DNA of 64,000 nt from positions 43,928,072 to 43,992,071 of the forward strand of contig NC_088714.1 in the NCBI RefSeq assembly GCF_963576615.1. The letters are read 5' to 3'. A program made the translations under genes and the position numbers. Shown here piece after piece: positions 1-64,000 of this stretch. The stretch comes from Watersipora subatra. Lineage: Eukaryota > Bryozoa > Gymnolaemata > Cheilostomatida > Watersiporidae. Below the pieces are notes generated by a model. The model saw only the letters and a program-made list of their open reading frames with translations. It was not told the DNA's origin and did no database searches. The first letter of the stretch is position 1. Each line of letters begins with the position of its first letter.

Positions 1-99
1 CTGTAACTTTTGCTGTATATTTCAAGACTGAACAGTGAGCCCAGCTCCTACATGTATAATTGTGCCCAGCTTGTCAAAATTTAACATAAGAACAGCGAC

Positions 100-600
100 A
101 ATTACAGTCTCCCTGTCAGTCTCATTGTAATTCTTGCTATCAGTCTCACTGTTAGTTTCGCTGTCTGTTTCGCTGTCAGTCTTGCTGTCAGCCTCGCTAA
201 TAGTCTCGCTTTCAGTCTCGCTATTAGTATTGCTATTAGTCTTATTGTCAGTCTTGCTATCAGTCTCGCTATCAGTCTCGCTGTCAGTCTCACTATTAGT
301 CTTGCTGTCAGCCCCGCTATTAGTCTCTCTTTCAGTCTCGCTATTAGTATTGCTATTAGTCTTACTGTCAGTCTTGCTATCAGTCTCGCTATTAGTTTCG
401 CTGTCAGTTTCACTGTCAGTGTCACTATTAGTCTCGCTATTAGTCTTACTGTCAGTCTCGCTATCAGTTTCGGTGTCAGTCTCGCTATCAGTCTCGCTGG
501 CAGCCTTGATGACAGTCTCGCTATTAGTCTCGCTGTCAGTTTCGTTATCAGTCTTGCTACCAGTCTCACTGTCAGTCTCACTACCAGTCTCACTATTAGA
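100..600. repeat. 12-bp-based minisatellite (GTCAGTCTCGCT / ATTAGTCTTGCT type)
   Basis: About 40 imperfect copies of a 12-bp unit alternate between GTCAGTCTCGCT-like and ATTAGTCTTGCT-like versions. Because 12 is a multiple of 3, both strands stay open across it: a Ser/Leu/Val-rich reading on plus and an Arg/Leu-rich one on minus. These readings are best explained by the repeat itself. Confidence 0.9.
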
Positions 601-649
601 AATGATAGTTCAATCACCTCGCAACTTCTGAATTGTACCGAAAACATAT

Positions 650-797
650 ACCCGACAAAGCGATGAAAACCTTGTAATCCTACATAAACTGGAAGAACAG
701 AAAATTCAGGTGTAGGATCAGGTGCCAAAACATTTCCTTGAATTATTTCAGACCCAGGCTTTAAAGTGTTAAAATAGTCAAAACTCTGTTCTCCCAT
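650..797 (-). CDS. Candidate orphan exon next to the minisatellite
   Basis: The minus frame from 797 gives about 45 residues of non-repetitive, protein-like sequence (including DPTPEFSVLPVYVGLQGFHR) before it runs into the minisatellite. A GTATAT donor-like site lies at the end of that part, after ...HRFVG. I do not recognise the family and see no joining exon in phase. It could be a real exon with a minisatellite in the following intron, or a chance or transposon-derived frame. Confidence 0.3.
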
Positions 798-800
798 AAG

Positions 801-1215
801 ATATGCACCTCAAACATCCTCACATAAGACCAGGTACTTGAAATGCTTTCAAGGGTAAACTCTGCATTCACTAGATATCATTGACTTAATGAGATACGTA
901 ACATTCTACTTACCATAGAGTAGCATTGGGTAGCTTCTTCCACCCACTCACGGTCACCCTTGCCTATCATACAGATGTGAAAGACAGCAATAGTGAGCAT
1001 AACATCCAGGTGTAGTTCCTAGTGGAATTAGTTGTACAGAGAATAAAGGAAATGCAGCTGACACATTAAGGTAGAACAAATTATTTGAATCAGCGTTCAT
1101 GGCGTAATGATTCTGATTGTTGAAGTAAACTCAGTAAATATTGTTAGCTGACAGTCAAATTCATAGACTTGTAGATGCTTTATTTCTTTATTGTTGACTA
1201 TTTTATATGTATGTA
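801..1215. other. Unassigned sequence
   Basis: No coding or repeat structure recognised between the minisatellite region and the CA repeat. Confidence 0.4.
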
Positions 1216-1217
1216 CA

Positions 1218-1244
1218 GTCACATGCGCATGCATGCACACACAC

Positions 1245-1281
<37 letters not shown>
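1218..1281. repeat. (CA)n microsatellite
   Basis: A nearly pure CA dinucleotide run, slightly interrupted at its left side (acgcac). The poly-Cys/Val and poly-His/Thr frames across it are artefacts. Confidence 0.97.
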
Positions 1282-1286
<5 letters not shown>

Positions 1287-1489
1287 GAAACGATTATCAG
1301 CCTCAGACCGTTATTGACTATTTCTATGGTGTTGCTTTTAAAGTTTTAACGATAAAAAAACAGAAAGAGGTAAGTTCAAAGTTAATGTTATGTTACGTAG
1401 CGTCACAAGAGTTTAGTGCTCCGAACATGTTGCCGTGCAAGTCTCTCTAACGCAATCATTAGCAGCTACATTTGTCTCAACGGTAATAA

Positions 1490-1780
1490 CTCCATGTGGT
1501 ACTGCACATAGTAGTGTTGTATTTTATTGCAGATCATAACAACTAAATACATGTAGGTAACTATAATTACTAAAGTTACTATAGGTTACGGCAATATTTT
1601 GTTACCAGTTTTTAATATGTAAAGTGTGTATATAAAATTTCGATGTTTTTGTCGGGGGAGGATTTACATTATATAATTACTATAGGTTCTTATGCCCCTC
1701 CATATGGCATTTTGGCCTTACGATTCCAATATCAAAATGAATTAATGCCGTATGGCGGGGGTCCACTGTATTATGCAAGA
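1490..1780. repeat. Dispersed repeat, copy 1 (second copy near 11160-11375)
   Basis: The stretch from gtactgcacatagtag to the 'cccctccatatgg' region is recognisably repeated at 11160-11375. Shared blocks include the 'taactataattactaaagtta' type motif, 'tttttaatatgt', 'tatataaaattt' and 'attatataattactat'. The two copies have diverged and carry indels. The element class is unknown. Confidence 0.65.
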
Positions 1781-2036
1781 ATAATAGCAAATCTATATTC
1801 TGTCAAAAACTGAACATTGCTTTATGAGCTTTCCTTGATTATATGAAAAATTTTGGTTTTTATACATGGTACATGCGCATCATTGTCGAAGTATTTGCGA
1901 GACTTGCGAGCCTCAAGGTTTAGTTTTACAAAACATTCCCTAAAAAAATTATTGCTTTTTCAAACATTTTCTGTGTTCAGTTTAAACAAGGTTTTGCACC
2001 ACTCTGACATATACATGTATGGTCTATGTATATAAA
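1781..2036. other. Unassigned sequence
   Basis: AT-rich sequence with no recognised gene or repeat. Confidence 0.4.
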
Positions 2037-2358
2037 TCTCAAAGTTTGTCTGTCTTTTTGTATGTTCGGCTATAGCTATTATAACATTGGAATGAAGAAT
2101 CCGTACTGTAGAAGAGTAGATCTCGGACTATCTCTTCTGCCACTCTCTTCACCACTCTCTATAACGGCGCAACATCACGGAGAGCGGTAGCATAATTTTG
2201 TGCGAGCTCAACAGTGAGAGCGAGTAGTTATCTCTTACTAGTAAGCTTACTCAAATCAGCCATTGGCAATGTGCCAAGCTAATGGCAAGCAACTAAATTA
2301 CTTCTCATTGCTTGTAAGCTGATTTTTAATACTTATGCAACGCCGGGCATTCCGCTAG
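2037..2358 (+). mobile_element. Non-autonomous Helitron-type element 1
   Basis: Starts with TCTCAAAGTTTGTCTGTC after an A and ends with GCAACGCCGGGCATTCCG-CTAG followed by T. A 5' TC, a 3' CTRR end with a GC-rich hairpin just before it, and insertion between A and T are the known Helitron signature. Related 5' ends occur at 2373, 20067, 45671 and 60306, and related 3' ends at 2890, 11907, 37285 and 46082. No Rep/helicase coding is present. Confidence 0.75.
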
Positions 2359-2372
2359 TCAATATATATAAA

Positions 2373-2890
2373 TCTCAATGTTTGTCCATCCGTCCATTCA
2401 GCTATATTTTGAAACTTGTAATTTATAGTTGAACTCACAACTTTTAGTTCTGCGGACATCTATTTATCCAATACACTACAATGTCCAACTTGCTATACCA
2501 TGGAATAAATTTGGCACATATTTGGAATACATGCCAATCTTTCATGGCTTCATGTTAAACACTACAGTTAGCTTTATGTGAAAAGTCATACCAAAAGAAA
2601 AATCTGTGAAATCTTATCCGAAGAAAACTGCATGCTTAGAAGTGAAGAAAATGCTTAAACTCATATAGCCAACAAGACTATTGCAATCAGTATAGATCTG
2701 TAGTATGCACTGCAGCCGGTACGATATGAATTACACAGAAGTAAACACAGTAAACATAAATGACACAGCACACAAAAATTAACAAACACCTTTATTTAAA
2801 AGTAGAATGGAAATTGTTTATGTTGATTAAAAGGAAATTTTCTGTTCAAAAGCTTTTTTTATTACCTGTGCAACACAGGCATCCAGCTAG
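2373..2890 (+). mobile_element. Non-autonomous Helitron-type element 2
   Basis: Lies 14 bases after element 1. It begins TCTCAATGTTTGTCC and ends CCTGTGCAACACAGG-CATCCAG-CTAG/T. The 3' hairpin CCTGTG/CACAGG is perfect. The interior is non-coding and AT-rich. Confidence 0.75.
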
Positions 2891-3336
2891 TAATAGACAA
2901 AAATGAGGGCAGCATTGGTAGAAATTGTTAATGAAATTAATATAACACTACCTGAAAGTTGAAAAATATATGTCATGTAACATCAGTATGTGTAAATGCT
3001 ACCTAAAACGGTGTCTGGCACAACATGTTTACATGCACATCAAACAGTGTGCACTAAATATGCTTATTATTTATATTATGCACACAAAAATGTCATTCAT
3101 GAACACGCCAAAAACCAACCACACACACCACCACACACAGTGGTATGCATAAAGGGAATAAGGGAATTTCGCAGCAACAAAATAGCTTATTAAAGCAGCA
3201 CACTCGAGTTGACTACCATCTAAAATTGTAATTAATAAATGCATGTAAATTAATTTCACACAAATGCGTATGCAAGTCGTACAAGCTTACAATTGAACAG
3301 AATCATATTAAATGATACTGATTGGTCACGTTGCGC
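2891..3336. other. Unassigned intergenic sequence
   Basis: No recognisable gene. Short AC-rich stretches near 3110-3140 only. Confidence 0.4.
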
Positions 3337-3379
3337 CATAGACCTATTAACTATATTAAGTATAGTTAATAGGTCTATG
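3337..3379. repeat. Perfect short-loop palindrome (19-bp arms)
   Basis: CATAGACCTATTAACTATA, five bases, then its exact reverse complement. It lies about 250 bases beyond the stop codon of the TRIM-like gene and next to a second palindrome. Confidence 0.9.
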
Positions 3380-3403
3380 CTTGCACTAAGAGTCTTTTCT
3401 TGC

Positions 3404-3450
3404 GAAAAGCCATCTCATATTGCGCTAAGCGCAATATGAGGTGGCTTTTC
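3404..3450. repeat. Near-perfect short-loop palindrome (23-bp arms)
   Basis: Arms GAAAAGCCATCTCATATTGC(GCT) around a single central A, with one G/T-type mismatch. It lies 24 bases after the previous palindrome. The lack of a loop makes a microRNA precursor unlikely. Confidence 0.85.
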
Positions 3451-3628
3451 ACAGAATCTTCCAAAAGATTTAATGCGACTTTATTACAAAGCAGCCATCT
3501 AACAACAACTAGAATGACAAGAGTAGAGATATCATAAGAATAGGTTGGTAAATGCATGTTTATAACCGAAACACTTGTCTCCCCGGTATAACTCCAACAT
3601 GTCATCAACAAATATAGTTAGCTGGTAA

Positions 3629-3762
3629 TCAGTGATCAATCTTGAATACAATAGCTGATTTCTCATTCACTGTCGGAACTACCAGTTCTTCTCTACCTCT
3701 GATACTCATTTGTCCAGGAAGTTTTGGCAGCTCATCATTAGTAATCTCCTTCAGCTTGTCAC
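3629..3762 (-). CDS. TRIM-like gene terminal exon
   Basis: 134 nt: two bases completing a codon, 43 codons and TGA. The acceptor is ATATGCAG|GT. It reads DKLKEITNDELPKLPGQM, then SIRGREELVVPT and ends FKIDH. It continues the strand pattern of the propeller exon in the right phase despite the 9.6-kb intron. It could belong to a different, truncated paralogue, but the phase and the sequence continuity argue for one gene. Confidence 0.75.
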
Positions 3763-6700
3763 CTGCATATAAATACATCTAATTAAATTTAATTTTCCAC
3801 TTTAATTTTTTATTTTTCAAAAACCTTTGAGTTTAGCATCTCATTTTCAATTGCGTTTTTGTTTGTTTGTATCAGGTTATAAATAGCAATTGTTGCCATG
3901 ATTTGAAGCTACCATGAATAGCTCTAGAATTATGAACATACATTCCTTGCATATATATTTTTAGTTAGGTTAAATGAACATTTCAGTGTTCACTTCAGAA
4001 AGCCACTTTTCACCAAAAACTGATTATTTTAGACTCCAAAATATTTATGTTGCAAACAGCGACAATAAACCGAAGTATTTGTAGATCTGACACGACTAGT
4101 AAAACCATTTAGAGTTGAGGCAGTAAAAAAATATGTTATAAAATAAAGATTAGAGAGGCTAAAATAATCCTTTCATTATAGTTATAAGACACAACTCTGA
4201 TATAATTGGTTTGTAACACTGATGAGATAGGCTGTCACATCTTTTTTACTTGCAATTTACTGACTTGTATGATTTATGCAGCAATTGAGACTAACACAGA
4301 AAGTAGTACAGTAGTACTTCAACTTACGAGTGCTCCAACGTACGAGAAACTTGAGATACGAGCCAGCTTTTAAGCAAGTGTTAGCACTAACATACGAGCC
4401 ATGTTTGAGATACGAGAAAGTGAGTCAGTTGCCAAGTATGCCGGAGGTGTTTTATGAGAACAGCATCACTCTGTATTTTTCAACTGCTCAGGTTATACTT
4501 TTGTACCGTGTTTTTGTACGGTACAAAAATACTGTGTACTGTACTTTCGTACGCGATTTTCAGTGCAGAATTATGTGAATTAAAAGTACTGTGCGTTGAC
4601 CGAAAGTTTGCCAGTAAAATGAAAGATAATGCAAAGAAAAAGCGAAGGATAGCAGTTGATATTAAATGAAAAATTATTGAAAAATATGCGAATGTGTATG
4701 CGTGATTGAGCTAGCTCAGCAATTTGACAAAAATACATCCATAATTATCAAACAGAAGGATTATATTCAGGGCATTTAGTTCGCAAAAGGACTAACCATA
4801 GTTTATAAACGGCATAGCGATCTTCACGATCGCTGATGGAGAGACTGCTCAGGCATTGGATAAAAGATAAACAATTGGCCGGTGACAGCGTACTGCAACG
4901 ATGCTATGTGAAAAGGCCGCGGTGCTATCCATCAAAACTATAAAAATAGACATTCGGACAAGTTGGCTAGTGGTCGTGCATTAACCCTTGGTGACGACAC
5001 CTGTGTTCGTCCTAATTGCAGCATGTTGAAAGGGTGACAAAGGCAAACGTCCTTAGATAGGTTTATCTAAAAACGGCCGGCTGGTCGTGAAAGCGAAACA
5101 AAGAAAAAATTAGCTAACCAGCGAGAAACTTCAAACTATGAACGCCGAAGAAATTTTAATTACATTAAGTCGAAAATGAAAGTTTGCTTTTAGGTTTGCT
5201 TCCAAGTTTGTCTTTTAAGACATTGATAAAATCCAGATTTATCAAAGTCAACTGTCGTAATGAAGGATAACTTACATGTATATCTCTCTCCCTGGCAAAT
5301 GCTAGCGTTAGCTGCTATTGTATGTATTTAATTTTACATTTTAATTAATCACATTTCCTTGCATGATTTTTTATTTGTTGCTTTTTGAAAGCATGTGGTA
5401 AGTTAGGACAATAACCAACTGTTCTTTCTGTTACAATATTTTGTTTTGAGTGTTTTATTTGCATTTTTTAGAGTATGGAAACCAATCAATATATATTTAA
5501 TTGTTCTATATATAAATAAATTGCACCAACATGCGAGCAAATTAACATACGAGCTCAGTCTCGGAACGCATTAAGCTCGTAAGTCGAAGTATGACTGTAT
5601 TGGTTAATAAACATATTTATCACAACAAAGAATAACATAGAGAGCTGCCGTAAAACCTCTAATTGAATGCCACCTCCATTTGACCGCCACTTTGACATCA
5701 TTTGATCTTTACGAGCTCATAATATCAACTGATCAGGAAAAAAATGTCCACAAAATCGTATTATTAATGAATCGTTTATATCAATAACAATTAATTTTCT
5801 CGTTGTCCAATTCCAAAACTTTACATTTTAAGATAAAACTTGGAAAGCGACACCATAGCAAAAAGCAATACCAGTCTCAGGCAGGTAGTAGTTCTCTGTT
5901 TGACGCTGTTTTTCTACTTCTAAGTATCCAACATAAATAAAATAAAAAAGGCTTAAATTTATGATGGTGGATAAACTTTCAAAACAATGATGTAGAAATA
6001 ATTACTGTCTCAGGCTAATAGTGGTTCCTCACTTAATGCGATCCTGATACTTCGAAGTACATGTACATATATAAAAAATGGTTTTAATTTACGATGGTAG
6101 ATGAACTTTGAAAGCAACGCCATAGAAACAACTATTAACTGTCTCAGGCTAATAGTATAGTTCCTTGTTTAACATGGTCGTAATACTTCGAAGGACATGC
6201 ATATAAAAACCGGTTCACAAGTTTTGGACCAAAGGTTACGTTTACCAAGCATATTTTTATGCGTTGCATTAGTGCTAAATGCAGTGCATGAAAGTTTTGC
6301 TCTGCCAAAAAATTGTTTGGACGCTAATATCAACTAGTTCAGCAGTGCAGCAGAAGAGTTGAGGCCAGAAGACATTGTGGAAGGTATTGGACAACCAGAA
6401 GATGTTCGTTCCATCGAAAGCAACAATCAGAACACAGTTATTCGAGCAACTGATGGAAATATTTTTGCCTTAGAAACGTTAATTTTTGTTACTGCATGTA
6501 ATATAAGTATGATTCGATTATGTCATTTGTTCATGCATATATATGTGTATCATTTGATAGATTATTATTGTATAACATGACTACGCAGATTTGTAGCATA
6601 TTATTTAATAGCAGCTACGGTATATGTAATAAACCATATGAATGAAAAATTACAGCAAATATAGAGTAAAATCACAAATTCATGATCAGATAAATCTGAG

Positions 6701-6789
6701 TTTTGCGTTGCTCTGACCCACTTGCTGCCACAATCTTTTGGCTGATACACTAAGGCAAAGACAGCTCAATTGACCTACAGTATAATCAA

Positions 6790-6850
<61 letters not shown>

Positions 6851-9800
6851 TATAATCAGTACTCAAGCATAATAGTGTTCATATTCTCTTTTTCAAATCA
6901 AAAAATTAGTCTTGTTGACAAACCCAAGTATAACACTCCCATAAATTTTTAGACTTTATGTGGTACGCTGAGTAAGTTATGCTGCTATCTGCCAATGGAT
7001 CATGGATGCCTGGGCTAAGGTATCAGTATCTATAGTGTCATTCACGCTTTTATACTAAACACCCCGATCATAGCGGCGAGACTGACTCTGATAATGACAA
7101 GAGCGACACTAAAGATGAAGTTTGAAGGATATGTGGATGAAGAATTCACTATAATAAAAATGACTTCACGGTTTTTTTAGGTTGTCTGTGTTACAACTGC
7201 ACCACAGTTTTGTATTTTCGTGTAAAAAAAGGATATGGGCACATTGCTGAAAAAGTGAATGCAGCCTACACTATGTCGTATTTTAGTGTTCCTACTAAAC
7301 AACAGTTTTGTATTCTTTTGTTAGCCTACAAGTGTACATGATTGAGAGTTATTGTCAATCCATTTCTGTCAATCAATGACAGAAAATGGCGTATTAATGC
7401 ACATTGATACTGTGCCTTATAATCAGACACATCTTAAAGCCCAGAAAATACAGTGTGTAAGCAGACTTTTTGGCTCTTGCAACTTTACTCCCTGTATTAT
7501 ACTGATTGATAAAATACCACAAACATGCTAATAAAATTCATGATGTAATTTGATTTCCTCTCGCAGGCAAGCCAAATTTACAAACCAGAATTTTTCACAT
7601 GCTCAAGTATAATGTTTCCCCAATTTGATGTTAAAATTTGGTACAAGAAAGGAAGCAATATACTTGGATTATTACAGTAATTAATGATGATTAGGCAATG
7701 GCCAATTTGAACCCCTTCAGCAATTGTGTTCTAGTCCACTCCACCATCCCCTAACAAATTCTATCTTCTTCTTTTGAGCTGTTTGTGGTATGACATAGAA
7801 TGTGCAACATTGAGTCTAATATGTCCCGATGGCTGCCAGAGTCTACCCAATGGCAACAGGATGGGCTCCTCAGCAGCTTGTAGATCTACTGCCTCAGTTA
7901 CTTGTGTAAGAACGAGTTTGAACCCGATTGGCAGGTTTTTACTTTTCTTTAGAACCTCAAAAATCTCGACTTCTTGTTCCTTTTATTTGTCAAGCGAGTT
8001 GCCTGATGTAAAACACGACTGATTCGATCTTTGGTAAGGGCTATCTTCTTTTCTTCCACTATCAACTTTACCAATTATTTGTCCCATATCAATTTCTGGT
8101 CATTCTATGTCACTTCGTATATCTAGTAGGGTAAAACCGGCTTTACAGGCTATGTATTTGAGCTTTAGTGTCCTGCCTCTTCTTTTTTTAAAGATATAAG
8201 CCACGGGTAATCTACTAACTTAGATAGTGGCTCCACACCAATTGCAGCTTTAAGCTGCACTTTCTTTGGCTGCTGCAGTAGCTCTTCAACCTTCTGTAAT
8301 GCTTCCAGCAACATAATCACATATGTATACTGAGGTCAAATAGTTCAATCTGACTGTTCCACTTGATGGAGGATGCCATTTAACACATCAGATAGCCAAC
8401 TGTCTCTTCTGTAGTGTGATGTGTCTCAGATAGTTCACAGCATGTGTAGCATGAAACAGTCTTACTTTTAGAATTCTTGTCTCACTAGGGGATTTCACAA
8501 GAAGTTATCTACTGCTATATTCAGGCAAATCACTATTGAATTCTTTCAACGTTAGTGTCGAGATGTTTGGGTTTCGGCACATATCCAAGTCCACTGCAGG
8601 TCATACGAAGCTCTGATTAAAGCTAAGCTTCCTAGCTCAATCGTATGACATCAAGAATTCTAAAGTAGACAAATATTCAGTCTTTCAATGTATTGGTGAA
8701 GGTTGCTGCTGATATGTAGCCAGAAAGTGTACTTGGTTTACTCTATCTCATGAAGCGATCTGTAAAGACCAAAATGATGCTGATTTCCTGCTCAGTCAAA
8801 AATAGCTGGGCACACAGGTCAATAGTAATCATCTTTTAATACCACTTAGCGCACAGATGAATGTTTGTTACTGCCTTCAGGTTATATTCCTTTGATTGGT
8901 TGACAAGCCCTACCTTTTTGAATTTAATCACCTAATCTGACTGGTCATCTCTGGCCAGCAACACATTCTTGGTATTCTAGTGAGCTTGTTGACATCCAGG
9001 GGAACTTTTGGCTGAGTATCCAATGCCATTCTCCTCTGACCAAGCTGTGCCATCTACATACCTTTTCATAGATTTGTGACCTGCTCCCTTGCTGGTCCAC
9101 AAACATTCCCCATTATCAGATTGAGGTTTGTATAACACTTGTACCAACCACTTGATATAATATACCTACATGTATATGGTCCTGACATCCTGATGGAGCT
9201 ATGGCTTTCTTTCACCATACTCAAATTTAGCCTCAACATCTGTGGTATCACTCACTTTTTCGCTAAGATATGCTGCCATACTCCAGGGGTTGCTTTGACT
9301 TTGTGGAGATACGGGTATTGGTTCAGAACTTGCTCATGTCTTCACTCATTACAGTTGTTTTGTAAGCTAGATTGCTTAGGATGCGCATGTTGGAACATTA
9401 TGTCCGCATTGAGACTGCTGTTCAATATGTCCATTGGTTCTTCTACCACCGTCCCATTTTGCTTTTAAAACATTTACACTACCAGGTTTCCTTACGTTCT
9501 TTGCAACCGAGCCCACTTAAAACTGTTGTGTTTCACTTGAATGTTGACTAAAGAAAGTACCGCCAGACAATGTCAATTATTCTTTGCTAGTGTTCATAGA
9601 AAGCTTAAATATTTCTTACAGGGAATAGTTGTCTATACAGTTGATGCTTAAAATGCACCAAGACATGGATGATAGCAAATAGCACCATCATTGCGCTCTT
9701 TGGTAGTAGCAGTTGTCGATTAGTGATTTCGAATCCCTTCTTCATGATTTGCTTGTTTTTTGTTGTAATAAAACTGGTCTCAGTCCGAAAGCACTATTGT

Positions 9801-12800
9801 CAGTGTCCACAACGAAGGCTGAGCAGCAGTCCAGATAAAGTAATATGGGCATTGGTACGAGGCGATCTTGCAGCAGGGTAAATGAATCTTCACAAATCTT
9901 CAGCTCATGTGGACATAAGAGTATTGAAATAGAAGTAAATGAAATTGCAATGGTTTGCAGCCTCACATGAGCTCCTGCGTGCCTTTTGTTAATAATAGGA
10001 AAGTCTGATTCGGAACTGGTAAGCTTTTCAACGGAGAGTAGTAACAAGGTCACTTTCTACACTAGAGCTAGAATGTACACAAGAACTTGTGTGTCTGAAC
10101 CAATATGAATGTCCAAATTTATAATTGCTAGTCTTACAACCTCTATATTTATTAAAATATAATACAGGCTTAAAGTAGGATGATTGATCGTATATACTGT
10201 GTTCTTTAAAATTGTTAATGCAGACGGATAATTTCTGTTGACACGTTAATTGCGACAGCTACAAACCTTGAGACGATATTACTTTAGAGTTGTCTGACAC
10301 CATATTAAGCAGATAATCTTAATAATATTAAGCTTTCCATTTCAGTCTTTGTTTGACCTTAAAATTATAGTCAGCCTCTGCTTGACCTTGAAATAATATT
10401 GGGTTGTAGCACTGTACTGTACTTTTTTCAAGACGAAAATTACAAGCCTTGATGTATACATAGACACGAATATTTGTCATTTGAGTTATACAGTGCCCCC
10501 TCAAGATAAGATTACTCCTATATACGGTTTTTTCGAATCACGAAGTGGAACATGATGATTTTTACCTCACTATACGAAACTTATTTCACCATAGGCATTC
10601 AACAAAATTTTTGGCCGAGTTCAAATTTGGCAGTCGGTGTGCTTATTACGTACGTCAAAATAACAAAGACGCCGAAATGCTGTTCACCAAAAATATTTTC
10701 ACAACGTCTGAAAGAGACATGACCTATGTCTCTCAGTTCAGCGATTTTCTTGTGTGAAACAGTAATATTTTCTCTTTAAAACTAGCAGTAAAATTGTAGT
10801 TGCAATCTCTTCAAACAGAAGATTTTTTCTCACGGAAGATCTCTTCAAACGGTCAGACAATTTCCCTTAATCTGCTCACAAAATTCCACTTCATTACGAA
10901 AACAGCATCGTTTGAGCTTTCTTGTCAATTTAAATTTAAGGTTTTTAACAGGTCCGTTAAAAGTTATAGTAAAAGCGAAAATAGAAACTAATAAGTAATA
11001 AAATACTAATGATAGAAAGTGTAAATTCAGTAAAATAGTTAAAAATACATACTGAAATTTAGCTTCAAGTGTGTGCGTTTAGTAAGCTAAACTTATTTTA
11101 GGTGAATTCAAAGTTGATGTGATACATACGTCTGTCTTGAAGGTAAGAACTTCCTAGGTACGTACTGCGCATAGCACATTATAATGTTACATTTTATCAC
11201 AGATCAAACCACTAAATACAATAAAGTTACTGAGGGTAACTATAGTTACTAATGTTACCATACTATTTTATTACTAATTTTTAATATGTTTAGCGCTTAT
11301 ATAAAATTTTGACATTTTTTACCAAGGGATGTTTGCATTATATAATTACTATGGTTTCTATACCCCTACATATGATTTTCCGATACGATAGGATACGATT
11401 TTTCCACCATAAGATGCCAACCTTGGAACGGATCAAAATCGTATCCTGTAATTGTATTCAATCAAAAGATAATCATATATGTTTATCGTTGTTAAGGCGA
11501 TTAAAGTTTTAAAAACAAAAACTTTGATTTACATTGGATTCCAACTCTAGACCTCCAATTTTACAGACAGGCATGCTATCCATTAGACTACGGTCAACTA
11601 GCATTGCTGGTGAATAATTGTACGCTTTGTTATGCGCTTACCAATCTTTAATGCTGATTGGTTAAAATACCTAAACTTCATGCTTTAACTAGTTTATTGA
11701 AAGGGCAATTTTACTAGAAGCAAATAACGTGCCCAGACTTCCTCAAAATGCTATAAATATATGTATATCTAGCATAAACTTAGTTAAACTTGGAGTACAC
11801 ACAAAAATAAACAAGCCCCTTCATTTAAAAGTTAGATGGTAAATAAATGTTGATTTTTTGAGTATAAACCTTTTTTATTACCTGTGCAACGCCGGGCATT
11901 CATCTAGTCACTAGTCAGTTTATAAATACATGTAGCGATTGTTGTCATGATTTTAAAGAACATCAATTATATCAGTACTGTTTTAGCTCATTCAGGTTCT
12001 TCAATATCTTGGCTTTCAACGAGCCATTGTTTGACATGGTGAGACCGACATTGGTTGGTGTTTATAGAATTTACTCAGAGCTCTACCACAGAAATGTTCA
12101 ATGGTATTGACTCGCAAATTATGACATCACAATTTTCATATTCGGTGTTGTGTGCTCTTACCGCTTATTTATTAACTATAATAATGACGCTAATGGCAGG
12201 CGAAGGTAGGACAACTCCAAAGAACCGATGAAGATGACAAAGGAATCCGTATCATTAGCTCTCCATGTACAGATTATTTCTACGATAAATAGCTCAAATT
12301 CCAAGCACCATACTATGTTTTCCCAATGATATTATGCACTTGCCCTCTCTTTTTATTGCGATGTTGAGGAGCATGACTGAGGCTAATCAATTAGAAGCAT
12401 TGCGTGATCTCACGAGAGTGCAATTTACATATAGTCCTAGGGCCGTGCCACAGCAGGTCACAACTTAATCGATGTGGTTTCATTACCTTTATCAACTACA
12501 GTATATTTATTGAAGCATAATCATATTTAGAAAGCAACATGGAAAGCGATACGAATTCTTCAGATAATAATACTACTACAACAGCAACTACTTCTACAAT
12601 CACCCAGAATATGTGTTTGTATTGGTCGGGCGTTAGCACGATCCCCGGACATTGTTGATTATCTAGAATCCTAGTTTATTATTAGCGCTCTTTGGGTTTA
12701 AGCGCACCGATTGTCACAGAAAAGCGTAGCCTCAATGGCAGCGAAAGGGATCGACGATGGCTAAATGATAATTATGACATCACATTGTGGGAACCACAAC

Positions 12801-15800
12801 CAAGTGTTTTTTTATTGCAGGACATATTTTTAACACCATGTTTTTCATAGTTCTATTATTCTTTGTGTATTGAATATAGGCTCATTCGAAAGCCAAGACT
12901 CTGAAGTACTGAGATATATGATAAAAGTACTGATATAATAAATGTCCTTTAAGCCACCATGAATAGCTCTAGAATTAACTATATTGCATAATGCATATAT
13001 GCGGCCGCGTTACGTTAAATGAATATTTCAGTGTTCATGTTAAAAAGCCACTTTTCAACAAAAACTGATCATTTCAGATTCCAAAATACTTACTTTTTTG
13101 CTTTGCAAGCGAATTTTTCAATTTTTTGTCTGTAAAAACACTCAAAATGTTGCAAATTGGTTTTGAAATCTATAGTAGCTAAAATTCAATTTTGGTTCAG
13201 CCATAAAACATGGTGCGTCGCCTGTGTTTGCCGACATGACCTTAAGAGCATTATGCCAAACAAGAGACCAGAGTTAATGTTTGTTTAGTTGGCAAAAAAA
13301 GTTAATTGTATAAACAAATACATGTACATCAATAAGCAAACCGTCAGAAGAGATGATGAAGATGGTTTTCCTCGTAGTAGCTACATAAATAAATCCGTCT
13401 GAATCTGAGGTGATGCGATGAGCATTCTTTAGGTCCTCACAAGTCCAGATGGTTAGCAGTTGGTAGTTGTCTACTCTGTATTTAGTAAGTGTTTCCACTG
13501 GTATTACACTTTTTGTAAGTACAAGTAGGTTGCCATCTTGCACAAAATGCAAATCCCATGGTTTAGTGTCTGGTGTCAATATTCGAGTCTGTTTTGTGAG
13601 AAAATCATACAACACAAGCTTTCCTTCATCAGGCTTATGAGCAACAATGTAGCTGTCACTCACAGCAGCAAATGATATCTTTCTGTTCTGGCAGCTGTAA
13701 GAAAACAACTTTGCTTTCTGGTGTATGTCTGGGAGGCACTGATAAACAATTCTTTCATATTCCACACATTCTAGCGTGTACACACTATTCTGGTGAGCCA
13801 GAACAGAGTTAACTATGCCATCCTGTGCGATAGAGCCAGTGTTGCCTAGACTATCTAGATGGCGAACTTGCATTCCACGCGCCACAAGAAGGTCACCATT
13901 GGCGATATACGTAGCTGAACAACATTGGGAGCCAACATCGCGTTTAGACTTGAGAGTGAGCGAAGTGGGAATGCTTGCTAAGTGAGTCTCTTGAACTTGC
14001 CTCTTGCCTATAAATATTTATCAACTAAATTAATTCACCAATTATGGTATTTTTATACCATAGAAAACTTTGCATCCTCTTAACCTAAAAAAGTAGTTTT
14101 GACACAATAGCAAGAACATAGAGTAAAACTATATACCGTACTTTTCGGACTATTAGCCGCTACTTTTTTCTGATGATTTGAGCCATGCGGCTTATATAAG
14201 GATGCGGCTAACCTGTGTCTTTTTCTTTCACCGCTAGGGTGCATTAACCAGAATCGCCGGTTAGTTAGTGCGCCTCTAGCGGTGCAAGAAAATACGAAAC
14301 AATGCCTAACGGTACTGTTCCATTAGGAACTAGGTTAAAAAGCGTTGGTTAATACGAAACGGTGCCATTAGGCAGTGTTCCGTTTTAAACAGCAAAGTTG
14401 CTGCCGCGTTAAACAGCACCGTCTTGAATCCTGGGGCCTATACAAAGGTGTGGTCTATGTATTGTTTTATAATCATTTTTTGGAAAATAAAGCAGATGTG
14501 GCTTATATAGGGGTGTGGCTTATATAGGGGTGCGGTTTATAGTCTGAAAAGTACGGTAACTTTACCAAAATATGTAAACAAGATAAATAAATATTTTATT
14601 GTCATCCTCTCTGTTGTATGCAATCCTTCTAACAAATTTCAAAAGTAAATTTCAAAAACAATTTCAATAGCAGCCAAAAGAAACAATATTTGCTTGCACT
14701 AGGGGGTCTCTCACAAACTATCGACCGTAAAACTATTATTGGAATGCAACCAGAGAGTAGTAATATCACAATGTCTTACAATTACATTAGTCAAATACCA
14801 GAGTGAACGAGGACTGGAGTCCTTGTAAGTGGACAGTTAACCATTACATCCGTGTTATTCATCAGCACATCTGTCATCTGCTGCCTCTGCTCCAATTTCT
14901 CAGTCACATGACTCTCTCTCATCCAATTCCTTACTCTTGAACATGACTCCTCCAGTCTCTCCTTCTTAGACATCAACTCTGTGTTGTATGACTCAACTTG
15001 CTCTGTCAGCTCTCTCCGGTACTCATAGATCTGCTCTTTTAGTTTCTCACTTTCCTCTCTAATAATTTCAATCTGAAACCAAATCATAATCTAGAAGATT
15101 CTGAACTTTGCTGTACTTATGGAGCCTTTTATTGGAATATGTTTATACCAGCCAATCGAGTTGGAATGGTTTTTAACATAAATATTACATGACAAACTAG
15201 ATAGCTTGGTAAGACTTGTTCAATAACAATTTGATTCCTAATGAGTCTACAACAAGTGTATCATGGGTAGGAGTACCAAAAACTGATAATATGTCACTTT
15301 AGTGATGAAAATGAATTCTGTAACATTAGTTGAAGATGCACCTTAATAAACTACCTGTTCATCACAGACTTTTTCTATCATCTGTAATCTCTTAGCACAC
15401 TCAACCTCTTCCTCATCTAGAACTCTCCATATCTGTTTATCAACCTTACAAATCTCTGTTAACTTCTCATCAGCAGATTGGAGTAGGTTGTTAAAATGAA
15501 CAGTTATCTCCTCTTTCAAAGTGTTCAAAGAACTGAATGTGTGATCAGTCACAGCATCTGTAAACAGAAGACCAAAAAAAGTAAAATATTTTATAACCCA
15601 AATTGACAGTTAATAAACTAAGAGTATGTCTTATTAAACCACTAGATAAGTAGAACATTGTATTAGAAAGTTGTTAAAATGAGTAGTTATCTCTTTTTCT
15701 AATGTTTTCAGGGTGCTGAATGTGTGATCAGTCACAGCATCTACATGTTTAAAGAACAGGCAAAATGTTCATAATGGTATAAATATCAGTCTTTACTAAA

Positions 15801-18800
15801 GTAAGAGCCGTATCCGTCCGCCCAAAGCCACGGTTAGAGGTTGTGATAAAATAATGATTGCAGCACGATTCGACCTCGCAACTTTCAGCTTGCTGGACCA
15901 AAACTCTATAACACCTGCACCAATCAATTGTCTTCCACCAGTTTGGAATAATAGTGCAGACGCTTGATGTATCTGCGCAATAGAGGTCATATGTAGGTGG
16001 CTTTTAAAGTTTTAAAGAAAAAACTGTAAAGCTTTTGAGTTAGAAAACAGACTTGGATACGCCATAAAAATGGCTGCTATTACGTCGAATGGTGTTCCTG
16101 AAGAGTATTCTCATCGTTCATCAAAACGCTTTAATAAAGTTTTCAGGTCGGATTGTAATCCACATCATGAATGATTCTGAAAACAATGGATATCATTTAG
16201 ACCTTAGTGACATTGAATCAGAGTGTAGTTCTAAAGATTATGAGGATCGAACGTCTCAAATAGACCATCACTAAAATCATGGCAACCACTAGAGCAACAA
16301 CAACAAAATCCATTGTTATTAATGTAACCGAGCCATCGTTAGTACTATTTTGTGGACACTTATCCACTAATCACTTTTTATTATGGGTTCATAAAGACCA
16401 AATAGAGGTGGCGTTCACTTAAAGGAAGTGCTGTATTTTTCAATTCTTCTCCTATAGCATCATTGTATTAGAAGTGGCATTCAAATCACAGGGGGTGTTG
16501 AAATAAAGGTTATTTTGGTAAGTTTTTGGTAATAGAAGCTTTCAAAATCTGAACTAAGGGACTGTTGTTAAAATAATTGCTGGTATAGATTCAGAAATAT
16601 TTGAGATAGGAAGTGTTATAAATGCGCTCATTATTGTTTATGCATACCTGAGCAGTGTTCTTCTGTAAGGTTGCACCGCATACAGGCTGTACAGTTGCAT
16701 TTATCACATATTTCAACCACCTCGCCAGCATGTTCTTGGCATAGAACCTTTTTGTATATCCCAGGATGCAGCTAATATGTAGAAATTTGTATGATTTTGT
16801 GCTGGTCTCCAAAAAAGGAACTGTGAGCCTGCAATTAAAAATATAATCACTGTTGAAATTACTGTCATATCAGAAGAAAATGCCCAAATAAAATACAGTA
16901 GCGAGCAATTAAATAAAATGATTATGTCAATATATTTAAGTACAATTTCTTTTTTCTTAGATGTAGAATATTTGAATTGGTCTAGGACTTTTCGGTGCAG
17001 ACTTTCTGGAACGGGACATTTTAGCAGTGCAACTTTTGCACCGAGGAAATTATCTATGCTTATATACAGTAAATAAATAACACTATGATAATAACCAAAA
17101 ATGCAAAAAAAAATATTTTACTCATGAAACTTCACACATAAGAATATAAATCCTAAAAAAGATGAATGGACATTTTATTTCGGTATTTTACACGCTCAGT
17201 TCATTAATTTCACTCAGAGTTTTATTGCACATATAATGTGAGCAACTTTAATTGATGCAGCTGGTTGTCTGTGACCATGCTTGTATATTGTGTTAATCAC
17301 TTTTTAATTTTTAATCAACATTTCGTTAATTTCATAAATGTTTACGTTTACATCGTCAAGCTTGATCAAAGGATCTCATGAAATATACATGTAGGCCTAT
17401 ATGTCAAATACGTAAAGGTAGCCATTATGTACAATTTTTTCTGCTTCTGCTTAAAACTTGTTGAGTCGTAATAACTCACAACGAAAGATGGGTAAATTCT
17501 GAAAGCGTAACCTGCACCAGAGTCTGCGCCAAAAAAGTCCCATTTCGTTTTTGAACAATACTGAACACTACTGAATGTGTTACCTTATGACAAAACATTT
17601 TGTTGCCAGAGCTGCTTTCAAATGACTTTTTTATGACTCAAATCAAATCATTTCTGGCAAACTACAAATCAAATCAAATCCTCCACCCTTGTCAGCAGAT
17701 TCGAAGCTAATCAAATCAAATTGATTCAGCCCAATAACGAATTCAAATCCTGAATCATTTGAGAATGATTTGAAATACTCTTTCTAATTGTTCGCTCAAT
17801 TGTTGCATAGTATTATCAATCTACAGTATAGCTGTAGCGGCGTAGCCTGTACTCCTATCCATAGGACCTGAACCAGGGGGAAAGGGTGAGGGTTTGCCCC
17901 CCTGCCCGTTTTGGGTTCTGTGGCAAGTGAAACACAGTTACTGAGGCATGAACTTGAAAGAAACGAAACTAAGCATTGAGCCTATAATTAACAGTTACAT
18001 AATATTAACACATTCACTTAAATACGCTTGTTGCATTTTAGGAAAACTAGCTTGCGCAAGTTTTCAGATGTCAATGAGCTCCTGTGTGGCCTCATGATGA
18101 AGCCACTTTTACTAAAAACCCGTTCTATGAGAGCTGATGAAGCTGGTACTGAAAGGACCTTCAGCGCCAGCTTGCTAAGCCTCAGTAACTGTGTCTCACC
18201 TTGCCAATAGCTTAGAGTGTTACAAGAAGATCTGCTTTTTGCCATATACTTTTCAATCTCCTGATTTACTGAATCCAGGTTACGTGTACAAGCTAAAAGT
18301 GCTCTATTCAAAAAATCAGCGAACATATCTTCATTATCACATATTTGTATTCGCTGAGTGCATGTGACTTCCTCTTTCTGTACATCGTCCTTTTTAATCG
18401 AAATCCTGTTTTAAGTATTATACTTCACTTAGTAAGTAAGTGACTGTGTATAAATTGTTATTAATTATATTATTATACATATAATATAATTAAATATATA
18501 ATAATAATGTATACATAAATGGTAATGTTAAAACTACGCATGATATATAATTATTACATTTATTATACTTACTTGGATAGAATCTTATTGTTAAGCTATT
18601 CATTTATAATTTAAAATAATAAATTAAATCAATATTTAATTTAAAATTATTCTAATAAATTTGATATAACAAATAAAATTTTAATTTATTTTATTAAGTT
18701 CCAGCCAATTATAAAATAATGCATATTTATATTCATGAACATTGTCATTACTGTGAATATTGAATGTGTCCGTGGCATGGAATAGTATTGTATAGAATAT

Positions 18801-19635
18801 TATATATTATAATACTCTATTCATTCATTCATGCCGTAGGCACAGCACAAGTAATTTTTATTTTGAGTAGTGACTGTGAGGTTAGAGTGGGATAGTCACA
18901 ACCAATTTCTAGCAATCAAATAATTGACATCAAAGTATTCAATGCCAGCACCATAACTACAAACATGCCTTTTCCACAATTTACCAGAGCTGCTCATGTT
19001 GATTTCTTTTACACACATGACACGCGGTCTTTTTCTTTTTTCTGTAGAGGGACAAATACGCGGTTGCTTAGCCTCGGTATCGATGGCGCGCATTTCTTGC
19101 CAAAGTTTAGGCTAACTTCGCAAACGTCGTAAAAATGTTTTGATCGGTTACAGAAGACAAGGCTATCGATAGCGATGTGATTTGATTTATTTTTCAAATC
19201 AAGTCTTCAAATCAGCCCAAAACCTCAAATCAAATCAAGTTACTTCCAAAACTTTCAAATCGAATCAAATCACCATTTGTGTCAAATCAGTGCAAAATGA
19301 TTTGTTTCAAATATTCAAATATTCGAATATTCAAATCACTATGATTTGAGAGCAGCTCTGTTTGTTGCCTATAGCTATCAATTATAGCCTTCTTAACCAC
19401 CTAGCGGTCTAGCTCAAAAATTATTGATGCAATAGGGTGAAGATCTTTATAGATGAACAAACCCACCTGCTCATGGGTGTCACACATCTTCAGAGCGCAC
19501 TCAACACAGTAGTAAACAGCAACTTGTTCATCACAGTTGTGACAATTGCAGGCCAGTGATGTAGATGATGTGACGACTTCAGTACTCAGTTTGGCTATGG
19601 GTAGTTCATCAAAGTTCACTATGGCATACGCAGCT
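3629..19635 (-). CDS. TRIM-like B-box / coiled-coil / beta-propeller gene (5' incomplete)
   Basis: Six minus-strand exons join in phase with GT-AG borders: 19635-19467, 16771-16648, 15557-15355, 15072-14799, 14007-13342 and 3762-3629. Domains in order are two cysteine/histidine-rich B-box modules, a Glu/Lys-rich coiled coil of about 155 residues, and about 265 residues of repeated beta-strand sequence of propeller type, ending at a TGA. This order is that of TRIM-family proteins, many of which are ubiquitin ligases or cytoplasmic scaffolds. No RING exon was found, so ligase activity cannot be claimed. The first visible exon needs an upstream exon ending in phase 2, which I could not find. Introns hold a hAT element (intron 1), a SINE-like segment, a MITE and, in the last 9.6-kb intron, pogo, Helitron and Ty3 remnants. 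The propeller assignment rests on pattern, not alignment. Confidence 0.82.
3865..4045. repeat. Intronic segment duplicated at 11930-13095
   Basis: Blocks such as 'accatgaatagctctagaatta', 'taaatgaa.atttcagtgttca' and 'agccacttttcaacaaaaactgat' occur here and again at 11930-11960 plus 12947-13095. Here they are contiguous; at the second site a TIR-bearing insert of about 1 kb separates them. Confidence 0.75.
4309..5597 (+). mobile_element. Tigger/pogo-like DNA transposon, degenerate
   Basis: Terminal inverted repeats begin CAGTAGTACTTCAACTTACG on the left and CAGTCATACTTCGACTTACG on the right (read on minus), each flanked by TA, the expected Tc1/mariner-type target duplication. Inside on plus, in broken frames, are a pogo/CENP-B-type helix-turn-helix start at 4620-4790 (KDNAKKKRRIAVDIK, then IIEKYA) and a second block at about 4860-4930 (WIKDKQLAGDSV). 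The DDE part is mostly lost. It lies in the last intron of the TRIM-like gene. Confidence 0.8.
5640..6330. repeat. Unclassified interspersed element with internal tandem copies
   Basis: Begins 'ccgtaaaacctctaattgaatgccacctcc', and a related motif (gtggcgttcacttaaagg) is seen at 16405-16430. Three diverged copies of a block containing 'gtctcaggcta(a/g)tagt...ttcctc', 'aatacttcgaag' and 'aactttcaaa.caa' repeat about every 120-150 bases between 5860 and 6210. Class unknown. Confidence 0.45.
6340..6480 (+). other. Coding-like remnant, family not recognised
   Basis: An open plus frame reads SAAEELRPEDIVEGIGQPED and on to NTVIRATDGNIFALET. Its composition looks like real protein, but there are no convincing splice sites or partner exons. 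It may be a transposase fragment of the element to its left. Confidence 0.25.
6791..6850. repeat. (TA)n microsatellite
   Basis: About 30 TA dinucleotides, nearly pure. Confidence 0.95.
6960..7455. mobile_element. Possible DNA-transposon remnant
   Basis: The segment 7410-7455 ('gtgccttataatcagac..cccagaaaatacag') resembles the inner side of the TACCGTA-type inverted repeat found complete at 14134-14558. Preceding sequence (7000-7330) has short transposase-like stretches rich in Asp/Ser with stops. Only one end is seen. Confidence 0.3.
7460..7735. other. Unassigned intronic sequence
   Basis: No feature recognised. Confidence 0.4.
7740..10053 (-). pseudogene. Decayed Ty3/gypsy-type pol (RNase H to integrase)
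   Basis: On the minus strand 10053-9742 reads as the start of a Ty3-type RNase H: EDSFTLLQDRLVPMPILLYL, then FVVDTDNSAFGLRPVLLQ, matching the usual PxILxYPD...xxxTDASxxGLGAVLxQ layout. Further down, around 8800-8740, LVFTDRF resembles the integrase core motif containing the first catalytic Asp. Many stops and frameshifts separate the blocks. No LTRs or zinc-binding integrase N-terminus could be defined, and the part below about 8500 is uncertain. Confidence 0.5.
10200..11150. other. Non-coding intronic sequence with a possible MITE end
   Basis: At 10491 'cagtgccccctcaagataag' looks like a terminal inverted-repeat start, but I could not find its partner. Open frames in 10545-10990 are Ser/Phe-rich without recognisable motifs. 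Confidence 0.3.
11160..11375. repeat. Dispersed repeat, copy 2
   Basis: Second, diverged copy of the repeat at 1490-1780; see that entry for the shared blocks. Confidence 0.6.
11500..11907 (+). mobile_element. Helitron-type element, 5' end unclear, with tRNA-like stretch
   Basis: Ends TTTTTTATTACCTGTGCAACGCCGGGCATTCAT-CTAG/T, the same 3' end as the other Helitron-type copies. At 11540-11600 the minus strand reads like a tRNA (AGTCTAATGGATAGCA as A-box region, GGTCTAGAGTTGGAATCC as B-box region), also present in the copy at 60306. 'aatctttaatgctgattggtt' is shared with 60570-60600. Confidence 0.6.
11965..12940. mobile_element. TIR element inserted in a duplicated intron segment
   Basis: Left end TTATATCAGTACTG... 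and right end (minus) TTATATCAGTACTT..., with inner matches around 'tcttggctttc.a.gagcc'. It separates two blocks that are contiguous at 3865-4045, which dates the insertion after that duplication. Interior non-coding. No clear target duplication, so superfamily unknown. Confidence 0.55.
12941..13095. repeat. Second copy of intronic segment from 3890-4045
   Basis: See 3865-4045. This copy ends about 250 bases below the propeller exon. Confidence 0.7.
13342..14007 (-). CDS. TRIM-like gene exon: propeller-like C-terminal domain
   Basis: 666 nt, acceptor TATAG|GC, phase 1 to 1, left at GACG|GTTTGC (a GT donor of modest quality). About 220 residues contain recurring blade-like strands, such as YIANGDLLVARG, DSYIVAHKP, GKLVLYDF, WDLHFVQDGNLLVL and DGFIYVATTRKTIFII. 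It joins in phase to the distant last exon, which supplies DKLKEIT after ISSDG. Confidence 0.8.
14134..14558. mobile_element. MITE with TACCGTAC inverted repeats
   Basis: TACCGTACTTTTCGGACTAT on the left mirrors TACCGTACTTTTCAGACTAT on the right (read on minus). The flanking TA fits a Tc1/mariner-type duplication. Similar MITEs with a TACCGTA(T/C)TTTTC..GGACTATA end are widespread in animals. It contains 'ggcttatata' repeats and lies in the intron between the second coiled-coil exon and the propeller exon. Confidence 0.75.
14799..15072 (-). CDS. TRIM-like gene exon: coiled coil part 2
   Basis: 274 nt, acceptor GGTTTCAG|ATT and donor CTG|GTATTT, phase 0 to 1. Strongly charged helical sequence (EESEKLKEQIYEYRRELTEQ), followed by a short non-helical link ending VLVHSG. 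Confidence 0.8.
15355..15557 (-). CDS. TRIM-like gene exon: coiled coil part 1
   Basis: 203 nt, acceptor TTTACAG|AT and donor CAG|GTAGTT, phase 1 to 0. It encodes a heptad-like stretch starting DAVTDHTFSSLNTLKEEI. A second partial copy of the same exon start lies just upstream at 15660-15740. Confidence 0.8.
15660..15740 (-). pseudogene. Partial duplicate of coiled-coil exon 1
   Basis: After an acceptor-like ACATGTAG, the minus strand repeats the exon start at 15557: DAVTDHTFSTLKTLEKEITT, then HFNNFL, followed by loss of similarity and a stop. It enters in the same phase as the functional exon but has no matching donor. It is probably a truncated tandem duplicate. Confidence 0.65.
15795..15995 (-). 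repeat. tRNA-derived SINE-like segment
   Basis: 'gagccgtatcc' and the downstream 'gattcga.ct' region are shared with 44445-44525. On minus, 'ggtgcaggtgttatagagt' and 'gcgaggtcgaatcgtg' resemble split pol III A and B boxes. The stem pairing is too poor for a working tRNA. Confidence 0.5.
16085..16510 (+). mobile_element. Small DNA-transposon remnant with acidic N-terminal frame
   Basis: A plus frame at 16167-16274 starts MNDSENNGYHLDLSDIESEC, the acidic kind of N-terminus common in DDE transposases, and ends after 35 codons. The flank 16400-16430 (gaggtggcgttcacttaaag) matches the element beginning at 5650. It lies in the intron between B-box 2 and coiled-coil exons. Confidence 0.35.
16648..16771 (-). 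CDS. TRIM-like gene exon: B-box 2
   Basis: 124 nt, acceptor ACATATTAG|C and donor CAG|GTATGC, phase 0 to 1. It encodes VLCQEHAGEVVEICDKC, then CTACMRC and a terminal EEHC. Spacing of the Cys and His residues fits a second B-box. The neighbouring frame, which is also open here, is the less likely reading. Confidence 0.8.
16860..17598. other. Unassigned intronic sequence
   Basis: AT-rich, no recognised gene or repeat. Confidence 0.4.
17607..19360 (-). mobile_element. hAT element, internally deleted, with 8-bp target duplication
   Basis: Inverted repeats CAGAGCTGCTTTCAAATGAC (left) and CAGAGCTGCTCTCAAATCAT (right, minus) are flanked on both sides by TTTGTTGC (17599-17606 and 19361-19368). The ends are rich in 'caaatcaaatc' subterminal repeats, possible transposase sites. 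The minus strand keeps the C-terminal hAT dimerisation region; the middle (18400-18850) is AT-rich filler. It sits wholly within the first visible intron of the TRIM-like gene. Confidence 0.92.
18018..18326 (-). pseudogene. hAT transposase C-terminal dimerisation domain
   Basis: About 100 residues read ...LSKLALKVLSVPASSALIERV, then FSKSGFIMRPHRSSLT and LRKLVFLKCNKR before a stop. This is the well-known hAT C-terminal motif (LSVPASSAxxERxFSxxG...RxxL...FLxxN). The catalytic DDE part and an intact BED finger are missing, though a Cys-containing stretch at 18900-19090 may be a finger remnant. Confidence 0.85.
19467..19635 (-). CDS. TRIM-like gene exon: B-box 1
   Basis: 169 nt, entered after TTTATATTCAG and left at CAG|GTGGGT. 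It enters in phase 2 (its first base completes a codon) and leaves in phase 0. It encodes a zinc-binding pattern, CNCHNC then YYCVECALKMCDTH, typical of a B-box. The codon run continues in frame into the next exon at a histidine-containing Leu-His-Pro. Confidence 0.8.
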
Positions 19636-19639
19636 CTGA

Positions 19640-20066
19640 ATATAAATACAAGAGTTCTTTTTAAGAATCCTCATAGCTCTTCATCATAAAATGATCCAAT
19701 GCCATTTTTGTCTCAGCATTGTAATCCCAGAAAGTGGCAAACAGTGGATGTTCTCCCGCTACCAGATATGTTAACGGATTTTACTAACTTTGTTTGATTC
19801 AAAATACTGAATGGTTCAACTCCTTCATACATCACTAACATGTTTCAATTTTCAAGTATCAAATATACACGACTTCGTGATTTGATTTTGTACTTAGCAA
19901 AAGATGAACTTAGCAATTGTATTGCTAATTCTTTTAATCTCATGTCAATGGTGATAAGATGTTTACATACATGTAGTAGCCTAGTAGTTTCACGCTTTCC
20001 CTGTTTAAACCTTTAAGTATATGGCACCGCATGCCAATCTTTCTTTTACCCTTGTATATATCTATA
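19640..20066. other. Unassigned sequence upstream of B-box 1 exon
   Basis: Should contain, or lead to, the missing upstream exon. I found no RING-type CxxC pattern here. Confidence 0.35.
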
Positions 20067-20738
20067 TCTCAAATTTGGTCATTCGATCAGTTATAGCGAT
20101 AAAGTTTTAGCAACGAAAACTGTGCGTTTTACTAGATTTAAACTTATGAATATTGCAACCACAAGTTGGCAAACACGCGAACCGAACCACAAGGCTAAGC
20201 CGTTCTTGCCATTTTAAGCGATTTTATCTACAGTATCGCTAAATGGGGATGCACTTTTTATTATTGATTAATATTACTTTTTGCGTTGTTTTGCTTTTTA
20301 AAAATTTTTAAAAGCCATTTCAAAATTCATTACCAATTTTTTTCCAAATGTGCCATTTCAATCTCAAATGCGTCATTACACTCATATTTCCAGTTTCGGT
20401 AAATCTGTAAAAGCTAAATGCTCATTACGTGGACAATTGTATTAGTATTTGGAGTAGGAATTGCCTTAATTTACATTCACCCTTCGTTCGGTCAGGCAAA
20501 GTATTAAACAAACAAAGTCCAATATCTCATTTTTACGTTTGCACAATTATCGAGAGTTACCAGTATCGTCCTTCAAAACTTTGAATACAACAAGCTACTG
20601 CTACAACAATCCCCTTTTTTTTACACACACTTCTATGTGCTCATTGTTTATTTTTTCTCTCAATTTATTTGAACTGCACAAAAATACTTTTCTCATGATA
20701 TGAAGTTTAAAAGTTAGAATGGTAAATGTTGTATATAT
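20067..20738 (+). mobile_element. Helitron-type element, 3' end cut off
   Basis: 5' end TCTCAAATTTGGTCATTC after 'tata', followed by the family's 3' region 'gaagtttaaaagttagaatggtaaatgtt', also seen at 37190-37215. The expected GCCGGGC...CTAG end is absent because the Kolobok-like array begins at the next TTAA. Confidence 0.5.
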
Positions 20739-20741
20739 TTA

Positions 20742-21617
20742 AGGTTGACTAGCAACAAAATTTCCGTTACAGTTATTTGATATTAAAAGATTCACCATGT
20801 TTTACTCTGCTGTGTTGTAGGTGCCAAATATGTGGAAATGTGATTACAAGCTCTTAAAAGCTCAAAAACGAACAGAAAATCGCAGCCACACGAGACCGCC
20901 GTAGTTTGGATTCCCTTTCCAAAACGGCTCAAATGTGATGTAGTTGTGAGAAATGGTTTATGTTTACACTTTCTTGCAACCTTATTCGTAGAAATATTTT
21001 CACAAATATACTTTACGCATTCAATAAAACTATGTCTATTGTTCTTACGCGTCTGTTTTATCCTCATCGTAATGCTGTCACTTTTAGCAGTGATATCTAA
21101 TAACTTACCGTAAAAATTCGTTTAATTTTTTAGCCTTAGCTTGAAGGAGTACATATCATTGTCTGATAATTATGACGAGCCTGTTGGTCACTTGGGATAA
21201 TTGAAAAGCGCTGCAGAAATTATTTCCGAAGTATTGGGTCACATGATCAGATTACGACTTGCCGATTAGACCAGGCCGAAACAAAACTGTAAAGTAGTGA
21301 GCATCTATATTTGATACGGCGTCTTTGGTAAAACCCGAAGTGTTTGTCATAAACTAGTACTACGATAAGTTTTATATCGAGCTTTGTATTGGCCTTTCAA
21401 TTCACGTGAGAAGATACGTGACAAGACGATAACCAAATTTCGTGGCTACGTCATCGAAATAAAGAAATTCCAATCTACGGCGGCTTTTCGTTTTTGAGCT
21501 TTTAAGAGCTTGTAATCACATTTCCACATATTAAGCACTTACAACACAACAGAGTAAGACATGGTGAATCTTTTGATACCAAATAACTGTAATGTGAATT
21601 TTGTTGCAAGTCAACCT
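20742..21617. mobile_element. Non-autonomous Kolobok-like element, copy 1
   Basis: About 876 bp with long inverted ends. Left (A)GGTTGACTAGCAACAAAAT, right (minus) AGGTTGACTTGCAACAAAAT. Subterminal blocks such as 'ttatttggtatcaaaagatt' and 'gtgattacaagctcttaaaag' are mirrored at both ends. The left flank reads TTTAAGG, so one base is lost or changed there; the right flank is TTAA (21618-21621), which is shared with copy 2. Confidence 0.8.
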
Positions 21618-22021
21618 TTAAAGGTTGACTTGCAACAAAATTCACATTACAGTTATTTGGTATTAAAAGATTCGCCATGTCTTACTCTGTTGTGTAGTAG
21701 GTGCCAAATATGTGGAAATGTGATTACAAGCTCTTAAAAGCTCAAAAACGAAAAGCCGCCGTAGAGTGGAATCTCTTGATTTCGATGATGTATCCGCGGA
21801 TTTTGGTTATTGTCTTGTCCCGTGATGTTCTCGCGTGAATTGAAAGGCCAATAAAAAGCTCAATATAAAACTTATCGTAGCGATAGTTTATGAGAAACAC
21901 TTCGGGTTTTACCTAAGACCCCGTATCAAATATAGATGCTCGCTACTTTACAGTTTCAGCTTGACCATTCCGTCCAACGATTCAACGTACGTGTACATGT
22001 CTGAGTTGCGATCATAAAAAA

Positions 22022-23106
22022 ATGTCAAATTCTGAACAGTTAAGACCCTGGCGTTTCGAGCCTGACGCTCTATCTGAAGAAGATCCTCAACAGAATCAAA
22101 CCTCCCAGCAAGTAAGCACCGCCACTAGTCAGCTCTTATGTGCCAAGCTAGCAAGTAGTAATAGTTTTAGCTAGAGAGTGATAGAACGAATATTATTATA
22201 TAATTTACATATATGATTTTAGTAATGATAATTATCGCTTCATATTGCGAAAAAATAATTACAGATTTTTCTCGAATGACAACATTAACAATTTTAATCT
22301 AGTACTGCACTGATATACTGTTGGATAACATCGACCTGATGTATTAGCTATGGTTGCATAGACATATCTGTTCATTTCTTTAGGAGCTAATACCACCGGC
22401 TACAGAGTGGTGGGTCTGCAAGCGCTGACAAGACATGCCATCTCTTCCTGAATGTTTGTGCTGCCATGATGCTGAGCTTGTGCATCGTCTCCATGACCGC
22501 GGGGAGCATGAATGCCTGAGTATGCATCCTGGTGTGGATGAACTTGTGGCGCCTGCACCCCTTGAGTTGGGGTGGAATAATTACCTGCGATATCATAGTG
22601 AGTTGGATTTTCATTTAATGCCAACAACACCAAAGCTATGCTAATGTGTCAAGCATTATCTGCAATTCTTATGTTACACATTTAATGCATCGGTTGAACA
22701 CACATATTCTGAACTCGTGGAACACAAGGAGAACTGTTATATTTGGCTTGTACACTTACTACAGTAGAGAGTGTATTAGTTTTATGATTTTATTATATAA
22801 AGATCGAGATTATTTTGATGATCAGCAATTATTGTTTTTCAATAATTGTTTTGGTAGATAATCTATTCCCATTTGGAGAGCCATCACCAAATGCTCGGAA
22901 AAGGTTGTGTGCATACCGCAATCTTGTGTTTTGGCTAATGCTGCAAATCTTGTTTGCAAGTCTGCCAACTCTTCTTCATCATCTGTTGGTGGGAAAAGAG
23001 CCCGAATCTTAGACACCAAGCAGGCAGGTAGAGGCCGTCGCTCACCGCGACGAATTTGCCGCATAAGCCAAAACAAGCTTGCGGTATGCACACAACCTTT
23101 GTAACA
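22022..23106 (+). pseudogene. P2X7-type cysteine-rich cytoplasmic domain gene in the Kolobok-like element
   Basis: Three exon-like parts on plus. Exon 1, 22022-22111: MSNSEQLRPWRFEPDALSEE..., donor CAA|GTAAGC, phase 0. Exon 2, 22384-22597: ATEWWVCKR-stop-QDMPS, then PECLCCHDAELVHRLHDRGE and ECLSMHPGVDEL, donor ATA|GTGAGT. Exon 3 from 22858: EPSPNARKRLCAYRNLVFWL. The order WxCxxC..MP...ECxCC..., CxxxHPG, RxxAYRxxxxW is that of the zinc-binding C-terminal region of P2X7, which also occurs as a stand-alone protein in invertebrates. A TGA replaces an expected Cys codon in exon 2, and the domain's last third lies inverted on the other strand. The gene is therefore broken as assembled. Confidence 0.72.
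22903..23106. repeat. 50-bp inverted repeat enclosing an inverted coding segment
   Basis: The block 'aaggttgtgtgcataccgca' to 'ctgcaaatc' at 22903-22955 is repeated as reverse complement at 23053-23106. Between them the minus strand encodes RQIRRGERRPLPACLVSKIR and ALFPPTDDEEEL, which is the natural continuation of the plus-strand AYRNLVFWL reading. The segment has therefore been inverted, with its border duplicated. Confidence 0.75.
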
Positions 23107-23366
23107 ACATCCGTTGTAATGGACCTCACTCTCAGGCCGTGGGAAATTAGATCGGACTGGCATCACTTGAAGCCTTCCAGCTACATAGCGTTAGAGCTGG
23201 TGGTCTCTGTTGACTGCAAAGTAAAGAAAGTTACGACCAACAATCACTTTCACATTATTTGAATGAATTATTTAGCTAGATCAGCAACTTCATGTTTATG
23301 TATTGATAATTACTAAAAAATTTGGGTTTCTGTCAGGCTGTGAAGTAAAACCTGTCAAAGTTTTAC

Positions 23367-25077
23367 CTTGACAAGATGGCTGCTGACTATTAAACCGCAG
23401 CTCTGATCCACCATAGTGTAGGCCCCGTATAGTGCGCAATGCCCCGGACTATCGCATCTACTGTCACCTGCCAAATCAAGCTCCCAATCGATTGCTGCCA
23501 TCAATCCCTCGTTATGCAGGGTGTACTGCTCAGCAATACACTGTAAAATATTGTAAAACTTCATTATTCTCCTATATTAATTTGTATCATTATCATTAGT
23601 CTAAGAATGTAGAATCCTCTTCCCCCTTTTTGTGCTATATTATGATGAAGAATCAGAATTTTAAATTATAATATATTTCGCTTGAAGGATGACATATTTT
23701 CATTTCAAGAAAAAAATTGTTTCTAAATGCCGTTATCCAATTAGTGTGCCAAGCTTTTACTCACATTTTCCAAGTTTATGGGTAAATATTAACACTCACA
23801 CCATGTAAGTATTCTCTTTGTTGGTAGAGGCAAACGCTGTGGCTTGGTATCGCGATGTTCAGGAGCGACAGAAAATGGAAGTTCTGCGTAAGGCATCCGC
23901 CAAAAAAGAGTGATGCAGCTGCCAGCAGGGGGTTGATGACGTGAGCGCTGTTCACCCTGATAGTTGTTTCCCAAGTGTACGATTGGTGACAGGAGGCACA
24001 TGTAACCTTGAATTCTACCCATCCGCCTTCGCGCACCATCGTGAATGAGCAGGGGAGGGCGCAGGCGTGACAGTGAAATAGTCGCTGGAGTGCTGTCACA
24101 CTTACTATTATTTTCTCCTCTTTGAAGGAGGATTCGGGTCTGAAATCACAACACAATAGTTGACTTGCAATAAGATTTGTACAACATCATTTCCTGTGAT
24201 TATATCATATTTGCTTGATCAGAAAAAGAATAAATATATAGCCATGCAATCATGACACAGATTTTACAGATCCTTATCAGAATCTATGATATTGTAAACA
24301 TAAAATGTGAGTAATAACTCCATGGATATTTTTTATATTTTGTCAAGTTTGGTTAAGTTCAGCTCTATCTGACATGTAATTGGAGAGCGTTTGACGCTGG
24401 CCAACATAGCGCTCCAACTCTTCCTAGTCTTCAGTGGTTGGCACAAACTCTTCATCTAATACTAATAATAATCATCTAATAATATTAATATGCTATTAAC
24501 GATGATACCAGAAAATGACAATAACTATTTTATATAACATATCTATAAGTGAGTGGGTTTAAGAAATTTGGCGAAATTAATCGTGAAACTTATAACATTA
24601 TTTTATCAATTCTATATTAATATATTACGTTTTATACAGATAGATATGCAGTATGAATTAGTTTTGTTATTATAATAAGAATAATACACGTAATTAAAAA
24701 GATAAAATACTAATGATATCATATTACAATTAAATGACATTAATATTGTAATATTAAATATAGATTAATACAGTAGTATTAGGAGAATACCAAAAAAATA
24801 ACCCGAGTTACAACTACTAATACAAGTAGTTCATAAAATAAATTACTCACGTGCTTTGGTGATATGTGGAGTATGCAAACAGGTTAGAAAACATATCATC
24901 TTTGAAATGGCGAAAACAAAGGTAAGAGTAAGCAGGCGAATAAATAAAGTTTGTCACATCCAGCTTCACCCAGTTGCTCCACGCCCGGTGAAGGTCTGGT
25001 CTTTTCTCTGCTCTTGGCCAAAAAAAGGTGCTTCTCAGCTTGGCAGCTGCACAAACACTATGTGGCGCGTTAGACAT
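23367..25077 (-). pseudogene. Kolobok-like THAP transposase, C-terminally truncated
   Basis: Minus exons: 25077-24851 (THAP-like: AWSNWVKLD, then YLCFRHFKDDMF, matching the W and C-x2-HF-x2-D-x-F of THAP fingers; only one of the first two Cys is evident), donor CAC|GTGAGT; 24139-23802 (LFHCHACALPCSF, VTCASCHQSYTWET, PLLAAASLFFGG); 23540-23367 (LAGDSRCDSPGHCALYGAYT with a likely catalytic Asp, then LIVSSHLVK), donor AAG|GTAAAA. The last two resemble a known transposon-derived THAP protein family. The rest of the catalytic core is not found between 22000 and 23360. Confidence 0.65.
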
Positions 25078-25682
25078 TATGACAAATTAAAATTAACAAG
25101 TTTAATATGAGAAAGCGTGTTTGCTATTTGCGATAGATCAAACTTGAACTGAAACTAACATTATCTGATCATGTGACTTACAATTCCCGCCATATGGCGC
25201 GAACAATTTCTACAGCATTTTCCAAACATCATAGCGGACCAAAAGGCTCATCATTTTTATCAGAGGATGATATGCAATCGTTCAAGCTAAGTTAAAAAAA
25301 TTAAACATATTTTTATGCTATGTCTTGAGATATCAGTGCTCAAAGTTGCAGCATTACGATGCCGATAAAATAGACGCGTAAGACATGGTTTTTATCGCAA
25401 GAGTGAAGTATATTTGTGAAAATAGTTCGACGAATAAGGATGCATGAAAGTGTAAACATAAACCATCTCCCACACATACGTCACATTTTAGCCGTTTTTG
25501 GAAAACGAATCTAAACTAGGGCGGTCTCGTGTCGCTGCGATTTTCTGTTAGTTTTTGAGCTTCTAAGAGCTTTTAATCACATTCCCACATATTTGGCACC
25601 TACTACACAACAGAGTAAGACATGGCGAATCTTTTGATACCAAATAACTGTAATGTGAATTTTGTTGCAAGTCAACCTTTAA

Positions 25683-26008
25683 AGGTTGACTTGCAACAAA
25701 ATTCACATTACAGTTATTTGGTATCAAAAGATTCACCATGTTTTACTTTGCTGTGTCGTGGGTGCAAAATATGTGAAAATGCGATTACAAGCTTTTAAAA
25801 GCTCAAAAACGAAGGGATAATCGCAGCCATCGCAAAAACACCGTAGATTGGAATTCCTTTCCGAAACGGCTCAAATGGGACGTAACCGACCACGATAGCT
25901 TCTGTTTACACTTTCATGCAACCTCATTCGTCGAAATATTTTCACAAATATACTTCATGTATTCAATAAAACTATGTCTATTATTCTTACAAGTCTATTT
26001 CATCGTCA
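25683..26008. mobile_element. Kolobok-like element, copy 3 (left end only)
   Basis: Starts AGGTTGACTTGCAACAAAAT directly after the TTAA shared with copy 2 and follows the family sequence to 'ctatttcatcgtc'. It then switches abruptly to reverse-transcriptase coding sequence of the neighbouring retroelement. Its right end is not present in the window. Confidence 0.75.
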
Positions 26009-27585
26009 GGTCTGTACCTTTGTCCGGCAAAGCGAAGACAGGTGAAAACGGTTCTCAGTAGCTGGATGTGTTCTTTGAAAGTCTGGGATGTCATCAGCCA
26101 CTCATCCAAATAGATGCAGCTGCTTCCTTCACTGATCAGGTCTGCCATGATAGCTAATGCTAGTCTTGTAAAAGTAGATGGGCTACCTGAAATTCCTTGC
26201 GGCATGGTATTAAACGTGCAGCATCCGAATGGAGTGATGAAACCGGATTTTTCCCTCGAGTCTTTATGTAGAGAAACTTGAAATAATCCTGAACATAAAT
26301 CTATCGAGCTAAAATATTTCTTCCCATGCATGATCTCTATTGCGCTGTTGATTGAGGAAATGGACTGCTTTACTGTGGCAACGTTGAGTTTGCGGTAGTC
26401 TACGCAGAATCTCCAGTTGCCATCTTTCTTTCGTACTAAAACAACAGGTGATGTCCATTTGCCTGAGCTAGGGGAAATGAGATCTTTTTTGCATTTGATC
26501 AATCTGTTGTTTGATTTCAGCTCTTACTCTTACCGGTATGTTATATGGCTTGCTTCGTATTGGCATGGTACCTGGCAATATTTCCACAACGTGCTCTACT
26601 ATTGATGTTCGTCCGAGCTCAGTGATTCCTTCTCCTGCGATGTCTGAAAACTCATCTACGAAGTCTCTCAGCTCGTTGAATTGTACCTTCTTCAAATTCA
26701 TCTTTGAGATATCCAGCTGGTCACATGGAAAAGGGCGGAGCTTCTCCGGTTCTGCATGAGTTGTTGGCACGCTGAGCAATCGCAAGTCTTCATCTAAGCT
26801 TTCTATGCTTCCCACTATGGTGTCCTTCAGCTCAAAAGGTGTGTTGGTTGGGTTGATAATAGGATTATTATCGTCCCTTGAGCAACTCGGTTGGCTGATC
26901 TGCCAATTATCAGTCTTTTCAGAGTATCAGTCTTTCCTTCAAATAAGCATTCCTTTCCTTCATAGTCGCTATTCACGTTTGCTACAATTGCCATTTCTGT
27001 GAATGGTGCTACTTTGACGTTGTTGCAGACAAATGCGGAGCTAGTGGAGCAATTCTTTCCCATGGCGATGGCTGGTCCATCATTGATGTGAAGAGTACAT
27101 CTATTGAAATTGTAAGTAATTGTTCCAAGTTTGCTCATTAAGTCTGTTCCTAGAATTACCTCATGTGAGATACCATTTGCTATACAAAACCGATGTTTTT
27201 CATTCCATTCGCCTCTGATGTTCAAAATCATGTTGATTGTCCAATGATTTTTAAAGTGTTTTTGGTTACCCCTGTAGCTGTAAGGTCGCTTGGTTGCAAG
27301 TGTAGATTCAATCCGCGAGCAAGTCTTGTGTTGATCAGGCGTTGATCAGGTGTTGACCGGGTGGCTCCTGCGTTGACGAGTGATGTGCAGATAAATCCGT
27401 TGATCTTTACATCTATGGTGGCTCTTCTACAATCTTCTCTTGAGGCGCTGGTAACATCGTTAACCTGTTTGGGATGTTTTCGTGGAGTTTGTATATTGTA
27501 TGTTTGCGAAAAGTCCTCATTCCATGCCTTCAAACATTCACGCTCTTCGTCAGTTACTCCAGGTCGTGAATATTTGGGTGCGTAA
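26009..27585 (-). pseudogene. Ty3/gypsy-type protease - reverse transcriptase fragment
   Basis: Minus strand, reading downward: a retropepsin-like region (27430-27050; active-site motif altered to LVNAGATRST, later VILGTDLM), a linker (VEHVVEILPGTMPIRSKPYN), and an RT finger/palm region (PSSGKWTSPVVLVRKKDGNW, FCVDYRKLN, GFITPFGCC, IYLDEWL). The frame is broken in at least three places and stops at the junction with Kolobok copy 3; RNase H and integrase are absent. The catalytic Asp of the protease is Asn, and the second Asp of the RT YxDD box is Glu. It follows directly, in frame after one stop codon, from the envelope-like ORF. Confidence 0.85.
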
Positions 27586-27590
27586 GGTTT

Positions 27591-29864
27591 TTATGATGGA
27601 GGCGCACTGTTTAAGTCTTCTAATGATGATTCGATTTCTGAGTCCTCTGGTGGTGTGGATGGGTTGATATCAAACTCATTTTCGAATTCGTCTTCTCCTT
27701 CTGGCATATCGGTTAGTTCCAGTGCTGTCTCTATGCCTAAAGCATTCACCGTTGTACCCTTTCTTGCTCTGTACACCAAGCGTCCTTTGGTGATTCCTCA
27801 AACGACCGCAGATAAAACCATTAACGTGAGAATGATGTTACAAGCGAATGTCCATAGCTCATAACCTGAGGCTACGTGTCCTCCGAATAGAAAGCTGAAT
27901 AGTGATGAGCCAAATAGTTTCTCTCTGCTCTTTATGGTGCTGTAATGTAGGGTTTAAAGGTGGTTTGTGACGATTCCCATAGTTTTCAGTACTCTTTTCT
28001 GTCTGTCTAAGGTAGATAGAAGTTTGTTCAGTCCTCCGTAATCGTCTGTGTTTGACCATCCTAAAACGTGGGCTCTGCTGAATATGGTTTCTTGTATTTG
28101 TAGAGGCTGGCTGCCGAAGTTGATGCCCGGAATGCTCAAGTTGGTGGCCTCCCTTATTGGCAAAATCGTTCCGTTTACAAAGTACTCAGAAATTTTACCC
28201 TTCAGCATCATCAATGTGCCTCTTTTCGTCTTGCAATTGACTGTATAAGTGTCTGGGTGTATCACGTTGTCTTTCGAATTAAAATATCCAATCTTTTCTG
28301 CACCGGCTATTTTGATCTTCATCGGAATAAATTCTGTGCAATTATTCTTTTCTATCGGCAGTACTTCGTATTGACTGTAGTTAAAGTTTGACTTGCAACA
28401 AAATTCACATTACAGTTATTTGGTATCAAAAGATTCACCACGTCTTACTCTGTTGGGTTGTAGGTGCCAAATATGTGGAAATGTGATTACAAACTCTTAA
28501 AAGCTCAAAAACGAAAAGCCGCCGTAGATTGGAATCCGTTTATTTCTCTGACGTAGCCATGACAGTTTGGATATTGTCTTGTCACCTGATGTTCTCACGT
28601 GAATTGAAAGGTCAATACAAAGCTCTATATAAACTTATATCGTAGCACTACTTTATGACAAACACTTCGGGTTTTACCAAAGACGCCGTATCAAATATAG
28701 ATGCACGCTACTTTACAGTTTTGTTTCGGCTTGAACTAATCGTCAAGTCGTAATCTGATCGTGTGACCCAATACTTCGAAAATAGTTTTTGCAACATTTT
28801 TTGATTATCACAAGTGACCAACAGGCTCGTCATGATTATCAGACAATGATATGCACTCCTTCGAGGTAAGATTAAAAAGTTAAATGAATTTTTACGGTAA
28901 GTTATAAAATATCACTGCTAAAAGTGACAGCATTACAATTACGATAAAACAGACGCGTAAGAACACTAAACATGGTTTTATTGAATGCGTGAAGTATATT
29001 TGTGAAATATTTCGACCAATGAGGTTGCATGAAAGTGTAAACAAAAACCATCTACCACAACTACGTCACATTTGAGTCATTTTGGAAAGAGAATCCAAAC
29101 TATGGCGGTCTCGTGTGGCTGCGATTAACTGTTCGTTTTTGAGCTTTTAAGAGCTTGTAATCACATTCCCACATATTTTGCTCTTACAACACAACCGAGT
29201 AAGACATGGTGAATCTTTTGATACCAAATAATTGTAATGTGAATTTTGTTGCAAGTCAACCTTTAAGTAAAGTACAAGTGTGAACTTGAAGAAAACTGGG
29301 ACCTGCTGTCGCAACAACGTTTGCCTTGTCCAGTAAATATCTTGTGCTGAGTGTTGGGTGCTCCCTTAATAGCATGGTAATTGTTTGTAGAATTTCAGCT
29401 AGGTTATGGCAGACGTAGAAGGAAGCCGACCAAAAAAGGTCTTGAGTCATCTTAGTTTGCTGGTAGGCAAGTGACTGTAGCATTGAGTTGAGTAAGGAGG
29501 CATCTCGACCCACTGCTGATATTCTCGTCTTTAACGTATCATTCAGCGTGACATCCGTCAGTGGTGTAAGAAACTTGACTATAAGGCCTTGGTCAAAAAG
29601 CGAAACGTCAGAGTTGTTACAGTCCTTCTGCAAATTCAGTCCTGAGTCATAGAATGTTAGAGCTAAATCTCGTTTCTTGAAGACAAAATGTGCATCGAAA
29701 AATTCTCCTTCTTCGTTGAACCATGGTTTATACTCGCAGGTTTCTACTAGGTCCAGATCCCACATGAGTATTGATCCATCGTTTAGTTCGCAATGCCTGT
29801 TGTTGTAATTACAGTGACTGACATTTCCGGCAGTACTTTCAAATTTTTCAGATTCGCGTTTCAT
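27591..29864 (-). pseudogene. Envelope-like glycoprotein ORF of a retroelement, interrupted
   Basis: Minus strand in two main parts: 29864-29263 and 28380-27591, separated by Kolobok-like copy 4. The parts are in frame with each other when the insertion and one TTAA are disregarded. The sequence is Cys- and Trp-containing with N-glycosylation sequons. Near its end is a hydrophobic segment (about 27870-27790), followed by a basic stretch and an acidic tail of about 50 residues rich in Glu/Asp/Pro. This layout fits a type I membrane glycoprotein of an errantivirus-like element; I cannot name the glycoprotein class. Frame breaks also occur near 27950. The frame above 29864 continues with stops and a shift to about 30060. 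Confidence 0.6.
28385..29262. mobile_element. Non-autonomous Kolobok-like element, copy 4, with perfect TTAA duplication
   Basis: 878 bp, ends AGTTTGACTTGCAACAAAAT and (minus) AGGTTGACTTGCAACAAAAT, flanked by TTAA at 28381-28384 and 29263-29266. It is nearly the same length as copy 1. It splits the envelope-like frame at one codon, so the empty site can be inferred exactly. Confidence 0.92.
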
Positions 29865-30169
29865 GTACAGGTAGGCCTACACATAACTGCATTGCTTTGC
29901 ACTGAACACCTTTTGTTGACTATACACACATGGTGTTGGTTGGTTCATTCGTGATGTAAATTCCGTCTCCTCAATGTAAAACTCCTCCATGGCATTTCTT
30001 ATGCCTCACCATGTCAGTGCATTTTTCTACAGTTACTTTCTGGGTGCTGCTTGATGACGTCCGTGCCTCTGAAGAACGATATTTGTGTCATGACGTGCGT
30101 TGTGAACTTCGTGCATTGATAGGTAATAGTCTTTTGTTTTATCATGTTCTTCTTATAGATAGTAATGTA

Positions 30170-30580
30170 TAGCAGCTCTGCGAGCAAAACAGTCAGAAAG
30201 ATATGTGTAGGTTGAGTGTGAGCATGTTACTGGATAAATCTGCAGAATTGAATGTACATAACAGGTTGCCAATGTATAAATAGATTTATGCTTTCTCTGC
30301 AAGTGAAACAGTCAGAAATATAAATCAAGGTAGGAGTGTCCTAAAAAATTTATGAAGTTGTACATGTATCAAATTCTGATCTGCGTTTGCCCTGGAGCAA
30401 AACAGTCAGAAAGATAGGCAATACAGTAATAACAGTGCTCAGCTGTAAATTGTGTATGTATAATTTCCCTACAGGCGAAACAGTCGGAAATAGAGGACAC
30501 TATGGCAAATGTAAAGTGAAAGTACATGGCTGTGAAATTGTTTATGTGTGATTTCCCTGCAAGCGAAACAGTCGGAAATG
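30170..30580. repeat. Five spaced copies of a 25-bp motif
   Basis: The core (C)CCTGCAAGCGAAACAGTCGGAAAT recurs at about 30180, 30297, 30393, 30472 and 30555, with mostly unrelated AT-rich sequence of about 60-90 bases between. The two last copies are nearly identical; earlier ones change a few bases (agcaaaacagtcagaaag). The flanks often include ATTTCC before and GGAAAT after, giving a weak hairpin. No cas-like genes and a eukaryotic context: not a CRISPR array. Role unknown. Confidence 0.75.
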
Positions 30581-30584
30581 GTAA

Positions 30585-31376
30585 ATTAGTTGTTTTCTCC
30601 TAGGCAAATATAAATCTGACCTCGGATTTCCATAAAATTAACTAGGATCCTCAAGCCTATCAGTAGTATGTAGTGGGTGATCAATCCCAATATAGGCTGT
30701 AATTAAGCGCTGTGAAAGTATATTCCTAGCTACATGTATGTGGTTATGCTTTGACTAAATGGTATACCTAGATTAGTCACTAAATCTCAGCTAACATATG
30801 ACTTTCAATAGTCCCACAATAGATATGTCAATTATCTACCTGCCCAGTAGAATATAGTGACCAAATAAATATTCTCAATAGCTAAGCAACTAGATATGAA
30901 TAGAGATGAAGATGATAGATCTATGGTATGAGCTACGAAAATGTTATGAAAGTATTACGAAAGATTTAACAGTTAGGGGATTACTCACTTGGCTATGCGA
31001 AAGGTCGGTGACCGATAAGGCACCTCCACCAAAAATGTTATATTGCTATTAAAGGATTTGACTCATTTGAATACCACACTAACATCAATGGTTAATACAC
31101 ACTAGTTCCACTTCAATCTAACCAAGTTGCTATGTAGTTAAATTACATGATAATTATTTTATAGAATAATTATAAGTCATATTATCACACCTTAAATGTT
31201 TGATTAGTAAAGTATTACAAGTCTAAAAAATACTCACTTCACTGTTTTTTTTCCTAGCAAGCTCAATCTTGCTGTTGTTAGTCAGTCTCTGATAGCATGT
31301 TCTGTGAATCTGGGAGCTCTTGTAGACAAGTTGAAGGTATACTCCATTGAAAACAGACCTTTCATGCTCTTTAAAA
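30585..31376. other. Unassigned AT-rich sequence
   Basis: No gene or repeat recognised. Confidence 0.4.
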
Positions 31377-32118
31377 CACAGGTGTCCTTTAGCGGGATAT
31401 TGCCGAAGCCGAGGCCGGGCCGTAGTCTACACACACACAAAACAACAAAGGTCCACGTAGTTATGAGCAAAAACAAAAGTATCCACCCAAGTATCTCACC
31501 AATCCGATGAGAAGCACACACAAAAACTAAACCAATCGACAGAGCCACCCATCATGTCAAAATATTCCAAGTTTCAAGTCATGCCTTGCACAACTCTCCT
31601 TATGGTTTATCAAAACTTGTCCCTAAGTCCCTATTAATTTGAGACTGTCCAATTGCTGTTTTAGAAATGGCCGCTGCTAGCCTAACCTAATGTCTTATTT
31701 CAACATCTCAGTAACTATCGGGGCATTGCTGAGTGCTCCGAACTTTTTGATTCCCTCTCTTAGCAATGCCCCGATAGTTAAGTGAGATGTTGAATCAGGA
31801 CGTTAGGTTAGGCTAGCGGCAACCATTTCTAAAACAGCAATTGGACAGTCTCAAATTAATAGGGATTTTGGGACAAGTTTTGATAAACCATAAGGTGAGT
31901 TGTACAATACATGACTTGAAACTTGTAATATTTTGACATGATGGGTGGCTCTGTTGATTGGTTTAGTTTTTGTGTGTGCTGCTTATCGGACTGGTGAGAT
32001 ATTTGGATGGATACTTTTGTTTTTGCTCATAACTACGTGGACTTTTGTTGTTTTTATGTGTGTGTAGACTACGGCCCAGCCTCAGCTTCGGCAATATCCC
32101 CGCTAAAGGACACCTGTG
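31377..32118. mobile_element. Fold-back transposon 1 with 8-bp target duplication
   Basis: 742 bp. Its left and right halves are near-perfect inverted copies (about 365 bp each) meeting around 31745. Ends CACAGGTGTCCTTTAGCGGG on both strands. Flanked by CTTTAAAA on the left (31369-31376) and right (32119-32126). The 8-bp duplication fits hAT- or P-type integration. Open frames inside are not coding. Confidence 0.92.
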
Positions 32119-32126
32119 CTTTAAAA

Positions 32127-33900
32127 AGTGTTTTACCAGCTTTCTAGACAGTGACTAAGTGTTTGACTTGCGTACTTAGTCAATGTTTATCAAATTAATT
32201 TCTTGAGAATCATTTATGTGGGCTACACAAGCCATATCAAAGCTCAAGCCATGAATGCACGGCAAGAAAAGAAATTATAGCAGATATTGCCTTGACCTTT
32301 GTAAAAAATGGACCAACTGTGACTGACTCCGTAAAGAACCAATTACATTTCTGTATGAAAGGAGGATTACTGCAAAATTAATTTCACAATGCTACTACTT
32401 ATATTCTTTTAGTTATTGCCAGTTTTGTACAATTTGTTACCAACCTTATAGGCCTAATATTTTTCGCGTATTATCTTGGGATTCCAACATCAGTGAGGAA
32501 TGTTACAGGAATCATAAAATAGATATCACACAAAGAATGATACAAGATCTGCAAAATAAAACTCAACCAACCAATGCAGTTGGCAATGACTGAAGGACAA
32601 GTATTAAAGAGCGGCAAAATCAACGAGAAAGCAGCAGGGCAGCGAAAAAAAAGTTCCCAAACAGGTTTACCTATGGCAGCAAAATCTTGGCTCCTGATTG
32701 GTTTGTAATTAAGTTTTAGTAACCAAAACCTACATCATTACATTAACAATTAATAGTTATAGTTAAAAAGAGCTGATCAATACAAAAACAATGCAAAAAA
32801 TAATCATTCAAAATATCTCCCTTGACAATAAACAATGGCAGCTGGCGAGGTAGTAAGGTGTTTGTTTGTTTATTTCATCAATAGGAAAATAGAACAAAAA
32901 ATTGAAGTAATAAACACATCACATGGTTGTCAACATAAGAGTGTATAATTAATTTCTAATAATGAACAATAAATATAACAACACAAAGGAAGTGATGATG
33001 AGGCCTATATGCAATGGCGAATCGGTCAAGGCAAGGCCCAGTTAGACGATAGCAGAAAAAACAAGAGGGTGTAACTGTTATATTTTGATAATTACCAGTT
33101 GTGTTGTAGTTTTTCAGCATTTGAGAAGTCCACTTAAAAAGTTAAAATGGCTGGCCAGCCCTAAACTACATGTAACTATGAAGTTTAGAAGAATGTTCTT
33201 TAGTGGTAGTCGTCTTCACCCGCCTTCTTCTTGTTGCGCATGAGCCGATTGTCTAGGTTTATAATTGCCAGGTAACATTGGGTTTTTTAACCAGTTTCTC
33301 CATGTGTGTGTCTAATTAACAATAATACAACAGTAACCAATGTCTCTGTGATGGTGCAATCAGGAATGTCTAAACAGACAGCCGATGCATGCAGAAGCTG
33401 ACTGGTGCACAATCATATAGACTAATGCTGGTGCATTACAATCTGATGGTGCAATCTGTGTACAAGGCTACTTCACGTGGATCAGAGTAGGGAGAGATTT
33501 CCGAGCTTTTATAGCTGTGCAAAGGTATAAAAAGATTGTTCTCACTCTAGAGCCTGACATCAGCTTGGGTGCGCGGAGCCAAAATATGGACAGTGTTGGT
33601 AAAGACTCTGATTATTGGTTAAGTTTTGACAAATTTGGTAATTGGAAAAAGGGCATAAGTCTATAAATGATCTATAATCTAATAGATAATATGTAATCAA
33701 ATCTATAAACTATAGATACGGCTACACAACCTGTAAATACCTCGAGTTATAGAGACCGCTTGTCATGCACTTGATTGCTTTTTGTTTGTTTACCAGCCAC
33801 GGAGTAGTAACCATGTGATTGGAACAGGCGTTGTGCAGTCAATGCACAACTAATATGTCAAGCATACAATCCCATACCTTGTTTAAAACAAGTCAAGAAA
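32127..33900. other. Unassigned sequence between the two fold-back elements
   Basis: No exon or transposon structure recognised in 1.8 kb. Confidence 0.4.
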
Positions 33901-33908
33901 CTATTTAT

Positions 33909-34732
33909 CACATTTGTCCTTTAGCGGCGATATTGCCGAAGCCAAGACCGGGCCGTAGTCTACACACACAAAAAAACAACAAAGTTCCACGTAGTTATGA
34001 GCAAAAACAAAAGTATCCACCCAAACATCTCACCAATCCGATGAGAAGCACACACAAAAACTAAACCAATCGACAGAGCCACCCATCATGTCAAAATATT
34101 CCAAGTTTCAAGTCATTTCTTGCACAACTCACCTTATCGTTTGTCAAAACTTGTCCCAAAGTCCCTATTAATTTGAGACTGTCCAATATCTGTTTTAGAA
34201 ATGGTCGCTGCTAGCCTAGCCTAACGTCCTGATTCAACATCTTAGTAACTATCAGGGCATTGCTGAGTGCTACCAATCTTTTTGAGTCTCTCTTAAGCAT
34301 GCAAGAACCAATCAAAATCGGGTTAACACTATTGTAAACAAAACTTAAGAGGGACTCAAAAAGATCGGGAGCACTCAGCAATGCCCCGATATTTACTAAG
34401 ATGTTGAATCAGGGCGTTAGGCTAGGCTAGCGGCGACCATTTCTAAAATGGTTATTGGACAGTCTCAAATTAATAGGGATTTTGGGACAAGTTTTTACAA
34501 ACCATAAGGTGAGTTGTGCAAGACACGACTTGAAACTTGGAATATTTTGACATGATGGGTGGCGCTGTCGATTGGTTTAGCTTTTGTGTGTGCTGCTCAT
34601 CGGATTGGTGAGATATTTGGATGGATACTTTTGTTTTTGCTCATAACTACGTGGACCTTTGTTGTTTTTTTGTGTGTGTAGACTACGGCCCGGTCTCGGC
34701 TTCGGCAATATCCCAGCTAAAGGACACCTGTG
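33909..34732. mobile_element. Fold-back transposon 2, same family, with 8-bp target duplication
   Basis: 824 bp, inverted arms homologous to fold-back 1, with a short central insert around 34290-34350. Left end CACATTTGTCCTTTAGCGG (slightly altered), right end (minus) CACAGGTGTCCTTTAGCTGG. Flanked by CTATTTAT on both sides (33901-33908 and 34733-34740). Confidence 0.92.
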
Positions 34733-34740
34733 CTATTTAT

Positions 34741-35980
34741 TGTATTCAGTAACAAAAATTTAAATTTAGAAAATTATGTTTTTTCATTACGGAATAGCAG
34801 GACTCGGGAATCGTCAGTGTGATTCTATCTTGCACTGAGGCAGGCTCAACACTTAAACAAAGACAAAATTGAGAGGGAACAGGAAGTGCATCTATCAGGA
34901 AAGTACTTCAGATATCCAAGTCAGTCACTTTGTTCTCTCTCAGGCTTAAATATAAGCTTACACAACATTTTAATAGATTTATCAGACACTATCGGTATTT
35001 TTCTATCATTTGCATTTGTTTTTGATGTTTGAGGTAATCTGACTGCCAAGATGTTTCAAGATTGAAATCAACCAAACTTGATGGCTGTTGACATGCTCAG
35101 ATTCAAGTGAAAGTGTGATTATGAAGACTACAGTTGAACTTTGGCAAAGAGATTGACAAAATAGAGACATGTAGGTAACGCTACAACTTGAACAAAATAG
35201 CCGATAACAATAATGAGGAAGACCACAGGCTGCAGATCTAGTTATGTCATTTCATTGCGTATTTTTCTTCTGAGCATTTTAACTCCAATCAAAATTGTCA
35301 ATTTTAATCTTGAAACATTCTGGCATACAGATCATCTCAAACATCAAAAACAATCACAAATAATAGAAAATTATCAATACTTTCTGATAAAATCTACTAA
35401 AACTTTGTGGAAGTTCATTTTAAAGATTTACAAAACAACAAACTTGCTATTCTCTGTTTAGTTGCGTTACCAATTTACCAACCGGCTAGATGAGCACATC
35501 TGGGTAAGGGTGCACACAGAGTCTACGGCTGTGCTGGTGAGTTGAATAAAGTCAGTAGTTGGTCAGCGTGTAGACCTAAAACCTTACTACCACACACATT
35601 TCCTTCACTACCCGGCATTCGATGACTTGTTCTTACTGGTGGTTAGGAAGTCATGCCAAATGAATAAGTGAGAGGATGCAGTTGTTTTAGTATTCTAGAG
35701 GCATTTTGGCGGGAGAAGCTGGTTGGTGTATAAATACCGCTCTAATAAATACCTAGCTGGTGGTTAGTGACATACGGCGCTAGATGAACAAGTGTACAGG
35801 TGCAGAGGTAGTCTGTATATCAGCAATCAAGTGTTGTGAACGTATAGTATTGTATAGTATCGTTTAGTATAGTGAACGAGTCAAGCACCCCAATGATTGA
35901 GGAACAAAGGAGAGGAACATCTGATGTGCAAACTGAAGCCCAGTTTATATTGTCTAAAGCAATCGCCCCAGATGTTAGAA
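34741..35980. other. Unassigned sequence, possibly 5' part of the Copia remnant
   Basis: Between 35460 and 35890 there are short repeated phrases ('tagatgaacaagtg', 'tggtggttag') that may be LTR or leader sequence of the Copia fragment at 35980, but no direct LTR pair was found. Confidence 0.3.
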
Positions 35981-36258
35981 TTCTGCTCTAGATAAGAAGC
36001 TTGTCAGCATGGAATTCAGTCAAACAAGTGCTGATCTTTGTAGTAATATAGAATCAGATGAAAAGGAATTATGTACTCGGCTGATTATGTTGATGACCTG
36101 GTTATAGCAGCAGAGGAGTCGCTGAAAAAGGGCAATCAAGAATCAGCTGAGTAAATACTTTGACACGCGAGACATGGGGCAGCCCCACCAGTTTCTCTGA
36201 ATGAATATAGTTCAGGATGAAAAAATCAAAGATGTCTGGGTTGGTCAACTGCGCTACA
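35980..36258 (+). pseudogene. Copia-type reverse transcriptase, 5' fragment
   Basis: Plus strand, one frame change: LVSMEFSQTSADLCSNIESD, then DYVDDLVIAAEE and LSKYFDTRDMGQPHQF, ending VWVGQLRYT. This is the Copia RT palm with its YVDDL box and the following SKxF..xDxGxxxxFLG region. It is cut by the fold-back element at 36259 and resumes at 38938. Confidence 0.8.
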
Positions 36259-36768
36259 CATAGACTTATCTCCCGCCTAACGTGATAACTGTGCCTTCAA
36301 CAACACGAGCGTTTCCGGAGCCAACAAGGAGCGTTTAGGCCACGCCCCTTTTTTGTGCTAGACAATCGTAGTGATTGACAGAACAATAACATCAGCGATG
36401 AGAATGATCATGAATTTTCACAGTTAAGATAGTAATTATTGCTCATATTAAATAATTGATAATTATAGTTTATTACTCTAATATATGCTTATCATTTAAA
36501 GCAATTCAATATCTACATGACTTGCAAAGGCACTGAATAGATAGTGTTGATTAAGTGAGTTAATGCAATCAGTTACTCATAAATAAGATAGATAGTCATA
36601 CTGGGGTTGTATTACATTGGTGTGATGGGAAGCTAATCGACTGCCATCAACTGAAAGTATTGACATTGTATGGTGATAGGGTGATTCATTGACACCACAG
36701 TCCGCAAACAGCCCTTGCATGTAATATTAGATTTCAATACATATCAATCAAATACATAGACTAGCTTG

Positions 36769-36806
36769 AAGCAAAGATGTCCACTAGTTAGTGGACATCT
36801 TTGCTT
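36769..36806. repeat. Perfect 18-bp-arm palindrome with 2-nt loop
   Basis: AAGCAAAGATGTCCACTA-GT-TAGTGGACATCTTTGCTT, in the centre of the fold-back element. Confidence 0.9.
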
Positions 36807-36809
36807 GAT

Positions 36810-37285
36810 GTAAGCAAACAAAAAGTTAGAAAGTTAGAATGGCAAATGTTGTTATATGTTAAATAAAAATAAATTACACTTAATTATACTACATTATAAT
36901 TATTTAAAAATCAAATAGACTTTTTTATTACTTTATTTATTAAATCATTTTTTATTGTAATCATAGCTAAACAGATTATATTTAGCCATTACTTGCTAAT
37001 TATTTCACATTTACATTTAAACACATTTGCAGTTTCATTTTTCTTCCTAATTTAGTTCAACAAAAAACCTTTTTCATGATATGAAATTTAAAAGTTGTAG
37101 TTGTTTGTAAAAGCTTGAAAACCTTTACAGTTGTTTTCTTTTTTCTCTTAATTCATTTGAACTGCTTAAAAAATATTTTCTCATGATATGAAGTTTAAAA
37201 GTTAGAATGGTAAATGTTATATAAAAACAAATTCTCTGTCCAAAGCCTTTTTTATTACTCGGGCAACTCGGGTAGTACAGCTCAT
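36810..37285 (+). mobile_element. Helitron-type 3' fragment inside the fold-back element
   Basis: Contains the family stretch 'gaagtttaaaagttagaatggtaaatgtt' and ends TTTTTTATTACTCGGGCAACTCGGGTAGTACAGCT, the Helitron 3' end with an altered last tetranucleotide. The 5' end is not defined. Confidence 0.5.
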
Positions 37286-37439
37286 AGTTGATGGCAGTCG
37301 ATTAGGTTCCTATCACACTAATGTAATACAACCCCAGTATGACTATCTATCTTATCTATGAGTAATTGATTGCATTAACTCACTTACTTAACACTATCTA
37401 TTCAGTGCCTGTGCAAGTCACGTAGGTATCAGGGATTAC

Positions 37440-38672
37440 GTGTATGTCACAATTTCCATTTCCGTAACATTTACCTATTTTATTTCCATATTATTTCCAT
37501 TTCCATAACATTTCCATAATTCATTTCCATATTATTTCCATTTCCATAACATCACCTTACTTCATTTCCATATTATTTCCATTTCCATAACATTTCCATA
37601 TTATTTCCATTTCCATAACATTTCCCTACTTCATTTCTATATTATTTCCATTTCCATAACATTTCCATAATTCATTTCCATATTATTTCCATTTCCATAA
37701 CATTTCCATATTATTTCCATTTTCATAACATTTCCCTACTTCATTTCTATATTATTTCCATTTCCATAACATTTCCATAATTAATTTCCATATTATTTCC
37801 ATTTTCATAACATTTCCATAATTCATTTCTATATTATTTCCATATTATTTCCATTTCCATAATTCATTTCCATAATTCATTTCCATATTATTTCCATTTC
37901 CATAACATTTCAATAATTTATTTCCATATTATTTCCATTTCCATAACATTTCCATAATTCATTTCTGTATTATTTTCATTTCCATAACATCTCCTTACTT
38001 CATTTTCATAATATTTCCATTTCCATAACATTTCCATATTATTTCTATTTCCATAACATTTCCCTACTTCATTTCCATATTATTTCCATTTCCATAACAT
38101 TTCCATAATTCATTTCCATATTATTTCCATTTCCATAACATTTCCATAATTCATTTCCATAATTCATTTCCATATTATTTCCATTTCCATAACATTTCCA
38201 TAATTCATTTCCATATTATTTCCATTTCCATAACATTTCCATAATTCATTTTCATATTATTTCCATAACGTTTCCCTACTTCACTTCCATATTATTTCCA
38301 TTTCCATAACATTTCCATCATTCATTTCCATAGTATTTCCATAACATTTCTTTACTTCATTTCCATATCATTTCCATTTCCTTAATTCATTTCCATTTCC
38401 ATAATTAATCTCCATATTATTTCCATTTCCATAGCATTTCCATAATTAATTTCCATATTATTTCCATTTCCATAACATTTCCCTATTTCATTTTCATATT
38501 ATTTCCATTTCCCTAACATTTCCATAATTCATATCTATATTATTTCCATTTCTATACCATTTCCATATTTCTAAAATAAAATTTCTATATCCATTTCCAT
38601 AAAATTATGGAAATATTTATGTTTATGGAGATGGAAAAGTAGACATTTCCATAATATGTTTAGCGATCCCTG
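37440..38672. mobile_element. hAT-type element filled with a TTTCCAT satellite
   Basis: Ends CAGGGATTACG and (minus) CAGGGATCGC, flanked on both sides by GTAGGTAT (37432-37439 and 38673-38680). An 8-bp duplication and a CAGGG terminus are the hAT signature. Apart from about 30-70 bases at each end, the whole 1.2-kb interior is a tandem array. Confidence 0.85.
37460..38620. repeat. TTTCCAT-based satellite array
   Basis: Higher-order units of roughly 40 bases, such as ATTTCCATATTATTTCCATTTCCATAACATTTCCATAATTC, repeated with small variation over about 1.15 kb. It ends in a short inverted segment (ccatttccataaaattatgg). Confidence 0.95.
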
Positions 38673-38937
38673 GTAGGTATTGAATTGCTTTAAATAGTAA
38701 GCATATATTAGAGTAATAAACTATAATCATCATTTCTTTCATATGAGCATTAATTACTATCTTAACTGGAAATTCATGATCCTTGTTCAACCATTCTCAT
38801 GGCTGATGTTATTGATCTAGACAATCACTACGATTGACTAGCACAAAAAAGGGGCGTGGCCTAAACGCTCCTTGTTGGCACCAGAAACACTCGTGTTGTT
38901 ATCACTCTAGGGAGAGATAACTTTATGGCGCTACATA

Positions 38938-39060
38938 CCTGACATTCTGAGAACATATGGCTTGGAGAACTGCAAAAGATTGTGTAAAAGTTTTGTATGG
39001 GTCCATCACTTTTAGCATGCTTCTGTATCAGCATCGAGGAGAATTTTTTAGAATTTAGCT
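38938..39060 (+). pseudogene. Copia-type reverse transcriptase, 3' fragment
   Basis: Continues the frame interrupted at 36258: RYIPDILRTYGLENCK, corresponding to the Copia segment after the RT core (YIxxILxxFGMxxCKP). Stops and frame changes follow; RNase H is not recognisable. Confidence 0.65.
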
Positions 39061-39832
39061 GATAGTTCTGAAGCCTGGATATATGATCATATACAATCAG
39101 TTATTAGTATGCAATGCGGCTTCTCTACAACTCTCTGATGGTGTAATACGCTTACACCATCTAGCTTCCTTGTCTACCATTCACTCCAGGATCTGTGTAC
39201 CCACTTTTGTAAAAACAGTACAACGGAAATAATTCAGAAAGTGTAGCACATCCGTAAGCCCTCTATCAGCGCCCTGTCTAGCACAGAAGTAGCTTGCAAT
39301 TATGTAATTGTTCAACAGCAATAAGACAACTCCAATTTTAATATTCGAAATAATAGCACGAAAGATCTACAAAATTAACTTGGTACATGTACATATCAGA
39401 AGACTCTCATACAAAAGAGCTTTTATAAAAACCAGTTCTGAGTTACCTGGCACTACTAGTTAGGTAAGGCCAGTTCTCCACTCTATACAGGAGAATGTCT
39501 TATAGCTACAGGGTGTTTCAACTCCTAGCATATTTCACAGTTTGATGCATCTATGATCAGTGATTTTGCATATTGTGAAAGGTCGATAAGCGCTAAAGAG
39601 CTTGATGACGTTTGCCTCACGTAACACCAAAAACAATCACGACACTGAAAGGGCTACGACAACTTTATTGTTGAAAAGTTTCCGCACAACTCTCTGGTAA
39701 ACTGCAGATTTATGCTGCTTGTTCCGCAGTAGTGCTTAGAAATAGTGGCTTTGGAATCCTATCTGTGCACTCTTTGTGTTTACTGATAACATTTCTTAAC
39801 TACGGCCTTGTAAAAGGAACTTGTGCTGATCC
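39061..39832. other. Unassigned sequence between Copia remnant and LTR element
   Basis: No coding structure recognised; may include degraded Copia 3' end. Confidence 0.35.
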
Positions 39833-39973
39833 TGTGGTTTATTAGAGCAATCACAAAATGTACACCTTGACACTGTGCATGTATTTTTATCAATGCTGGC
39901 TTGAGGGATTAGTTCTAGCTACATGACAAAGAGGGTGTTACATAATACATTACATAATACGATGCAAACTACA
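39833..39973 (-). repeat. 3' LTR (141 bp)
   Basis: Reads TGTAGTTTGCATCG...CTAATAAACCACA on minus; the AATAAA is absent in the 5' copy (AATCAA). Confidence 0.88.
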
Positions 39974-40115
39974 TCACCCCTTGATTTATAAATCACAACC
40001 AGGGTAATCAGAAAATATTAATAGATTACATACTAGCATAACATACACGTATATCTGAACTGACAATACAAATCGTCACAACCCAAACATGGCTCTAGTG
40101 TTCATAAAATTCTCC

Positions 40116-43028
40116 CTATCTTTCTGGAGGTCGCCTGTCTCTAATTGGTCTGGTATTGCCCACTGCAGTATTTTCGTTGTCATGATCACTGTCACTCTCA
40201 GTATCTGAGTCTACGGAACTATTGTCATTTTTACAGATGTTGAGATTATCAAAATCAAATTCAACTTCGACAGCATTGTCACTTGACACTCTATCACTGC
40301 CCGTATCCTCGCCATTACAATCAGCTAACCGTATTTCTGAAATGTGCCCGTTTGTGCCATCAACCTCTAAGACTACATCAGATACCAACGCAGTTAGTGT
40401 TCCTTTTGCCCATACAGTAGTACATTTAGCATGCACTGGCTTAACATATACTGTGTCACCAATTTTGTACGGGTTTCTTAACGCTCCACGTGAAAATCTT
40501 TGTGGCTCTGCAACAACGTCAGGATTTCTTACTGTGTAGAAGTATAGCATTTGCGAAGGTACAATACCTCGCCTGTTTGGGGTATTGTTGTACCAAAACA
40601 CCATTCTGTTAACCTCGTTTCCTGAACGCGCAGCCATTATTTTAATTGTCCTACGGTTACGTTCGAGAATGCCATTACCAGATGGCCTGTAAGCGCAACT
40701 TAACAAATGATTTACGTTCCATGTTTTTAGGATGCTAGACAACTGCGCGCTTTTGAAGCATGGACCGTTGTCAGAAAGCAACTCTTGTGGGGGACCCCGC
40801 TCCTCAAATATGCGTACCAACTGTGCTATTACAGAGTTGGCTGTCTCATCTCTCAGTTTTAACCATATTGCAAATCTGCTAGGGCCGCAATCCAAGATGG
40901 TCAAATAAGGTATTTGGCCCACATGTGTGATGTCAACAGCAAGTCTATGCCACACCTTTTCGACTTCCAAATTTCCTCTCTCCCATCTCACAGGTGAAGG
41001 ATCAATTTGTTTGCAGATTTGACACACTTTCACAGCCCTTTCAATCACATCTTTTGAGGCTCTGTCACCAAACCTCTGATTAGCTAAGCAACTCATCTTG
41101 TCAACTCCTAAATGGTGAACTTGATGCATGTTATATATTTCTTCATCAATACTTGAAACTTCCTCCGCTGCTACGCCCACACATGATACTAGTGGTTTCA
41201 GCCACTTTTTGTTCACCCTCGTTAAAACATCAGCACGATTGTCCGCTGACTTGACCAAGGACATTTGTAGAGTGATGCCATATTCTTCTACCAATTGCGC
41301 AATAACCCCAAGCCGCCTTTTGACTATCATTTCTGAAAATCCACTGACTTTGGGGCGATGGCTTTCTGTGATAATGGAATTAACCCAGTTATTCACTGAT
41401 AATGAGTCAGTGACAATCGTAGCTTGTTTTACTCCCCACTTTATTGCAAGATTTAATCCTTTAAGCACGGCTTCAAGTTCAGCTACATTTATATGCATAC
41501 TGTCATCAATTTTCTTTAGCCATGATGCATCTTCTACAATGCTACCTTCCATTTCTATGCACGCACCAATAGCTATAGAGCTCGCATCACACCAGACCTT
41601 GCAACACTCATCTCTATTCACAGACCATTTGCCTTGCACTGGGTCATGTCTTGTTACCCTATTTAGTGTTTCATCTAACATCTGCAGCACTTCTTTTGCT
41701 ATTGCATCATCCCACTTGCCATCAGCAGCACACCGCTTCATGTAGCTGCATGCGACTCGTAGCAAGCCAGCTACTGGGTAGTGACCAATCAGTTTACCAC
41801 ACATAGAAAACAAATCTCTTTTTGTACGAATGCTTTCTACTGTTGGCACAGCTGAGTCACGTTGCCATGTACATATACCTTTTTTACTGATTGTCACGCG
41901 AAGCCCTAGAACACGCGCTTCACGTAAATCGACAGGCTCTTTTGTGACTAGACCAAACTTTAACAAGTGGCTGCGCACAACTTCGACTGGCACTACTGAC
42001 TTATTTACTAAAATATCATCAATATAAAGATCAGTACCAGCAGCAACCGTAGGATCAAGTGACAACACTGTTGACAATATTTTTGACATAATCTTAGGCG
42101 CTGCATTGAGACCAAAACCTAGTCTAGTCATGACATACAATGTTCCATGGAACATAACAGCTTGAAATCTCTGCAAACTACCATCAACATGCAGTTGTAA
42201 ATATGCTTTCATTAAGTCTAACATGCAAGCATCACTGCCTAACTTACGCCACTTGCGGAGTTTGTCTTGGCATACTGCGGTGTCCAGACCAGGATGACTG
42301 CTGACGTACCCATTCAGTTCTCTGCTATAATCCATTACAGGTCGTACCTTTGTCTCTTTATTAGGTTGTGTAGCTGCCAACAATGGAATAATGCCAGTTA
42401 CAGGTCCATGAAGCGCTTCTCGGTGTGGCTGCAGCCATCCGTTTTCTATCCATTGCATAACCTGTTTTTCATATTCTTCTCTGACGGCATCATTTATAGC
42501 GTATTCTCTACATGTATTGGACAGTATAGGCTCTCTACTTAACCACTTCCAAGCAACTGTCCACTTGTGACCATCAAATTGTGCTTTAAAGTCTCTATCA
42601 TCTATAACTATCGGCGGCTGCTGGTCATCATTATGACTGACAGGACTAGCTTTGTTACGTAGCATCACGCCAACTGTTCTTAACTGTCTTGCTCCAAAGA
42701 GTACACCTCTATTTTTATCTATAGATACCCCGCCTAGTTTTGCAATGCCATCTATTCCCAGTATCATCAGGCAACCACTTACTAGCTTCAGAGCAATCAT
42801 ACACTGAACTGTAACTTTACAAGAGTGATCCAGTTCTATGTCAAGAGTTGTCTCACCCTTGCATGTAGTGATATGTCCATTTAACATCATTATTTGTCGC
42901 TGAGGACCTTTCAGTAGCAATCCTAACTGCTGTGCCCACTGTTGTTGTATAATCGATTGCTCACAACCGCTATCCACCAATGCTTTTATCTTTGTGCCTT
43001 GTACCCATACATAAACAAATGGTAGCAC
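40116..43028 (-). CDS. pol: Retrotransposon Pol: protease - RT - RNase H - integrase
   Basis: A 970-codon open frame with no stop. Protease: ALVDSGCEQSI (D19). RT: VMDYSRELN, MLDLMKAYLQL (D271) and LYIDDIL (D337/D338). RNase H: VWCDASSIAIG (D481), AELEA (E518), VTDSLS (D541), NRAD (D600). Integrase: HH at 638-639 with CQIC at 669-672, VDITHVG (D699), LSDNGPCF (D753), GNGILERNRR (E789). All key catalytic residues are present. Order PR-RT-RH-IN is Ty3-type, but the RT motifs are divergent from common gypsy clades. The listed start is GTG; translation is probably by frameshift from Gag, since the frame is open upstream across the gag stop. Confidence 0.92.
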   Translation of the reverse strand: MLPFVYVWVQGTKIKALVDSGCEQSIIQQQWAQQLGLLLKGPQRQIMMLNGHITTCKGETTLDIELDHSCKVTVQCMIALKLVSGCLMILGIDGIAKLGGVSIDKNRGVLFGARQLRTVGVMLRNKASPVSHNDDQQPPIVIDDRDFKAQFDGHKWTVAWKWLSREPILSNTCREYAINDAVREEYEKQVMQWIENGWLQPHREALHGPVTGIIPLLAATQPNKETKVRPVMDYSRELNGYVSSHPGLDTAVCQDKLRKWRKLGSDACMLDLMKAYLQLHVDGSLQRFQAVMFHGTLYVMTRLGFGLNAAPKIMSKILSTVLSLDPTVAAGTDLYIDDILVNKSVVPVEVVRSHLLKFGLVTKEPVDLREARVLGLRVTISKKGICTWQRDSAVPTVESIRTKRDLFSMCGKLIGHYPVAGLLRVACSYMKRCAADGKWDDAIAKEVLQMLDETLNRVTRHDPVQGKWSVNRDECCKVWCDASSIAIGACIEMEGSIVEDASWLKKIDDSMHINVAELEAVLKGLNLAIKWGVKQATIVTDSLSVNNWVNSIITESHRPKVSGFSEMIVKRRLGVIAQLVEEYGITLQMSLVKSADNRADVLTRVNKKWLKPLVSCVGVAAEEVSSIDEEIYNMHQVHHLGVDKMSCLANQRFGDRASKDVIERAVKVCQICKQIDPSPVRWERGNLEVEKVWHRLAVDITHVGQIPYLTILDCGPSRFAIWLKLRDETANSVIAQLVRIFEERGPPQELLSDNGPCFKSAQLSSILKTWNVNHLLSCAYRPSGNGILERNRRTIKIMAARSGNEVNRMVFWYNNTPNRRGIVPSQMLYFYTVRNPDVVAEPQRFSRGALRNPYKIGDTVYVKPVHAKCTTVWAKGTLTALVSDVVLEVDGTNGHISEIRLADCNGEDTGSDRVSSDNAVEVEFDFDNLNICKNDNSSVDSDTESDSDHDNENTAVGNTRPIRDRRPPER

Positions 43029-43036
43029 CGAGTTTT

Positions 43037-43693
43037 TTACATTGGGGGAAGAGCCGGTGCATACACTTTCCCACTGGCATTTCCCTGCATCTGAAAACAG
43101 TTTTTCTGGATGTGACCAAGTTTATTACACCGGTAGCACCTGACCTCACGGCGCTGCCAATGCTGCCTCCTTTTCCCAGCAGCACATGAGGTCGTTTCGC
43201 CATTTCCTGCAGTTATCATCATGCGGGCCCTGTTCACTAACTCCGAAAGACCCATGTCTTCTACAGAAGCAATAGATTTTAGTTGTGTAGCCACTTCTGT
43301 AGGTAATCCTGCCATGAATGCACATTTAAGCAATGGGTTAGGTTCTGATTGTCCCATCAAAGTTGTTAAACATTTGAGATCTGCCAGATATACATCTACA
43401 GCTTCACCATCTCTTAAAGCTCGGTTTTGCAGCTGAATATAAGCACTGAACCTGTCTACACTAAAAGCTGTCAACAAAACTGCCTTTAGTTTAGGGTATT
43501 CTTCCTTGATATCATCTTCTAAATGTTTATACACGGCAAATGCTGCTCCTGACAAGAATAGTGGTAAGAAGGTTGTGAGATCGTCCACTTTTTGAAGCTT
43601 GGCCACTAACTCTAGCTTGTCCACCCAGACACTGAAATCACCGCTTTTAACATCCTCATATGTCTTGATAAGCTCGGATACCTTCACTGACAT
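43037..43693 (-). CDS. gag: Retrotransposon Gag with CCHC zinc knuckle
   Basis: 218 residues from ATG at 43693. A helical capsid-like region (FLSGAAFAVYKHLEDDIKEE, FMAGLPTEVATQLK) precedes a single knuckle, CYRCNKLGHIQKNC, near residue 185. Gag ends TAA nine bases before the listed pol start. Pol is in the -1 frame relative to gag and stays open back through the knuckle region. No textbook heptameric slippery site was identified before the stop. Confidence 0.92.
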   Translation of the reverse strand: MSVKVSELIKTYEDVKSGDFSVWVDKLELVAKLQKVDDLTTFLPLFLSGAAFAVYKHLEDDIKEEYPKLKAVLLTAFSVDRFSAYIQLQNRALRDGEAVDVYLADLKCLTTLMGQSEPNPLLKCAFMAGLPTEVATQLKSIASVEDMGLSELVNRARMMITAGNGETTSCAAGKRRQHWQRREVRCYRCNKLGHIQKNCFQMQGNASGKVYAPALPPM

Positions 43694-43722
43694 TTCTAGT
43701 GTAGTTTAGAGCCGAAATAGCT

Positions 43723-43863
43723 TGTGGTTGATTAGAGCAATCACAAAATGTACACCTTGACACTATGCATGTATTTTCATCAATGCTGGTTTGAGGGATT
43801 AGTTCTAGCTACATGACAAAGAGGGTGTTACATAATACATTACATAATACGATGCAAACTACA
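43723..43863 (-). repeat. 5' LTR (141 bp)
   Basis: Identical in layout to the 3' LTR, with about four substitutions. The primer-binding site that should follow (AGCTATTTCGGC on minus) does not start with the usual TGG, so the priming tRNA is unclear. Confidence 0.88.
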
Positions 43864-44440
43864 TTGTTTCTTGGGATATTAGCATTGGGAAATCAGTAAC
43901 ATCAGATCAAGTATCTTTAGCAAACTTAAAGCTATTTGGTAGAACATAATTATACAGGCTCTAATGATGCTAGGAAACTCCAAACAAAATCTACTTTAGC
44001 AGACTAAATGCTGAGGAGATAACAAATATCTTTATATCCCGTTTGCTCTTGCATTGATGATATTAATAATTAGAGCGCTTTGATATTTTTTAAAGAGAAA
44101 ACTGCTAAGGCTAGGAAACCTGACATTATTGTAGTTGAGTTGAACTCAGTAGTCAACAATATTGCTTTCTCGGAGAAATTCCGGGTAGAGAGAAGAGATC
44201 AGATAAATTAGGGTAATACAAGACATTAGAGCTGACTGGGTTGAGGAAAACGTCAGCAAGGTCTTTCCTATCATGTCGGGGAGTTTTGGATTTAAGCAAA
44301 GGATAGTAACCTGGAGGCAATGATGGGAGTCACTAAACAGAGAACTTCTCATTTAGATTGTCATACATCCTACAGAGGATATCATCTATTATAATTATTA
44401 TTATTGTTACTCTGATCGTTATTGTCGGTAATCTTTACTA
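43864..44440. other. Unassigned sequence
   Basis: No recognisable feature. Confidence 0.4.
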
Positions 44441-44444
44441 TAAC

Positions 44445-44545
44445 AAGAGCCGTATCCATACGAAGCCTTGGTTGAAGATTAGGGTTGATAATTGGGAATC
44501 AAATATTGCGTCTTGCGAGATTCGAACTCTGCGGTAGTGTTTGTA
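44445..44545. repeat. tRNA-derived SINE-like segment
   Basis: 'taacaagagccgtatccat' and 'tcttgcgagattcgaactctgcggtag' correspond to the segment at 15795-15995; the latter looks like the B-box side of a tRNA on minus. Confidence 0.45.
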
Positions 44546-44659
44546 GTGTATGAAACCATGCTCTGTGTGAGTATTTGCAGTACATGAAAATATACTTTGC
44601 ATGAGTATTTGTAGTAAGTGAGAAAATACTCTGTGTTAGTATTTGTATGGATATTAAAC

Positions 44660-44918
44660 TGTCAATATCAACTTGCTGCGCTTCTAGAATTTTGATTGGG
44701 TGATGTAAGTAACGTAAATCCCGGCGTACAAGTCGAGGCCTAACATTTGGTTTTAAAATCCTGGTTTTGACGTATCTGCCATATAAATCGACTCCTTTTT
44801 CTCGCTCAAATCGTTTGATCACTAATAGTTCAGTCGGCATCAAAGGCAGGCGATGTGTAGTTAAAGAAATGGCATTCAAAAGCACCATCAGCACAACCGC
44901 CCATGTTTTTTGTGCCAT
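44660..44918 (-). CDS. Putative secreted-protein first exon
   Basis: From ATG at 44918 the minus frame gives MAQKTWAVVLMVLLNAISLT, a plausible signal peptide, followed by a basic sequence with several Arg/Lys pairs (VRPRLVRRDLRYLHH) as in precursors cut at dibasic sites. The frame then runs into a small repeat ('gagtatttg.agta', three copies at 44560-44645). No certain donor; the family is not recognised. It lies beyond the 3' end of the IgGFc-type gene, on the same strand. Confidence 0.35.
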
Positions 44919-44919
44919 C

Positions 44920-45665
44920 GGCAATACGTGGAATAATTAACAAAGGAACAAGAGATGACAGTTCTAGTGAAGACCACCAGGCATGAAAAATAATACTTCA
45001 CCTTCATATTGCCGCGCCTCGCCAACAGAACGAAACAGCCACCTTTGATCATATGTGCATTTTTAGTAGAAAGCCATGCCACAAGACAGATTTCTGTCAG
45101 GAATCATGATTATGTACAAGAAAAAAGATGAATAAATGGACGTTAGTGGATGTATCAAATAGAATACTGAAGCGTTGGCTTGTAAGTAGATACTACAAAA
45201 AAAGCATTAAACTCGAAAAAACATGTTGCTCCAGAAGAGAATCCTAGCGATGACAGTTCGAATGGTTAAGAATGGCACTTGGTGTTTGATTCATTTCAGG
45301 CTGAGTAGGATTACTAGTATTTTACTATTTTATAAATAAATTCCTATATGTCATATTATGTAATTTTGATTTGCGATGGTTTTTTGAAGTTGAATTTTAT
45401 TAGAATTCGTGTCATGAAAAACGTAACCACTGTATAAGTCAAAGATAGATTTTTAAGCTTAAAATTTGGTGTCACATTTTCGACTTGTTCGCCAGAATTT
45501 ATGGTATGTTCAGTAAAGCATTGATATAGTGTAGATCACCAAATTACAATATGTATAATCACACGTACTATACTAACCATATGCATTTAGTCACGGCTTG
45601 TATATTAATGCAGATGGGCTGATATATTTTGTTATAACTCTATATACACTAGCTGTTATATCTAT
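44920..45665. other. Unassigned sequence
   Basis: AT-rich; no gene or repeat recognised. Confidence 0.4.
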
Positions 45666-45670
45666 ATATT

Positions 45671-46082
45671 TCTCAAAGTTTGTGAGTGTTTCTGTCATTG
45701 TGTATGTCCAGCTATAACTGTTATAATCTTAGAATAAAGAATCTGTATCATGGCAGATTTGATCTCGGACTTTCCCGTTTGCCTTACTAATTAAACCACA
45801 CAAGTTTGACGAATTCGTCAGGCGATATATGTCATTATATGGGTGCAAATACGCTACCGCTCTCCGTTACGGCGCAACATGATGGCGCAACGTCATGGAG
45901 GGTGGTAGAGTAACTTAATGCGTGCTCAATCGTGAGAGCAAGTAGCTAGCACTTATTAGTAAGCTTACTCAAATTATCCACTGGTAATGTGCTAGGCTAA
46001 TAGCAAGTGGCAGGTAACTACATTATCCCTCATTGTTTATAGGCTGATTTTTAATATCCGGGCAACGCTGGGCATTCGCTAG
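45671..46082 (+). mobile_element. Non-autonomous Helitron-type element 4
   Basis: Begins TCTCAAAGTTTGTGAGTG after 'tata..t', ends CCGGGCAACGCTGGGCATTCG-CTAG/T. The interior shares 'gatctcggac', 'ggcgcaacat', 'gtagtaagcttactcaaat'-like blocks with the copy at 2037-2358, so the two are the same subfamily. Confidence 0.78.
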
Positions 46083-46261
46083 TTATTACATATAAGTCAA
46101 GCACAACTTTGCAAGCAGCTTGAAAAAGACTCAGAATATTTTTTAAAGTAATTCATGGAGAAAAACTGAGATAGATAAAACAAGGAACAATCTATGATAA
46201 AGCTCTCAACACTTGCGGGCATTCAACTGCATGACTCGACATATTTAAAAACTGTCTTCTG

Positions 46262-46483
46262 TCACCTTCTGCTGATTGTAAACCCAGCTCGGGATCCACT
46301 AAATGTATATCTAGGTGGGGCGGCAGAGGTAGAATCCACGCTAGTAACCATTATGTTTGTATCTTCCTCTTCGATTGCGGGGTTGCACATTCCACACTGC
46401 CAGTGACAAATAGCCACAAAGATGCTGAACAGCACTAACAATAGAACTATCAGCAGCACGGTGTAACTCAATGGCCATGGCTT
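46262..46483 (-). CDS. IgGFc-type gene exon G: transmembrane segment and tail
   Basis: 222 nt, acceptor CTTGTAG|AAG, phase 0, stop TGA at 46262. Encodes SYTVLLIVLLLVLFSIFVAI (single transmembrane helix), a Cys pair (CHWQCGMC) just inside, and a tail with an APPRYTF motif, possibly bound by WW- or SH3-type partners. The 2.9-kb intron before it contains the 33-bp minisatellite. Confidence 0.78.
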   Translation of the reverse strand, partial: KPWPLSYTVLLIVLLLVLFSIFVAICHWQCGMCNPAIEEEDTNIMVTSVDSTSAAPPRYTFSGSRAGFTISRR

Positions 46484-49400
46484 CTACAAGAGAGACAACT
46501 TCATAAGTAACTTATTATCAAAAACAATGCCATATTTGTAGATGAGCACTATTTACATAATATGTCATAAATTATTCTTATTAAGGTATGCGAGCGTAAA
46601 CAATTTTTGGGTTAAATTGTATGAAATACATCATGTTAAAGAAATCTTTGTTGCTCTGTTAAACATTTGCATGATGACATTATATAATATGGTATCTTAT
46701 CTTGTTTGTTCCGCTTCGTTACTGGCCTAGAATTACACAAGCAGTAAGTAGACGGCTGCATTACGCAATCAGCTCGCTTTTTTCATAATCACCATGCATA
46801 AATAGCTAGAAATTTAATAATTATATTTGGTTTATGACTCACGATGTTCTAGAAATCTCTCTTTTTGGATACAAGATTATAAAGAGCCTAGTTCGGTTTT
46901 TGACTTTGTTTGAATGACTTACATTAACCAATAAATGTGATATAAGTCAACATAAGCTATTAAAGTTTCATTTATTCAGCACAGGAGGACATGAGTAAAG
47001 GAACTCGGGAGTGGAACAACATTGATTTGTGACAGTTCACACCTATTCATAATAGTTGGTTTCCCATATTCATGCATCATGTCAGCCAAGAATAACGACT
47101 ACATTCAGAATACGGTTTGTGAAGATAACTGTCATAAACGACCTTTTGCCCCCCAGATTTTCAAATATCATTTTTATTGGTTTGTAAATTGTTACAGCAA
47201 AACTTCCACTTGTTATTACCTTACCACATTACTAAATGTGGTAAGGTAATAATAAATCTGTTTCAACACCCATAGTAGTTTCTAACATTTATAGTCTTTC
47301 AAGGCAGTTCTGTTCTGTGAAAAGAACAAAAAGGCTAGTAGGAATTAAAAAGGAAAGTGTTGACAAATTAAATAACTAATTGTCATCAAGTAAAAAATAA
47401 CAAGAATAACAAAATACTGACAAATAAAAAGCGTAAAACATGCAAAGCAACGAAACGAACAGTGTTTACTATGTCAGTTAAAATTTCACCTAGTCTAAAG
47501 TTGTGTGAGTTTATACCAGAACAATTTGTTGGAGTTGTGTCTCCACTGAGAGAGTTGGAATGGCTCTAGCCTGTTTATGATTTGAAATACGTTTTTGCAA
47601 AGACTTCACACCAAACCTACTCCAACTCCACAAAATGAGTTAGCTTTTTAACTAATGAAATACAGTATTGATATTCACTCCATTTGCTTGTATTTTTGAC
47701 ACTATTAGCATTACGAGATATGATTGGTCAATTCCATGTTGTTCTCTATCAAGGGTAGCTGCCACAAATGGACAAGCATAGTGTGTAGCATTTCACCGAT
47801 TTTGTGTCGTCAACTAGAACAAAACCGTTTTTAGCAACTATTTTTCATTTTATACCAGATTTTGTTGGATGTGAAAGCAACGCCAATAAATCATCTTGAT
47901 GTAAATGCACCTTAAGTTATAGTAAACCAAATTAGGTAACTGTGTGAAGTGATAACTGTGTAAATTAGGTAACTGTGTGAAGTGATAACTGTGTAAATTA
48001 GGTAACTGTGTGAAGTGATAACTGTGTAAATAAGGTAACAATGTGATGTGATAGCTGTGTAAATTAGGTAACTGTGTGATGTGATAACTGTGTAAATTAG
48101 GTAACTGTGTGAAGTGATAGCTGTGTAAATTAGGTAACTATGTGATGTGATAGCTGTGTAAATTAGGTGACTGTGTGAAGTGATAGCTGTGTAAATTAGG
48201 TAACTATGTGATGTGATAACTGTGTAAATTAGGTGACTGTGTGAAGTGATAGCTGTGTAAATTAGGTAACTATGTGATGTGATAACTGTGTAAATTAGGT
48301 AACTATGTGAAGTGATAGCTGTGTAAATTAAGTAACTATGTGATGTGATAACTGTGTAAATTAGGTGACTGTGTGAAGTGATAGCTGTGTAAATTAGGTA
48401 ACTGTGTGATGTGATAGCTGTGCAAATTAGGTAACTATGTGATGTGATAGCTGTGTAAATTAGGTAACTGTGTGATGTGATAACTGTGTAAATTAGGTAA
48501 CTGTGTGAAGTGATAGCTGTGTCAAATTAGGTAACTATGTGATGTGATAGCTGTGTAAATAAGGTAACTGTGTGATGTGATAACTGTGTAAATTAGGCGA
48601 CTGTGTGATGGGATAACTGTGTAAATTAGGTAACTATGTGAAGTGATAGCTGTGTAAATTAGGTAACTATGTGATGTGATAACTGTGTAAATTAGGTGAC
48701 TGTGTGAAGTGATAGCTGTGTAAATTAGGTAACTATGTGATGTGATAACTGTGTAAATTAGGTAACTATGTGAAGTGATAGCTGTGTAAATTAGGTAACT
48801 GTGTCAAGTGATAGCTGTGTAAAGTAGGTAACTGTGGGATGTGATAACTGTGTAAATTAGGTAACTGTGTGAGTTATACACCTTAACTTCAAAGTACTTG
48901 GTAGAACAGTAAAATAATGTATCTGTATTTCAGCTTTTACTATAATTCAGCTACTAAACTTTGTCAAAAAACAAAAAAACGAAGAAAACCCTTATTGGAA
49001 CCTGAAGCAGAAGCTTCCGGAAAAGCAGAGCAGAATAACACTTATTTGTTTTCCTATACAAAAAACAGGCTGACTGCGAGTTGTAATTAAAATAAAATGG
49101 TTTCTTATAAAAAATATTTTATAACCTTAAATATTAACTATCAATTAAAGCTGAAAAGAAATAGTTTGCGATTTTTTCCAGCAAAAATAATTTTGTTTAA
49201 CTGAAGGCAAACATACGGCTCTGACATTTTACAATGCTGATATGTGTTGCTACTTGTTCGAAAAACTTTACAACTTATGACATTTTAGTTTCACCCGCAG
49301 AATTTTAAAGAAATCACTATTTCATTAATCACTAATCCTCTATTAGCAAGTTTTTAATTATGAATGTTTAACAGACTTACCCGTAAGTCACCGTAGAACT

Positions 49401-52400
49401 TATTGCTTGCAATGTCTTCATCTACCAGGCCATCCCCATCATCATCTTTGCTGTTCTCCAATTCCTCATCAACTTTATTGTCACAGTCATTATCAAGGCC
49501 ATCATTATTCTCCACATTTTTGTTAGGATTACAGTAGACACCTGCCAATAGTACAGTACACACCTGCTAATAGTACAGTAAGAGTCCTTCACTAGTACAG
49601 CTAACACCCTCTAATAAGACAATGAACACCCTTCAAAACTAACCCTTCAAAAATGCCTGCCAAAAATACAGTAGGTATGTAATAACAATACAGTAAACCC
49701 CTTTCGACAATACAGTAAACTAATAACTAAAAATAAATTAATAACTAAAATTACAGTAAACACCTGCCAGCATGATATAGTAGACAAAATAGTTACAGTA
49801 AGTGTCACTTTTGTACGGAACATTCCTTATAGGAAATCCAGCATTGCTAACCTGTATTGGCCATCCGAACTGGAGAAATAGCTTTGATATTGCCAGTTTC
49901 ATCTGTGATGTAACCATAGACTACTGTAGTCGGCCTTTTGCTGTATATTTCATATGTGCCATTAAACACCTCATAATGAAGCTGTATAAAATCCTCTGCA
50001 AAAATAAACATTAAATAAACTGGAATTGTCTTTTACGAGATAAAAGAGAACACAAATCCATGAATATATAATCACCTACTATAAATCTCCATGGAGGCCT
50101 TTTGAGAAGGAAACTTGTTGGCTGCCACATTATTTATAAGTATTTCATCTGCTAATGATCTGCTGACTTGTATATACAGGTGGTGGGCGGAGTTACTATC
50201 AGCAACAAGCATATTGAAGATATTTGGAAACTGACCAGTCGAAGGTAAAATAGTCACCAAAGTTTCATCTAAAACAAAGAAACCAGATACAACGGAGCTG
50301 AGAGAGATACTCATTCTGGATATGTTCACATAAGCAATTATTATTATAGTTGTATTCTACTAAACTAGTGAATGTACTTCAACAATTTTAAAATTTCATT
50401 CATAGAGCATTACAGACGCTGTTTAACATTAGTGTTCCTTTGCAAATATTATGGTATGGACTGTAAAATACTTCTGTGAATTATTAAAAGCAGAATTTAC
50501 GAATCTGCAAATTTTTAGAACAACAGTTTCTGTGTCACCCTTGCCGTAATGTACCAAACAGCGGGGTGTATCCTCGTGGTGACCTATTAAGTTGGTACCG
50601 GCAGTGTAGTTCAAGGCTTCCCCATTGGGAGTGCTCGCACCTCGAAAGGGTGTTGTTTACAGGAGTGCAGAAACAATCGTAAAAATGAAGAAAGTGTATT
50701 TGTCATAGCAACAACTTGCGGATGTAAATCCAATTTTTTATCTCTTCCATACATCAAAAATAAATATCATAACACCATCAATCCTAAAAATGATCTGCAC
50801 ATTTCATTCAGCCACAAGGAGCTACGTTTTGATCAACGATAGCAGGCAAGGGACAGGAAACTGTCAAAGATCATAAAGAGAGTTGTTTTTTATATGTTAG
50901 TACTGTGTGCAAACATTAGACTCCTTAGAATGACCTTCCAATGATACGTATATTGTTTTCATATATTCCAAATATGTCTGTTTTTAATGATGTTTTGAAC
51001 CTTATATTGTGTATTCAAAACAAGGGATTCGATATTACTTCATCAGTCGTAGGGGGTTCAGCGATGAATATAACTAAGCAAGCAGGGGCGAATCTACTGT
51101 GGTGCACATGGTGCAAATGCATCACTCTAAATATGGCAAAAAAATCCAATAAAAAGATTTAAAATTCAGCGAAGAATGTGAATAGGGAAGTGGTAGTGTA
51201 GCCATGAAGTCGTGTATTCTGTGCTGCATTGTCAAGACCTTCAAATTTACTTTCTATTTCTTAAAACTGCAACACCTTACTCATGCATTTACTACTACAT
51301 ATCAAACAGTTTTGCTTACCTCTCATATCCCCTAAAGACGGTCATCAACTTACACTATTTGTCAGCCATCTTAACATATACTTACTGATGAACAAGCCAA
51401 CCAATACAGCTGAATTACATTTGATTACACCAGACATGGTGAGACTCAGATTTCTAGCAGGGAATTGTATCCTCTTTCCGTTTACTTGGCAGATTGTGTC
51501 TCCTACATAACAATTACAAGTTCTTTGAGATGAGAGAGGACAATTCTGAAGTTTGCGCATAGTCAATTCACCGTTAGTTGCAGATCAAGTATAAAGAAGG
51601 ATTCAGAAGATGCAGTTTTCATGACTGCATGAATGTGGATGAATTTTCCGTCTACCTTTGTACTCTACTATCACCTGATTGCAGTTGTTATATTGTAACC
51701 TTTTGGTGACAGCTGTTAAATTAAATCATTAAATTGTCAGCAGATTACATCAATTTCAAGTTGTCTATTATAGTGGGAAGATGCTAACCTTGATCCAAAG
51801 TAGTGAGCTTCGAAGATGGTTTTTTGAAGTTTGGCTAATTATGCACAAAGAGCCACGTGGTGCGGCGTTAGTGGGCTTTGCACGTAATGTTTGTGATTAG
51901 TGAGTAGATAATTAGTCTATTCCATATGTATTTAAGCAAAAGGAAACAATTATCTGCACGTGTTGAGCCAATGAAAGACATGTTTACAGCCACACTTAGT
52001 TTAGTTTCGCTTTGCAAAATGTTACTCTTGGTTACAGTTTCTTTTTTGCAATGACCAGCCATGTCAGACCTATCACAGCTATGGAGGTGTCACCAGCCAT
52101 GTCAGACCTATCACAGCTACTGAGATGTCACCAGCCATGTCAGACGCATCACAACTACGGAGGTGTCGCCAACCATGTCAGATGCATCACAACTACGGAG
52201 GTGTCACCAGCCATGCCAGATCCATCACAACTACGGAGGTGTCACCAGACATGTCAGACGCATCACAGCTACGGAGGTGTCACCAGCCATGTCAGACGCA
52301 TCACAGCTACGGAGGTGTCACCAGTCATGTCAGACCCATTCCCAACTACGGAGGTGTCACCAGCCATGTCAGACCCATTCCCAACTACGGAGGTGTCGCT

Positions 52401-55400
52401 AATTGTAGATCAATTGACTTCTGATGATTATCTTTTGAGAACTAGTACTAGTGATGGTAATTATTAATTTTTAGCAGTATAATAATGCTGTAACCTATAG
52501 TAACAGCGATAAATCGTCCGACTCAGACATGCGCACAGTCTTTTCGCAAATGACCGAAAGAGTGCCCGAGCTTATTTTGCAACATATTTGTAGCTTTTTC
52601 ATGACATCAGCAGATGTTAAATTTTATGTCGATTAATCTAGTATAAACATCCTTTTTATAGACCTTGTCAAATATTAGGTTTTATCAAATATTCAAGTCA
52701 ATAAAAAAGTTAATTGGGTAGTGAAAGATTTAAAGTCAATGGGATTACCTACTCGTATAAGTGATCATTCATTGGCTCTAACTGTATTACTTTTGGATGC
52801 AATTGCGAAACATTAACATATTGCCCCCTTTTCAACAGATATTGCCAGTTTTAGAAAAAAAACAGAAATATCTGTTAACTAAAAATAAAAAAGACGATTT
52901 GCTGTGATAGAACTCACTCAATAATCATAAATACATTTTGATAAAAATAACTCAAAGTGACTCATGTCTGCATTTTAAACGAATACCTCAATTATGGTCT
53001 GCGGAGTATGCGTCTAATCACAAATGTATGTTCATCAACACATACAAAAAGAGAACATAAACAAATTATGTATTCCAGAGCATTGCATTAAGATCATCTC
53101 ACATTGCCACAGATTACTATATCAACTACATAAAACTGAAACAGATAGATGCATGCCAGGTATGCTAGTACACTATCACATTGTTTTTTAAACAGATATT
53201 GTCTATACAAAAGGCCTTAACTGGTGTCTTTTCGCATCATGTCCAGTTAGTTTTAGTCCTAGCTTGCTAGGACTAAAACTAACTGGACCCATTTATAAAA
53301 CACATTATTAATCTAAATTCAGGCTGTGAAATAATCTCAGTCTCTTATGAAAGGTAGATAAACTATTGAAAATTGTTTGTAGCTTGTTACATGATGTTTA
53401 ATAGGCTGAGCGTGAAAAAAATTAGCTCAAAAAAGGGTGATTTTATCACAAGCTGGCATTGTTATCACACCTTTTTGAGCTCAATTTTAAATATGCAATG
53501 TTAAATAGCTTATCTACCTTTCAGAAAATACTGAGATTATTTTGAAGGCTGAATTTAGATAATTGTGGGTTTTGAGAGACCCATCTCTCTCATTCTACAT
53601 CGGACTAAACATTCCTAACTTCCGTTCCTAAAAAGCTAGGCTACGTCACATATTTATGGGCGGAGCTTGTTGTGCCGATCGTGTTGTTTTCGAGACCGAT
53701 ATTAAAACGTTGTAAAAAAGCCTTCATTACTCTGAAAGTTAGTGGACCAATTTTTATTTTGAGTACAAAATCGGAATCAGCGTGTCTGATTTATCTAGTA
53801 AATATGATAAAAGTTGTACGTGGCAATTATGGTTTAATCTAAAGCTTCTCAAATAAATTGCACATATATTTTAAACTAGAAATTCCACTGTCATACAGCC
53901 CACGACCAAAGTAATAATGGAAAAAAGAAAGGGTACTGTTGGTTGTTGAAAAAGTACATGTAGTTCTCAGCAGGAATTGACAGAGTATAATGTAAATGAG
54001 ACTTGTTTGAGATGATATAAAATAAATTTGAGGGAGCACGACTCTAAAAAGGCGCAACAAAAATAACAGAAATGTAACAGAAATAAATATTAATAAAATA
54101 AATAATTAACTATCTCAAACTTATGTTTTACAATAATAAAATAAATATTAATTCAAGCTGTAGACCTAAACTACTGTACGTAATCCCACGACCAAACAAG
54201 AGTGAAACGATTGATTGGGAGAATTATGATAAATGCACATGTGCACACAACTCCCGAAAAATTATCCGTTAACGGCCGTCACCAAACCCTTGCAACGAAA
54301 TCCTATCAACAAATTTAACTATTTTTCAGTAAAGTCGTTTAAGTATAATAAAGATACAAAACGCATATAAACTTATTTAAATATGTTACCAAGCCTTTGA
54401 AAGGTTGACGCAAATACCTAAAACTAACCCATCTGATCGGATTATACATAAATAGACAGATTTATTAGGACGAAAATCGTCACAAAACGCCTGAAAAGCT
54501 TCGTTTAATAAAAGTTAAGACCGGAAATTGAAACGCCGAGCGACAGAGAATAGAACGATAAAGTCTTGCCACAAATCGCCACAAAACGCTTGAACAGCTT
54601 GGTTTATTAATAGTTTCGACCGACCTACGAAACGCCAATAAAGCCGTGCGACAGATAGGAGAACTGTTTACTGTGTACTGTTTGAGGCGTAGACCGATTT
54701 ACAGGTACGAAAATGTGGTACACAGTTTATCAGCCTACGTTTTTGTCCAATTACCGAAGGTTTTTAAATTATCTAGAACATCAGCCAGATTGCTTTACAT
54801 CTTATCTACATGGTAGGGCGTTACTACAACGCCCTTTTATGACAAGAATATTTCTTTATTTCACTCCAGTTTGCATAAAACTTCCAGACGCGCAAATGCT
54901 AACGCTTGCTCTCTGTTACATATCGCTGTCAAAACCATTCTACATTCATAACAACACAACCAACTTTCAAACTGTATATTACACATCAGTTTGCCGTTTA
55001 ACGTTTAATATTGCATTTCAGAGATATAATAAACATATTTATTTAGTGTTGTCATTGTTGTTGTTAGTTAAATTACGTACAGTAGGTTAGGTCTACAGCT
55101 TGAATTAATATTTATTTTATTATTGTAAAACATAAGTTTGAGATAGTTAAATATTTATTTTATTAATATTTATTTCTGTTACATATCGTTGTCAAAACTG
55201 TTCTGCATTCAACACAACCAACTTTCAAACTGTATATTACAATATATTTTACTTGTAATATTGCATTTCAGAGCTATAATAAACATATTTCATTATTGCT
55301 GTTGTTAGTTAAATTACGTACAGTAGTTTAGGTCTACAGCTTGAATTAATATTTATTTTAACCAACAACCGACTTTCAATTTGTGTATTACACGGCAGCT

Positions 55401-58400
55401 TGCCATTTTACTTTTAATATTGCATTTCAATATAATAAGAGATATAATAAACATATATCATTATTGCTGTTGTTATTTAAATTACGTACAGTAGTTTAGG
55501 TCTACAGCTTGAATTAATATTTATTTTATTATTGTAAAACATAAGTTTGAGATAGTTAATTATTTATTTTATTAATAATTATTTCTGTTACATTTCTGTT
55601 ATTTCTGTTGCTCCTTTTTAGAGTCGTGCTCCCTCAAATTTATTTTATATCATCTCAAACAAGTCTCATTTACATTATACTCTGTCAATTCCTGCTGAGA
55701 ACTACTTTTTCGACAACCAACAGTACCCTTTCTTTTTTCCATTACTACTTTGGTCGTGGGCTGTATGACAGTGGAATTTCTAGTTTAAATAACAACAGCA
55801 ATAATGAAATATGTTTATTATATCTCTTATTATATTGAAATGCAATATTAAAAGTAAATGGCAAGCTGCCGTGTAATATACAATTTGAAAGTTGTTTGTT
55901 GGTTAAAATAAATATTAATTCAAGATGTAGACCTAAATTACTGTAGGTAATTAAACTAACAACAGCAATAATCAAATATGTTTATTACATATCTGAAATG
56001 CAATGTTAAAAGTAAAATATATTGTAATATACAGTTTGAAAGTTGGTTGTGTTGAATGTAGAACGGTTTTGACAGCGATATGTAACAGAAATAAATATTA
56101 ATAAAATAAATATTTAACTATCTCAAACTTATGTTTTACAATAATAAAATAAACATTAATTCAAGCCGTAGACCTAACCTACTGTACGTAATTTAACTAA
56201 CAACAACAATGCCAACAATAAAGAAATATGTTTATTATATCTCTGCAAATGTAAATCTAAATGCAATATTAAACGTTAAACGGCAAACTGATGTGTAATA
56301 TACAGTTTGAAAGTTGGTTGTGTTGTGATGAATGTAGAATGGTTTTGACAGCGATATGTAACAGAGAGCAAGCGTTGGCATTTACGCGTCTGGAAGTTTT
56401 ATGCAAACTGGAGTGAAATAACGAAATATTTTTGTCATAAAAGGGCGTTGTAGTAACGCCCTACCTTTTAGATAAGATGTAAAGAAATCTGGCTGATGTT
56501 CTAGATAATTTGAAAAACCTTCGGTAATTGGACAAAACCGTAGGCTGATAAACTGTGTACCCCATTTTCGTACCTGTAAATCGGTCTACGCCTCTAACAG
56601 TAGACAAACAGTACACAGTAAACAGTTCTACTATCTGTCGCACGGCTTTTTTGGCGTTTCGTAGGTCGGTCGAAACTATTAATAAACCAAGCTGTTCAAG
56701 CGTTTTGTGGCGATTTGTGGCAAGACTTTATCGTTCTATTCTCTGTCGCTCGGCGTTTCAATTTCCGGTCTTAACTTTAATTAAACGAAGCTTTTCAAGC
56801 GTTTTGTGACGATTTTCGTCCTAATAAATCTGTCTATTTATGTATAATCCGATCAGATGGGTTAGTTTTAGGTATTTGCGTCAACCTTTCAAAGGCTTGG
56901 TAACATATTTAAATAGGTTTATATGCGTTTTGTATCATTATTATATTTAAACGACTTTACTGAAAAATAGTTAAATTTGTTGATAGTATTTCGTTGCAAG
57001 GGTTTGGTGACGGCCGTTAACGGATAATTTTTCGGGAGTTGTGTGCACATGTGCATTTATCATAATTCTCCCAATCAATCGTTTCACTCTTGTTTGGTCG
57101 TGGGACTATTTGCTGCATCAGCCAAATCACCAGAACTTCAGCTAGTCTAGCCATCATGACTCAAAACAATTGATATAATATGTGACACTGTTTAACCTAA
57201 GTAAGTGACTGTTTTCCTTCAACAATGGTGCAAGAGGAGACAATTAACCATTTAGGAAATAACTAGTCTTATTACTGCCAGACTAGTTGATGGCTAAACT
57301 GTTCGCACAATAAACCAGTAGTTAAGAAGTACGCACGATAAACTATAAATCAGCTATGAGTGACTCATATCGATGAATTTTTATCAAATGAGTGTTCACA
57401 TTGGACTGCAATGATGACTATGTAGATGACCTACCAATGACCTTGTACTGATAAGGTGTGCTATTGCTGGCTGTGAGGAGATATTCATTACCCCAAGTGT
57501 TCTGTGGGGGTAAGGAAACATCACCATTTAGTACAGAGATTGGCTTGTTGGATTTTATCTGCAATAAAGAGAACACCAGGTGCCATTGTGTGCAACACTA
57601 AAGACCTCCATGAAAGTAAAAACAAGCAATAACCAAATACATTAATACAGTGGTTCTTAACCCGAGTTCAATGGAATCCTGAGATTTCAGAGAGCCTGTC
57701 TCAGGGTTCAATGTTCAAAGGTAACAGAAGGTCGCACTGATTTGCAAGGTCATGCCATTATGAAGAGATATTTAATTTTTTGAGGGTTCATGCATTGCGT
57801 TGGTTTGTTCTTTGAATGTAGTAAGTTGAATATGCAGTTCATTCTGTGCACCAGTAAAACATATACACATATCTTAAATGTAAAAAAAACATTTTATTTT
57901 TCAATAAAGACTTTGGTGAAAGCTCGTCTAAAACTAGTGAAGTTCAGTACGTCTAACAGTTGTCAGTACCTTTGAATTACAAGGGCTAGCTCAGAGGCTG
58001 GTTTACTCTACATCGTTGTACGTCAGCATTAATCCCACAATGCATCAGTGATCGTCTGTGATAATATTGTTCAAACTATCGCAAACCCACATCGGCAAAT
58101 AGTGCGCGGCATATCCTTCTCATTACACAATGCGGTCGCAAAAACAATGAAATACTAGGTCCGCAGCAACTGTCATAAGCTGTATATCAAGCACTCCTTA
58201 ACAACTAATCACCATCACCAAAGTAGTGCACATTGCAGGTTGCTGTTGGTGCATGGTGAAATACAGTAAACGCTCCTAGAAAGTAAATACTTTGTTGCAG
58301 AAACGTTTACATTATAGAGATTTTATGTTATACAAACAGAAAATTTAAGTTATAAGGATTTGATGTTATAGGAACAGTATAATACATGTAAATTTCCTAA

Positions 58401-61400
58401 TCCATTCCAAGATCATCTCAAACTTTAAACTCACTGAACGTTTACATTATAGGGATTTTATGTTATACGAACAGTAAAATACTTGTAGCCTAATCCGTTC
58501 TAAGATCTTCCCAAACTCAATCTTTCGGCCAAACAAAAAGAAAAAACTAGAAGTAACCTTTTCAATTGAAAAACTGTACAGTAACTGTAGTATTGTTGGT
58601 TTGTTTCATTAAGTTTTACTGTATACTATTTCGCTGTATTTCACTGTATCAATTTCACTCAATTTATGGTTCATAATTACAATAATTTTACAACAAGTGA
58701 AGGGAGGCGCACACCTTTCAATGTCAATTTGTATTAATTCTTTTCATTTTTTTTAGACAGCAAGGTCTATTATACAAAAGAAAAATATTGCAAAATAATT
58801 TATATATCTAGAAAAAATTAAAAAAAGTCGCTACTATATTTATTAATAGCGGTGTCTGTCTGACCGTCCATCTATCCGTCGTTAGTTTCGAGGTTAGAAT
58901 AAAAGACCGCTTTCATCGGGACTAAAACTCATGACACTCAGCTTGTTATATCAACACTTCAACCCCCGCATCAATAGATCACCTTGAAATGTCACATAAT
59001 TATTGCGCTGCTACTTATTTTGTCTGTTTTATCGACACACCTGACAATCTTTCAAGGCGAATTAGATTGCCAGGGTACTAGTATCTATAATAAAAAGTCC
59101 TTTATGTCATTTTTCTCTCGAGCGAGGCAAGAGAGGAAGATATTCTTATGATATTCTTAGGCTAACTACAAGATTCTCATTCTTCAAATCGAATTTGAGA
59201 ATTGTCATCGACTTGACACTTTAAGTTGTATAGAATTCTTTACATAGTACGAAACAAAACTTTAAATAAATTTTTTATTTTAGGAGTAATTTTACGTTAT
59301 AAAGAGCGCCACACTATCTAGAAAAGTTGACAGCTGTAATATCTCTCGACATATCCGTGTTGCCTTGGCAATAACAATGGTTTATGATGCTTATAGTTGA
59401 CAAATAATCGTTGAGAGGACAACCCTGACATTCAGCGACAGAGTGAACTAGCATTTTAAAAAGCAAAATAAACATTTTATAGACCACTCAATCACTTGGT
59501 GCAGAGTTGCAATCACTGACAGACATTTTGAGCATTGTTTTCATACTGTGTTTGTAGACAGCTACGTGTAATACAGCGTTGAAGCATATCATGTTCAGTA
59601 TTGTCTGACATTTGAGATATTGCAAAATGTATTGATGGTATCTTTTGATAATAGAACACTGTTCAAATTGGGGCATACAAGCTTACTCCAAAGTTCTAAT
59701 TTTCTTTGACATTTCCTCTTTTCATTTGTTCATAGTCACTTAAAACAGTTAATAAGAAAAATTGTGGAGACTACCTTAGTCCCAGCTAGCTGATTTGAGT
59801 GTGTCACTACACGAGACTCCCCCTTGTTAAGTTTAACAGCTCCAGATGGATCATAGTCTATCCTATCGACTGAAATTCTTCCTTCTGCTTTTGGTTTTAT
59901 TGTCAGCTCTGTGTCATCCTCCATCGCTGTGGCAACTAAACAAAAAGCAGTTTTTTGATAAAACTTGATCACTGTGAATAGGAGGGAGCACTACAAAATG
60001 GTTGCTACAGAAACCAACCTATTCCACATAAGATTATGCTCACACTGTGTTTGTCCTTTAGTTTCTACATGTACATGTATTTGGATTACCAGTCCAAAAG
60101 AAGGTGAGGCTATCTTGTAACACGGCCGACAGCAGATATTCATTACTAAGGGTATTTATAGCCCAGTCACCAAGCCAATTTAAAACATTGATTTAGAAAA
60201 TCCTTCATACAATAATAATTATAAGCCTTTCCCGAAAGGAGTTGCCCACTCTTTGTTTTTTCAGTTGAAGTACCTATAGCCTATATACATGTACATGTAT
60301 ATAAATCTCAGGGTTTGCCTGTCAGTCGTTTGTGTGTCTAGTTATCGCAATAGCGCTTTAGGTACAAAAATTCTGCTTCAGAACGAATTTGAACTTTCAA
60401 CCTTCAGGTTTGTAGGCAGACATTCTATCCACTAAGCCATTCTGGGGACATGTTCCAGCAGAACATTCTATCCACTAAGCCATTCTGGGACATGTTCCAG
60501 TGGAACAATCTATCCACTAAGCCACATGGCTTACTTGCGATGCAATATAATAATTGTATACATAGTTATTACACTTGCCAATCTTTAATGCTGATTGGTT
60601 AAAATACCTACGGTTCACGCATGAACTAATTTACTAGAAGAAAAATGCTACTAAAAGAAAAATTTATACTGATATATGTATGTTCAGTCACACCTTGACA
60701 TACGACTTAATGCATTCTGACCCTGAGCTCGTATGTCAATCTACTTGTGTCTCAAGGCATTATTTCCTAGATAAAATATCTAAATACAAATTACTTTGTT
60801 ACTATACCATGACAAATAAACATAAAAACTGTTGTAACACAGTGATGTGTTTTATCTGTTGTAATACAGTGAATACGCTGAAAAAGTAACAAATACATAT
60901 TTAGTTGTTGGAATATGCAATAAAACGTAACATTACTATGAACACTGCTGTAAGTTTTTACCTTCGAGACAGACGCGATGGCTAATGGCAGTCTGAGAGA
61001 CTCGACGGCAACGCGTTCAGCACACTAAACTTTTTTGAAGCTGCGTAACAGAAACTTTGAATTCAACTTGATAATAAATTTATAACAAGCCCATGTACAA
61101 GAATGCGGCGTCCAGCCCCACTCAGATACCTACCACAATCATTGTCAGCTGCAATGGCTGTATATTCAGTACCAAGTACATCCACAGGTAATAGGTTGGA
61201 TAGCGCACGTCCCACACTACAACAAGATATGCTTGTAAAAGATATGCTTGTAATTTTCTTGCTTGTAAAATGTTCAGTACTTATGTGTGTCCATATACTC
61301 TCAGACTTGAATGTTTTAGATAAGATAATGAATCCTTTGTGATATTATAATGTTACAACCAAATTTTAAACTTATTTAGCGTTCTTATAAAATATGGTTG

Positions 61401-62086
61401 CAAAATCTCTTTCCTATTCTACATCAAATATTTTTATTTTCTTACTTTTATCCTGGTATACATGTACTGTAGCCAGTAACAATTATAAATGAGGAGTTGT
61501 CTTCTTGTTTGGTTGAGCGATATATTATTGAGTCAAAGTAATTGGAGTAAGTAAAGGCAAAAACATTGGAGTTACCCTCTCAACATGATTTATGATGAAA
61601 ACAAAAGAGTGCTTTAGTTTTTATCATTTAATCATAAAATATGAATAAAAGAATAACAAAACAGTCGCAAATGAAAACGAGGTAAATTTTTTAGCCATGT
61701 GACATATCAAGGTTGACACAAGGCCTATGGCTTTATACACTCTTAATACATACAAATTTAAATATGAAAAATGGAGATTTAAGTCACTAAACTTATCAAA
61801 CTCACTTTTCAAGGTAATAATAAAATTATAACAATCATAGTAACGATCCTGGCCACCACCTTCAGGTGATAAAAAAGATAATAAATCGATAGTACAAACA
61901 AATCTAAAAACAATTACATATCATTTGACTACTAAAAATAAGTTTCTTATGTTTCCCTCTCAGTATATGACACCTGATCAGTAGATGACAGATTTACCTT
62001 AGAGTTGCAATGATTGCATCATCACAAGAGATTTGAAAACTTCCCGATACTCCAAGTTGTCTTTGTTTTCCTCTTTTTATGCTGAC
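46262..62086 (-). CDS. IgGFc-binding-type / MopE-motif / transmembrane protein gene (5' incomplete)
   Basis: Minus exons joined in phase: 62086-61998, 61216-61134 (or 60145-60090), 59935-59775, 57558-57435, 50268-50080, 49995-49852, 49541-49381, 46483-46262. The ectodomain (about 310 residues) carries motifs of the IgGFc-binding protein N-terminal domain: SGSFQISCD, LGTEYTAIAA, AMEDDTELTIKP, IKSNKPISVLNG, TWGNEYLL and GDETLVTILPS. Next comes an Asp-rich NNDGLDNDCDNKVDEE motif, then one transmembrane segment and a 45-residue tail. Such receptors are expected at the cell surface with an extracellular ligand-binding role, perhaps in adhesion or immunity, but the ligand is unknown. The signal peptide exon is not found. 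Introns hold a 33-bp minisatellite and a 2.9-kb palindromic element. Confidence 0.83.
46490..47205. other. Intronic sequence without recognised features
   Basis: Between exons F and G; no gene or repeat seen. Confidence 0.45.
47213..47252. repeat. Perfect 18-bp-arm palindrome with 4-nt loop
   Basis: TTATTACCTTACCACATT-acta-AATGTGGTAAGGTAATAA, in the last intron of the IgGFc-type gene. Confidence 0.9.
47925..48880. repeat. 33-bp minisatellite (about 29 copies)
   Basis: Unit GTGTGAAGTGATAACTGTGTAAATTAGGTAACT with alternating variants (aagtgatagctg / atgtgataactg; taggtaac / taggtgac). Variants recur in a higher-order order in places. As 33 is divisible by 3, an 11-residue repeat frame appears on minus (LHSYHFTQLPN), but only at the edge; stops exist elsewhere. 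Confidence 0.95.
48881..49380. other. Intronic sequence
   Basis: No feature recognised. Confidence 0.45.
49381..49541 (-). CDS. IgGFc-type gene exon F: MopE-like Asp-rich motif
   Basis: 161 nt, acceptor TTGGCAG|GT, donor CGG|GTAAGT (strong), phase 1 to 0. Encodes VYCNPNKN, then NNDGLDNDCDNKVDEE and DDDGDGLVDED. DGxDNDCDxxxDE is the metal-binding motif named after MopE; here followed by a second, EF-hand-loop-like Asp cluster. Likely calcium-dependent stalk between ectodomain and membrane. Confidence 0.85.
49542..49800. repeat. Short intronic repeats with 'acagta' core
   Basis: Variants of 'cacctgcc(a)aatagtacagtaca' recur about eight times at 20-40-base intervals up to 49800. They look like a decayed tandem repeat and begin within the exon F acceptor region. 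Confidence 0.5.
49852..49995 (-). CDS. IgGFc-type gene exon E
   Basis: 144 nt, acceptor TTTTGCAG|AG, donor ACAG|GTTAGC, phase 1 to 1. Encodes HYEVFNGTYEIYSKRPTTVV and YGYITDE, the C-terminal 'G.Y.I.S..P..VYGY' strands of the domain. Confidence 0.82.
50080..50268 (-). CDS. IgGFc-type gene exon D
   Basis: 189 nt, acceptor GTTTTAG|AT, donor TATA|GTAGGT, phase 1 to 1. Starts DETLVTILPSTGQFPNIFNM and continues with HHLYIQVSRSLADEILIN. It is separated from exon C by a 7.2-kb intron, but the joined reading YKVIG-DETLVTI follows the family pattern. Confidence 0.82.
50501..50640 (-). CDS. Candidate exon, possible Ig-like fragment
   Basis: Minus, acceptor CCTTTCGAG|GT, donor-like ATTC|GTAAAT. Encodes STPNGEALNYTAGTNLIGHH and CLVHYGKGDTETVVL. 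The Cys in a beta-strand-like context suggests an immunoglobulin-like fold. It matches in phase with the candidate exon at 51386 (phase 1) but does not fit between exons C and D of the gene model. Either a skipped alternative exon or a remnant. Confidence 0.35.
50700..51385. other. Intronic sequence
   Basis: No feature recognised apart from the candidate exons on either side. Confidence 0.4.
51386..51560 (-). CDS. Candidate exon, possible Ig-like fragment
   Basis: Minus, strong donor ATCA|GTAAGT at its end; acceptor not fixed. Encodes RTCNCYVGDTICQVNGKRIQ and NLSLTMSGVIKCNSAVLVGL; the last resembles the 'L....G.Y.C.A' end of an Ig domain. Out phase 1 fits the exon at 50640. Confidence 0.35.
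52045..52400. repeat. 38-bp minisatellite (about 9 copies)
   Basis: Unit ACGGAGGTGTCACCAGCCATGTCAGACGCATCACAACT. Since 38 is not a multiple of 3, the same unit is read in three frames in turn, which explains three overlapping plus-strand frames here; none is a gene. Confidence 0.95.
52500..53235. other. Intronic sequence
   Basis: No feature recognised. Confidence 0.4.
53241..53288. repeat. Perfect 23-bp-arm palindrome with 2-nt loop
   Basis: GTCCAGTTAGTTTTAGTCCTAGC-TT- followed by its exact reverse complement. Confidence 0.93.
53300..53590. mobile_element. MITE-like inverted repeat
   Basis: Left 'ctaaattcaggctgtgaaataatctcagt..atgaaaggtagataa' mirrors right (minus) 'ctaaattcagccttcaaaataatctcagt..ctgaaaggtagataa', with a second inner mirror 'agctcaaaaa.ggtg'. 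No target duplication fixed. Confidence 0.65.
53870..54184. repeat. Inverted copy of 55490-55790
   Basis: From 'gaaattccactgtcatacag' through 'cccacgaccaaagtaataatgg' and 'tgagggagcacgactct' to 'tactgtacgtaat', this segment is the reverse complement of the central part of the palindromic element to its right. Confidence 0.85.
54185..57104. mobile_element. Large palindromic (fold-back) element
   Basis: Ends CCCACGACCAAACAAGAGTG on both strands. Arms of about 1 kb (54185-55210 and 57104-56060) are nearly identical and include 'ccgttaacggccgtcaccaaaccc' and 'gcgacagagaatagaacgat' blocks. The 0.85-kb middle is itself made of diverged inverted and direct copies of an AT-rich unit ('aaattacgtacagtag..tttaggtctacagcttgaatt', five or more copies). 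No transposase frame. No clear target duplication. It lies in the intron between exons C and D. Confidence 0.85.
57105..57434. other. Intronic sequence
   Basis: No feature recognised before exon C. Confidence 0.45.
57435..57558 (-). CDS. IgGFc-type gene exon C
   Basis: 124 nt, acceptor TATTGCAG|ATA, donor ATTG|GTAGGT, phase 0 to 1. Encodes IKSNKPISVLNGDVSLPPQN and TWGNEYLLTAS, the 'SDKPIAVFSG...WG.EY' block. Confidence 0.85.
57660..58260. other. Intronic sequence
   Basis: No feature recognised. Confidence 0.4.
58265..58500. repeat. Small tandem duplicate in intron
   Basis: 'acgtttacattatag.gattttatgttatac.aacag' occurs at about 58303 and again at 58438, with a related half copy at 58350-58380. 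Confidence 0.6.
58840..59480. other. Intronic sequence, possible Helitron or SINE fragment
   Basis: 'tgtctgtctgaccgtccatc' near 58855 resembles the sequence after Helitron 5' ends, but no terminus is seen. Nothing else recognised. Confidence 0.25.
59775..59935 (-). CDS. IgGFc-type gene exon B
   Basis: 161 nt, acceptor GTTTAG|TT, donor AAG|GTAGTC, phase 1 to 0. Encodes VATAMEDDTELTIKPKAEGR, a Tyr-Asp-Pro link, then VKLNKGESRVVTHSNQLAGT: the 'ATEDNTTVTI...L..GE' core of the domain. Confidence 0.85.
60090..60145 (-). CDS. IgGFc-type gene exon A (alternative 2, candidate)
   Basis: 56 nt, acceptor CCCTTAG|T (weak pyrimidine tract), donor ACTG|GTAATC, phase 2 to 1, the same phase class as exon I. 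Encodes NEYLLSAVLQDSLTFFWT, matching the second half of exon I in role (NEYLL against TEYTAIAA). Splicing I to A would break the frame, so the two can only replace each other. It may instead be a dead duplicate. Confidence 0.5.
60306..60660 (+). mobile_element. Helitron-type element, 3' end missing, with tRNA-like stretch
   Basis: 5' end TCTCAGGGTTTGCCTGTC after 'tataaa'. At 60385-60460 the minus strand has a tRNA-like order (TGGCTTAGTGGATAGAA as A-box region, GGTTGAAAGTTCAAATTCG as B-box region). The A-box part 'tctatccactaagcca' is present three times in tandem (60430, 60471, 60513). The expected CTAG end is absent. Confidence 0.6.
60685..60960. mobile_element. Pogo/Tigger-like end fragment
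   Basis: CAGTCACACCTTGACATACGACTTAATGCATTCTGA with 'gagctcgtatgtcaa' following resembles the right end of the Tigger-like element at 5597 (CAGTCATACTTCGACTTACGAG...). The opposite end was not found. Confidence 0.5.
61134..61216 (-). CDS. IgGFc-type gene exon I (alternative 1)
   Basis: 83 nt, acceptor TTGTTGTAG|T, donor TGTG|GTAGGT, phase 2 to 1. Encodes LSNLLPVDVLGTEYTAIAAD, which fits the 'LP..LGTEY' block of IgGFc-binding domains. It is in phase with exon H before and exon B after. Confidence 0.78.
61345..61990. other. Intronic sequence between exons H and I
   Basis: No feature recognised. Confidence 0.4.
61998..62086 (-). CDS. IgGFc-type gene exon H (first visible)
   Basis: 89 nt, acceptor TTCTCAG|GTC, donor AAG|GTAAAT, phase 0 to 2. 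Encodes VSIKRGKQRQLGVSGSFQIS, then CDDAIIATL: the early beta-strand part of the domain. Confidence 0.72.
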
Positions 62087-62089
62087 CTG

Positions 62090-63300
62090 AGAATGATAAA
62101 AAACTACCACCTATTTCTTGGTAACACAATTAGCATTGTTACAAACAGAAATAGCAGTTCTGTTGTGGTCTTAAAATGCCAAAACATCGACTATAAACTC
62201 CGTGGCTAACCAGGTTTCGTTACATCAGTAGTTTTACATAAAAGCAGAAAACAACCAAAGTTCCATAACTGTTACAGCCTTGCAAAATTATCATTTCACA
62301 TGCACATTTTTAATATTTGTGTAGGTGTATGAAGTTGAAAAACTTTCTTACTCAGAATAAGATGTAAGGAGGTTTATACTAAGTAGTTCTTTGAGCACGT
62401 GTACTAATAACTCCATTACTGTAGTCAAACATGAGAGCAACGGGTGAGTTGCACTGATATCATCAGCAACTATCATGGCTCAAGTGATTGACCTTAATCA
62501 AATGCAATAGTCTTCGACATTTGTGATGTAACAGCTCAAAAGGGCACATGTTGTTCGTCATGCAATAATGAGTTATAGAGATATGTAGTATAGCGTGCAG
62601 GAATTGAGTACAACCTCAGCTGAACCAGTGGTAATGAGTTTATAACCTCACCTCTCTAGAATTACTCACTCACTTTTTCATACGTAGGCCTATATATATA
62701 CATATATTCTTAAACGCAAACTAAAGAAAGCTGACAATTTAAATAGTTGACCATCTGTTGTCACAGAATTGATGAATTTTTTAGCACTTTTAACACTTAA
62801 TGTGTGTATATAAGCAGGTTCCCTTATCCATATCAACAACTTTTCATTGGCTATGAGAATAGATCAATTCCTTTTGAGCAGATAAATATTAAAGATCCAA
62901 GCTTGTAGAACTTGATGAAAAAAACAGAAATCAAAGAGAGTAATTCTATCAGACTCTTTCAAACATGATGTTTTAGAGGTAACTGAAGAAACATAATGAC
63001 TGCAGTACACAAAGTCTGATAGAGTGTCTATATTTGTTATAAATACTGAGTCTGATAGAGTGTATATATTAGTTATAAATAGACAAACAACTAGTTTTAT
63101 TGTAAAGCTCTTGTTGCTGAGGAGAGACTTTCTAACTTTGTCTATTTTAGATCCTACACTACTAAGAATTTCAATCAGCGTGTGATTGGAAACTTATGTT
63201 CTGTCAGCCGCCATTTTTCAGTTTCCGGTTGGTTAAAAATGCTCTCCGTATTTCAACGATATCCCAAGAACTAATAGCCCAAGGAATTTTAAACTTTGGA
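62090..63300. other. Sequence upstream of first visible IgGFc-type exon
   Basis: No signal-peptide exon recognised. Short direct repeat 'gtctgatagagtgt.tatatt.gttataaat' at 63015 and 63052. Confidence 0.4.
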
Positions 63301-63310
63301 ATTATACTGA

Positions 63311-63990
63311 AAACAGATGGGGAACAGAGAGACTGGGAACAGAGAGACTGGGAACAGAGAGACTGGGAACAGAGAGACTGGGAACAGAGAGACTGGGAAC
63401 AGAAAGACTGGGAACAGAGAGACTGGGAACAGAGAAACTGGAAACAGAGAGACTGGAAACAGGGATACTGGGAACAGAGAGACTGGGAACAGAGACTGAG
63501 AACAGAGAGACTGGGAACAGAGAGACTGGGAACAGAGAGACTGGGAACAGAGAGACTGGGAACAGAGATACTGGGAACAGAAAGACTGGGAACAGAGAGA
63601 CTGGGAACAGAGAGACTGGGAACAGAGAGACTGGGAACAGAGAGACTGAGAACAGAGAGACTGGGAACAGAGAGACTGGGAACAGAGAGACTGGGAACAG
63701 AGAGACTGGGAACAGAGAGACTGGGAACAGAGACTGGGAACAGAGAGACTGGGAACAGAGAGACTGGGAACAGAGAGACTGGGAACAGAGAGACTGGGAA
63801 AAGAGAGACTGGGTACAGAGAGACTGGGAACAGAGAGACTGGGAACAGAGAAACTGGGAGCAGAGAGACTGGGAACAGAGAGACTGGGAACAGAGAAACT
63901 GGGAACAGAGAGACTGGGAACAGAGAGACTGGGAACAGAGAGACTGGGAACAGAGAGACTGGGAACAAAGACTGGGAACAGAGAGGCCAA
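63311..63990. repeat. 15-bp minisatellite (about 45 copies)
   Basis: Unit GGGAACAGAGAGACT with sparse substitutions and occasional 3-bp losses (cagagactggg). Long Ser/Leu/Pro-Val frames on minus and a Gly-Asn-Arg-Glu-Thr frame on plus exist only because 15 is divisible by 3. It runs to within about 10-30 bases of the window end, so total length may be slightly larger. Confidence 0.97.
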
Positions 63991-64000
63991 ATTATTTTCG

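Follow-up and report, generated by a model that had tools for sequence, protein, structure and literature searches.

An apparently dead Kolobok-type transposon with a P2X7-like gene in the bryozoan Watersipora subatra

The element, its ends and its neighbors

The window, that is, the whole 64,000-nt stretch of Watersipora subatra DNA that was analyzed, contains a single 4057-bp element at 21622-25678 with TTAA on either side. The element starts with AGGTTGACTT and finishes with AAGTCAACCT, and its two ends form one inverted pair. The elements that bear the family's ends in this part of the window are as follows.

20742-21617, minus strand: 876-bp gene-less copy with both family ends, in reverse orientation, meeting the 4-kb element at one TTAA
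21618-21621, no strand: left TTAA target-site duplication, common to the adjoining 20742-21617 copy
21622-21755, plus strand: left terminal inverted repeat, 134 bp, opening with AGGTTGACTT; 95.5% identity to the inverted 25545-25678
25545-25678, minus strand: right terminal inverted repeat, 134 bp, closing with AAGTCAACCT; inverted-pair match to the left end
25679-25682, no strand: right TTAA target-site duplication, common to the adjoining half element
25683-26008, minus strand: half element of about 326 bp with a single end, 84% identity with the 876-bp copy, continuing into a Gypsy-like reverse transcriptase piece
28385-29262, plus strand: 878-bp gene-less copy that retains both ends and is flanked by TTAA left and right; 89.8% identity with the copy at 20742-21617 (879 columns)

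Both TTAA duplications of the 4-kb element and its AGGTTGAC ends are exact, in agreement with the TTAA-bounded 4-kb element that had been described in an initial annotation of this DNA. With up to 3 mismatches allowed, a query of TTAA followed by the end's first 22 bases gives 7 matches in the window and 0 in 100 shuffles. A 4-bp TTAA target-site duplication is characteristic of the Kolobok superfamily, and termini of the form 5'-RR ... YY-3' are a rule of that superfamily (PMC9587614); the element at 21622-25678 has both, its termini being AG...CT.

The 876-bp and 878-bp gene-less copies are deletion derivatives. The initial annotation had held that copies lacking the gene would speak against an association of gene and transposon. 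Two such copies were indeed found, but both of these 0.88-kb copies retain both ends, and consequently this argument against the association was rejected. At each of the two end-to-end junctions (21618-21621 and 25679-25682), a single TTAA lies between the elements; on its left side, the 876-bp copy has TTTA as its duplication. The three abutting elements (20742-21617, 21622-25678 and 25683-26008), of which the outer two share the same orientation, create large palindromes, with 204-nt arms (92%) and 147-nt arms (88%). This end-to-end trio suggests that a copy already in place offered its TTAA as an insertion site.

Other repeats are also present in the window. A reverse transcriptase at 25990-26523 on the minus strand (PF00078, E=1.1e-19), whose designation as Gypsy-like is our own reading, adjoins the half Kolobok end. 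A retroelement at 40119-43705, also on the minus strand, has a 1001-aa open frame with aspartyl protease, RNase H-like and integrase (PF00665, E=1.1e-12) domains, together with an upstream frame containing a CCHC zinc knuckle. Long tandem arrays, one of them ATTTCCAT-rich, lie at 37452-38571, 47929-48872, 52054-52397 and 63320-63985, with units of 33, 38 and 15 bp.

Remnants of two convergent genes

Within the element, gene remnants are found on both strands: KolX on the plus strand and a THAP/DDE transposase on the minus strand. Related proteins are designated P0001 and so on.

22022-22111, plus strand: KolX exon 1, 30 codons, MSNSEQLRPWRFEPDALSEEDPQQNQTSQQ, then a GTAAG donor; matches the starts of P0001, P0002 and P0003
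22384-22597, plus strand: KolX exon 2, encoding cysteine clusters 1 and 2 of the P2X7-type zinc domain; 81% to P0001, 90% to P0003
22858-22949, plus strand: start of KolX exon 3, NNLFPFGEPSPNARKRLCAYRNLVFWLMLQI, then the inversion break; matches to P0001 and P0006; acceptor site
22939-23100, minus strand: remainder of KolX exon 3, inverted, FWLMRQIRRGERRPLPACLVSKIRALFPPTDDEEELADLQTRFAA; matches P0001 119-163 and P0006 19-82
23109-23200, minus strand: transposase piece reaching the second catalytic Asp region (SITTD), with two stops, then the inverted KolX piece; matches P0007 and P0008
23367-23540, minus strand: transposase piece containing GDSRCDSPG, the motif of the first catalytic Asp; matches P0007, P0008, P0009 and P0010; supported by the alignment of the relatives
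23800-24135, minus strand: transposase piece with zinc-ribbon-like cysteines; PF20700 'Mutator' 20.8 bits (weak; cut-off 26.5); 93.75% to P0007 over 112 aa
23828-23913, plus strand: possible alternative last KolX exon, (K)ANAVAWYRDVQERQKMEVLRKASAKKE*, antisense to the transposase; 89% to P0003 residues 104-130; acceptor AG and stop
24850-25086, minus strand: decayed THAP-like DNA-binding domain; PF05485 E=0.0023, 19.1 bits, cut-off 23.9

The KolX remains are those of a three-exon gene, and the frame and splice sites of exon 1, exon 2 and the start of exon 3 agree with predicted W. subatra proteins. All four plus-strand peptides reported in the initial annotation are present and in gene order: WWVCKR*QDMPS, PECLCCHDAE and ECLSMHPGVDEL in exon 2, and NARKRLCAYRNLVFW in exon 3 (from 22858). 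The first of these had been written with two dots at its center; the peptide is there, but what the dots covered is an in-frame stop (codon 22426-22428), located where the relatives have their third Cys, a zinc cysteine. In addition, a Trp occupies the position of the relatives' first Cys. The domain had also been placed entirely on the plus strand. This holds for its first parts; its last part, FWLMRQIRRGERRPLPACLVSKIRALFPPTDDEEELAD, is read from the minus strand (within 23100-22939), since the window copy has an inverted KolX 3' end. The junction arm of this inversion is present twice (22900-22930 and 23070-23100, 94%). Since KolX is uninterrupted in P0001, P0002 and P0006, and since the exon 3 tail is on the minus strand with its arm duplicated, the break is attributed to an inversion with junction duplication. 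A different ending is seen in the W. subatra gene models P0003 ('isoform X2') and P0004, which use an antisense last KolX exon and finish with an ANAVAWY tail; the window counterpart of this tail (23830-23910, plus strand) lies inside, and antisense to, the transposase piece at 24135-23800.

The transposase remnants follow one another on the minus strand in the order THAP-like, cysteine-rich, first-Asp and SITTD pieces, and apart from most of the THAP piece they are matched by P0007-P0010. Thus, the THAP-type transposase remnant of the initial annotation is upheld, less by the THAP piece, which is weak on its own, than by the close match of the cysteine-rich piece to P0007. Joining the pieces gives no gain over the single pieces in Pfam (Mutator 19.0 bits, THAP 17.5 bits). 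The PF20700 cut-off is passed by P0009 and P0011 and missed by P0007, P0008 and P0010, and no Pfam transposase family is found in the W. subatra relatives P0007 (only an Elf1 zinc ribbon, 14.8 bits) or P0008 (none). Likewise, Pfam gives 0 families for window frames 23358-23576 (minus strand), which holds the first-Asp piece, and 23792-24145 (minus strand), whose reading frame differs from that of the transposase piece. A further stretch, 24400-24486 on the minus strand, was considered as an additional transposase exon and is unconfirmed by any relative.

Kolobok transposases usually contain a THAP domain (PMC6004289), and they are recognized as DDD/E transposases with a C/DxxH motif between the second D and E. 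The window copy retains the pieces around the first and the second D and breaks off at the latter, whereas P0008 continues past the second Asp, with TTDRH, DAWH and a possible E. In the window, the transposase frame runs directly into the inverted KolX arm. P0007 carries the identical transposase/inverted-KolX junction (SITTDVVTKVVCI), and therefore the rearrangement is common to at least one other copy.

Taken together, the element at 21622-25678 is very probably a Kolobok DNA transposon with two convergent genes, here in a dead copy whose interior has been rearranged. The sequence shows directly the ends and the TTAA duplications, what is left of the two genes, a KolX tail that has been inverted and a transposase missing everything past its second Asp; neither protein can be made whole by this copy. 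From what is known of the superfamily, an intact transposase would bind the ends of the element through its THAP domain, excise the element and insert it at TTAA in a cut-and-paste process, and KolX would probably assist the transposition complex as a zinc-folded accessory protein. Given its intact ends, the window copy could still be moved by an intact relative, and the nearby 0.88-kb copies were presumably moved in this way.

Kinship with P2X7 and the pairing of the two genes

The KolX of the window scores 17.0 bits (E=0.0058) against Pfam P2RX7_C (PF20478), below the gathering cut-off of 23.5 bits. In Pfam, no family was found with the single open frames of the window KolX, with the exon-2 frame or the joined 117-aa string, or with window frame 22825-23190 on the minus strand, which holds the inverted KolX tail (0 families). 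Consequently, the identification of KolX in the window rests on its relatives. The closest of these, P0001 of W. subatra, reaches 37.3 bits (E=3.4e-9). The comparison with the P2X7 C-terminal model that the initial annotation had proposed thus fails for the window copy itself and succeeds for this relative. Among the 15 relatives scanned, a set that leaves out P0005, P0018, P0022 and P0024, the cut-off is passed by six (P0001, P0006 at 24.1, P0012 at 24.1, P0014 at 24.8, P0020 at 28.0 and P0021 at 26.8) and missed by nine (P0002 at 21.3, P0003 at 18.5, P0004 at 19.8, P0013 at 20.0, P0015 at 23.3, P0016 at 14.5, P0017 at 19.6, P0019 at 20.2 and P0023 at 18.9). A divergent KolX-like protein of 205 aa, P0013, with 35% identity to P0001 and WCKCENC and ICC clusters, suggests that W. 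subatra may have more than one KolX family.

In direct phmmer searches of PDB sequences with either P0001 or the window KolX, P2X7 was not among the matches up to E=10, and so a profile was needed to find it: with a profile built from KolX relatives, P2X7 accounts for the first four of five matches. A first AlphaFold model, from 5 close sequences, was too poor for use (pLDDT 42); a second, from 18 rows, was moderate (mean 53, with 49 of 163 residues at 70 or above). In the structural search, a comparison of folds, P2X7 occupies the first 14 of 24 rows; for the KolX model, no Foldseek match reaches an E of 0.001, the best being 0.047. When P0001 is used in tblastn against the window, E is 1.4e-36, compared with a best E of 0.014 in 100 shuffles each for P0001 and P0007. 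A scan of viral contigs with P0001 gave no relative.

These results support, by way of the relatives, the homology of the cysteine-rich domain of KolX to the C-terminal zinc domain, or 'ballast', of P2X7, and the P2X7-type identity assigned in the initial annotation is sustained by P0001 in Pfam and by the profile and fold searches, in which P2X7 comes first. One might suppose instead that the resemblance arose by chance, from a run of cysteines in DNA that has decayed, an idea that draws on the sub-threshold score of the window sequence, its single frames without a family and the direct PDB searches in which P2X7 is unlisted. Yet such a run would hardly account for the intact cysteine clusters of P0001 and its Pfam score, for the rank of P2X7 in the profile and fold searches, or for a tblastn match so far beyond the best of the shuffles, and this supposition is scarcely credible.

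A separate question is whether the gene belongs to the transposon or to the host; in the latter case, a gene for a P2X7-type domain would merely be flanked, or have been recently captured, by unrelated elements. Gene-less neighbors with the same ends (the 876-bp copy on the left, the half element on the right and the 878-bp copy 2.7 kb further right) lend the latter idea some weight; because such elements abut the 4-kb element or lie near it, its ends alone do not prove that the genes move with it. However, the ends of 21622-25678 are one inverted pair with one pair of TTAA sequences. Moreover, three clusters of predicted Watersipora proteins link KolX with the transposase, P0003 and P0004 through the antisense-of-transposase tail and P0007 through a transposase joined to KolX, and therefore the association recurs outside the window copy. 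Kol0 Kolobok elements have been published with the same pair of genes (PMC9587614). P0001-P0004 are listed on contigs whose lengths take four different values, as expected if the gene is mobile; no second full-length copy was seen as DNA. The host-gene explanation is thus very improbable, and comparison of sequences supports the view that the P2X7-type domain is encoded by a gene of a Kolobok-type transposon rather than by a host exon between separate elements, as the initial annotation had proposed.

It could also be argued that the rearranged form, with its truncated transposase and a KolX with an antisense-derived last exon, is a working subfamily that makes new proteins, such as a repressor of transposition. 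The truncated-transposase/inverted-KolX junction recurs in P0007 (15 member sequences, 1 contig), and the antisense last exon recurs in P0003 (1 member sequence, 1 contig) and P0004 (6 member sequences, 2 contigs). Nevertheless, P0003, P0004 and P0007 are predicted gene models from a database, and in the window copy both genes contain stops. Such a working subfamily is unlikely. Slightly more doubtful still is the related proposal that a rearranged Kolobok form has spread in the lineage of this bryozoan, with a transposase cut at the second catalytic residue and half a KolX with an antisense-coded tail, perhaps as a self-made inhibitor of transposition. Most likely, decay and prediction artefacts account for the inversion of the KolX tail and for the last exon that the gene models take from the antisense strand.

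Comparison with known systems

Kojima and Bao (2022, PMC9587614) have described a Kolobok lineage, Kol0, that encodes a DDD/E transposase and KolX, and they have reported that KolX is similar to residues 476-595 of human P2X7, that P2X7 originated by fusion of a P2X4-like gene with KolX, and that Nanor may be a domesticated KolX. According to these authors, the link of the P2X7-type domain to Kolobok had not been pointed out earlier; the presence of the domain in stand-alone animal proteins had been shown by Rump et al. (2020, PMC7016195). The initial annotation further suggested that such elements account both for the scattering of the domain among stand-alone proteins and for how P2X7 gained it; this is supported, and was already stated by Kojima and Bao (2022). 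At most, the bryozoan host and the rearranged form are new; the copy itself is ordinary. The bryozoan element provides independent support for the published view that the tail domain of P2X7 belongs to Kolobok transposons. It also calls for caution, since a stand-alone 'P2X7-like' protein in the gene set of an invertebrate can be the product of a transposon.

KolobokP resembles the window element in belonging to the Kolobok superfamily and in having two genes on opposite strands, and it is known from the bryozoan Membranipora (PMC9587614). It differs in having a His-Me finger nuclease and long terminal direct repeats, whereas the window element has KolX and its own inverted ends; the 876-bp and half copies that flank it share one orientation, but the 4-kb element has ends of its own and a TTAA at each junction. 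No nuclease family is present among the Pfam matches of the window frames scanned. Nanor and the stand-alone zinc-domain proteins are mostly short, with the same domain at the C-terminus, but are treated as host genes by Rump et al. (PMC7016195), while the window gene lies inside a transposon.

As for P2X7 itself, P0001 contains the WCxC..C, LCC...C, AYR..FW and LPxC...IR..FP motifs in the order of the ballast domain (PF20478; Rump et al. 2020), although KolX has no P2X channel part. The P2X7 zinc domain has seven or eight zinc cysteines in three clusters. All three clusters are present in P0001, but in the window copy only one of the three cysteines of cluster 1 is kept, two having been lost, and cluster 3 is inverted, so that the last cysteine is on the opposite strand.

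The closest known system is Kol0 (Kolobok-1_XT type), with which the window element shares TTAA duplications, RR...YY ends, a KolX gene for the P2X7 ballast domain and, less clearly, a domain of THAP type; the similarity of KolX to the ballast is established through the relatives, the window copy itself being sub-threshold. The GDxRCDSPG transposase motif is likewise shared by the window and its relatives, and TTDRH/DxWH by the relatives. Unlike Kol0, the window copy is decayed, lacks the end of the transposase and has an inverted KolX tail. In the passages of PMC9587614 considered here, Bryozoa are named for KolobokP (Membranipora) and not for Kol0, but no claim of a first record is made here. 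The Kol0 hosts named there are vertebrates, annelids, cnidarians and sponges, and a bryozoan now joins them.
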